Shown here piece after piece: positions 1 through 45,998 of a stretch of DNA of 45,998 nucleotides. The number at the start of each line of letters is the position of its first letter. Position 1 is the stretch's first letter. The DNA is taken from the NCBI GenBank assembly GCA_913019975.1, contig CAJWBH010000023.1:1-45998 (forward strand), in the 5' to 3' direction. The notes beneath the pieces are model-generated. The model was not told where the DNA came from. It searched no databases and saw nothing but the letters and a program-made list of their open reading frames with translations. The translations under genes were made by a program, and so were the position numbers. The stretch is from Thalassolituus maritimus. Lineage in GTDB: Bacteria > Pseudomonadota > Gammaproteobacteria > Pseudomonadales > Oceanobacteraceae.

Positions 1-55
1 GCATTGGACACCTCGTCAGTTTGACTTTGGTGTCCGTTTTATCGGGGCAAGATCA
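1..55 (-). mobile_element. IS3-family insertion sequence, left end (partial)
   Basis: Read on the minus strand from base 55, the DNA begins TGATCTTGCCCCGAT, then reaches GGACACC at 35-29. This matches the style of IS3-family terminal inverted repeats, which start with TG and carry a GGACACC-type block. An internal hairpin pairs GGACACC (6-12) with GGTGTCC (29-35), with a second GTCA/TGAC pair inside. A ribosome-binding site (GAGGTGT) and an ATG at 4-2 on the minus strand would be the start of orfA, just outside the window. IS3 elements usually duplicate 3-4 bp, so 56-58 (TCC) would be the flanking copy. The family call is from recalled end sequences, not a database match. Confidence 0.6.
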
Positions 56-93
56 TCCAACTATTATTCGTTTCAATTCGATCTCCTTTTGGC

Positions 94-100
94 ATTTAAC
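94..100 (-). other. attI: candidate attI core site (GTTRRRY)
   Basis: The minus strand reads GTTAAAT here, which fits the integron core-site consensus GTTRRRY. It lies about 310 bp from the integrase start, in the divergent direction expected for attI, so cassettes would extend leftward out of the window. The 38 bases between this site and the IS end (56-93) would be the start of a first cassette or leader. No flanking integrase-binding repeats could be proved by eye, and a 7-bp degenerate motif occurs by chance. Confidence 0.4.
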
Positions 101-113
101 AGCTTATTAGTGT

Positions 114-222
114 GCGTGCGCGTTTATCCTGGGATACTCTTTCGAGCTTCCCTTGGTAACTTATTGAAAATAATGAAGAATCTTCCATAACTCAAATCTC
201 CCATCAAGAAAAACGCGCACGC
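114..222. repeat. 12-bp perfect inverted repeat in the integron leader
   Basis: GCGTGCGCGTTT at 114-125 is exactly complementary to AAACGCGCACGC at 211-222, with 85 bp between. The surrounding 1-411 region has no gene apart from the IS end and is visibly AT-rich, so a GC-rich inverted pair stands out. It sits between the candidate attI core and the integrase promoter. It may be an integrase- or regulator-binding arm, or a folded 5' leader of the cassette transcript; the function is unknown. Confidence 0.5.
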
Positions 223-351
223 CTGTTATTTCGGCAACCCTGCGCACATAAACTTGTAAACCAAGTTTGCAAGTCTTTGATTCGATTGGAGTTTACGTTA
301 CCCCGCTCCGACAAAACGCGCAAGCACGAAAATAGAGCGTGCCAGATTTTC

Positions 352-379
352 TTGAAATTCGCAAATCATACTGTATGTT
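352..379 (+). promoter_or_regulatory. sigma70-type promoter of the integrase gene
   Basis: TTGAAA at 352-357 and TATGTT at 374-379 are separated by 16 bp, a fair match to -35 and -10 hexamers, about 33 bp upstream of the integrase ATG. The -10 falls inside the LexA-like box at 369-388, the arrangement known for SOS-controlled integron integrases. Confidence 0.6.
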
Positions 380-388
380 TAACCAGTA
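369..388 (+). promoter_or_regulatory. LexA (SOS) box over the integrase -10
   Basis: TACTGTATGTTTAACCAGTA keeps the outer halves of the gammaproteobacterial LexA operator, CTGT and a near-match CCAG for ACAG, with the flanking TA dinucleotides. It agrees with the E. coli consensus at 15 of 20 positions. Lying over the -10 of the integrase promoter, it should repress integrase until DNA damage or conjugation induces the SOS response. Confidence 0.75.
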
Positions 389-411
389 TACCTTTACATT
401 TGGAGGCCAGG

Positions 412-1374
412 ATGGCTAAGAGCAAATTTCTGACAGAAGTGCGCGAGTTCATGCGGCTGCATGGGTACAGTATTCGTACCGAACATACGTATATCTATTG
501 GATCAGGTTCTATATCCGCTTTCATCGGTTGCAACACCCATCAACCCTTGGGCCTGAGCATGTCGTTATGTTCCTCAGCTTTCTTGCTAACCGCCGGGAC
601 GTCGCAATCAATACTCAAAAGGTTGCCTTGAATGCCTTGGCCTTCCTTTATAACAAATACCTTAACCAGCCATTGGGGGATATTGGCTTCACGTTCGCTA
701 CCCGCCCCCGGCACCTGCCTACTGTGCTGTCCTCAGCCGAAGTGGGGAAACTACTCGACGTGTGCAATGAGCGAGACCGCTTAATTTTTTCTCTACTGTT
801 TGGATCAGGGCTACGTATCACTGAGTGTTTACGGTTGCGGATCAAAGATTTCGACTTTTCAAGAGGTACCCTGACGGTATTCGATGGGAAGGGGGCTAAA
901 GATCGGGTAACTATCCTTCCGCAAAGCTTAAAGCCTGCCTGTCATGAGTTTTTTGAAATAGCCATCGCTTTGCAGAAGGAAGATAACAAACGTGGGGTTG
1001 GCCCTTCACTACCTGGCGCACTGGGTAAGAAGTATCCGTCTGCGCATTTGCAACCTGCATGGATGTTCGTTTTCCCATCTACGACTGTATGCAGCCATCC
1101 CTATACCAAAGTACTTTGCCGCCATCATTTGCACGACTCTGTGCCTCGCAAAGCGTTAAAGCAGGCAGTCATCAGTGCCGGGCTGACGTCGAAACGAATA
1201 TCCTGCCATACCTTCCGTCATAGCTTTGCTACTGAGCTGTTACGCAGCGGCCGTGACATTCGTGCAGTTCAGGAGTTGTTGGGGCATAGCGATGTAGCAA
1301 CGACCCAAATCTATACGCATGTTGTGGGGCAGCACTTTGCCGGGACCTCCAGTCCGTTGGATCTTCTGGTCTGA
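412..1374 (+). CDS. intI: integron integrase (site-specific tyrosine recombinase)
   Basis: Integrase of about 320 residues that captures and shuffles gene cassettes by recombining attI and attC sites. The N-terminus (LTEVREFMRLHGYSIRTEHT) and SAM-like core-binding domain are typical of IntI. The catalytic part shows the first Arg in FGSGLRITECLRLR, the HTFRH box, LLGHSD and the nucleophile in TQIYTHV. Between these, roughly residues 195-220, lies the extra segment that separates IntI from XerC/XerD (ALGKKYPSAHLQPAW followed by FVFP). The start is the ATG with a GGAGG site 5 bases upstream; the frame stays open to 277 but that part has no homology-like character. Its promoter carries a LexA box, and the array side runs leftward off the window. 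No truncation is seen, so it looks functional. Confidence 0.93.
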   Translation: MAKSKFLTEVREFMRLHGYSIRTEHTYIYWIRFYIRFHRLQHPSTLGPEHVVMFLSFLANRRDVAINTQKVALNALAFLYNKYLNQPLGDIGFTFATRPRHLPTVLSSAEVGKLLDVCNERDRLIFSLLFGSGLRITECLRLRIKDFDFSRGTLTVFDGKGAKDRVTILPQSLKPACHEFFEIAIALQKEDNKRGVGPSLPGALGKKYPSAHLQPAWMFVFPSTTVCSHPYTKVLCRHHLHDSVPRKALKQAVISAGLTSKRISCHTFRHSFATELLRSGRDIRAVQELLGHSDVATTQIYTHVVGQHFAGTSSPLDLLV

Positions 1375-1382
1375 GTTGTTTC

Positions 1383-1402
1383 GCGCAAGCTTCGCGTTGC
1401 GC
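1383..1402. repeat. short hairpin after intI, REP-like
   Basis: GCGCAA (1383-1388) pairs with TTGCGC (1397-1402) around GCTTCGCG, followed by CTCCTACAAAG. The combination of a CGCGCAAGCTTCGCG core with GCTCCTACA resembles Pseudomonas-type REP palindromes. There is no U-tract, so it is not a clear terminator. A match to Pr-like TATACT at 1425-1430 downstream might serve pgpA, but no good -35 was found. Confidence 0.35.
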
Positions 1403-1463
1403 TCCTACAAAGGCGTTTTGTCGGTATACTCTCTGGTACGTTTTGACCTGTGCTGAGTATGTT

Positions 1464-1949
1464 ATGACACCTCCTGATATGAAAAACCCGATTCACCTGT
1501 TGGCCTTTGGCCTGGGCTCTGGTCTGGCTAAGAAGGCGCCGGGTACCTGGGGCACTCTCGCCGCATTGCCTGTGTGGTGGTTTTTATTGCAGGGTGTACC
1601 GACCTTACCGTATATCGGCGTATTGCTCGCGGGTTTCGCCTTTGGTGTGGTGATATGTGAAATCACGTCCCGTGATATGGGGGTACATGACTTTGGCGGT
1701 ATCGTTTGGGACGAGTGGATCGGGGTGTGGATTACGCTGTTGTGGCTGCCGATGTCGGGCAGTTTAGGCACCGATTTGCTGTGGTTGGCTTATGCGTTTG
1801 CTCTGTTCCGCTTCTTTGACATTATTAAACCGTGGCCCATCAAATGGCTCGATGCCAAAGTCCACGGTGGCTTTGGCATTATGATCGACGATGTAATCGC
1901 CGGTATTTTCGGCCTTGTGGTCGTGCAGTTAACGGCTGCTCTGCTCTGA
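1464..1949 (+). CDS. pgpA: phosphatidylglycerophosphatase A
   Basis: Inner-membrane lipid phosphatase that dephosphorylates phosphatidylglycerophosphate to phosphatidylglycerol. Family signatures are plain: HLLAFGLGSGLAKKAPGTWG near the N-terminus, MGVHDFGGIVWDEWIGVW in the middle, and IKPWPIKWLD followed by HGGFGIMIDDVIAG near the C-terminus, the Asp-rich segments that hold the catalytic metal. There are several hydrophobic stretches and about 161 residues, the usual length. The frame is open from a TTG at 1443, but the ATG at 1464 with GAG upstream fits the family; the ATG at 1479 is another option. In relatives pgpA follows and often overlaps thiL. Here the upstream gene is the integron integrase, so pgpA must have its own promoter or read-through. 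Confidence 0.93.
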   Translation: MTPPDMKNPIHLLAFGLGSGLAKKAPGTWGTLAALPVWWFLLQGVPTLPYIGVLLAGFAFGVVICEITSRDMGVHDFGGIVWDEWIGVWITLLWLPMSGSLGTDLLWLAYAFALFRFFDIIKPWPIKWLDAKVHGGFGIMIDDVIAGIFGLVVVQLTAALL

Positions 1950-1986
1950 CGCCTAGCTATTTTCAGGGCACTATTGTACCACGCTG

Positions 1987-2004
1987 ATCACCCTAACGGG
2001 TGAT
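1987..2004 (+). terminator. hairpin downstream of pgpA
   Basis: ATCACCC (1987-1993) and GGGTGAT (1998-2004) form a 7-bp stem with a TAAC loop 38 bases after the pgpA stop. It is followed by TGTGC, not a run of T, so it is a weak terminator or an mRNA-stabilising hairpin. Confidence 0.45.
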
Positions 2005-2084
2005 TGTGCAGGCAGAGTCATGATCCTGAGGTCATTTAGTGGTATGTTCTTTGGCGACGTATTCTGGGGTATGAGGAGCTTCCC

Positions 2085-2714
2085 ATGACACAATCCGTAT
2101 TTCCTGTTGCTTCGGTAGTTGCCGACGACACTCAAGATTTTCTTAAACAGTCAGACCCAGTCGCTTACGCCGTGTGGCGCCTTGCAGACGGCAGCCGATC
2201 AATTGAAACGCTGGCCGGTGATGCTGGCATTTCTGTTAAAGAATGCTGGACGGCTCTTGATCGTCTGGCCGATCAGAATGCACTTTCTGAGCGAGTGGCC
2301 CCACCGTCTGCCACGCCGCACCCAGCACTGCTGAATCGCCGTGAAGCTATGAGTAAGGTGATGATGGGTGCCTTAGGAGCGACCGCACTGATGAACGCCC
2401 CTCAGGTATTTGCGAACAGAGACATTTCTGTGGGCACAAACCCAGCTGTCGACACCCATGCCGCAGAACTGAAGCGACCAAAGGAGCAACACCGCAAGCA
2501 AGCTTCTGAGCAGCGGCATAAAGTAGTCGAGAAACGCAAAGCGTCGGAGCCGGATCAGAAAGCGGGCCAGCAGAAAGTCGTTGAGCAGCGTAAAAAGCAG
2601 GCAACTAAACAAGCCGCTGAAAAACGCAGCAAAGCAACTCAGCAGCGTGAAGCGGCCATGGAGAAAAAGTCGAAACGCGCTCAGCAGGAATCTAAGCGCA
2701 AAGCGGTACAGTAA
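2085..2714 (+). CDS. PqqD-like N-terminus, internal Tat-like segment, charged tail; function unknown
   Basis: Not recognised as a named family. Three parts can be seen in 209 residues. Residues about 24-70 (DPVAYAVWRLADGSRSIETL, then ISVKECWTALDRL) look like the winged-helix half of PqqD-type peptide-binding domains. Residues 84-110 hold NRREAMSK, a hydrophobic stretch (VMMGALGATALM) and VFA, an imperfect twin-arginine signal or membrane anchor placed unusually after a cytoplasmic domain. Residues about 129-209 are almost only K, R, Q, E, A and S, with repeated KVVE(K/Q)RK units, and are probably helical or disordered and very basic. The start ATG follows GAGGAG at a good distance. It is convergent with an ATP-grasp gene 13 bases away. 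The PqqD and Tat readings are inferences from pattern. Confidence 0.6.
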   Translation: MTQSVFPVASVVADDTQDFLKQSDPVAYAVWRLADGSRSIETLAGDAGISVKECWTALDRLADQNALSERVAPPSATPHPALLNRREAMSKVMMGALGATALMNAPQVFANRDISVGTNPAVDTHAAELKRPKEQHRKQASEQRHKVVEKRKASEPDQKAGQQKVVEQRKKQATKQAAEKRSKATQQREAAMEKKSKRAQQESKRKAVQ

Positions 2715-2727
2715 GAAACTGCCGAGC

Positions 2728-3600
2728 TTAACCGGCCAGCTGCTCTTTGAGTCGCTGGCCTTTTTGTTTCAGATGACGAACTAAGTGGTCGGCAACATCC
2801 AGATCAATTGCGTGCTTAGGATGAGCAAAGTAGCAGGGAAAGTTCACTTCCAGAACGTATTCTCGTCCTGAGGTGTGCACCAGCACATCAACGCCACCAA
2901 ATTCCAGCCCCAGCACCGCACAGGCATCAATCGCCAGCTGTTTCGCAGACTCAGGAGGAGGTGTAGTAAAACACTCTTTCTTGTCTTCATCGACGCAGGT
3001 TCTGAAGTCCCCCTCTTGAGGGATGTTCTGATAGGCTGCAGCGACTTCACCATTTACTACAAGCATCCGCCAGTGTTCTGCCGGTTCGACGCATGCCATC
3101 AAGTGAACGTACTGGCCGTGTGCGCTTTCAAGCGCATCAGCAACAGAATAAAAGGTTGGCCAGTTATCGACACGAACGACACCAACGCCCAATGATTTAC
3201 CCGGGACTTTAAAAATTACCGGAAGGCCACCCAGCGCTTCAACCCTGCGCTTAAGTTCTTCGCGGTCGGTGGTCATGGCATGGAAAGTACGGGGCGTTTC
3301 GATGCCATTACGAGCAAGGAAGAGTGTCTGGTTATCCCAGATCAGAAAAGCCCCCAGAGCATCGCGGTAGCAGGTCGCTACGCCCGGATGCACAAGCTGC
3401 TGCTCTATCACACAAGACTCGTGAGTAATGGCAACCCGATAAAGGAGGTCGCCATGATTAAGTACAGGAGGCTCAACATGATCAAATAACGCTGGCTCGA
3501 TAATAATCGGCTTAAGCTCGTGAGCATGAGCCGCCGCAACCAGCTGTTCAGTCAGGTCTTCGTCGGGCTCATCTGAGATGATGATGAGGCGCTGTGTCAT
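2728..3600 (-). CDS. ATP-grasp ligase (RimK-like)
   Basis: A 290-residue ATP-grasp protein that should join a carboxylate to an amine or thiol through an acyl-phosphate. The ATP-binding lysine loop is visible at about 128-140 (VIFKVPGKSLGVGV, K131). The Mg2+-binding part is at 236-253, where GGVDVLVHT leads to YVLEVN, with D238, E251 and N253. The N-terminal 90 residues form the pre-ATP-grasp domain. The closest general pattern is RimK-type and graspetide-type ligases, but the substrate cannot be read. Its ATG overlaps the stop of the periplasmic protein gene upstream by 4 bases (ATGA), so the two are translationally coupled. The 3' end contains a terminator serving the opposite gene. Confidence 0.8.
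   Translation of the reverse strand: MTQRLIIISDEPDEDLTEQLVAAAHAHELKPIIIEPALFDHVEPPVLNHGDLLYRVAITHESCVIEQQLVHPGVATCYRDALGAFLIWDNQTLFLARNGIETPRTFHAMTTDREELKRRVEALGGLPVIFKVPGKSLGVGVVRVDNWPTFYSVADALESAHGQYVHLMACVEPAEHWRMLVVNGEVAAAYQNIPQEGDFRTCVDEDKKECFTTPPPESAKQLAIDACAVLGLEFGGVDVLVHTSGREYVLEVNFPCYFAHPKHAIDLDVADHLVRHLKQKGQRLKEQLAG
2734..2765 (+). terminator. rho-independent terminator inside the ATP-grasp 3' end
   Basis: GGCCAGC (2734-2740) pairs with GCTGGCC (2754-2760) around a 13-base loop, followed directly by TTTTT. It terminates the plus-strand PqqD-like gene ending at 2714, yet lies wholly within the coding sequence of the convergent ATP-grasp gene. Confidence 0.7.
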
Positions 3601-4205
3601 GATCCGTTTTCAGCAGTCTTGCGCTGACCTTTCAGCAGTGATATTACTTTTTTCATATCAAACTGAATGGTCTGCTGGAGCAACGAGCCACGCAAAGTCT
3701 TCAGTTCGGTAGCAAGCTCATCTGTCATCTCAGTGTAGAAAGGCATGCGTACTGACATCTGTACCGTAAATACACCTTCACCTGCTTCGTCTTTCTGAAT
3801 ACGGTAAACGCTCAATTCCATATACTGGCGATTCGGCGGCCATGAAAGGAAGTCCAGAAGTACGACCTTTCCTTTCTCATCACCCACCAGCTGATACTTT
3901 GCACCGGGATTCAGAGCCTGCAGTCCTTCAACAAGGCGGACCGCTACTTTCTGAGGATCATCACCAATCTCTTCTATTCGATAATTGGCGTAAATAACCG
4001 TGCTGGTCCAGGTCTTGAAGTCTTCATTCGGTCTGATGTACTGCAAAGAGGTAACCCCCTCTTCTCCTTCAACGCGCGCAATTCGGGAGTAAACCTCGCC
4101 GTTCACGACGGGAACAACGTCCGCGGGCTTTAGCTCTTCAGCCTGAACACCGACACCCAGGAACAGAACAAATGAGACCACCAATATGTTTCGAAGCAAC
4201 TGCAT
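3597..4205 (-). CDS. periplasmic protein of unknown function
   Basis: Not recognised. The 202-residue protein starts with a Sec signal peptide (MQLLRNILVVSFVLFLGVGV, cut after VQA), then a soluble domain containing SLQYIRPNEDFKTWTSTVIY, a Leu/Val-rich core and a C-terminal helical region. There is no lipobox. The ATG at 4205 with GGTGG upstream was chosen over a GTG at 4229 because it places the signal peptide at the N-terminus. The stop overlaps the ATG of the ATP-grasp gene, so they form an operon. The fold may bind a ligand or act as an envelope stress protein, but nothing in the sequence decides this. Confidence 0.72.
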   Translation of the reverse strand: MQLLRNILVVSFVLFLGVGVQAEELKPADVVPVVNGEVYSRIARVEGEEGVTSLQYIRPNEDFKTWTSTVIYANYRIEEIGDDPQKVAVRLVEGLQALNPGAKYQLVGDEKGKVVLLDFLSWPPNRQYMELSVYRIQKDEAGEGVFTVQMSVRMPFYTEMTDELATELKTLRGSLLQQTIQFDMKKVISLLKGQRKTAENGS

Positions 4206-4280
4206 AAAACCACCATAGATAAAAGACACCTGTAAGACTACCGCCCGAACCTTTAAGCTTCAACGTCCGTAAGCGCATGT

Positions 4281-4958
4281 TTAACGCCTGAGTATCCGGG
4301 CAAGTGCGCCCAGATTAAGTAAGCTAGCGAGTGAACCAGCAACATAAGTCATGGCTGCTGCCGTCAGAATATGGCGCGCAGATGCCATGTCCGCCGAGCT
4401 TAGATACTGCCCTTCTTCGAGCATGGGCAGTGCTTTACCAAAACTGGCATCCCATTCAACGGGCAAGGTCACGAGGTTTACCAGCACTCCAATAAGCATG
4501 GAGCCAACCGCTGCGATGAGTGTCCAACGGGAAAGCGCCGGGTTAATCCAGATCAGCAGGGGCGTTGCCGCCAGAAACAGAGGTGCAGCCTTGCTTACAA
4601 TCCAGCTCAAGCGGGCCAGGCCACCGCGTAGGGTAAACAAACTCTCGTTATTGTGATGCTGAATCGCATGCCCTACTTCGTGAGCTGCCACGACAACACC
4701 GGTCAGTGTACGCCCTTCAAACTTATCCTGGGTCAGGCGTACCGCTCTGTCCTGGGGGTCGTAATGATCGCCGTGTTCAGTAACCTCGACTTTGACGTCA
4801 TCGATGTTGAGTTTCTGGAGCAGGTGCCTGGCCATATCGCCACCATTCCCCGGAAAGTCGCTACGCTCCTGACTGTGTTTTTTGAGTACAGATTTAACCC
4901 ACAGACCAGGCAGGTACATGATCGCCATCACAATTACGACGAGAACCAGGTACAACAT
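4281..4958 (-). CDS. membrane zinc metallopeptidase (YugP type)
   Basis: A 225-residue neutral zinc peptidase of the Zn_peptidase_2/YugP family. It has an N-terminal membrane segment (about 2-20), then a cytoplasmic domain with the HExxH motif in AAHEVGHAIQHH (H93, E94, H97), and further hydrophobic helices at about 118-135, 142-162 and 195-215. A Glu in LPVEWDASFGKA is the probable third zinc ligand. The natural substrate of this family is not established. The ATG at 4958 shares one base with the stop of the MscS gene (TAATG-like overlap), and GAGG precedes it. It is the last gene of an apparent operon with MscS and a membrane AAA-like NTPase, which suggests proteolytic control of, or by, those membrane partners. 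Confidence 0.87.
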   Translation of the reverse strand: MLYLVLVVIVMAIMYLPGLWVKSVLKKHSQERSDFPGNGGDMARHLLQKLNIDDVKVEVTEHGDHYDPQDRAVRLTQDKFEGRTLTGVVVAAHEVGHAIQHHNNESLFTLRGGLARLSWIVSKAAPLFLAATPLLIWINPALSRWTLIAAVGSMLIGVLVNLVTLPVEWDASFGKALPMLEEGQYLSSADMASARHILTAAAMTYVAGSLASLLNLGALARILRR

Positions 4959-5782
4959 TACGTCCTCTCTGATGAGATCTTAGGACGAGCTATTTTATGC
5001 TCGTTTAATAACTGGGTACCACGCAGCACAATGTCACTCTGAAATGCTTTCTCGTAGCGCACATCAAGAACGTACGCTTTAACACGCAGGCGAATTGCCA
5101 GCATATGAGCGACTTCGAGTTCTTCGACAACGAATGAAACCGGCTTTTTAAGATAGGCATAGCGACTGGTAACGACGACCTCTTCAAGAAGTTTACGCGC
5201 CCAAGGGATATCAGCGTCCAACGCCAGATGGAAATCGGTCACCACCATCATGTCCAGTTCGCCAGCGTTACCAGACGACACGACGTCAGTTATAAAGCGG
5301 GAATTAGGAATCGTAACCAGATTATCGTCCAGCGTGACTAAACGCACAGTGCGTAGCCCGATAGATACAATTTCACCGTAGGTATCACCAAAACTGACCC
5401 GGTCGCCAACCCGGAATGGGCGATCAAACAACAACAAGATACCCGCAACCAACGAGGCCGCGATGTCTTTTAATGCAAAACCCAGGGCAACAGCGACGGA
5501 GCCAGCCGCAGCAAATATCAGCTCTTTGGGAGGCTGTAATACACCGATTAATAAACCGACGGTACCGAAAATATAAAGAGCAAAACTTAATAACGTCGAA
5601 ATCTGAAGAATAAAGAATCGCCGCGCAGGGATTTTCTCCATCAACCGGTTACTGACATTATTCAGAGTTTTAGCTAACGCCCAGAGTGCAACGCCCCCTG
5701 CAAACAACAGGAAAATAGCGTAAAAGTTAAAAATGCCTGCAACACTCAGCAGGCCATCGACAAGACCACTGGTATCATTCAT
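4958..5782 (-). CDS. MscS-family small-conductance mechanosensitive channel
   Basis: A 274-residue inner-membrane channel protein. Two hydrophobic helices (about 15-40 and 57-82) precede the pore-lining TM3 region AAAGSVAVALGFALKDIAAS and the beta domain start FDRPFRVGDRVSFGDTYGEI, followed by LVTIPNSRF, all typical of MscS. The C-terminal alpha/beta domain is complete. It is short, like E. coli MscS, not like MscK. The start overlaps the stop of the AAA-like gene by 8 bases, and the next gene, a Zn peptidase, overlaps by one base. Tight coupling to an NTPase is unusual for MscS and implies gating or assembly that depends on more than membrane tension. This is inference from position. Confidence 0.92.
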   Translation of the reverse strand: MNDTSGLVDGLLSVAGIFNFYAIFLLFAGGVALWALAKTLNNVSNRLMEKIPARRFFILQISTLLSFALYIFGTVGLLIGVLQPPKELIFAAAGSVAVALGFALKDIAASLVAGILLLFDRPFRVGDRVSFGDTYGEIVSIGLRTVRLVTLDDNLVTIPNSRFITDVVSSGNAGELDMMVVTDFHLALDADIPWARKLLEEVVVTSRYAYLKKPVSFVVEELEVAHMLAIRLRVKAYVLDVRYEKAFQSDIVLRGTQLLNEHKIARPKISSERT

Positions 5783-7823
5783 GCAACATATTCATCCTGT
5801 TAAGAATACTGACAACGGTGTGGTACCAGAGCGCGGTTATGCGGTAGCGTCCGTCCTCTCCTTTTTCGACGATTTCATCTTCCAACGTCGCCTTGAGTGA
5901 GAAACGGACTACGTTCTCGGAGAGATTTGTCACCCGCATAATTTCCGCTGTATTCAATGTGCCGTGTGTCACGATGGCCGCCAGAATAAACGACTGATTT
6001 GAGCCCGACTTTTCAATCCGGCTACCTGAAGGAATACGAGGTACCCTCACGGTCACTTCATTCCGCCGGGTCGTAACAGACTCCTGCCAAAGGCGTAACG
6101 CTGTAACAGGAACACCTCGACTCGCATCCCACAACAGGCTGAAGTACCTCTGTTCGGCATTGCGCAATGAATTATTAGCCGGCGCCCGCGTATCCATTAA
6201 AACATCGTCGTACCGAAGACGGTAACCGCTCTGCTGATTACGCGATAAAATCAAAGAACGGATTTCCGCCTGAGTCCAGCGCTTAACCCGAACGACATTG
6301 CGCATCTGATAATTGCGGCCAAATACATTACAGAGATAGGCCCAGCTCTGGTTATTCATGACAATCATCCAGAACAGGTTTCCAGCACGAGCATTCGTCA
6401 GGCTGAGCAGCGCCTGCCAGGCATCGAGAGCCCCGACATCAGCAAGGAACAAGTTCTCGGCGTTGTTAAGAACCAGGACAGTCGGCTCAAGTGCTTCATT
6501 GGCGTTAGCCAAAGCGACGGGCCCATCCGCGAGATCGACGCCGATCTGCTCGCCCACCAGCCCAAACAGAGTATTTGCATCCAGCGTTCGCGCCGGGATA
6601 TCCAGCATCGAAATGCGAACTTCCTGGCTGCCAGCTGCAATTTCCTTGCAGAAGCGCTTCACCGCCGATTTTTTGCCGATACCCGGCTCGCCCGTCATCA
6701 GTAGGACATTGTCATCACCGCGATCAGCAATCCAGGCACTGTAGTACCGCTGAAAGACATCACTCAGTCCGGTGTTGATGATCGGGTACTCGACCTCACC
6801 ATAGCTCTCAAACCAGCGCAGATAGTTCTCATCGGTACACTCTGCGACTTCGGCTTCTTCTGCGTCTTCCTGCAACTGATTCCGCATCCGGAACCATCGT
6901 GCACTCAGGCGCTGATACCATGCGAACTCCCCCAGCAACTGCTCAAGGAAAGCACGAAAGAACAACACCAGGTTTAGCGGAATCAGCAGAGGCAACAAGA
7001 AAACGGTTATGCGCCCCGCCGCCAGCGGCTCGATAACCGGGTCGAAACGCTCAGGTGTGAGTCGCTTAAGATTAATCACCAGAGGTTCGCGATAGAAGTT
7101 CAGCAGGTAACTCAGCATCAACCAGCTGAACAGCCAGACCAGTGCTCCGATCAGGTGACTTACTGCGGTACTTTGCAGCAGATATTCGGACAAGGTAATC
7201 ACTACCCAAGGCAGCAGTAAAAGCGACGTCACCGAATGGGAACGACGCTCCAGAAGCTCAGTCGTCTCGCTATTGAGATAGCTGCCAGCGCCCTGACAGG
7301 CGCTGAGAAGAAACCACTCCAGAGACAGATTCACCAATACATAAATCACGTACACGGCGTAGAGCAGTGGTAGAGCACCGCCCGGCCCCGCTTCTGATGA
7401 TGGAAACACAGGTACAAGCAGCGACGCCCACAAGAGGAGCAGCCAGGGTACCAACGGCGTGATACTGGTAACAAACCGGGTCAGTGCGCGCAGCCCCTTG
7501 TGTTTTATGTCGCCCGATACCAGTTGATTGTGCAGCCCGCGAAGGTAACCAGTCAGCCAGGCAGCAAACCAGCGCGACAGCGATCGCAGAGGCAGCAGTA
7601 ATAAGAGAGGAAGGCCTGTGCGCGCGATGATGCTGACTTCTTCGCCACTGGGCATGCCCTGTAGCAACAGCGCCCACGCCCCAAGAACGCCTGCCATCAC
7701 CGACTGTAACTCGCCCCACTCTCGCTCCAGCAGAGAAACAACCGCAGTCCGATCGACCGCTGCCCACGCACTCAAAGGCGCCGCAAACAACAGGGTAACA
7801 AATGTGGTCTTTTTTAATTTCAT
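5775..7823 (-). CDS. membrane-anchored AAA-like NTPase with C-terminal winged helix
   Basis: A 682-residue protein: signal peptide (1-21), then several hydrophobic segments between about 65 and 290, a cytoplasmic P-loop domain at about 345-560, and a C-terminal winged-helix part (SNQSFILAAIVTHGTLNTAE and onward). Walker A is GEPGIGKKSA at about 377-385, where the usual Ser/Thr after GK is Lys. The Walker B-like strand is VLVLNNAENL at about 448-457, where Asp is replaced by Asn. A strand following it (FWMIVMNNQSWAYL) resembles sensor 1. ATP may therefore be bound more than hydrolysed. The ATG has AGGAAG upstream. It is the first gene of a unit with MscS and a Zn peptidase. No close named homologue is recalled. 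Confidence 0.75.
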   Translation of the reverse strand: MKLKKTTFVTLLFAAPLSAWAAVDRTAVVSLLEREWGELQSVMAGVLGAWALLLQGMPSGEEVSIIARTGLPLLLLLPLRSLSRWFAAWLTGYLRGLHNQLVSGDIKHKGLRALTRFVTSITPLVPWLLLLWASLLVPVFPSSEAGPGGALPLLYAVYVIYVLVNLSLEWFLLSACQGAGSYLNSETTELLERRSHSVTSLLLLPWVVITLSEYLLQSTAVSHLIGALVWLFSWLMLSYLLNFYREPLVINLKRLTPERFDPVIEPLAAGRITVFLLPLLIPLNLVLFFRAFLEQLLGEFAWYQRLSARWFRMRNQLQEDAEEAEVAECTDENYLRWFESYGEVEYPIINTGLSDVFQRYYSAWIADRGDDNVLLMTGEPGIGKKSAVKRFCKEIAAGSQEVRISMLDIPARTLDANTLFGLVGEQIGVDLADGPVALANANEALEPTVLVLNNAENLFLADVGALDAWQALLSLTNARAGNLFWMIVMNNQSWAYLCNVFGRNYQMRNVVRVKRWTQAEIRSLILSRNQQSGYRLRYDDVLMDTRAPANNSLRNAEQRYFSLLWDASRGVPVTALRLWQESVTTRRNEVTVRVPRIPSGSRIEKSGSNQSFILAAIVTHGTLNTAEIMRVTNLSENVVRFSLKATLEDEIVEKGEDGRYRITALWYHTVVSILNRMNMLHE

Positions 7824-7939
7824 ACTCTTCCTGAATAACAGGCGGGCTAAGGAAACGCCACCTGACGCCTATTAGCGGCTACTACGGCCTTGCCGTCAAC
7901 CTGGGTTACGCAAAGAAACACCCTGTTCCGCTCATAGAT

Positions 7940-7968
7940 TAGGCAATAAGAGCACCTGCTGATAGAAT
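7940..7968 (+). promoter_or_regulatory. possible sigma70 promoter of ribA
   Basis: TAGGCA (7940-7945) and TAGAAT (7963-7968) lie 17 bp apart, 32 bp before the ribA start. The -10 is good and the -35 moderate. The 177-bp gap also has to hold the divergent promoter of the AAA operon, for which no convincing hexamers were seen. Confidence 0.4.
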
Positions 7969-8000
7969 ACGCGCCCTGTTTTACTCAGAGGGTAAGCCCC

Positions 8001-8615
8001 TTGAACATCAATTTCGTCGCCTCATGTAAGCTGCCAACACCCTTCGGTGTGTTTACCATGCATGGTTTTGAGGAAGCAGAAACAGGGAAAGAACATATCG
8101 CACTGACCATGGGCACGCTGGATGACGGTGAGCCGGTTCTGTTACGCGCCCACTCCGAATGTCTGACCGGTGACGCGCTGTTCAGCATGCGCTGTGACTG
8201 CGGTTACCAACTGGAAGAAGCACTCCGCTCCGTGTCTGAGGCCGGACGTGGCGTTGTTCTGTATCTGCGACAGGAAGGTCGTGGTATCGGGCTTCTGAAC
8301 AAAGTGAAGGCCTATAACCTCCAGGATCAGGGTGCAGACACTGTCGAAGCAAACGAGCAGCTTGGTTTTGGCGCCGACATGCGAAATTACGGCATGTGCC
8401 AGCCAATGTTGGAGCATCTGGGTATCACTTCCATCCGCTTGATGACCAACAATCCGCGTAAAGTGAAAGCTCTGGGTGATGCTGGTGTCACGATCGAAGA
8501 GCGGGTCGCCATCGAAGTCGGTCGCAACCCCCACAACAACGGCTATCTGAACACAAAAGCCAGCAAGCTTGGGCATTACCTGTCGACTCATCAGGACGAC
8601 GAGCCGGAAGCTTAA
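8001..8615 (+). CDS. ribA: GTP cyclohydrolase II
   Basis: First enzyme of riboflavin synthesis; it opens GTP to the diaminohydroxyribosylaminopyrimidinone phosphate, releasing formate and pyrophosphate. The zinc site Cys triad is in [20 protein letters not shown], and [12 protein letters not shown] and LMTNNPRKV are the GTP-binding and catalytic motifs. At 204 residues it is the stand-alone bacterial form, not fused to RibB. The start is TTG at 8001 with AGAGGG 8 bases upstream. The first internal ATG (8058) would remove the conserved KLPTPFG segment. Near pgpA and dxs is its usual Pseudomonas-type neighbourhood. Confidence 0.95.
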
Positions 8616-8631
8616 TCATCTGCGCCGTAGG

Positions 8632-9963
8632 CTAGTCTTCATCCTGCGGCGGTTTCCTCACATGCACAAATATTTCGTGCCCCTCGAACTGACGCATCAG
8701 TGCCTGAAGTTTGGCAACATGCCGCTCAGTCAGCTGAGTGCCTGTTGAAAGCAGTACCGCACCACCGGGGCTGACCAGATTGCCCGCGAGAATCATGCCT
8801 TCTTTAACATCCGCGATATTCAGACGCTCCATACTGGAGATAGCGCCACCATCGTAGGTTTCCAGTGTTTCAGCAAAGACATCCACCAGCTCGCGGTCAT
8901 AGCGTTGGCCGGCAAGTTTCAGAAGATATACCCGTGCATCCTTCTCGCTGAGAGGTTCTCCCAAAAAGTTACTTTCGCGCTGTAGCTCTGCATAGTCGCA
9001 AACGATGCGCAGAATCCGTGATGACTTGGGAATGGCATCCCCTGCCAAACGATCGGGAAAACCTTTACCGTTATAAAGCTCCATGTGCGAGCGAATAATG
9101 TTGGCGGCATTCTGCAGCGGCTCAAGCAGCATCAGTGAGGTCTGGCCGTTGATGGTAAAGCGCGCGTATTCCTGCTTTTCAGCGTTACTCATCTGCGGAA
9201 TGGCTTTATTCAGAACCGAATCTGACAATGACATTTTACCGAGATTTTTTAGCAATGCTGCGTAGTAGGTGTCATTAATCTGAGCTTCATCCAGACCCGC
9301 ATTTTTTGCGAATGAACGAACCAGTTCAGCGAATCTTTCGGTCGAGCCTTTTTCCATACCCAAGCGATCTTCCATGCTGCCCACAAGAATATGCACCATG
9401 GCATCAAACTCGTGACGCAGTGTTTTATAAGCTTCCTGCAGCTTTGCTTCCGCTTCACCCACCGCATCTGAAGAGGCTTCATATTTCGCTTGAAGCTCGC
9501 GATTAAGACGCGCCAGCTCGTCATTCTGCTCGACGATGTGCGCGCTCAGACGTTGGTTCGCTGACTTCAGTTCTTTTGATTCGAGCGCCTCTGCGACCAT
9601 ATCCCTGAGCTGATCATTGTCCCAGGGCTTAGAGATATAACGATAGATGTTGCCTTCATTTACCGCTTTAATGGCTGAATCAAGATCAGAATACCCGGTA
9701 AGCAGAACCCGGATCATGGCCGGATATTGTTCAAAGCAGGATTTCAGCAGCTCAGCGCCAGACATACCTGGCATGCGCATGTCCGAAATAATCATATCGA
9801 AAGAATCAGTTTCGAGAATGCTGAGTGCTTCTTCACCGCCATTTGCCAGCACGACATCGTAATGACGGTAGAACAGACGCTTTAACGCCTGCAGAACCCC
9901 CTGCTCATCATCGACCAGCAGTAACCGGCCACTTTTCTCCCGGCCTGTGGTTTCAATTGACAT
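8632..9963 (-). CDS. response regulator with degenerate HD-GYP domain
   Basis: A 443-residue RpfG-like regulator. The receiver domain (12-125) is intact: acidic pair D18-D19, phospho-acceptor D61 in MIISDMRMPG, T89 and K112 in YISKPW. A coiled coil follows (about 130-190), then an HD-GYP-like domain in which HDxGK is KNLGKMSL, HHExxDGxGYP is SHMELYNGKGFP, and other metal ligands are absent, so it should not hydrolyse c-di-GMP. It may bind it or act through protein contacts. The start was placed at the ATG 9963 because GGAGA lies 8 bases upstream; longer frames would extend into the histidine kinase gene. It overlaps that gene's 3' end by 11 bases, making a two-component pair. Confidence 0.88.
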   Translation of the reverse strand: MSIETTGREKSGRLLLVDDEQGVLQALKRLFYRHYDVVLANGGEEALSILETDSFDMIISDMRMPGMSGAELLKSCFEQYPAMIRVLLTGYSDLDSAIKAVNEGNIYRYISKPWDNDQLRDMVAEALESKELKSANQRLSAHIVEQNDELARLNRELQAKYEASSDAVGEAEAKLQEAYKTLRHEFDAMVHILVGSMEDRLGMEKGSTERFAELVRSFAKNAGLDEAQINDTYYAALLKNLGKMSLSDSVLNKAIPQMSNAEKQEYARFTINGQTSLMLLEPLQNAANIIRSHMELYNGKGFPDRLAGDAIPKSSRILRIVCDYAELQRESNFLGEPLSEKDARVYLLKLAGQRYDRELVDVFAETLETYDGGAISSMERLNIADVKEGMILAGNLVSPGGAVLLSTGTQLTERHVAKLQALMRQFEGHEIFVHVRKPPQDED

Positions 9964-10951
9964 GGTCTTTCTCTCCATTGCGAACGGGTAGCGCCAGAGT
10001 GAAACGGGTGCCTTCACCCTCGCGACTATCTACTGAGATAGTCCCCTGATGCTCTTCTATTAATTTGTAGCACAAGGCCAGACCGATGCCCGTGCCTTTA
10101 CCTTCTGCACGGGTCGTAAAAAATGGCTCAAATATATGGGCCTGCACCTCCGGGGACATTCCGCACCCGCTGTCTGAAATTTCAGTATAGAAGATATCCC
10201 CGCGATGGTACTGACGGACACTGACGGTACCCGTTTCTTCACCAATAGCATGCAATGCATTAATCATCATATTCATGATCACCTGTGCGAAGCGCGACGG
10301 GTGGCATAACATTAGCGGAGGGGTAATCAGATCCAGCTCAAGATTTACATTCGCAGGTAGCCTGCTGCGAATAATGTTAAAGACCGCCTGCAGATCTGTA
10401 TTGATATCAGCAACCTGCATACTGGCGTCACCGCGACGGCTCAGCGTCTGCATGTCAGCCACGATACGTTCGATGTGGGCGATGCCTTCAAGGCAATCTT
10501 TCAGGCGCTCCGGCGCGCCCTTACACACCTCAGCAACATCGAGATTGTGATAGGCAGACAATGCCTTCTGGTAAAACGGGTTACGTATTTCAAGATGGTC
10601 GGAAGCTGAATCAAGAACACTGATGAAAGCGTTATAGGCCTCAATATCTTCATTCAGACCATGCAGATTGCTGTGGATGTAGGCGAGTGGATTGTTGATT
10701 TCGTGACCGATACCAGCCGCGGCCTCGCCTAACGTAGCAAGGCGCTCAGCCGAGAGGGCCTGAATTTCTATCCGCGCCTCGGCTCGTTTGCGACACCAGG
10801 CAGACACTCGCCAGATAACCAACGCGGAGAAGAGCACCAGTGCCGCACTCGCTATCGGAGATAAAGGACCAAACAATGCGGAAACAGCGTAGCCACACAA
10901 GGTCACGATAATCAGTGCAGAAATAGCGGTAAACTGGCGTCGCAGCGGCAT
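9953..10951 (-). CDS. membrane sensor histidine kinase
   Basis: A 332-residue histidine kinase. Two membrane helices lie at about 10-27 and 33-50 with almost no periplasmic loop, so it likely senses within the membrane or inside the cell. The dimerisation box is [18 protein letters not shown] with H83. A long HisKA-linked helical region (about 100-160) follows, then the ATPase domain: N box [11 protein letters not shown]1 DSGCGM, F box FEPFFTT, and G2 [10 protein letters not shown]. It is translationally coupled to the degenerate HD-GYP response regulator, its evident partner. The signal is unknown. Confidence 0.92.
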
Positions 10952-10963
10952 GAGCCCCTCCGG

Positions 10964-10983
10964 AACTGAACCTTAATTCAGTT
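10964..10983. promoter_or_regulatory. inverted repeat just upstream of the kinase gene
   Basis: AACTGAA (10964-10970) and TTCAGTT (10977-10983) form a 7-bp perfect inverted repeat with CCTTAA between. It lies 13 bases before the kinase start on the minus strand. It could be an operator, or a hairpin affecting translation of the kinase. No T-run follows on either strand. Confidence 0.35.
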
Positions 10984-11070
10984 AAGCAGCTTCTATGTGA
11001 AGCGCTCGGCGACAGGGGCAAATAATGAGTGACTAATCAGACACTTAGGGCGCGCACACCCTGATCATAA

Positions 11071-12942
11071 TCAGTCCTGAGGGAAGTGGCGACGAATAGC
11101 AGCCAGGATAGATGACTCATCGATACCGGCCACGACATGCTGCTGGGTCGGTGAATCGTGCTCAATGTAGGTATCCGGAATGCCAAGGACTTCAACAACC
11201 GACTTGAGCCCCTGATGAGCCAGCGACTCGAGTACAGCAGAACCTGCGCCACCCATTCGGGCGTTCTCTTCAACAGTCACTAAGAGGTCGTGCGTTTCTG
11301 CCAGTTCGGCCACCAGAGCATCGTCCATTGGCTTCACAAAACGCATATCAGCAACCGTAGCATCAACGACATCGGCTACTTTTAATGCGGCAGACAATGG
11401 GGCGCCAAACGCCAGGATAGCGACCTTCTTGCTTTGCGACTCACGACGAATAACGCCTTTCCCCAGAGGCAAGACTTCAAGTGGCGCATCAATGGCAGCA
11501 CCTGTACCAGAGCCTCGAGGGTAACGAACAGCTGCTGGGCCTTCGTGCAGATAACCGGTATTCAGCATCTGCCGGCATTCATTTTCATCGGACGGCGTCA
11601 TAATGACCATCTTAGGAATACAGCGAAGGTAACTAAGGTCATATGCACCGTGGTGCGTTGGGCCGTCTTCACCGACCAGCCCAGCGCGGTCAATGGCGAA
11701 TAAGACATCGAGATCCTGGAGCGCAACGTCATGAATCAGCTGATCATATGCACGCTGAAGGAAGGTCGAATAGATAGCGACGACCGGCTTCACCTGTTCA
11801 CAGGCCATCCCCGCAGCCAGAGTCACAGCGTGCTGCTCAGCAATGGCAACGTCGAAATAACGATCGGGAAATTCCTGTGAAAAGCGAATCAGGTCAGAAC
11901 CTTCACGCATCGCTGGCGTAATACCCACGAGGCGCTCGTCCTGAGCTGCAACATCACACAACCAGCGACCAAATACGTTGGAATAGCTTGGTTTGGGTGT
12001 TTTCGCTGAGCCGCCCTTCTGGGCCTTCAGCGCGTGGTAGCGAATCGGCTCTTCTTCAGCGGGCGTGAAGCCTTTACCTTTCTGAGTGACGATGTGCAGA
12101 AAGCGTGGGCCTTTGAGTTTCTTCAGGCTACCGAGTGTCGCCACCAGCTCGTTCAGGTCATGACCATCGACCGGGCCGTAATAATTAAAACCCAGCTCTT
12201 CGAACAAAGTACCCGGAGCTACCATGCCTTTCATGTGCTCTTCAGTACGCTTTGCAAATTCCCAGGCGGCCGGAATATTCTCAAGCACACGCTTGCTGCC
12301 TTCACGCATGGCAGAGTAGGTCTGGCTCGACCAGATACGGGTGAAATATTTGTTCAATGCACCGACGTTATTCGAGATCGACATGTCATTGTCGTTAAGA
12401 ATAACCAGCATATCGGCTTTTTCGTGCCCCGCATGGTTGAGAGCCTCAAAGGCCATACCGGCACTCATGGCGCCATCACCAATCACGGCAACGCTTTTGT
12501 TCGGTAGGCCACGCTGACGGAAACCAAGTGCCATCCCCAAAGCCGCACTGATCGACGTGCTTGAGTGACCAACGCCAAAGGTGTCGTATTCACTTTCTGT
12601 ACGCAGCGGAAACGCAGCCGGGCCCTCGGCAGAACGGATCTTCGGCAACTGTTCGCGCCGACCGGTCAGGATCTTGTGTGGATAGGCCTGATGGCCCACA
12701 TCCCAGACAATGCGATCATCTGGGGTATCAAAAACGTGATGCAGAGCTACCGTCAGTTCAACAACGCCCAAACCGGCACCAAAATGGCCACCCGACTGCC
12801 CAACGCTATAAATAAGATATTCACGCAGCTCACGACACAGAGGCTGTAACTGAGCAGAGCTCAGCTCGCGCAGGTCCGCTGGGGATTCAATCTGATCCAG
12901 CAGTGGCGTCTCTGGTCTGTGTTTGGGAATCTCTGTAAACAT
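11071..12942 (-). CDS. dxs: 1-deoxy-D-xylulose-5-phosphate synthase
   Basis: Thiamine-diphosphate enzyme that condenses pyruvate and glyceraldehyde 3-phosphate in the first step of the MEP isoprenoid pathway. Motifs: [14 protein letters not shown] and [18 protein letters not shown] near the N-terminus, the ThDP loop [20 protein letters not shown], and the transketolase central part [11 protein letters not shown] with [20 protein letters not shown]. The start was taken at ATG 12942 ([13 protein letters not shown]), which gives 623 residues, the family length. The frame is open to 13005 but the extra 21 residues look untypical. There is no strong ribosome-binding site near either start. It follows xseB and ispA in the usual gammaproteobacterial order. 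Confidence 0.95.
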
Positions 12943-13043
12943 CTGAAGGAACTGCTTCCGGTAGAAAAAGTGCACCGGCAGCGCCGGAAAACTAAAGGGG
13001 GGCATTCTACCGGCTGAGAGACAAGATGAGTAGTTAAAACTCC

Positions 13044-13065
13044 CCTGCCCGGTAATACGGACAGG
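13044..13065 (-). terminator. hairpin between ispA and dxs
   Basis: On the minus strand CCTGTCCG and CGGGCAGG pair over 8 bp (one G-U pair) with a TATTAC loop, followed by GGAGTTTT. It lies in the 149-bp gap between the ispA stop and the dxs start, so it may partly terminate or attenuate the xseB-ispA message. Confidence 0.45.
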
Positions 13066-13091
13066 TGAGCTCTATCGTTGTTCCTGCGGTG

Positions 13092-13967
13092 TCAGTGATC
13101 GCGCTCAATAATGTAGCGCGCCAGTGACTCGAGTGTGGAGGTATCACCGGGCAAGCCCGCGAGTGCCTCAATCGCCTCATCGACCAGGGCTTTCGCACGC
13201 GTACGGGCTCCTTCAAGCCCAAGCAGTGACGGATACGTTGGTTTGTTCAACGCTTCATCCGCGCCCTGCTGTTTACCCAATACCGCGGTATCGCCTTCGA
13301 TATCGAGAATGTCATCCTGTACCTGAAAGGCCAGCCCTACCGCTCTCGCGTAGGTATCAAGGGCTTCGGTGATGGATGCATCGGTGTTCTTATCAGCACA
13401 GATGGCGCCCATCTGCACGGCTGCCCTGATCAGCGCGCCGGTTTTATGCAGGTGCATATGTTCCAGTTGATCGACGGCCATCGACTTGCCGACGTTATTA
13501 ATATCAATCGCCTGGCCGCCCACCATACCCGCGCTGCCAGCAGCACGACCGAGCACCTGCACCAGCTGCAGGCGCTGCTTTTCTGACAACTCTTTCGCAG
13601 AGGCTAATACTTCGTAGGCGCCATTGAGCAGTGCGTCTCCGGCAAGGATTGCAGTCGCTTCATCGAAGGCTATATGACAGGTTGGCTTACCGCGGCGCAG
13701 ATCATCATCATCCATCGCTGGGAGGTCATCATGGACGAGGCTGTAGCTATGGATCATTTCAAGCGCGACGGCGGCACAGTCTGCAAGTGACTGCTCGGTA
13801 TTGAGCGCATCCATGGTCGCGTAGACGAGATACGGCCTCAGACGCTTGCCACCATTCATCAGGCCATAATGCATAGCATCAGCCAGACGCTGATCAGCGA
13901 TGCCCAGATCCGCGAGTCTGGCTTCAGCCAACTCAGCGACGCGGGCTTGCAAAGGCTGCAGGTTCAT
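13092..13967 (-). CDS. ispA: farnesyl diphosphate synthase
   Basis: Short-chain trans-prenyltransferase that adds two isopentenyl units to dimethylallyl diphosphate, making farnesyl diphosphate. First Asp-rich motif: DDLPAMDDDD within SYSLVHDDLPAMDDDDLRRG. Second Asp-rich motif: QVQDDILD followed by IEGD. GGKRLRPYLV near residue 37 binds diphosphate. At 291 residues the length is standard. Its ATG overlaps the xseB stop by 4 bases (ATGA), so it is translated together with xseB. It sits with dxs, the pathway's first enzyme. Confidence 0.95.
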   Translation of the reverse strand: MNLQPLQARVAELAEARLADLGIADQRLADAMHYGLMNGGKRLRPYLVYATMDALNTEQSLADCAAVALEMIHSYSLVHDDLPAMDDDDLRRGKPTCHIAFDEATAILAGDALLNGAYEVLASAKELSEKQRLQLVQVLGRAAGSAGMVGGQAIDINNVGKSMAVDQLEHMHLHKTGALIRAAVQMGAICADKNTDASITEALDTYARAVGLAFQVQDDILDIEGDTAVLGKQQGADEALNKPTYPSLLGLEGARTRAKALVDEAIEALAGLPGDTSTLESLARYIIERDH

Positions 13968-14209
13968 TCGCCGGCGTCTCCGCCCTGGAATGGCTGGGCG
14001 TCACTCTGACCATTGCGCTCCATAAGAAGCTGCACTCGCTGCTCGGCTGCCGTTAATGCTTGCTGGCACTGGCGAGTGAGGCCAATACCTTTTTCGAATG
14101 CTTCCAGGCTGTCTTCAAGGGTCAGCTCACCGCTTTCCATACGGGTGACCAGAGCTTCGAGTTCAGACAAGGCCGACTCAAAACCAAAGGATGAGGATTT
14201 CTCAGACAT
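13964..14209 (-). CDS. xseB: exodeoxyribonuclease VII small subunit
   Basis: An 81-residue, mostly helical protein that joins the large subunit XseA to form exonuclease VII, which degrades single-stranded DNA. The family pattern SFESALSELEALVTRMESGE is nearly seen here as GFESALSELEALVTRMESG, followed by LTLEDSLEAFEKGIGLTRQC. It is the first gene of xseB-ispA-dxs; GGAG lies upstream of the ATG. XseA is not in the window. Confidence 0.93.
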   Translation of the reverse strand: MSEKSSSFGFESALSELEALVTRMESGELTLEDSLEAFEKGIGLTRQCQQALTAAEQRVQLLMERNGQSDAQPFQGGDAGE

Positions 14210-14352
14210 AGTTACTCCTGTCGTAAGGCTCGAACACTAAACCCAAGGCATGAGCGGGTCAACACAGGCTTTTTTTGTCAGATCACAGGAAGAACTGCAG
14301 GAAGCGTCTAAACTCTGTTACAGAAGCTACCTCAGTATGGAAAGGAGTGAGT

Positions 14353-15111
14353 GTGGATCTCGCGTCATTAGTAGGCCTTGTCGGCGCGTTCGGTATCGTA
14401 ATTTTCGCCATGATTCTCGGTGGCGATATCACCATGTTTGTTAACGTGCCGTCGCTGCTGATTGTTATTGTCGGAAGTCTCTTTGCTGTAATGATGAAAT
14501 TCGAGCTGGGCCAGTTTCTGGCTGCCGGAAAAGTCGCGGGCAAAGCATTTGCGTTCAAATTGATCAAACCTGAAGACCTGATTGGTGAAATTGTCGAGCT
14601 CGCCGGGCTTGCCCGTAAGGGGGGCCTGTTGTCTCTGGAAGGCAAAGAGGTCAGCGATGAATTTCTGAGTAAAGGGATTCAGCTACTCGTGGATGGTCAC
14701 GACCCCGACGTTGTGAAAACCCTTCTCAGTAAAGAAATGAAACTCGCCAGTGAGCGCCACGATACCGGCATTACGATTTTCAAATCACTTGGCGATGTCG
14801 CACCCGCCATGGGGATGATCGGCACCCTGATTGGCCTGGTCGCCATGCTGGCAAACATGGATGACCCGAAAGCCATCGGCCCAGCAATGGCGGTAGCCCT
14901 CCTGACTACACTCTACGGCGCCATGGTTGCAACCATGTTGTCGCTGCCCATGGCAGATAAGCTGAATCTGAGAAAAAACGAAGAAGATCGGCTTAAGTCG
15001 ATGATCATTGACGCCTTACTGGCAATTCAGAACGGTCAGAACCCCCGTGTTATTGAATCCATGTTGCAAGCCTACATCCAGGAAGGCAAACGCGTAGCGG
15101 CGAGCGAGTAG
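14353..15111 (+). CDS. pomA: Na+-type flagellar stator protein PomA (MotA family)
   Basis: Stator subunit with four membrane helices that couples Na+ flow to flagellar rotation. The N-terminus VDLASLVGLVGAFGIVIFAM matches Vibrio PomA, with FVNVPSLLIVIVGSLFAVMM as TM2. ERHDTGITIFKSLGDVAPAMG carries the cytoplasmic charged residue region and the TM3 Pro (DVAPAMGMIGTLIGLVAM), with DPKAIGPAMAVALLTTLYG as TM4. Start is the GTG 14353 with AAAGGAG 5 bases upstream; the frame extends to 14275 but those residues have no PomA character. pomB follows 6 bases after the stop. Na+ use is inferred from similarity to PomA and from the Na+ genes elsewhere in the window. Confidence 0.94.
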   Translation: MDLASLVGLVGAFGIVIFAMILGGDITMFVNVPSLLIVIVGSLFAVMMKFELGQFLAAGKVAGKAFAFKLIKPEDLIGEIVELAGLARKGGLLSLEGKEVSDEFLSKGIQLLVDGHDPDVVKTLLSKEMKLASERHDTGITIFKSLGDVAPAMGMIGTLIGLVAMLANMDDPKAIGPAMAVALLTTLYGAMVATMLSLPMADKLNLRKNEEDRLKSMIIDALLAIQNGQNPRVIESMLQAYIQEGKRVAASE

Positions 15112-15117
15112 TAAGTC

Positions 15118-16095
15118 ATGGCTGAAGAAGAAGACGAATGTCCACCCTGTCCCGATGGGATACCCGGCTGGGTAATGACCTTTGCCGACCTGATGTCGCT
15201 GCTGATGTGCTTTTTCGTACTCCTGCTGTCTTTCTCAGAAATGGACGCACGCAAGTTCAAACGTCTGGCCGGCGAACTCAGAGATGCCTTTGGTGTGCAG
15301 ACGGTTGTTAATGCCAGCGATCCGCCCAAGGGGACCAGTGTGATTGCCCGGCACTTCAGTCCGTCGATTCCTGAACCGACACCGATTAATGAAGTCCGGC
15401 AAAAAACCAGCGACATCACCAAAAGCTCACTGGAGGTTCTGTGTCAGGATGAGGTGACGCAGCAGGAAGAACGTCAGGGCGACCGCGGTATGCAAACGCG
15501 TGAAGTCGTCGTGCCACGCGAGGACATCGAAAATAAAAAGAGCGAAGAAATGGCCGTCGAAATGGCTGCTCAGCTTGAAAATGAAATCGCACAGGGTCAG
15601 GTCGAGATTGAAACCGTGGGTAAGAAAATCATTATCCGCATTCAGCAGAGAGGCGCTTTCCGCTCGGGTTCAGATTATATCGAGGATCGTTTCTTACCTG
15701 TGATCGACAAAATCCGGGAAGTACTCGTTGATATTCCGGGCAAGATATCTGTGGAAGGGCACACCGATGATATTCCGCTCGCGGGCGGCCCATTCCGTTC
15801 GAACTGGGGACTATCGACTGCTCGTGCAGTTGCATTTGCACAGGAGCTGTTTATTGCTCCCGAAATGAACTCGGATCGGTTCCAGGTGGTGGGCCACGCA
15901 GATAAAAAGCCACTGGTGCCTAATATTGATGACGCATCCCGCGCACGTAACAGACGCGTGGAGATCGTCATTTTGCGTACGCACGAATTTGATGATGACG
16001 ATCAACCGGAAATCACTCCGACGCAACAGGAGATTGATGACGCGGCGACAGCCCGCCCGGAAGATTTTGAATTAAATCCCAACGAAATATTCTGA
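15118..16095 (+). CDS. pomB: Na+-type flagellar stator protein PomB (MotB family)
   Basis: A 325-residue partner of PomA that anchors the stator to peptidoglycan. A short cytoplasmic tail with CPPCPDGIPGW leads to the single membrane helix; D24 in MTFADLMSLLMCFFVLLLSF is the ion-binding Asp. After a plug and linker of about 130 residues rich in Glu and Gln comes an OmpA-like domain at about 195-285 (EGHTDDIPLAGGPFRSNWGL and VGHADKKPL, with SRARNRRVEIVI). The C-terminal tail is acidic. It is 6 bases behind pomA, in one transcript. Confidence 0.94.
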   Translation: MAEEEDECPPCPDGIPGWVMTFADLMSLLMCFFVLLLSFSEMDARKFKRLAGELRDAFGVQTVVNASDPPKGTSVIARHFSPSIPEPTPINEVRQKTSDITKSSLEVLCQDEVTQQEERQGDRGMQTREVVVPREDIENKKSEEMAVEMAAQLENEIAQGQVEIETVGKKIIIRIQQRGAFRSGSDYIEDRFLPVIDKIREVLVDIPGKISVEGHTDDIPLAGGPFRSNWGLSTARAVAFAQELFIAPEMNSDRFQVVGHADKKPLVPNIDDASRARNRRVEIVILRTHEFDDDDQPEITPTQQEIDDAATARPEDFELNPNEIF

Positions 16096-16109
16096 TCGGG
16101 AGAGAGACG

Positions 16110-16697
16110 ATGGAAACTGGAACAATGGAAGAGAGACGCCGTTATTTCCGCCTGGATGATGAGGTCATCCTGGACTTTGAAGCCATCTCACAAGAAGAGG
16201 TACAACGCTGGAAGGCCCGCCATCAGGATCATATCAATGAGTTGGCAGAGCTGGAGCGGGACATCGCTGGTGTCCTTCATCAGGTACAGGCACAGAACCC
16301 CACTGTTGCTCGCTTGTTTGAGCTGCTGAACCAGAAGGTCAACCTGCTGAACTCCCCAGTGGGGCCGGATGCGAAACCAGAACTCTCGCAGACCGAAGTG
16401 CGTACGCGGGTGAATCTGAGTGCCTGCGGCATGGCGTTCCACTCCACAGAACCGCTTAGTAAGAGCGACAATCTGCGGCTGCAGATGCAGCTGAAACCGT
16501 CTAATATTCCCGTGACTCTTATGGGAACGATTGTTGGTGTGGAGCATACAGCAGATCCTGATGCTCCCTACCTTGTACGCGTTGACTTCGAAGGCCTGAG
16601 AGAGGCCGAACAGGAAATCCTGATTCACCACCTGTTCCAGCTACAGTCGCGTCGTCTGCGCTCTGAGCGCGAAGCTCAGAACGACGCTGCCTGCTGA
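16110..16697 (+). CDS. PilZ-domain c-di-GMP receptor
   Basis: A 195-residue PilZ-domain protein. The c-di-GMP-binding motifs are present: RRYFR (RxxxR) at about residues 10-14, and NLSACG ((D/N)xSxxG) at about 102-107. Between them lies a helical insert of some 60 residues (QEEVQRWKARHQDHINELAE and following), longer than in minimal PilZ domains. The C-terminus ends in a charged helix. It lies 15 bases after pomB with GGAGAGAGA before the ATG, so it is co-transcribed with the stator genes. It may brake or adjust the motor in response to c-di-GMP; this role is inferred from position. Confidence 0.85.
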   Translation: METGTMEERRRYFRLDDEVILDFEAISQEEVQRWKARHQDHINELAELERDIAGVLHQVQAQNPTVARLFELLNQKVNLLNSPVGPDAKPELSQTEVRTRVNLSACGMAFHSTEPLSKSDNLRLQMQLKPSNIPVTLMGTIVGVEHTADPDAPYLVRVDFEGLREAEQEILIHHLFQLQSRRLRSEREAQNDAAC

Positions 16698-16712
16698 ACC
16701 CTATTCCACCGA

Positions 16713-16738
16713 GCCTTTTTTACTGCAGTAAAAAAGGC
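16713..16738. terminator. symmetric terminator after the PilZ gene
   Basis: GCCTTTTTTAC (16713-16723) and GTAAAAAAGGC (16728-16738) form an 11-bp stem with a TGCA loop, an A/T-rich palindrome 16 bases past the stop. It ends the pomAB-PilZ transcript. Confidence 0.65.
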
Positions 16739-16793
16739 CTACCCTCTGCTATCATGCGTTTTAATTCATTCACTTTTACTCTAATGAGAGCGC

Positions 16794-17525
16794 ATGATGT
16801 CTGGCCCTCGCATCTATACTTCCGAGTCACTCGCTAGCAGTACAACCATCGCACTGGATGATCAGGCAGTGACGCACCTGGTACGCGTTTTACGTATGAA
16901 AAAGGGTGACGATGTACGGCTCTTTAATGGCGACGGTTCTGAATACCAGGCACAGCTCATCATTGAGAGCAAAAAATCGGCATCGGCATCTGTCACTCAT
17001 GCAATCCGGCAGGATGCTCCGCTGAAACTGGAGATACATCTGGGTCAGGTCATCTCAAAAGGCGACCGGATGGACTTCACTATCCAGAAAGCGACCGAGC
17101 TGGGCGTAACTGACATCACCCCTCTGACCAGTGAACGCTGTGATGTACGCCTGAAAGGCGACCGGATGGAAAAAAAGCTCGAGCACTGGCAGAAGGTAGC
17201 CATCTCAGCCTGCGAACAGAGTGGAAGAAACACCGTCCCGGTAGTTCATCCGCCAAAGTCGCTTAGTGACTGGAGTTCAGGAATAGAAGCCGACAGAAAA
17301 TTGCTACTCCACCCTCATAACCAGAAGCCTCTCGTATCCGATCAGTCTCCAGAAAGCATTGCGCTTCTGGTAGGCCCTGAGGGTGGTTTCTCTGACATCG
17401 AAGTGACTCAATGCCAGGAGGCAGGGTTTGATGGTCTTTTATTGGGACCTCGTATATTGCGTACTGAGACCGCGGCGCTGACGGCTCTCAGCGTTCTTCA
17501 GTATGTGTGGGGTGACTTTCGCTAA
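16794..17525 (+). CDS. rsmE: 16S rRNA (uracil-1498-N3)-methyltransferase
   Basis: SPOUT-class enzyme that methylates U1498 of 16S rRNA with SAM. HLVRVLRMKKGD is the N-terminal PUA-like RNA-binding part. Then come QKATELGVTDITPLTSERC and, at the C-terminal knot, LLVGPEGGFSDIE, LGPRILRTETAAL, the SAM-binding signature. It has 243 residues, the normal length. The start is one of two adjacent ATGs (16794 or 16797). Its last 38 bases overlap the convergent membrane-protein gene. Confidence 0.95.
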   Translation: MMSGPRIYTSESLASSTTIALDDQAVTHLVRVLRMKKGDDVRLFNGDGSEYQAQLIIESKKSASASVTHAIRQDAPLKLEIHLGQVISKGDRMDFTIQKATELGVTDITPLTSERCDVRLKGDRMEKKLEHWQKVAISACEQSGRNTVPVVHPPKSLSDWSSGIEADRKLLLHPHNQKPLVSDQSPESIALLVGPEGGFSDIEVTQCQEAGFDGLLLGPRILRTETAALTALSVLQYVWGDFR

Positions 17526-18168
17526 CGAGGCGGATGCCTTTCCAGTCCCAGTATGAGGATAAGAAATAGATCCCGATAAACAGGGTCGCCCACCATTCAA
17601 TGATGCGCTTACCGTGACTCATCTCGATTCCAACGGTGACTCCGGCAAAGGCAATAAACATAAACCACAGAATTCCCATTACTGCTGTTTTCACCGCAAA
17701 GCTAGGGACAGCCAACCCCTGTTTTCTTGCCTTAAACGTCAAGACGTAGGCTGTGGTCAGAGCAATCAACATCCCCTGAAAAAACAGATTGGCGCCACGT
17801 ACGTGCACACCCCAACGGGTATCTGATTTTTCTGGTAGCAACACCGCGGTACCAGCCAACAGACCAATGGCGGCCAGAACTCCGAAAAACTGCATTGCAT
17901 TCAGCGCGATACGCCCGGAATACGGGCTCAACCAGACGCGGTATACCTGCCACCAGACCACAAAAAATGCACAGGCCGCAATCATTCCCCCACGAAAAAT
18001 AAAGCCTGCATCGCCTTTCATCCCTGTATGGGTAATATCAGTACAGCCATCAAAAAATGGATTACATAATTCTGCCGTACCGGCTGACGTCCCAACAAAG
18101 TAAGTGACCGCAATCGTCCCCATAGAGAGAACGAAGGATGCTAACGCAATAAACTGACCGAACGACAC
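17488..18168 (-). CDS. six-helix membrane protein, possibly Frag1/DRAM-like
   Basis: Not firmly recognised. The 226-residue protein has about six hydrophobic helices (about 5-26, 57-76, 90-110, 128-145, 158-180, 190-205). The first loop has CNPFFDGCTDITHTG, with two Cys, then GDAGFIFRGGMI; that motif recalls the Frag1/DRAM/Sfk1 and DUF998 groups of membrane proteins, whose bacterial role is unknown. The 3' end overlaps rsmE by 38 bases on the opposite strand. The ATG start gives a proper first membrane helix. Confidence 0.68.
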   Translation of the reverse strand: MSFGQFIALASFVLSMGTIAVTYFVGTSAGTAELCNPFFDGCTDITHTGMKGDAGFIFRGGMIAACAFFVVWWQVYRVWLSPYSGRIALNAMQFFGVLAAIGLLAGTAVLLPEKSDTRWGVHVRGANLFFQGMLIALTTAYVLTFKARKQGLAVPSFAVKTAVMGILWFMFIAFAGVTVGIEMSHGKRIIEWWATLFIGIYFLSSYWDWKGIRLVSESHPTHTEER

Positions 18169-18287
18169 GAAACCTCCCGAACAGCCCGGATTTCATTGGG
18201 CCATCAAAAATAAAGCGACATCATATCAATCAACACACCCCTGTAGAACTTTTAACATCTGCAATTAAGCGGTAACGGCGACAACTT

Positions 18288-18405
18288 CGCCTGCAGGCGT
18301 CATCGACTTGGGCACGCCGTAGATACATCCCTGTAGGCTCGGGCACAGCATCCATGCTGTGCACGCCCCTCGCCGACGATCCCTGCAGTTCATACATTCG
18401 CTGAA
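18288..18405. repeat. palindromic intergenic repeat between the membrane gene and radA
   Basis: The 336-bp gap before radA (18169-18504) holds no gene. It contains CGCCTGCAGGCG (18288-18299), a 12-bp palindrome, and then a composite palindrome. GCACAGCAT (18343-18351) pairs with ATGCTGTGC (18354-18362). Outer arms with CATCCCTGTAGGCTCGGG and CCCCTCGCCGACGATCCCTG are partly complementary. The word order is characteristic of multi-copy intergenic elements seen in marine gammaproteobacteria, from memory. Confidence 0.5.
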
Positions 18406-18504
18406 GCCGCAACACCGTGATATCTCATTCGACTATGTCGAAGATACACTCAAATACGAGTACACTTTTGACCACTATCCAGTATGAGAAACAGCGAACG
18501 CTAC

Positions 18505-19875
18505 ATGGCCAAAAAGAAAACCGCCTACGTCTGCAATGAATGCGGCGCAGATCACAGCAAATGGCAAGGCCAGTGTGCCGGTTGCGGGCAGTGGAATACT
18601 CTGCAGGAATTTGTCGTGTCTTCAGCGAAGACCGCTGCGCGGGATACCAGATTCAGTGGTTATGCCGGCGATGCCGGTGCCAGTGATGTTATTAAACTCG
18701 CCGACGTCGATCTCGCCGAACTGCCAAGATTCAGTTCCGGCATGCAGGAGTTCGATCGGGTGTTAGGTGGTGGCCTTGTGCCAGGCTCCGCCATTCTTAT
18801 TGGTGGTCACCCGGGTGCAGGTAAATCAACGCTGTTGCTTCAGACTTTGTGTTATCTGGCGACACAGATGCCAGCCATCTACGTGACTGGTGAAGAAAGT
18901 CTGCAACAGGTGGCGCTGCGCGCAAACCGCCTTGGGTTGCCGACTGATCAGTTACAGATGCTGAGTGAAACCAACGTCGAGCGACTGACTAATGTGCTGC
19001 AGCAGCATAAGCCTCGTATCGTCGTGATCGATTCTATTCAGGTTATGCATGTGGATGGCATAGAGTCTGCGCCGGGCAGTGTTTCACAGGTTCGTGAAAG
19101 CGCAGCGTATCTGACCCGTTTTGCGAAACAGACAGGAACAGTTCTGTTTCTTGTCGGGCATGTGACGAAAGATGGTTCACTGGCGGGGCCGAAAGTCCTT
19201 GAGCATATGATCGACTGCTCAATCATGCTCGAGGGCTCAGGCGACAGTCGCTATCGGGTACTGCGCGGTATCAAAAACCGGTTCGGTGCCATTAACGAGC
19301 TGGGCGTCTTCGCTATGCTCGAGCGCGGCCTGAAAGAGGTTAAAAACCCAAGCTCGATTTTTCTAAGTCGCGGCGATGAACCTGCTGCGGGCAGTGTTGT
19401 GATGGTGATCTGGGAAGGCACACGCCCACTGCTTGTTGAAATTCAGGCATTGGTCGACGACAGCCATTTCGGGCATCCGAAACGGGTCGCCGTTGGCCTT
19501 GATCAGAATCGTCTGAACCTGTTGCTTGCAGCATTACATCGCCATGGCGGTATCCACCTTGGCGATCAGGATGTGTATATCAATGTGGTGGGTGGCGTGA
19601 AGGTAAACGAAACAGGAGCCGACCTGGCGCTCTTGTTAGCGGCACTGTCCAGCTTCCGCAATCAACCTCTTGAACAAGGCCTGATTGTCTTTGGAGAAGT
19701 AGGCTTATCCGGAGAAATCCGACCAGTACCCTCAGGTCAGGAGCGGATAAAAGAAGCGGCGAAGCATGGCTTTACCCGGGCAATTGTTCCCAAAGCGAAT
19801 GTACCCAAGCAACCCGTTGAGGGTATGGAAGTGATCGGCGTTGATAAACTTCAGGAAGCTATCGAACGCCTGTAA
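18505..19875 (+). CDS. radA: DNA repair protein RadA
   Basis: RecA-like ATPase that helps process recombination intermediates. Zinc finger VCNECGADHSKWQGQCAGCG begins at residue 9. Walker A is GGHPGAGKST, and the RadA-specific KNRFG is in GIKNRFGAINELGVFAM. The C-terminal Lon-like domain includes GGVKVNETGADLALLLAALS. At 456 residues it is full length. ATG 18505 (MAKKK) is preferred over 18484 because it aligns with the usual start, though neither has a clear ribosome-binding site. It ends 10 bases from mnhG, which runs the other way. Confidence 0.96.
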   Translation: MAKKKTAYVCNECGADHSKWQGQCAGCGQWNTLQEFVVSSAKTAARDTRFSGYAGDAGASDVIKLADVDLAELPRFSSGMQEFDRVLGGGLVPGSAILIGGHPGAGKSTLLLQTLCYLATQMPAIYVTGEESLQQVALRANRLGLPTDQLQMLSETNVERLTNVLQQHKPRIVVIDSIQVMHVDGIESAPGSVSQVRESAAYLTRFAKQTGTVLFLVGHVTKDGSLAGPKVLEHMIDCSIMLEGSGDSRYRVLRGIKNRFGAINELGVFAMLERGLKEVKNPSSIFLSRGDEPAAGSVVMVIWEGTRPLLVEIQALVDDSHFGHPKRVAVGLDQNRLNLLLAALHRHGGIHLGDQDVYINVVGGVKVNETGADLALLLAALSSFRNQPLEQGLIVFGEVGLSGEIRPVPSGQERIKEAAKHGFTRAIVPKANVPKQPVEGMEVIGVDKLQEAIERL

Positions 19876-19885
19876 GAAGACCTGT

Positions 19886-20269
19886 TCAGTCGTCGTCCCG
19901 GTCGTTAATGCCTTTTCTTTCAGCAGCGCGCTCTACTTCTTCCGCATTACGAGTGCCCTCAGCCAGAGGACGGCGGCGATGAATCGCAGCTTTGCCCATC
20001 ATGTATGCTGACACAGGAGCGGTCAGGAAGAGGAAAATACTGATTACCAGCTCATGGATGTGCAGACTCTCTTCCTGCACGCTGAACCAAACAAGTGAAC
20101 CAAGCAGAGTAGCCCCCATACCCAGCGTCGAGGCTTTTGTTGGCGCATGGAGCCGAGTATAGAAGTCGGGCAGCTTCGCCAACCCCCAGGAACCTACGAG
20201 CATAAATAACGCGCCACCAATCAGGAGTGCGGCAACAAAATAATCGCTATATACAGCCAGGTTATTCAA
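19886..20269 (-). CDS. mnhG: Na+/H+ antiporter subunit G (Mrp/Mnh)
   Basis: A 127-residue subunit with three membrane helices, last gene of the Mrp operon. Signatures: GSWGLAKLPDFYTRLHAPTK and the MGATLLGSL helix, with a charged C-terminal tail. The frame continues to 20323, but the TTG at 20269 is preceded by GGGGTGA 5 bases upstream, which best fits the family's start. It overlaps the mnhF stop by 8 bases. The tail RRRPLAEGTRNAEEVERAAE lies past the conserved part. The complex exports Na+ in exchange for H+. Confidence 0.92.
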   Translation of the reverse strand: MNNLAVYSDYFVAALLIGGALFMLVGSWGLAKLPDFYTRLHAPTKASTLGMGATLLGSLVWFSVQEESLHIHELVISIFLFLTAPVSAYMMGKAAIHRRRPLAEGTRNAEEVERAAERKGINDRDDD

Positions 20270-20531
20270 TGATGTCACCCCGCAACAGATATTTGGCGAC
20301 TGCCGACGTGCTGACAAAACCAAGCATAGCGATCAGAAGAGCCCCTTCGAAATACAGGGCGGTCCCGTAGTACAGGCCCAGCAGAATAATCAAAGCAATA
20401 CTGTTGATATAGAGCGTGTCCAGAGCAAGGATACGATCAGTAATATCTGGCCCCTTTATCAAGCGCCAAAGGCAGAAAAGCATCGCCAGACCAATCATCC
20501 CGGTACAGATCATGATGACATTACTCAGCAT
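20262..20531 (-). CDS. mnhF: Na+/H+ antiporter subunit F (Mrp/Mnh)
   Basis: An 89-residue subunit with three membrane helices. The family motif is LIKGPDITDRILALDTL, followed by YINSIALIILLGLYYGT. The ATG at 20531 has AAGGAG upstream; a longer frame to 20627 is not real, since it lies inside mnhE. It overlaps mnhE's end by 7 bases and mnhG's start by 8. Confidence 0.93.
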   Translation of the reverse strand: MLSNVIMICTGMIGLAMLFCLWRLIKGPDITDRILALDTLYINSIALIILLGLYYGTALYFEGALLIAMLGFVSTSAVAKYLLRGDIIE

Positions 20532-21013
20532 CCGAATATCTCCTTCAGCGGCTGTTCGTAACGTTTGAAGATAAACGCCTGAAGTTCTTTTTCGTCTTCC
20601 AGGTGGAGTACGTGAATATAGAGACACGTGCGGTCTTCTGAAAACTCAACGCTTACCGTCCCTGGTGTCAGCGATACTGAGCTTGCCAGCACAGTCACCG
20701 GAAACGGCTCCGTCATAGATAAAGGATAAGCCAGCCAGCCGGGCTTCAGGTATCGGTTAGGCATCACCACACGACGCGCCACGTCAACGTTAGCCACCAC
20801 GATGTCATATAAGAGGCGCAGGGAATACGCCATCATCGCCAGAGGCTTTTTAACCGGCGCATGCCCACGAACATACGGGTACGTAATAATTGGAATCAGC
20901 CAGGCCAGAATCACCGCCAGCAGTAACTGGCCGTACGAAAAACCGTTTAATAAAAGCCATACGACAATCAGCATCACTGAGTGCCATGGCATCGGCAGCA
21001 ATCGCTTCATCAT
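20525..21013 (-). CDS. mnhE: Na+/H+ antiporter subunit E (Mrp/Mnh)
   Basis: A 162-residue subunit with an N-terminal pair of membrane helices and a cytoplasmic domain. Family features are the AYSLRLLYDIVVANVDVARR region and SSVSLTPGTVSVEF with LYIHVLHL. The start is the ATG 21013, which overlaps the mnhD stop (ATGA), with GGAGGG upstream. The frame runs to 21082 but this extra part lies in mnhD. Confidence 0.92.
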   Translation of the reverse strand: MMKRLLPMPWHSVMLIVVWLLLNGFSYGQLLLAVILAWLIPIITYPYVRGHAPVKKPLAMMAYSLRLLYDIVVANVDVARRVVMPNRYLKPGWLAYPLSMTEPFPVTVLASSVSLTPGTVSVEFSEDRTCLYIHVLHLEDEKELQAFIFKRYEQPLKEIFGC

Positions 21014-22518
21014 GGCTGCCCTCCGTTCAGATAATTCAACGTCACACCAGCGTGCAGGTCCTGAGCAGCCCTCAGAGACCATTCAGTCAGTGGTCCGCCG
21101 CCAATAACAAGAACAAGCGTCGTTGCGACCAATAGTCCTGAAGCCACAAGGTGAACATTGCTCAGCTTCTCCTTAGCTTCTGGAACAACGGAACCCTGGG
21201 TTCTCCAGAACAATGTAGTTCCAGCGCGAGACAAGGCAATGAGCGCAGCCAGACCAGAGATAAGGACGAGCGGCCAAACCCAGATGGCATCGCCACTGTC
21301 GACAGCAGCCTGAAGGATAAAGACTTTACCTAAGAAACCCGAGAACGGAGGTAAACCAATCATAGCCATCGCAGTTACAGCAAACAGAACGCCGGTAAAT
21401 ATCGGATACAGCAATGGGCGGGAACGCACGAATCTATCTTCCGCCTGGCCACGCTGCATAAGAATCAGGCCAGCGACCAGAAAGAAGGCCCCACTCATCA
21501 GCGTGCTATGCAACGTATAATACAGACCTGCCGCAACCGATTGAGTCGTGCCCATGGCGACCGTCATCAGCAGCGTGCCAACGGAAATAACAATCAGGTT
21601 AGCAATGAGCCAGCGCAGCGTCTGGCTCGCCAGAGCACCAATCGCCCCGGCAACTACCGTCAGGCCTGACAGCCACGCCAGTGGAACAACCCCAAGATCA
21701 GACAGTTCGCCACTGTCGTGACCAAACACAACACTGTGGATACGCCAGAGGCTATACACACCTACCTTAGTCATAACGGCGAACAAGGCTGCTACCGGCA
21801 CTGAAGTTGTGCTGTAAGTTCTTGGTAACCAGAAATGCAGCGGTAACAGTGCCGCCTTCACGCCGAAAACAACCATCAGCAGTAACCCACCCGCCTGAGC
21901 CAACGGAATACTTTCTTCTGGTAAGGTAGGCGCTCGCGACGCCATATCCGGGATATTCAGCGTGCCGAAAGCTCTGTAAAGCAAGGCCAATGCAATAAGG
22001 AAAAAGGCAGAACCTATGAGGTTGTAGAGCACATAGTGCTGAGCTGCCCGGGTTCTCTCACGACCGCCGCCATGTATCAATAACGAGTACGAGGCGATGA
22101 GAAGAATCTCGAAAAATACGAAGAGGTTAAATGCATCTGCGGTCAGAAAGGCGCCGTTCAGACCCATTAACTGAAACATAAACAGGGGATGGAAAAAACG
22201 CCCTGTTTTATCTTCACCACCGCACGCAAAAAGGTGCGTACACAATGCCAGAACAGAAGTAACTACCAGCATAAAGGCAGCTAGCGGGTCCGCGAGCAGG
22301 TAAATGCCGAATGGGGCTTCCCAGTCGCCCATGGCGTAGCCCATTGGGCCTTCTGCCAAGGTTTTGAACAGTGTCAGCATGGATACCGCTACCAACATCA
22401 GCAAGGCGAACTGAGCGACCAGACGCTGAAGGTGCAGGCGCTTATTAAACCACGGATACAGAATCAGAATTGCCGCGAAAAATGGCAGAAGCACAGGAAG
22501 TGCCGGCAAATGCATCAC
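21010..22518 (-). CDS. mnhD: Na+/H+ antiporter subunit D (Mrp/Mnh)
   Basis: A 502-residue Complex-I-like (NuoM/N-type) proton-pumping subunit with about 14 membrane helices. The conserved Glu (NLFVFFEILLIASY) and Lys (VFGVKAALLPLHFWLP) lie in TM5 and TM7, followed by AYSTTSVPVAAL-like TYSTTSVPVAALFAVMTKVG. It starts at GTG 22518, overlapping the mnhC stop, or at ATG 22515. GGAGGT lies 11 bases upstream. It is the middle gene of the operon. Confidence 0.94.
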   Translation of the reverse strand: MMHLPALPVLLPFFAAILILYPWFNKRLHLQRLVAQFALLMLVAVSMLTLFKTLAEGPMGYAMGDWEAPFGIYLLADPLAAFMLVVTSVLALCTHLFACGGEDKTGRFFHPLFMFQLMGLNGAFLTADAFNLFVFFEILLIASYSLLIHGGGRERTRAAQHYVLYNLIGSAFFLIALALLYRAFGTLNIPDMASRAPTLPEESIPLAQAGGLLLMVVFGVKAALLPLHFWLPRTYSTTSVPVAALFAVMTKVGVYSLWRIHSVVFGHDSGELSDLGVVPLAWLSGLTVVAGAIGALASQTLRWLIANLIVISVGTLLMTVAMGTTQSVAAGLYYTLHSTLMSGAFFLVAGLILMQRGQAEDRFVRSRPLLYPIFTGVLFAVTAMAMIGLPPFSGFLGKVFILQAAVDSGDAIWVWPLVLISGLAALIALSRAGTTLFWRTQGSVVPEAKEKLSNVHLVASGLLVATTLVLVIGGGPLTEWSLRAAQDLHAGVTLNYLNGGQP

Positions 22519-22943
22519 CTTGTCTTACCTCCTGAGTTCTTCGCGGTATTGCTTGCGGTACTCTTGACAGTACTTTGACGGACTTTCCCTTGTGGCTCTT
22601 TATTCGCCAGAGAGTCGCCCGGCAAAGCGCGTCCATCGACCTGATCATTACCAAGATCTGCACGTGCCCGGATGGCAAGAATCAGAGCAAACGCTGTCAT
22701 AGCAAAACCGATAACGATCGCAGTAAGCACCAGGGCCTGAGGCAGAGGGTCGGAATATTCTGCGCCGTCGGCCAGAATAGCTGGCTCGTGCAGCGCCAAA
22801 CCACCACTGGCAAACAGAAACAGGTTTACGGCGTAAGACATCAGGGTAAGGCCAATCACAACCGCAAAGGTGTGGCCCCGCAGCATCAGAAACACCGAAC
22901 AGGTCACCATCACGCCGACAGTGACTGCAAAAATCAATTCCAT
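22515..22943 (-). CDS. mnhC: Na+/H+ antiporter subunit C (Mrp/Mnh)
   Basis: A 142-residue NuoK-like subunit with three membrane helices. The family shows here in VIGLTLMSYAVNLFLFASGG and DPLPQALVLTAIVIGFAMTA. Its C-terminus has an extra basic, Ser/Thr-rich tail of about 40 residues beyond the NuoK fold. AAGGAG precedes the ATG. It overlaps mnhA's stop by one base. Confidence 0.94.
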   Translation of the reverse strand: MELIFAVTVGVMVTCSVFLMLRGHTFAVVIGLTLMSYAVNLFLFASGGLALHEPAILADGAEYSDPLPQALVLTAIVIGFAMTAFALILAIRARADLGNDQVDGRALPGDSLANKEPQGKVRQSTVKSTASNTAKNSGGKTR

Positions 22944-25744
22944 CAGGATCTCCTTCCAGGCCGTGTTGGTCGATCTGTCGTCGTCAGCTTGCCAAGGTTG
23001 GCAAGAATCGACAGCGTTGCACCGATTACTGTCAGATAGACACCAAGATCAAATGCCATGGCACTGGCCAACTCGAACTTACCGACTAACGGCAGATAGA
23101 AATAATCAAACCAGGACGTCAGGAATGGACGCTCGAATAACCAGCTTCCGACACCTGACCCGAAGGCAATAAACAAACCACAGACGATAAACCACTGGAA
23201 TTTCAGGTCGCCACGATCGCGCATCCAAACAACACCGTTGGCCACGTATTGCTGGATCAGGGCAATCGCCGTAATCAGGCCTGCTATGAAACCGCCACCG
23301 GGCAGGTTATGTCCACGGAGGAAAATATAGGCGGATACCAGCAGAGCGAGTGGGAGCAGGCTCTGAGAAATCTGCATCAACATAAGTGGGTGGCTGTCTT
23401 TGGACCATGGCCGGCCATCCATATCCGCAGCAGGTACGAACAGGCGTACACCTGCCAACAATTTGTAGATACCAATCGCTGCAATCGCCAGAACGGTAAT
23501 TTCACCAAAGGTATCGAAGCCACGGAAATCAACCAGAATGACGTTAACGACATTGGTGCCACCACCGCCGGTTTTCGCGTTGGCGGTGAAGAAGCTACTG
23601 ATACTCTCAAACGGACGTGTCAGCATGGCATAGGTCAGGGTACCCACGATGGCACCCGCGGCCGTGGCTATCCCCATGTCGCGGACGATGCGCCCGGGAG
23701 AAAGGTGATTGAGGCTGACTTTCTGGGGAAGAAAGTAAAGTGCCAGCAGGAAAAGAATAATGGTCGCAACCTCAACCGACAGCTGCGTCAGAGCCAGATC
23801 CGGGGCTGAGAACCAGGCAAACGCTACCGACACCACAAGACCCACCACGGAAATCGTTACCAGTGCCAGAAGGCGTTGATGACTAAGCATCGCCGTCGCC
23901 ACAGAAGCAACAATCATGAGGAGAGCACCACCGAAGGCAACCATATCCAGTTCAGTGACTTCGAGGCTTCCACGCGCATGAGGAATGTTCACCATAGGGA
24001 CACTCATCGCGGCGATCGCCATCAATAATAACCACAGCGCGTAACGCTGGAAGCTGCCGTTATCGAGCCAAAGCTGAACACTGCGGGCACGCTCCACCAG
24101 CGTCTGGATCATATGCTCAAACGCCAGTTTAGGATCAACTTCAGTAAAGCGGGCCTGAAAGTTAAACATATGCCGACGCTGGCGATAGAGAGCAACACCG
24201 CCCAGTACAGCCAGAAAGCTCATCAATAGCGGGATGTTAAATCCGTGCCAGATAGAAATGCTGAACTCAGGCACCCCGGCAGGCATCAGAGACGCACCCA
24301 CGGCGACTAAAAGATCGCCAACGATCAGGTCCGGCAAAACACCGACTAACAGACACAGAACCACCAGAATCTCGACCGGCACACGCATGTAGCGCGGCGG
24401 TTCGTGAGGTGTTTTCTCAAGCCCGATCGGCTCTCCATTAAAGAAGACGTCGTGAACGAAACGAAGAGAGTAAGCAACGGCCAGAGCTCCGCCCACCGTT
24501 ACCAGCAAAGGAATCAACCATGACAGAGAACCGAAGGTTTCCTGTTGCAGAGATTCAGCAAACAACATTTCTTTAGAAAGGAAGCCATTCAACAGCGGTA
24601 CACCCGCCATCGACGACGCTGCCACCATGGCCAGGGTCGCGGTATAGGGCATGTAACGGAACAGGCCGTTGAGTTTTCGCATGTCACGCGAACCGGACTC
24701 GTGATCGATAATTCCGGCGGCCATAAACAGCGATGCCTTAAAAACAGCGTGGTTAATCACGTGAAACATGGCAGCGATGGAAGCCAGCTCTGTATCCAGA
24801 CCAAGTAACAGAGTGATCAGGCCGAGGTGACTAATGGTCGAATACGCAAGCAGACCTTTCAGGTCGTGCTTAAACAAGGCCGTGTAGGCACCCACCAGCA
24901 AAGTCGTCAGACCGACAAGACTCACCAAGGCAAACCAGAGTTGGGTATCAGACAGAACCGGATAAAAACGCGCCATCAGGAAGATACCGGCCTTCACCAT
25001 GGTCGCAGAATGCAGGTATGACGACACCGGTGTAGGGGCGGCCATTGCCTGAGGCAGCCACGAGTGGAATGGGAACTGCGCTGACTTCGTAAACGCGCCG
25101 AGAAGCACCAGAACGACAATGACCGGGTAGAGGCTGTGCTCTGCTATTAAACTGCCACTGGCTAATACTGTACGCAAGTCGTAGCTCCCTACGACTTCGC
25201 CAATAAGAATCAGGCCCGCCAGCAAAGCCAGGCCACCAGCGCCGGTAATCGTCATCGCCATACGGGCGCCCTTGCGGGCGTCGGAGCGATGCGACCAGTA
25301 ACTGATCAACATAAACGAACTGACGCTCGTCAGTTCCCAGAAAAACCAGAGCTGGATCAGATTTGCTGAGAGTACAACACCCAGCATCGCTGTCATAAAC
25401 AGCAACAGACTGGCATAAAAGCGCCCTGCATTATCCGCCTCAGACAGATAATAGCGGGCGTAGAGAATAACCAGCAGGCCAATCCCGAGGATCAACAGGG
25501 TGAACATCAAGGCCAACCCGTCGAGCATAAAGCTGATCTGCAGGGATAACGCAGGTACCCAGTCATAGGTAACGACCGGGTTATTGCCCGACATGACCTC
25601 TGGTGCGAGAGAGACGACAATACCTAGCGCAATAGCAGGCAGAATGGCTGCACCAAGCGCCATTGTCGATCGAGGGTAGCGCCCGAGTAACAGTGAAACC
25701 AGGCAGCCCAGTAGGGGCAGAAGAGGAACCCAGATGAGGTTCAT
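22943..25744 (-). CDS. mnhA: Na+/H+ antiporter subunit A fused to subunit B (Mrp/Mnh)
   Basis: A 933-residue fusion. The N-terminal about 500 residues are NuoL-like, with LWFFWELTSVSSFMLISYW (conserved Glu), LLGAFTKSAQFPFHSWLPQA (Lys), and TPVSSYLHSATMVKAGIFLM. Residues about 590-720 hold the MbhD/MbhE-like part (FSAPDLALTQLSVEVATIIL), and the last about 140 are subunit B (PGGGFIAGLITAIALIQQYV). So the complex has six genes, not seven, the pattern of group-2 Mrp systems. The start at ATG 25744 was chosen over GTG 25765 because GGAGAC then lies 11 bases upstream. Confidence 0.93.
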   Translation of the reverse strand: MNLIWVPLLPLLGCLVSLLLGRYPRSTMALGAAILPAIALGIVVSLAPEVMSGNNPVVTYDWVPALSLQISFMLDGLALMFTLLILGIGLLVILYARYYLSEADNAGRFYASLLLFMTAMLGVVLSANLIQLWFFWELTSVSSFMLISYWSHRSDARKGARMAMTITGAGGLALLAGLILIGEVVGSYDLRTVLASGSLIAEHSLYPVIVVLVLLGAFTKSAQFPFHSWLPQAMAAPTPVSSYLHSATMVKAGIFLMARFYPVLSDTQLWFALVSLVGLTTLLVGAYTALFKHDLKGLLAYSTISHLGLITLLLGLDTELASIAAMFHVINHAVFKASLFMAAGIIDHESGSRDMRKLNGLFRYMPYTATLAMVAASSMAGVPLLNGFLSKEMLFAESLQQETFGSLSWLIPLLVTVGGALAVAYSLRFVHDVFFNGEPIGLEKTPHEPPRYMRVPVEILVVLCLLVGVLPDLIVGDLLVAVGASLMPAGVPEFSISIWHGFNIPLLMSFLAVLGGVALYRQRRHMFNFQARFTEVDPKLAFEHMIQTLVERARSVQLWLDNGSFQRYALWLLLMAIAAMSVPMVNIPHARGSLEVTELDMVAFGGALLMIVASVATAMLSHQRLLALVTISVVGLVVSVAFAWFSAPDLALTQLSVEVATIILFLLALYFLPQKVSLNHLSPGRIVRDMGIATAAGAIVGTLTYAMLTRPFESISSFFTANAKTGGGGTNVVNVILVDFRGFDTFGEITVLAIAAIGIYKLLAGVRLFVPAADMDGRPWSKDSHPLMLMQISQSLLPLALLVSAYIFLRGHNLPGGGFIAGLITAIALIQQYVANGVVWMRDRGDLKFQWFIVCGLFIAFGSGVGSWLFERPFLTSWFDYFYLPLVGKFELASAMAFDLGVYLTVIGATLSILANLGKLTTTDRPTRPGRRS

Positions 25745-25856
25745 ATTCAGAGAGTCTCCACTCACAGTTGTACAATAAGTGTATCAGCTCCGCACTTTTA
25801 AGACAGAAGTGCCATTTGCGAAGTATTGTCAGCTCGAGTCACTAACTATAGACGAT

Positions 25857-25881
25857 AAAAAACCCCGAGTGACAGGGCTTT
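25857..25881 (-). terminator. terminator after hemE
   Basis: On the minus strand AAAGCCC and GGGGTTT pair with one mismatch around TGTCACTC, followed by more T (TTTTTT overall), 15 bases after the hemE stop. It also lies upstream of the mnh operon promoter region. Confidence 0.55.
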
Positions 25882-25895
25882 GTATCTTCGCGGTT

Positions 25896-26960
25896 TCAGC
25901 CGTGATACTGAGGACTCAGCTCAACAACAGCTTCAACAAAGGCCTTCGCATGCTCGGGGTCAACGAACTGATGAATCCCATGCCCAAGGTTGAATACGTG
26001 CCCAGAACCCTGGCCGTAGCTATCGAGAATACGCTTCACTTCTGCGCGAATAGTCGCTGGCGATGCATAAAGAACCGATGGATCCATATTCCCCTGCAAG
26101 GCAACCCGATCACCGACACGGCCGCGCGCATTGCCAATGTCCGTCGTCCAGTCGAGCCCCAGAGCATCGGCACCTGTATCCGCCATCAACTCAAGCCACT
26201 GACCGCCACCTTTAGTGAACAGGATGACTGGAATCTTCTGACCGTCGTGTTCACGAATGAGGCCATCAACAATCTGCTTCATGTACTTAAGAGAGAACTC
26301 GCGGTAAGCAACATCACTCAGGCTGCCACCCCAGGTATCGAAGATCTGAACCGCCTGAGCACCGGCTTTGATCTGACCATTGAGATAGTCAATCACCGAC
26401 AGCGCCAGCTTATTCAAGAGCTCATGCATTACCTCTGGCGTGTCGTACATCATGGCCTTAACGTGCCGGAAGTCCTTAGATGAACCGCCTTCAACCATGT
26501 AAGTCGCCAACGTCCATGGGCTACCCGAGAAGCCGATCAGAGGCACACGGCCATTCAGCTCGCTGCGGATGGTCGAAACCGCTTTCAACACGTAATCCAG
26601 ATCCGCTTCGGTATTGGCAATCGGAAGATCAGTAACATCCTGCTCAGTACGAATCACCTTTTTAAAGCGTGGCCCTTCGCCGGTTTCGAAGTAGAGACCA
26701 AGACCCATAGCATCCGGGATAGTCAGGATATCTGAAAACAGAATCGCGGCATCGAGCGGAAAGCGCTCCAGCGGCTGAATCGTCACTTCGCACGCCAGCT
26801 CAGCGTTCTTGCACAGAGACATAAAGTCGCCAGCCTGAGCACGTGTTGCCTTGTATTCTGGCAGATAGCGCCCGGCCTGACGCATCATCCATATCGGTGT
26901 GCGATCCACAGGCTCACGCAACAAGGCACGCAGGAAACGATCATTCTTCAGCTCAGACAT
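25896..26960 (-). CDS. hemE: uroporphyrinogen decarboxylase
   Basis: Cofactor-free enzyme that removes four carboxyl groups from uroporphyrinogen III to give coproporphyrinogen III in haem synthesis. Visible signatures: [13 protein letters not shown] near residue 25 (substrate-binding Arg), [13 protein letters not shown] with the catalytic Asp region, [17 protein letters not shown], and [15 protein letters not shown] at the C-terminus. At 354 residues the length is normal. ATG 26960 has GGAAG upstream; the frame extends 15 codons further but those residues are not typical. Position near gltD follows the Pseudomonas order apart from one inserted gene. Confidence 0.95.
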
Positions 26961-27003
26961 AAAACTTCCGCAGGTAATCAAAATTTCGGTGAGGGATAAT
27001 AAC

Positions 27004-27028
27004 AAAAAACCCGGCGCGAGGCCGGGTT
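27004..27028 (-). terminator. terminator after the Ig-like lipoprotein gene
   Basis: On the minus strand AACCCGGC, CTCGC loop, GCCGGGTT, then TTTTTG: an 8-bp GC-rich stem with a U-run, 20 bases past the stop at 27048. It separates the lipoprotein gene from hemE. Confidence 0.85.
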
Positions 27029-27047
27029 ACATGAGTCTATTCTGCGA

Positions 27048-28940
27048 TCAAGGCACTAGCGTAACCTTTAGAGTGCTGCCGCCTTGAGCGGAAACTATTG
27101 TGAATGAAACTTCCTCGGGGGAATCCTCTGGTGTGTAAGTAACCAAATACAACTGACCAAAACTCGATGACAAACCAGTATAAGAAGTAGGCAGCAAACC
27201 AACAGAATTACTGACATCGCCACTTGTACCACCCACCTTATAACCAGAGCCAGAAACGGAGAAGGTTGTTCCGGACGCAGGGATTGCTCCGTTTCCATCA
27301 GTCACAAGCACCCAAAAAGCGCCGGAATCAAATGTCGTAGGATCGCCATCAAGATCAGCATCAAGATCACCATTAAATGGAGTAAAGGCATCACCTACTC
27401 TTGTATAGAGTTCATATGCCACCGTATCTTGCCTCGACTGAGAAAGGACCAGTGAATCTCTGACATGCATCAGGCTAGCACAATGCCCAAGTGCACGAGC
27501 TGCATCGCTACAAAGTGCACCCTGGTAGGTTGACGGAGCCGCATCTCGCACACCGTCGAAGTCATAGTCTGCAAAAAATTCAACCGGACCATTGCCATCC
27601 TCGTCCATATCCACTGTGTCCCCAGTGAGATAAACATTCAGAAGGTCATCATCCCTCATCGCCTCAGGCCAACTTTCGAAACCCTCTCCGACGTCGAAAC
27701 GGTTGTTGTTATTACTGTCGGTGTAACCACCTTCCCCCTGGGTGTACGCGGTGATGGTCGTGATACCAAACGCTGAGGTACCCGCACTGACATTGCTCTC
27801 GTTGACAAAATTGCGATCATCGAACGCAGCATCCGACTCCATTCCTGGACGGTAGTCACCACCCGATGTCCAGATCACTGAGCAGAAACCACCTTCAGTC
27901 AGGCAAAAAGACTCGATATTGCCGCTTTCAGCGTTGAAATTGACGACGGTTCCATCAGCCACCGGGTTCTGAAATTGGTCAGCAACGGAGACGGTCACAA
28001 CAACCTCTGCTCCGAGAAAGTCGTATGCGCCGGGGTTCAATATATCTGCCGCGATGGAGAAGCTATCCTGATCAGGAATACCTGTGGTCACAGACATTGG
28101 CAATGAACTGGTGCTGATTTCAGTGGAACCATCTGTGCCCAAGGTTGTTGCTATTACAGAAAAGATAGTGTGAGTAGTGCCGGCGCGCACCACAACACTG
28201 ACGTTACCTTGCTCATTAGTCACAGACGAATCGAGAGCGAGGGAAACATCCCCAGTGCTCGGCGCGATACGAAAATCTACTGATTTGTTGGCAATCGGAT
28301 TACCAGAGGTATCCGACACGTTAAATGTGACCGTTGAAGTTTTAGGGAGCACATTATTGCCGATAGTACTGATGGATACCGCGGGGCTCGAATAATCGAC
28401 AAAAACCAACTCACCAACTTCTGCAGGTGCCACTGTGATTGTTCCGGACGCCACTGCGAGGCGCTCCGCAGTATTACCTGCCTCGTAAAGACTGAAAGTA
28501 ACAAAATCTTCGCCTGAGCAACCCGTTGCGGTGTAGGTAACGGTCACCTCGCCACTTGAGGTGGTCGTATCCTCTTTACTGAAACCTGCACGTCCATCTG
28601 ACGCACAACTGGAGTTAAAGATTACTGTGTATTCCTGTGAGACGATCTTCTTGCCACCGTTACCGGTATCGACAATAGTCGCTGTGATTTGTGTACTCCC
28701 TCCGGCAGACAGTGAGGCCGTGTTGATATTCAACACCCCCTCTTCATACGCATTACCAGTTCCACTACCGATCGAAGGGGTATCAATAGACGATGATGTC
28801 GTTACATCGTCAGTATCTGTGCTACCAGTGCCTCCGTCGCTGGAGTCGTTACCACCGCTAGCAACCGGATCACCACCGCCCCCACACGCTGTAAGTACTG
28901 ACGCGAAAAATAAAGTAGCTAAGTAAGCGGGCAAACGCAT
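27048..28940 (-). CDS. Ig-like (Big) domain surface lipoprotein
   Basis: A 630-residue outer-membrane or surface lipoprotein of unknown role. Lipobox LTAC with the acylated Cys at about residue 19, followed by GGGG and a Ser/Thr/Asp-rich linker (20-65). At least three beta-sandwich repeats of bacterial Ig-like (Big_1) type follow, seen in VTFNVSDTSGNPIANKSVDF and VTVSVADQFQNPVADGTVVN. Asp/Asn-rich loops in the C-terminal half (DSNNNNRFDVGEG, DYDFDGVRD, DLDADLDGD) look like Ca2+ sites. Cys pairs are scattered in the Ig parts. GGGAGGGG lies 8 bases before the ATG. It interrupts the hemE-gltD order. A host- or surface-attachment or structural role is possible but not shown. Confidence 0.85.
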   Translation of the reverse strand: MRLPAYLATLFFASVLTACGGGGDPVASGGNDSSDGGTGSTDTDDVTTSSSIDTPSIGSGTGNAYEEGVLNINTASLSAGGSTQITATIVDTGNGGKKIVSQEYTVIFNSSCASDGRAGFSKEDTTTSSGEVTVTYTATGCSGEDFVTFSLYEAGNTAERLAVASGTITVAPAEVGELVFVDYSSPAVSISTIGNNVLPKTSTVTFNVSDTSGNPIANKSVDFRIAPSTGDVSLALDSSVTNEQGNVSVVVRAGTTHTIFSVIATTLGTDGSTEISTSSLPMSVTTGIPDQDSFSIAADILNPGAYDFLGAEVVVTVSVADQFQNPVADGTVVNFNAESGNIESFCLTEGGFCSVIWTSGGDYRPGMESDAAFDDRNFVNESNVSAGTSAFGITTITAYTQGEGGYTDSNNNNRFDVGEGFESWPEAMRDDDLLNVYLTGDTVDMDEDGNGPVEFFADYDFDGVRDAAPSTYQGALCSDAARALGHCASLMHVRDSLVLSQSRQDTVAYELYTRVGDAFTPFNGDLDADLDGDPTTFDSGAFWVLVTDGNGAIPASGTTFSVSGSGYKVGGTSGDVSNSVGLLPTSYTGLSSSFGQLYLVTYTPEDSPEEVSFTIVSAQGGSTLKVTLVP

Positions 28941-29037
28941 AGGTGACCCCTCCCTGAATATAATTATTTGTGCCTTTCGCAGGCCCGTTTATCACAATCG
29001 TCCAAGAATACCTTGCTTGAAGCCTCAGCTCTAGCGC

Positions 29038-29096
29038 AAAAAAAGAAAACGCGACCGAAGTCGCGTTTTCTGGCGCAGTCGGTCACTTCCGACTGC
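29038..29096 (-). terminator. tandem hairpin terminator of gltBD
   Basis: On the minus strand, after the gltD stop, a first stem GCAGTCGG/CCGACTGC (8 bp) is followed by AAAACGCGAC, a TTCG loop, GTCGCGTTTT, then CTTTTTTT. The second hairpin has a UUCG tetraloop and a strong U-run, a classic intrinsic terminator. Confidence 0.9.
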
Positions 29097-29114
29097 AATA
29101 TCACTTATCCCGCC

Positions 29115-30563
<1,449 letters not shown>

Positions 30564-33500
30564 TTACTCAGGACGAGCACGGGTACTGTTCAGCAGTTGT
30601 TGTAAGTCAGCCGCTTTCGGCTTAACCAGCCAGAATTTACCGATGAAGCCATCGAAGTCATTCAGAATCTGCTGACCCCATTCGCTTCCGGTTTCTTCCA
30701 CGAATTCACGAATAACACTACGCAGGTGGTTGCGGTGTGCTTCGGTCTCTTCATTGCTGATACGGTGGATATCCACCAGCTCGTGGTTGTACTTATCAAC
30801 AAAGGTGTTGTCACGGTCAAGTACGTAAGCGAAACCGCCTGTCATACCCGCGCCGAAGTTATAGCCAGTTTCGCCCAGGACGCAGATCATACCGCCGGTC
30901 ATATATTCACAGCAGTGGTCACCCGCACCTTCGACAACAGCATGAACGCCAGAGTTACGTACACCGAAACGCTCACCCGCACGGCCAGCCGCCAGCAGCT
31001 TACCGCCGGTCGCACCGTACAGACAGGTGTTACCTACGATAGACGTTTCATTGGTTTTGAACGTGGAGCCCTGAGGCGGACGGATCACCAGCTTACCGCC
31101 AGTCATGCCCTTACCGACGTAGTCGTTAGCATCACCTTCCAGCACCATTTCCAGACCGCCGGCGTTCCAGACACCGAACGACTGGCCGGCAATACCGGTC
31201 AGGTTCAGGCGGATTGGCGCGTCAGCCATGCCCTGGTTACCGTGACGCTTGGCGATCTCACCGGACAGGCGAGCACCGACAGAACGGTCACAGTTGGTGA
31301 TGTGGAAGCTGAATTCACCGCCAGCTTTGTTCTCAATCGCAGACAGGGTCTCTTCAACCATACGCTCAGCCAACAGACCTTCGTCATAAGGCTTGTTGCG
31401 CTCAACTTTCACTGTGTGTGGCTTATCAGCCGGAATCAGATCACTACCAAACAGCGGTGACAGGTCCAGGTGACGTTGCTTCTCGGTGTTACCTTCCAGA
31501 ACTTCCAGCAGGTCCGTACGGCCCACCAGCTCTTCCATCGTGCGAACACCGACTTTCGCCATCCAGCCACGAACCTCTTCAGCCACGAAGCGGAAGTAGT
31601 TCACGACCATGTCTTTGGTACCGATGTAGTGCTTCTCACGCAGATCATCGTTCTGCGTCGCAACACCAGTCGCACAGTTGTTCAGGTGACAGATACGCAG
31701 GTATTTACAACCCACAGCAACCATTGGCAGCGTACCGAAACCGAAGGATTCAGCACCCAGAATCGCCGCCTTCACCACGTCAAGACCAGACTTAAGACCA
31801 CCGTCGGTCTGTACACGGACGTTGCCACGCAGGTCGTTGCCACGCAGCGCCTGGTGCGCTTCGGACAAGCCCAGTTCCCATGGCGAACCCGCGTACTTAA
31901 TAGACGTCAGCGGAGACGCTGCCGTACCACCGTCGTAACCAGAGATGGTGATCAGGTCAGCGTAGGCCTTAGCCACACCCGCCGCGATCGTACCAACACC
32001 CGGTTCTGATACCAGTTTCACCGATACCAGTGCGGTTGGGTTCACCTGCTTCAGGTCGTAAATCAGCTGCGCCAGATCTTCGATCGAATAAATATCGTGA
32101 TGCGGCGGTGGAGAAATCAGAGTCACACCTGGTACGGAGTAACGCAGAGTCGCGATCAGCTGGTTAACTTTACCACCTGGCAGCTGGCCACCTTCGCCCG
32201 GCTTCGCACCCTGAGCTACCTTAATCTGCAGTACTTCAGCGCTGGACAGGTAGTGCGGGGTTACACCGAAACGGCCGGAAGCAATCTGCTTAATTTTAGA
32301 GTTACGCGTAGTGCCGTAACGCAGTGGGTCTTCGCCGCCTTCACCCGAGTTAGAGCGACCGCCCAGTTCGTTCATCGCCATCGCCAGAGCTTCATGGGCT
32401 TCTGGTGACAGAGCACCCAGAGACATGGCCGCGGTATCAAAGCGAGGGAAGATCTTCTCTGCTGCTTCTACTTCAGAGATATCAATCGACTGGATATCTT
32501 TGCGGAAGGTCAGCATGTCGCGGATGGTAGCCACCGGACGCTTGTTCACCAGCTCAGCAAAACGGTCATAGGCCGCCTGCGAGTTGGTCTGAACGGCTTC
32601 CTGAATGTTCTTCACTACGTCTGGGTTGTAGGCGTGATATTCGCCACCGTGAACGTACTTCAGCAGGCCACCCTGTTCGATCTGCTTGCGTGGCTTCCAG
32701 GCAACATTGTTGATGACCATCAGGTCTTCTTCAAAGTCAGTGAAGCTCGCGCCTTCGATACGGCTAGTGACGCCGCAGAAACACAGATCAACGATTTCTT
32801 TGCTCAGACCAATGGCTTCAAACAGCTGAGAGCCACGGTACGAGGTGATGGTCGAGATCCCCATCTTAGACATGACTTTCAGCAGGCCCTTGCGGATCGC
32901 CTTGCGGTAGTTCGCCTGAGATTTCAGTGGATCGCCCAGCACTTCACCGCTGCGGTGCAGGTCAGTAAGGATATCGTACGCCAGCCATGGGTAAACAGCG
33001 GTCGCACCAAAGCCCAGCAGCACAGCAAAGTGATGCGGGTCACGGGCAGAACCGGTTTCAACCACGATGTTACCGTTGGTACGCAGGCCTTTCTGGCTCA
33101 GGCGGTGGTGAACGGCACCGGTTGCCATTGGCGCGGGGATCAGAGATTGACCTTCAGCCACTTCACGGTCGCTCAGGATCAGGATCACGTCACCGTTACG
33201 GATCGCCGCTTCAGCTTTGTCTGCCAGCGCAACAATCGCGTCTTTCAGAGACAGCGCTGAGTCGTAAGCCATCGACAGAGTCACGTGACGGAATTCATCA
33301 CGACCGGTATCTTTCAGACCAACAAATTTCAGTGGTGACAGTACTGGAGAAGTCAGGATTACGCGGTTAGCGTGGTCTGGCGTCTCTTCGAATACGTTTT
33401 TCTCGGCGCCGATACAGGTTTCCAGCGACATCACGATAGACTCACGCAGCGGGTCGATCGGTGGATTGGTTACCTGAGCAAACATCTGACGGAAGTAGTC

Positions 33501-35015
33501 AGCCACGTGACGAACACGCTGAGACAGCACCGCCATTGGGGTATCGTCACCCATTGAACCAGTTGCTTCCTGACCGTCTTCGGCCATAGGGCGCAGAACC
33601 TGATCACGCTCTTCACGCGTTACAAGGTGCAGCTTCTGATGAGTGTTCAATGCATCGCCTGACAGAGCTTCCTGACCGTCGACTTTCTCGAGGTGCAGGC
33701 GGCTTTCGATGCGCAGCGCATTTTCTTTCAGCCACTGCTTGTATGGCTGAGAGGTTTTCATCATGGTATCGATATCGTCGGTACGCAGCAGCTTACCTTC
33801 TTTGGTATCGATCGCCAGAATGTCACCTGGGCCTACGCGGCCTTTCGCTACAACATCTTCAGGCTTGTAGTTGTATACGCCCACTTCTGACGCAACAGTA
33901 ATAAAGTTATCTTTGGTGATTACCCAACGGGATGGACGCAGACCATTACGGTCCAGACCACATACCGCGTAGCGGCCGTCTGTAATTACCAGACCTGCAG
34001 GACCGTCCCACGGCTCCATGTGCATGGAGTTGTACTCGTAGAAGGCACGCAGATCAGGATCCATAGTTTCAACATTCTGCCATGCTGGCGGAATCATCAT
34101 ACGGATCGCACGGAATACATTCATACCGCCAGTCGCCAGCAGTTCCAGCATGTTATCCATGGAGGAAGAGTCTGAACCGGTGGTATTCACGACTGGAGAG
34201 ATGTCTTCGAGGTTTGGCAGCAGCTCACTGGCGAACTTGCTCGCACGGGCATTCGCCCAGTTGCGGTTACCACGAATGGTGTTGATCTCACCGTTGTGCG
34301 CCAACATGCGGAATGGCTGGGCCAGAGGCCAGCGCGGCATGGTGTTGGTCGAGAAGCGCTGATGGAAAACACAGATAGCGGTTTCCAGACGCTCGTCGCC
34401 GAGGTCCAGATAGAAGTTCGGCAGATCGACCGGCATCATCAGACCTTTGTACGACAGTACGCGATCAGAGAAGCTGGCGATATAGAAATCAGGGTACTGC
34501 TCCAGCGCTTTTTCAGCAAAGCGACGGGCATAAAACAGTTTTACCGACAGGTCGGTATCGTCCAGCGTTTCGGCTGGCGCAATGAAGATCTGCTCAAAGC
34601 GTGGCAGGCAGTCAATGGCCATAGGACCGAGGCAGTCATTGCTGGTTGGCACTGTGCGCCAGCCCAGAACCTTAAGGCCCTGGCCTGAAACAGCCGCTTC
34701 AACAGCCGCTTTCTGTTCTTCGTAAACAGCATCGTCCAGATCCATAAACAGCATGCCCACAGCATACTGCTCAGGCAGCTCAATGCCTTGTTCCTGAGCG
34801 ACGGCACGCAGGAATGAGTCTGGTTTCTGAATCAGCAGACCGCAGCCATCGCCGGTTTTACCGTCCGCAGCGATACCGCCACGGTGTGTCATGCAGGTCA
34901 GGGACTCAATAGATGTCTGCAGCAGTTTGTGGCTTGGCTCACCTTCAAGATGGGCAAGCAGACCGAAGCCGCAGTTATCCTTAAATTCGCCTGGAGTATA
35001 CAGACCAGTTCTCAT
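30564..35015 (-). CDS. gltB: glutamate synthase large subunit
   Basis: A 1483-residue enzyme that makes two glutamates from glutamine and 2-oxoglutarate using GltD. A short N-terminal propeptide of about 14 residues precedes the catalytic Cys of the class-II glutamine amidotransferase domain ([12 protein letters not shown]15). The FMN-binding synthase domain includes [12 protein letters not shown] with the [10 protein letters not shown] region upstream; the 3Fe-4S Cys are near [20 protein letters not shown]. The C-terminal beta-helix domain ([26 protein letters not shown]) is complete. ATG 35015 has GGTGAGAG upstream; the frame's extra 12 residues are not part of GltB. It is co-transcribed with gltD. 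Confidence 0.96.
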
Positions 35016-35153
35016 AGAACAGCTCTCACCAATAAATCGTTTAAATATCAAGGGCTTACAATCGAAAAGCGATCAAGAAATAAGCAGCCTTGAGACAAAA
35101 GGACGCTCATTCTACACATCTGAGGCGGTTGCCACAAATGAACAGAGGAAAGG

Positions 35154-35173
35154 CCCGGATTGACACACCCGGG
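35154..35173 (-). terminator. weak hairpin after the SPOR-domain gene
   Basis: On the minus strand CCCGG and CCGGG pair around a 10-base loop, followed by CCTTTCC. The gap 35016-35190 must also hold the gltB promoter, for which no convincing hexamers were picked. Confidence 0.35.
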
Positions 35174-35190
35174 ATAAACAGGCTCAGGAC

Positions 35191-36687
35191 TTACCGGATA
35201 ACCTTCTGTACATCTCCCACAGGACGAACCCACGGCGACTGTTTACGCAGCGAGGATGGCATTGCATTTACCGCTGCTCTCGCTTCCGCACGGCTGGAGT
35301 AGACACCCGACACCACCACAAACCAGTCCTTACCTTTGTAGGTTGTCTGGTATCGATACAAAGTCCCTGTGACCTGACTCTGCCACTGATCGCGAAAGGT
35401 TTCAGCACCCGTGGAGCTGTGCGACCCCAGTAGTTGCACGATATACCCTGACTCAGGCGCCAACAAGGCTTGTTCGTCAGGAGTGTAAGACGGAGTCTTT
35501 GGTTGAGCAGTTGCGGCTTCTACTTGTGCCGCCTGAGGCTTAGCTGCTTCAGCTTTCACAGCCGGAGTGCCTGAGCCAGCGCCTTCAGTCATCGAGACTG
35601 CATCTATTTCAGAAGAACTTTCTGTATTTGCTTTGACGATTCCACTACCTGAGTCGGCGCTTGGTGCCTCTTCATTTACAGCACCTGCCTCCTCTCCATC
35701 CGTGGCTTCCACGACGACTCTGTCGGCAAGCGTTACCCCTTCGCTGTTCCCTGCCTCAGCCTGATGACCAACGTCAGAGCCGGGGTAATTAAAGTCCTTA
35801 ACGGAATCCAACTGAGTCTGAATCTCGGGCGACAGTTCATCATCCTGAGAGGAAGCTCCCCACTGATAAATGAATACCATTGCGATAGCAGTAACTACAC
35901 CAGCAATAGCAAGGATATTGCGGAGGGGAAAACCAGCCGCTGATGCCGTCGCCGCTGGGCGCGTCGAGGAAGAAAGTATCCGTTCACCCTGACGTAGTGC
36001 AGGACCAGGCAAGCACCCGGAGTCCATCATAATGTCTGCCAACTCCTTATCACCGAATGGACAGACCTCACCATCACCGAAAACACTGGCCATCAAAGCG
36101 GCGATTTCCGAATCGGTTAAAGGTTCGACCGCCAATACATGGACAGGAGCCTGAGCCGGCGAATTTCTGAAGTGAGTTTCATAGCCTGGTGCACCGAACA
36201 GAATCACAGATATCGCCTGAGGCGCTAACAACGCAAAATGAGCGATATCATTCAGCGTCTCAGCATCTAACTGATCCGCCTGATCAATAATCAGTAACAG
36301 GTTGCCACCGGCTTCGCTTCTGTCTATTGCCTCGTTACGGATAGCCTCACGTGCTTGAGCACCATCTTCATGAATAGCCGGCATATCCCAATGAGCAGCG
36401 ATTGAAGAAAGTATCCCAGGCATCCCCAACATGACGCTTGCTGTTAATAACAAGGTTTCATCAGGAGCCTCTCTTTGCGCTGCCAGGTTATTGGCAATAA
36501 AGGACTTTCCAGCCCCCTCGAAGCCGGTGACCGCAACCAGCAGCTCGCTGTAGGACGCCAGGTGGGATAGGAGCTCGACATGACGTTTCTGAGAATCAAG
36601 AAGGCTGTGCATAGAAAATGCCTCGTTACCGGCGGAACTGGGCGCCACATTCACACCTGAAAGGTCCAGATCAAAATCCGTTTCCAT
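35191..36687 (-). CDS. damX: DamX-like ATPase with SPOR domain
   Basis: A 498-residue cell-division-associated protein. An N-terminal AAA domain carries Walker A GFEGAGKSF (about 55-63) and Walker B LLLIIDQADQL (about 130-140). One membrane helix (NILAIAGVVTAIAMVFIYQW, about 255-275) is followed by a long Ala/Glu/Ser-rich periplasmic linker and a C-terminal SPOR domain (YIVQLLGSHSSTGAETFRDQ to the end) that binds denuded peptidoglycan at septa. The place after aroB matches DamX in E. coli and the equivalent Pseudomonas gene. GGGGGAG precedes the ATG. Confidence 0.88.
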   Translation of the reverse strand: METDFDLDLSGVNVAPSSAGNEAFSMHSLLDSQKRHVELLSHLASYSELLVAVTGFEGAGKSFIANNLAAQREAPDETLLLTASVMLGMPGILSSIAAHWDMPAIHEDGAQAREAIRNEAIDRSEAGGNLLLIIDQADQLDAETLNDIAHFALLAPQAISVILFGAPGYETHFRNSPAQAPVHVLAVEPLTDSEIAALMASVFGDGEVCPFGDKELADIMMDSGCLPGPALRQGERILSSSTRPAATASAAGFPLRNILAIAGVVTAIAMVFIYQWGASSQDDELSPEIQTQLDSVKDFNYPGSDVGHQAEAGNSEGVTLADRVVVEATDGEEAGAVNEEAPSADSGSGIVKANTESSSEIDAVSMTEGAGSGTPAVKAEAAKPQAAQVEAATAQPKTPSYTPDEQALLAPESGYIVQLLGSHSSTGAETFRDQWQSQVTGTLYRYQTTYKGKDWFVVVSGVYSSRAEARAAVNAMPSSLRKQSPWVRPVGDVQKVIR

Positions 36688-36707
36688 AACTCCCCCAGTT
36701 GTTATAT

Positions 36708-37793
36708 TCAGCGAGTTGCGCCATAAGCCATCAGAGTCTCTTCAAGCAGGTCTCGTGGAACGTCTGAGGTAATATAGGCCTGTCCAATCCCCTTAAGCAA
36801 GACCAGCCTCAGCGCGCCATCAAGAACTTTTTTATCCACCGCCATACGACTGATGTAGTCATCACAAGACATGTCCTTTGGCCCTTTCACTGGCAGGTGC
36901 GCCGCCTGCAGCAAACGTAAAAGATCGTGTTCGTCCTTTTCAGTCAGGTAACCCAGTCTTTTGCTCAGATCAGCTGCCATCATCATACCCGCACCGACCG
37001 CCTCACCATGCAACCACTTTCCGTAACCCTGGTGCGCTTCTATGGCATGGCCAAACGTGTGCCCCAGATTCAGTGTCGCGCGAATTCCGCCCTCACGCTC
37101 ATCCTGAGCAACGACATCCGCTTTGTTTTCACAGGAACGATATATAGCTTCAGCAAGTGATTCATCATCCCCCGACATCAGGCCTGCTACATTGTCCTGT
37201 AGCCAGAGATAAAACTCAGAGTCAGAGATCAAGCCATATTTGATCACCTCTGCCATCCCTGCTGCCATTTCACGAAGCGGCAGAGTTTCCAACGTGCCGG
37301 TATCGGCAATCACAGCCTGCGGCTGATGGAAAGCACCGATCATATTCTTGCCCAAAGGGTGATTGACCGCTGTCTTACCGCCTACTGACGAATCAACCTG
37401 TGAAAGCAGCGTCGTGGGTACCTGAATAAAATTAACACCGCGTTGATAAGTGGCCGCAGCGAAACCCGTCATATCGCCGATAACGCCTCCACCCAACGCA
37501 ACAAGAGTAGTCGTTCTGTTATGGCGTCTGTCGAGGAGCTCATCAAAGATCATATTCAAGGTATCGAGATCTTTGTATTTTTCACCGTCCGGCAGAATGA
37601 CGGTGTCGACCTGATAATCGGTCAGCGCCGACTTCACATCATCGAGATAGATTGGAGCGACCGTTTCATTGGTGACAATAAGCACCTGCCGCCCTTTAAT
37701 GTGGGGAGAGTACAGCTCTTTGTTCCGCAGGAGGCCAGGGCCGATGTAAATTGGATAACTACGATCGCCAAGATCTACGGTAAGGGTCTGCAT
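36708..37793 (-). CDS. aroB: 3-dehydroquinate synthase
   Basis: A 361-residue NAD- and zinc-dependent enzyme of the shikimate pathway that cyclises DAHP to 3-dehydroquinate. NAD site: [20 protein letters not shown], then [20 protein letters not shown] with the [13 protein letters not shown] active-site loop. Zinc ligands include the His in [14 protein letters not shown]. The ATG overlaps the aroK stop by one base (TAATG). Confidence 0.97.
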
Positions 37794-38305
37794 TATTCAC
37801 CTTTTAAACGTTTTTTGAGTTCCTGAATTACCCATCTTGGATTGCGCTGATCCGTTTCAATAATGATATCGGCGACAGAGCGATACAACGGATCGCGCTC
37901 CGCAAAAAGCTTGCGCAATACTGCCTCAGGGTCGGCCGTCTGGAGTAACGGGCGGTTACGGTCTCGAGCCGTTCTAGCCAGCTGCTGATCCACAGAAGTA
38001 CATAGATAGATGACCGTTCCTCTCGAGGCGAGGTGCTGGCGATTCTCACTTCGTAACACAGCGCCACCACCCGTAGATAGTACGATCCCCTTCTGCTGAG
38101 TCAGTTCATCTATGACAGACTCTTCACGTTCGCGAAAGCCCGCCTCACCTTCTTTATCAAAGATCCAGGGGATATCGGCGCCGCAACGTTCCTCTATTAC
38201 TTTATCTGAGTCAAAGAACTCGTATTTAAGTTCCTGAGAAAGCAGACGGCCGATGGTGCTTTTTCCAGCACCCATCGGCCCAATAAGAAATACAGACTGT
38301 GTCAT
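37793..38305 (-). CDS. aroK: shikimate kinase
   Basis: A 170-residue kinase that phosphorylates shikimate at the 3-OH. Walker [13 protein letters not shown], shikimate-binding [23 protein letters not shown] in [10 protein letters not shown], and the lid RPLLQ after ARTARDRN are all present. The frame has an in-frame TTG at 38311, but the ATG 38305 gives the family's start. The gene starts 3 bases after pilQ's stop. Confidence 0.96.
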
Positions 38306-38307
38306 CT

Positions 38308-40407
38308 TCAACGTGCTGAGAGCGTTTCCTTAACCAGTCGAGGAGTGATAAATACGAGAAGCTCACTCTTCTCTTCCTGCTCACTAGTACGACGGAACAG
38401 AGCTCCGATTAATGGCAGATCACCAAAGAATGGCGTTTTAGATACCTGGCGAATTTCCTCTGAGCGGAAAATACCGCCAAGCACAATGGTCTCACCGTTT
38501 TCAACCAGCACCTGAGTCTCAACTGCATTGGTATCAATAGCAGGACCAGCGGTAGTCAACTCTCCAACGGAATCCTGATTAATCACCAGATCCATGATAA
38601 TACGATCATCCGGCGTAATCTGAGGAGTAACCTCAAGACGCAGTACCGCTGACTTAAACGCTACGTTCGCAGCACCACTTGAGCTTGCCTGCAGATAAGG
38701 AATCTCAGTACCCGACTCAATGGATGCAGTCTGGCCATCAGCAGTGATTACGCGAGGCTGAGAGACAATTTCTGCGCGCCCTTCAGTTTCAATAGCAGAT
38801 AGCTCCAGATCCAATAGGAAATCAGCGGTCTGGTAACCAATAGCAAAGGTCGATGCTGCAGCATCCTCAACACCGAAATCGACAACATCCGAAGCCTCAA
38901 GATCAATGGTTTGAGTTGATGAACCGGTAGTCGCCCGGTCAAACAAAATCTGATTGCCTTCACGCAGAGTAGTCTTGCTGCCCCCGAAGGTAGTCCAGTT
39001 ATCGCCATTATTCTGGAAACCAGCGCCACCCCACTGCACACCTAATTCCTCACCGACACTTGTACTGGCAACCACGATGCGGGCTTCAATTAACACCTGC
39101 CGCACTGGCACATCGAGCATTTGAAGAGCTTCACGAACTTTCTCAAGATTCTTAGCGGTATCTTTCATCAACAGCGTGTTGGTACGACCATCAACCACCG
39201 CAGTGCCACGCTCAGACAGCAAGCCCTGCTCAGATGTCAGGAGCTCAGCAAGATCCGATGCTTTCGCATATTTGAGCTGCATATACTCTGTAACTAGAGG
39301 GGCAAGCTCTTCAACCTGGCGCACAGCTTCGAGTTCAACTTTTTCACGGGCTGCGATCTCTTCAGCAGGAGCGATGAGCAATACCGACCCCATCTGACGC
39401 TGGCCAAGCCCCTTGGTTTTCAACACAAGGTCCAGCGCTTGGTCCCAAGGCACATTCTGCAGGCGCAGTGTAATGTTGCCGCCGACTGAATCTGAAGCGA
39501 CGAGGTTGAGGCCGGTGAAGTCTGCAATCAACTGAAGTACCGCACGCACTTCAATATCCTGGAAGTTCAGGGACAGTTTCTCACCAGTGAAAGGAAATTG
39601 CTTCTCAGCCACCGCCTCTTCATCAGCCGGTGGCTCAGAAACATTAATTGAGAGTAACTTATCAGTTTGATACGCCAGGTACTCAAACTCAGAAGAAACA
39701 GGCTCGATAACGATTCGCGCGCGACCAGCGGTAGCCGTCGTGTCTACATATTTCACAGGCGTAGCGAAGTCGGTGACATCAAGGCGACGACTTAAGGCGT
39801 CTGGCAGTGATGCTCCCTCGATATCAGCGATGATTTTTGCACCCTCTCGGCGGATATTTGCCGAGGCGCTATCATCACTCAAAGTAATCTGAACCTGACC
39901 TTCGCCCTGATTACCACGGCGAAAATCAACGTTTACAACCTTAACTTCGGAACCAGGCTGAACAACCTCTCCTGTTAGAGTCGTTTGCTGATTACCTGCG
40001 AACTCTTCATTCACATCAGCCTCACCGATACGGACAAAGAGACGATTACCTTGCACTGTGGTGGTATAGCCAACCAGCTGATTCAGGTTGATCACTAGCC
40101 GGGAACGGTCTTTTGCCTCTACTACAGTAGCGCTTCGCGCATTACCGTTACCAATATTGTGTCGCTTAGTAGTAAGCGCGCTATCAACACCTGGTAAATC
40201 CAAAGCAATCCGCGCTGGTTTTTCAATGGTGTAGCCGCTGACTTCTGGTGGTGCAGAGTCAAATACCAGCTCCAACTGAGTAACATCACCCGGGGCAGTG
40301 GAAAAATTAAGGTCGGTCAGAGTGGCCGAAACAGCCTCAACCGACCAGATTGCAGTCACACACACAAAAGCGCGGGCAAGGGTGCTAATGTTGTTCATGA
40401 TTTTCAT
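38308..40407 (-). CDS. pilQ: type IV pilus secretin PilQ
   Basis: A 699-residue outer-membrane secretin through which the pilus passes. Signal peptide to about residue 28 (ending AVSA), then two AMIN-type peptidoglycan-binding repeats (about 30-110 and 150-240), an STN/N0 domain ([20 protein letters not shown]), an N1/NolW domain ([20 protein letters not shown]), and the secretin pore domain ([20 protein letters not shown] and [13 protein letters not shown]). The ATG 40407 has AGGAG 7 bases upstream. It is 2 bases behind pilP, in the pilMNOPQ operon. Confidence 0.96.
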
Positions 40408-40409
40408 AG

Positions 40410-40952
40410 TTATTCTCCTGGCGCCCCATTCAGAGCCAACGTTCTGGGCCGCTCAAGCCACCCACCCTGTCCATCAGGTACGATTTCAATTAGATTCATT
40501 CTGTCGCTCTGAATCGACACGATACGTCCGTGATTTCGACCCATATACTCACCTTCCCGCACCCGGACAACTCCACCGTAGCCGTCTTTAATCAGTGCAA
40601 AGAGATCTCCTTTCGGCTTCTGAAGCGTACCCACCATGCCCAGCTGATCAATATCAAACTGTTCCAGATATTCTTTCGAGCGGTCGTTATCTGGGCGGAC
40701 ATCCATACCGTTAGAGTTCAGTCTTTCCGACTCTTCTGGCACTGCTGGCAGGCTGAATGGCGACCTCAACGCAGACGCGCGATAGGTAAACGCCTCGTAT
40801 GGTTTAAACTCAGGAATGGGCTCTACCCGCCCTCTCGGCTTCGAGCCCACATCATCAACGTAAACCTGCAGATCAGCAACATCACCTGATGATGAACAAG
40901 CTACAGTGGCCAAAGATGCAGCAACCAGAAACAGCAATCGTATTGTCTTCAT
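40410..40952 (-). CDS. pilP: type IV pilus lipoprotein PilP
   Basis: A 180-residue inner-membrane lipoprotein linking PilO/PilN to PilQ. Lipobox VACS with the acylated Cys at residue 19. Family region: RSPFSLPAVPE followed by LEQFDIDQLGMVGTLQKPKG and VREGEYMGRNHGRIVSI. It lies one base from pilO and two from pilQ. Confidence 0.95.
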   Translation of the reverse strand: MKTIRLLFLVAASLATVACSSSGDVADLQVYVDDVGSKPRGRVEPIPEFKPYEAFTYRASALRSPFSLPAVPEESERLNSNGMDVRPDNDRSKEYLEQFDIDQLGMVGTLQKPKGDLFALIKDGYGGVVRVREGEYMGRNHGRIVSIQSDRMNLIEIVPDGQGGWLERPRTLALNGAPGE

Positions 40953-40953
40953 A

Positions 40954-41586
40954 TCACTGTCCCTTACTATCTGCGTCGTATTGATAGGTTTTAGCCTGGA
41001 TCTCCATTGAAAGGCGATCCTGCCCCTGAGTTTTCACGATATTAAAATCGTGCAACGTTACAATTCGCGGCAGAGAAGCGACCCCAGAAACAAAGGCCCC
41101 CATCTCATGGTAGCCCCCTGTCACTTCGATATTTATCGGTAGTTCTTTATAGAACTCCTCTTTCTTCATATCTGCAGGGTCAATCCGTTTCAGGTCAAGA
41201 CCAGAATTCAGCGCAGTTGCACTGATATCATCGATAAGCCCCGGGACTTCAGTGTCTTTGGGTAACTGTTTGAGTAGCGAGCCAAAACTGGCCTCCATCT
41301 CAACCATCTGCGCCTTATATTCATCCAGATTCGCGACGCGAAATGCTTTAGTTTCAAAATCCCGCTTGAGCTGCTGCTCTTGCCTCTCAAGAGAATCCAG
41401 CGACGCCTGCTGCCCCTGAACAAGCCCTATGTAAGCAAGCACACCCGAGGCCACGACCACGGTTATACAAAAAGACACCTTACCGACAAGAGGCCAGGAT
41501 CCCATATTTTGCCAATCGATATCATTAATATCGAAGCTTTGCAGCTGCTCCAGAACAGAGCCTGATGGCTTATTTGACTCCGCCAT
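40954..41586 (-). CDS. pilO: type IV pilus alignment protein PilO
   Basis: A 210-residue protein with one N-terminal membrane helix (about 35-55), coiled coil (about 60-95), and a ferredoxin-like periplasmic domain (GLIDDISATALNSGLDLKRI to LHDFNIVKT). With PilN it forms the inner-membrane heterodimer of the alignment complex. ATG 41586 is chosen since GGAGG lies 6 bases before it; ATG 41592 would abut that site. It overlaps pilN by 17 bases. Confidence 0.94.
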   Translation of the reverse strand: MAESNKPSGSVLEQLQSFDINDIDWQNMGSWPLVGKVSFCITVVVASGVLAYIGLVQGQQASLDSLERQEQQLKRDFETKAFRVANLDEYKAQMVEMEASFGSLLKQLPKDTEVPGLIDDISATALNSGLDLKRIDPADMKKEEFYKELPINIEVTGGYHEMGAFVSGVASLPRIVTLHDFNIVKTQGQDRLSMEIQAKTYQYDADSKGQ

Positions 41587-42135
41587 TGTCATCCTCCTCT
41601 GCTCTCGGATTAATCCTCGTCATCACAATTTCGAATTCGTTCACACCCGGAGATTTAGATTCCACCTTGATCAACGACGGATCTCTGAACCACTCTGACT
41701 GATCGAAATTACGCATTAAGGCTGAAACACGGTTATTTGTCGATGCAATGCCAGAAATCCGGACTTTATTGCCTTCGACCTCAAGCTCCCGGAAATAAAG
41801 GTCCTCGGGAACCGAGCGCACGATCTCATCAAATACACGAACAATAACCGGGCGATCCCCTTGCAAACGCTGAATCAGCTCCATTCGCTCTACCAGCTCT
41901 GCCCGGGTCTCTTTCAGTTCCTGAATCTCGACAATCTTCTGATCCATTGCTGTTATCTGATTTCTCAGGAAAGCATTACGCGAGTTCTGAGTCGCTGCCG
42001 CTGCATCATAGTAGCGATATACGCCGAACACACATGCAGCCGCTACTGCAACAACAACCCCGATAACAACGTAGAAATTTTTATTACGTTCTTCTCGTAG
42101 CTCTTCACGCCAAGGTAATAAGTTAATATTCGCCA

Positions 42136-42136
<1 letters not shown>
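41570..42136 (-). CDS. pilN: type IV pilus alignment protein PilN
   Basis: A 188-residue protein. The N-terminal ANINLLPWREE binds the cleft of PilM, then a membrane helix (about 22-42), a coiled coil (50-90) and a small periplasmic domain (VPEDLYFRELEVEGNKVRIS). It overlaps the pilM stop by one base. It is the link between cytoplasmic PilM and periplasmic PilO/PilP. Confidence 0.95.
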
Positions 42137-43298
<1,162 letters not shown>

Positions 43299-43364
43299 AA
43301 AACCCTTATAATGCCGCATCCCGCATGATAGCTGGCTTTTTCAGGAATTTAACGATCTTTTTAT

Positions 43365-45905
43365 ATGAATATGGCAACTCCGCTCCTTAAGTTCACAATC
43401 TGGCTGTTTTTGTCTATCGGAGCCGGAACGACCATGGCCATAACCGGTGTTTATCTTTATTTAGCGCCGACGCTCCCCGATGCAGAAACCCTGAAAGATG
43501 TAGATCTTCAAACCCCTCTGCGCGTTTACACGGCAGACGGACTTCTGATAACGGAGTATGGCGAGAAGCGCCGAACCCCTATTACATATCAGGAAATCCC
43601 CCCTCAATTCATTGACGCACTTCTCGCTTCTGAAGATGACGGCTTTTTTGAGCACTCAGGAATAGACCTGAAAGGCCTCGCGAGGGCAGTATTTGATCTG
43701 GTGACCACCGGCCGGAAGAAATCAGGGGGCAGTACGATCACCATGCAGGTAGCCAAAAACTACTACCTGAGCAGCGAAAAGACCTTTACCCGGAAGTTCA
43801 CCGAGATCCTGCTGGCACTCAAAATTGAGAAGGCACTGACCAAAGAAGAAATCCTTGAACTCTATGTAAACAAAATCTATCTGGGTAAGCGCGCATACGG
43901 GATCGAGGCCGCCTCTCAGGTCTACTATGGTAAGTCAATCACCGAGCTGAACCTGGCAGAGCTGGCGATGATTGCCGGCTTGCCGCAGGCGCCTTCGGCA
44001 GCAAACCCGATACGCAGCCCGGAGCGGGCTGTTTCTCGTCGTAACTACGTGCTTGCTCGCATGCATAACCTCGGAAAAATCTCCGAAGCCGAGTTCCAAC
44101 AGAGTATCCGTCAGCCCGCAACAGCTCGATATCACGGTGCAACCTCCGAGATCAGTGCTCCTTATGTTGCCGAGATGATTCGTCAGGAAATGATCAGACG
44201 TTACGGCAACAAGGCCTACACTTCTGGGTACAGCGTCTACACCACCATTAATTCAGCGCGACAGCGTGCTGCCAACGCAGCCTTACAGAAAGGCCTGCTG
44301 AAGTACGACCGGGACCATGGTTACCGCGGTGCTCAGACCTCCTATGCTGTTATCCCCCTGAGCGTTCCGGAGGCGCCGGAGCTCGAAGAGTGGATAGCAC
44401 AGGCCGACCCAGCAAAGGATGTAGACTGGCCGCAGACCCTTGAAGCATGGGAAGAGAAGCTTCGTGACTTGGGCGACTTCGGTATTATCGAACCAGGCGT
44501 CGTCATGAACGCTACTGAAGAGGGTGCCTGGGTATACGGTATCGGTAAAATACGCTGGCTACCTTTTGCAGGAATGACTTGGGCAGCGCCGTACCTGAGC
44601 GTTAATTCGGTTGGAAATGCTCCCGAGAATGCCCTCGATGTTATCAGTAACGGTGACCTGATCTGGCTCGAATCAACTTCATCAGGGTTGAAACTTGCCC
44701 AGGTCCCGCAAGCAGAAGGCGCTCTGGTGTCTATGAACCCTCACAACGGAGCGATCGAAGCCCTGGTCGGCGGCTTTTCAAACTCAGATAACCAATTTAA
44801 CCGTGCGACTCAGGCGGAGCGCCAGCCGGGCTCTGCTTTTAAACCCTTCATCTACAGCGCGGCCCTGGACAATGGCTTCACCACAGCCAGCCTGATTAAC
44901 GATGCACCTGTCGTATTCAAAGATGCCAGCCTCGAGAGCACCTGGCGCCCCGAAAATTACAGCGGCAAGTTTTACGGTCCGACCCGCCTGCGGCAGGCTC
45001 TTTATCGCTCACAGAACCTGGTGTCGATCCGCATTCTGAAACAGATGGGGCCGGCCACAGCCGTTCGCTACATTCAGGATTTTGGTTTTAACCCAGCACG
45101 TCTGAACAAAGATCTCTCACTGGCACTGGGCGCATCAGCTGTTACCCCTCTCGACATGGCGACGGGCTATAGTGCCTTCGCCAATGGTGGCTACAAGGTC
45201 AGCCCCTTCGTTATGCAGAGTATTATCTCCGACACGGGCGAAGTGCTTTACGAGGCCAACCCAACACTCGCAATGGCACCACCAGAAGAGGGTGCAACCG
45301 GCAACTTAATCCGCGAAGGGCTTAACGATAACGATTCGCCGACTGAGGGTGAGTCCGAGCAAGTAGAGAGCATTGAAGTACCTACACTTTACGCAGAGCG
45401 CATAATGTCTCCAGAGAACCATTATCTGACAGTAAGCATGATGCGGGATGTTGTGCGCAGAGGCACAGGTAGAAAAGCGCTAGCGCTGGGTAGAAATGAT
45501 CTCGCCGGAAAAACAGGTACAACCAATGATCAGAAGGATGCCTGGTTTTCCGGCTTCAATCCCGACCTCGTAGCCACTGTCTGGATCGGTTTCGACCAAC
45601 CAACCACATTGGGACGCTGGGCATCTGGTGGCGGTACCGCGCTTCCGGTGTGGGTCGATTATATGAGAGAAGCTCTTGATGGCGCGCCGGAAGAGCATTT
45701 CGAACAGCCTGAAGGGATTGTCACTGTTCGAATTGATCCAGACAGTGGGCTACTGGCTTCACCGGGCCAGAAAGACGCGATATTCGAATACTTCAAGGCT
45801 GGGTCCGCTCCAACGGAATATGCCAGAACGAAAGACATCATCCCCTATCAGGAAGACGAAGGTGGTTCAGGGGGAGGCAGCGTCATCCCAGAGCAGCTTT
45901 TCTGA
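43365..45905 (+). CDS. ponA: penicillin-binding protein 1A
   Basis: An 846-residue bifunctional peptidoglycan synthase. One N-terminal membrane helix (about 9-33). The glycosyltransferase domain (about 50-225) has E90 in ALLASEDDGFFEHSGID and GGSTITMQVAKNYYL. The OB-like insert typical of PBP1A is present at about 310-410. The transpeptidase domain has the catalytic S490 in RQPGSAFKPFIYS (SxxK), SQN, and LAGKTGTTNDQKDAWF (KTG). A short linker and an acidic C-terminal tail with GGSGGGS follow. The ATG 43365 lacks a strong ribosome-binding site; ATG 43371 is an alternative. It is divergent from pilM, the Pseudomonas arrangement. Confidence 0.96.
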   Translation: MNMATPLLKFTIWLFLSIGAGTTMAITGVYLYLAPTLPDAETLKDVDLQTPLRVYTADGLLITEYGEKRRTPITYQEIPPQFIDALLASEDDGFFEHSGIDLKGLARAVFDLVTTGRKKSGGSTITMQVAKNYYLSSEKTFTRKFTEILLALKIEKALTKEEILELYVNKIYLGKRAYGIEAASQVYYGKSITELNLAELAMIAGLPQAPSAANPIRSPERAVSRRNYVLARMHNLGKISEAEFQQSIRQPATARYHGATSEISAPYVAEMIRQEMIRRYGNKAYTSGYSVYTTINSARQRAANAALQKGLLKYDRDHGYRGAQTSYAVIPLSVPEAPELEEWIAQADPAKDVDWPQTLEAWEEKLRDLGDFGIIEPGVVMNATEEGAWVYGIGKIRWLPFAGMTWAAPYLSVNSVGNAPENALDVISNGDLIWLESTSSGLKLAQVPQAEGALVSMNPHNGAIEALVGGFSNSDNQFNRATQAERQPGSAFKPFIYSAALDNGFTTASLINDAPVVFKDASLESTWRPENYSGKFYGPTRLRQALYRSQNLVSIRILKQMGPATAVRYIQDFGFNPARLNKDLSLALGASAVTPLDMATGYSAFANGGYKVSPFVMQSIISDTGEVLYEANPTLAMAPPEEGATGNLIREGLNDNDSPTEGESEQVESIEVPTLYAERIMSPENHYLTVSMMRDVVRRGTGRKALALGRNDLAGKTGTTNDQKDAWFSGFNPDLVATVWIGFDQPTTLGRWASGGGTALPVWVDYMREALDGAPEEHFEQPEGIVTVRIDPDSGLLASPGQKDAIFEYFKAGSAPTEYARTKDIIPYQEDEGGSGGGSVIPEQLF

Positions 45906-45928
45906 CCCTGCATCCGTCACTATGAAAT

Positions 45929-45949
45929 AAAAAAGCCCGGCAGTTGCCG
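45929..45949 (+). terminator. left half of the ponA terminator, split by an IS
   Basis: AAAAAAGCCCGGC, AGTT loop, GCCG: the left arm and loop of a rho-independent terminator starting 24 bases after ponA. The expected continuation (GGC plus a T-run) is missing; from 45950 the sequence is an IS4-like end. Only a 4-bp stem (CGGC/GCCG) remains. Confidence 0.6.
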
Positions 45950-45998
45950 TAATGCTGTTCACTTAAGCATTTGAAGCATCACGAGGCTTCTAAGAAAA
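45950..45998. mobile_element. IS4-family-like element end (partial)
   Basis: From 45950 the sequence reads TAATGCTGTTCACTTAAG, close to the IS4 terminal repeat as remembered (TAATGCCGATCAGTTAAG). It begins exactly where the ponA terminator is broken, which supports a junction. The rest of the element lies outside the window. No transposase start is visible in the 49 bases. The IS4 call is by pattern from memory. Confidence 0.6.

Follow-up and report, generated by a model that had tools for sequence, protein, structure and literature searches.

One integrase gene and dispersed attI modules: indications of a distributed integron in Thalassolituus maritimus

The window analysed here, a stretch of 45,998 bp from Thalassolituus maritimus, carries an integron integrase gene (intI) with an adjoining attI site, and the attI-promoter stretch of about 310 bp (97–408) recurs, whole or in part, at six further loci of a genome with one intI. 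We consider it quite likely, judging from sequence comparisons, that this arrangement is a distributed integron, in which several attI sites are served by one integrase acting in trans. A single LexA-controlled integrase would serve its own attI in cis and the further chromosomal attI modules in trans, many of which have a short array of their own. The modules lacking intI would have arisen when the intI-attI platform was duplicated and the redundant intI was subsequently lost, with the attI-promoter part being retained, most likely as an extra insertion and expression slot per copy. Several such slots would allow several first-position cassettes to be expressed at once.

The first-pass annotation of this DNA had proposed a chromosomal integron integrase at 352–1,374, with an IntI-specific extra segment, intact catalytic residues and a LexA-like box, in a marine gammaproteobacterium, and the sequence comparisons support these points. 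The open reading frame at 412–1,374 (plus strand; ATG at 412, stop codon at 1,372–1,374, 320 aa), preceded by GGAGG at 402–406 on the same strand, which reads as its likely ribosome-binding site, scored 373.8 bits in a profile search against the TIGR02249 'integron integrase' model (cut-off 265); its scores with the XerC and XerD models, 138 and 134 bits, are far under their respective cut-offs of 335 and 330. Nothing else in the whole assembly matches TIGR02249 at E 1e-3. Among solved structures, the integron integrase of V. cholerae (2a3v, E 3e-80) is the nearest, and the alignment spans the extra segment as well as R135, H266, R269, H292 and Y301 (numbers counted on this alignment), all of them aligned, which we take to be the catalytic residues. 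The system in the window is an integron. Next to intI lies a chromosomal gene at 1,464–1,949 (plus strand) that we presume to be pgpA, also a neighbour of intI in relatives G001, G004 and G006. The intI at locus L084 of G001 lacks residues from about 136 to 276.

The annotated 20-bp box at 369–388 (plus strand) is present as TACTGTATGTTTAACCAGTA, a motif match to the LexA consensus. The perfect pattern TACTGT-N8-ACAGTA occurs once in this genome, and the reversed control pattern has no match. That single occurrence is some 50 bp upstream of the probable start codon of an open reading frame which, as read from its frame, is presumably dinB/Pol IV, so the consensus seems to be valid in this genome. 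At least 16 of the 20 consensus bases are present in all 10 intI-linked modules compared with 3 of 57 intI-less modules, one of the three being L129. The box in the window looks beyond chance, and its maintenance at intI-linked modules with decay at most others agrees with loss of intI at the intI-less modules. On sequence, SOS control of the window intI, through predicted repression by LexA, appears well supported. Such control of intI is already known and has been called 'clearly prevalent' in marine species (PMC3108266).

The attI core adjoining intI occupies 97–235 (minus strand), as delimited from 38 aligned copies, to which it is common, and from their RNAalifold consensus. Crossover is predicted within GTTAAAT on the minus strand, between 99 and 100. 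The core has an outer inverted repeat (97–102/223–228), a stem (114–125/211–222) and, between the stem arms, two GTTA-containing repeats with a putative role in IntI binding; mean column identity across the 38 copies is 84% and the consensus structure comprises 13 pairs. The remaining stretch of the module (236–408) is common to many intI-less copies, with conserved blocks up to CTTTACATT (392–400). We suspect that the cassette and integrase promoters lie within 236–408; inspection of the module by eye for a leftward cassette promoter gave no convincing hexamers. The V. cholerae cassette promoter begins 65 bp upstream of attI, overlapping the promoter of the integrase gene (PMC3948777). A module that stops right before the start of intI would fit retention of attI together with such a promoter, and so one slot per copy.

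Leading leftward from attI, positions 56–96 (minus strand) hold 41 bp of the presumed first cassette, as similarity between copies starts at TAACAG. The cassette side is then lost in a repeat at 1–55. This repeat matches the very end of contig C20 at 100%, and contigs C17, C26, C6 and C5 at 91–94% over 33–55 bp (C17:72033–72087, C26:19771–19808, C6:25863–25897 and C5:192781–192813). It reads TGATCTTGCCCCGATAAAACGGACACC... on the minus strand, and its copies are located in or close to cassette arrays, and at contig ends. We dropped the idea that it is the end of an insertion sequence, as the surroundings of the C17 copy give it no support: no transposase was recognised by eye there among open reading frames of at least 80 aa. 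The window is the start of contig C23 (window base 1 is contig base 1) in a 3.49-Mb assembly of 34 contigs, and because the contig begins 96 bp from attI the array beside this intI, which the first-pass annotation expected just past the left edge, is unreadable. In the single-contig relatives G007 and G023, 6 and 10 attC, respectively, are chained at their intI. A motif search of 43 kb of the window found no attC.

Using window positions 1–2,000 as query, we located the six further copies in this genome. In window coordinates, they cover 97–400 on C26, 69–399 on C20, 97–235 on C6 and, on C1, both 93–408 and 97–378. These five are 81–86% identical to the window, and a sixth, weaker one on C2 (101–205) is 72% identical. 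Each of the five stronger copies adjoins a different chromosomal gene; from their frames we take these neighbours to be tag, cysS, an enoyl-CoA hydratase gene, putA and ilvN. With its attI-promoter stretch at six further places, the system is not a plain single-locus integron. In an alignment covering 35 of the 67 modules collected from this genome and its relatives, identity starts at TAACAG (CT|GTTA on the other strand), beyond which the sequence differs in nearly all copies.

Of 55 relatives, 17 gave BLASTN matches to the module. We also built a covariance model of the 137-nt attI core from 38 copies; within the family, at a threshold of E 1e-3, it matched 32 of 44 genomes, covering 8 of 8 genera, with at least two matches in 27 of the 44. 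There are 7 matches in the present genome, 12 in G014 and 13 in G019, with a further 11 in G023 and 5 in G007, each a single-contig genome; usually one of a genome's matches is the attI beside intI. At 1e-5, the model also matched 12 of 194 genomes sampled from the order, 7 of which belong to two further families.

In tblastn searches at E 1e-40, IntI had exactly one match in 28 of the 44 family genomes; 8 genomes gave several matches and 8 gave none. A full-length intI match accompanies the attI matches in 24 of the 32 attI-positive genomes (of a distant type in G022 and G057) and is absent from the other 8, four having a partial match (G001, G003, G009, G020) and four having none (G016, G017, G028, G059); the arrays of these eight may be frozen. 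The single-contig genome G017, with 8 attI-core matches and no intI at E 1e-40, may once have had an integrase and lost it. In G019 and G027, the attI beside intI bears very little resemblance to the other attI modules, and their IntI might not use these. As a separate observation, the intI loci of these two genomes (L110 and L115) occupy, judging from the DNA beyond intI, the same chromosomal place as L079 of G023; their intI is 70–71% identical to the window IntI, compared with 87% for L079, and the attI is very different too, as if integrase and attI had been exchanged in situ.

We searched for attC in the flanks of the 67 modules, which come from 12 genomes (693 kb on the cassette side, 396 kb on the other side). 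A first scorer was discarded as too strict. A stem-based scorer, nearly strand-blind because attC is palindromic, returned, on the cassette side, 84 cassette-oriented and 88 opposite sites, compared with 12 and 15 across from it. The final motif (TAAC[AC]A ... GCGTTR plus a stem) was written after viewing the stem-scorer sites at the same loci; it returned 12 sites on the other side and, on the cassette side, 93 attC leading away from attI and 7 reversed, an orientation count that derives from the loci used to tune the motif. Both the stem scorer (172 vs 27) and the tuned motif show more sites on the cassette side. At least one attC is chained at 39 of the 67 modules, mostly in short arrays, and 112 of the 122 open reading frames picked in these 39 arrays run in the cassette direction. 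At the threshold used, the remaining 28 modules have no attC chain, in some cases because the contig ends. Chains at intI-less modules reach at most 5 attC, compared with the 10 of the intI-linked array of G023. Several intI-less arrays, with 2 to 5 attC, would be classed as CALINs (at least two attC without a nearby intI); others have one or none. The ends of partial modules (e.g. L095b, L123 and L124) were extrapolated from the model.

Grouping the 67 modules by the DNA on their intI side gave 31 groups, 12 with several members, 11 of these intI-less. To compare first cassettes at orthologous loci, we left out group 0, which is held together by intI itself and has members at more than one chromosomal place, group 1, in which several copies come from the same genomes, and three pairs with short flanks. 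Among the 35 interspecies pairs at orthologous intI-less loci that were counted, none has the first 350 bp of the cassette side in common. In a tree including 49 of the 67 modules, loci 4, 7, 8 and 9 form well-supported groups across species and locus 3 a weaker one, locus 2 groups only in part, and loci 6 and 11 do not group. At least several modules would thus have kept their place since a time before the species diverged.

At two loci the array ends cleanly against the chromosome. At locus 4 (tag), chromosomal sequence resumes at 1,603 with the last attC ending at 1,608 in the present genome, and at 2,178 with the last attC ending at 2,183 in G001; at locus 8, the corresponding positions are 1,839 and 1,845 in G027 and 2,733 and 2,739 in G023, and the DNA beyond the array is 91% identical between these two genomes over 8 kb. 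Such borders were found at loci 4 and 8 only, and even there not in G003 and G019; elsewhere the shared far block starts 385 to 4,766 bp past the last detected attC, or no attC was detected, or no shared block was found. A search for clean empty sites at the tag and echA loci yielded none: module-free species exist there but have different upstream neighbours.

One cassette links the two kinds of site. A stretch of 469 bp, identical from G|TTA through the next GCGTTA, is the first cassette at two attI sites, the intI-linked one of G001 and, in G004, the intI-less one beside the enoyl-CoA hydratase gene; the two modules are identical at 247 of 312 positions. Site-specific insertion into each attI explains this best. 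Across orthologous intI-less sites, conservation is 0.878 in the attI core, 0.838 in the next stretch and 0.80 in the promoter/LexA stretch, the core exceeding the next stretch in 14 of 17 pairs, which are non-independent; this suggests modest constraint on intI-less modules.

How intI-less attI sites can arise is indicated by G024, in which an intact platform (L184) is accompanied by six copies 96.0–99.2% identical to it. All six start at the crossover and end, or are interrupted, within intI: the intI match extends to about residue 244 in L185 and L188 (the latter also disrupted near the intI start), to 228 in L186, 89 in L190 and 23 in L191, and DNA alignment leaves about 17 codons in L189. 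An eighth locus of this genome, L187, is older and broken. Loci L184, L185, L186 and L188 have a common right end just past the gene after intI. This gene looks transposase-like by eye and, given the common end beyond it, an insertion element may have contributed to the spread of the platform. In G007, L129 retains 22 intI codons, and at the other 56 of the 57 intI-less modules no trace of intI was found within 3 kb at E 0.01, so that for these we infer its loss. The intI locus of G031 is syntenic with an intI-less attI of G019 (77% over 2.9 kb). The copies in the present genome may have originated in a similar way, and their use as capture sites would be a selective reason for keeping them. 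In G004, three modules at contig ends (L092, L094 and L095) have their cassette sides replaced at the same attI base by one sequence, 100% identical over 75–78 bp, which suggests an insertion element that targets attI.

The cargo of the intI-less sites includes candidate phage-defence genes. In the present genome, their neighbours include a HamA gene followed by an open reading frame of HamB size, and a pooled scan of intI-less array open reading frames gave two members each for HamA and HamB. Within a cassette at one intI-less attI (L013:7589–10728), the HamA-type gene and the large frame after it make up a Hachiman-like pair. Also adjoining intI-less attI of this genome are two GmrSD_N/NsnA-like genes, both with a HEPN-like gene behind them, one member of the set scoring below the curated cut-off; the loci (L016:7282–9149 and L012:1323–3005) have the same gene plan in different sequence. 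A NucC-like nuclease and a Tse2-like ADP-ribosyltransferase are also among the genes adjoining such sites. No attC was detected at two cargo-bearing sites, L011 and L016. Searches against PADLOC at E 1e-5 returned 154 families from 85 intI-less array frames and 13 from 85 controls (a random 85 of 197 frames), but these are counts of families, one defence gene matching many models, so that an enrichment of defence genes cannot be counted from them.

The main alternative is that the intI-less arrays are relics, that is, degraded integrons (CALINs) with fossil attI at which recombination has ceased. The absence of a full-length intI from 8 of the 32 attI-positive genomes, the 28 of 67 modules without an attC chain and the modest constraint on the module are all what decay would leave. 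Nevertheless, we think this explanation unlikely, because fossil sites would hardly differ in their first cassette in every one of the 35 orthologous pairs, nor show clean borders at two loci, nor carry the identical 469-bp cassette at two non-orthologous attI sites of two species.

Two further explanations deny that the copies are attI sites at all, or that they exist. The 300-bp stretch is dispersed and contains an inverted repeat, as would an unrelated mobile or regulatory repeat lying beside arrays by accident; however, differing sequence abuts the predicted GTTA crossover in the aligned copies, attC are found on the crossover side, the stretch stops immediately ahead of the start codon of intI and was copied along with intI in G024, which makes an accidental association very improbable. 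The assembly is a draft of 34 contigs, which might be taken to mean a plain single-locus integron whose further copies are assembly artefacts, but the copies differ both in sequence and in flanks, and the 11 and 5 matches in the single-contig genomes G023 and G007 contradict this, leaving it with hardly any credibility. The distributed integron accounts for the data better, and trans catalysis by this IntI and promoter activity of the modules are what it would predict. Taken as a whole, with somewhat more reserve, we favour a parallel integron, in which one SOS-induced integrase would serve as many as a dozen or so attI expression slots distributed over the chromosome, the slots being long fixed in place and the cassettes changing, with many first cassettes, those encoding phage defence included, being expressed simultaneously.

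If this is true, attI platforms served in trans would relieve the limit of one attI and spread capture sites over the chromosome, and arrays without an integrase would perhaps be working slots and not only debris. By the usual account an integron pairs one integrase with, as a rule, one attI and one array, of which the cassettes closest to attI are likely to be expressed (PMC9024848). Annotation would miss such slots because IntegronFinder does not detect attI outside class 1 (PMC9024848), and some CALINs elsewhere may be active arrays of this kind, overlooked as their attI was not searched for. The idea can be tested directly at the matched loci of related species.

We found no description of dispersed attI or of Thalassolituus integrons in the titles and abstract openings listed by searches of an open-access library. 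What appears to be new here is the distributed arrangement, a LexA-controlled intI being already known. The system shares with sedentary chromosomal integrons of the V. cholerae superintegron type an IntI of the TIGR02249 family, an attI upstream of intI, cassettes with attC of the TAACAA...GCGTTA kind and a LexA box before intI, but has several unlinked attI modules with short arrays, whereas in known integrons there is 'typically one' attI, located near the integrase (PMC9024848). Xanthomonas, too, has arrays with no intI close by at conserved positions of the chromosome, termed CALINs, and CALINs 'can be mobilized in trans by a functional IntI' (PMC12444791); in contrast to those, for which the available part of that account mentions no attI, many arrays here start at a recognisable attI-promoter module. 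Cassettes inserted by IntI away from intI are likewise a feature of attG, which is neither attC nor attI (PMC12444791), whereas the sites described here are copies of the native attI platform. Finally, extra attI-derived sites used by IntI occur in the Delta-attI-type cassettes of mobile integrons (PMC12901181), but those are unusual cassettes within the arrays of mobile integrons, and the attI platforms of this family stand at separate chromosomal loci.
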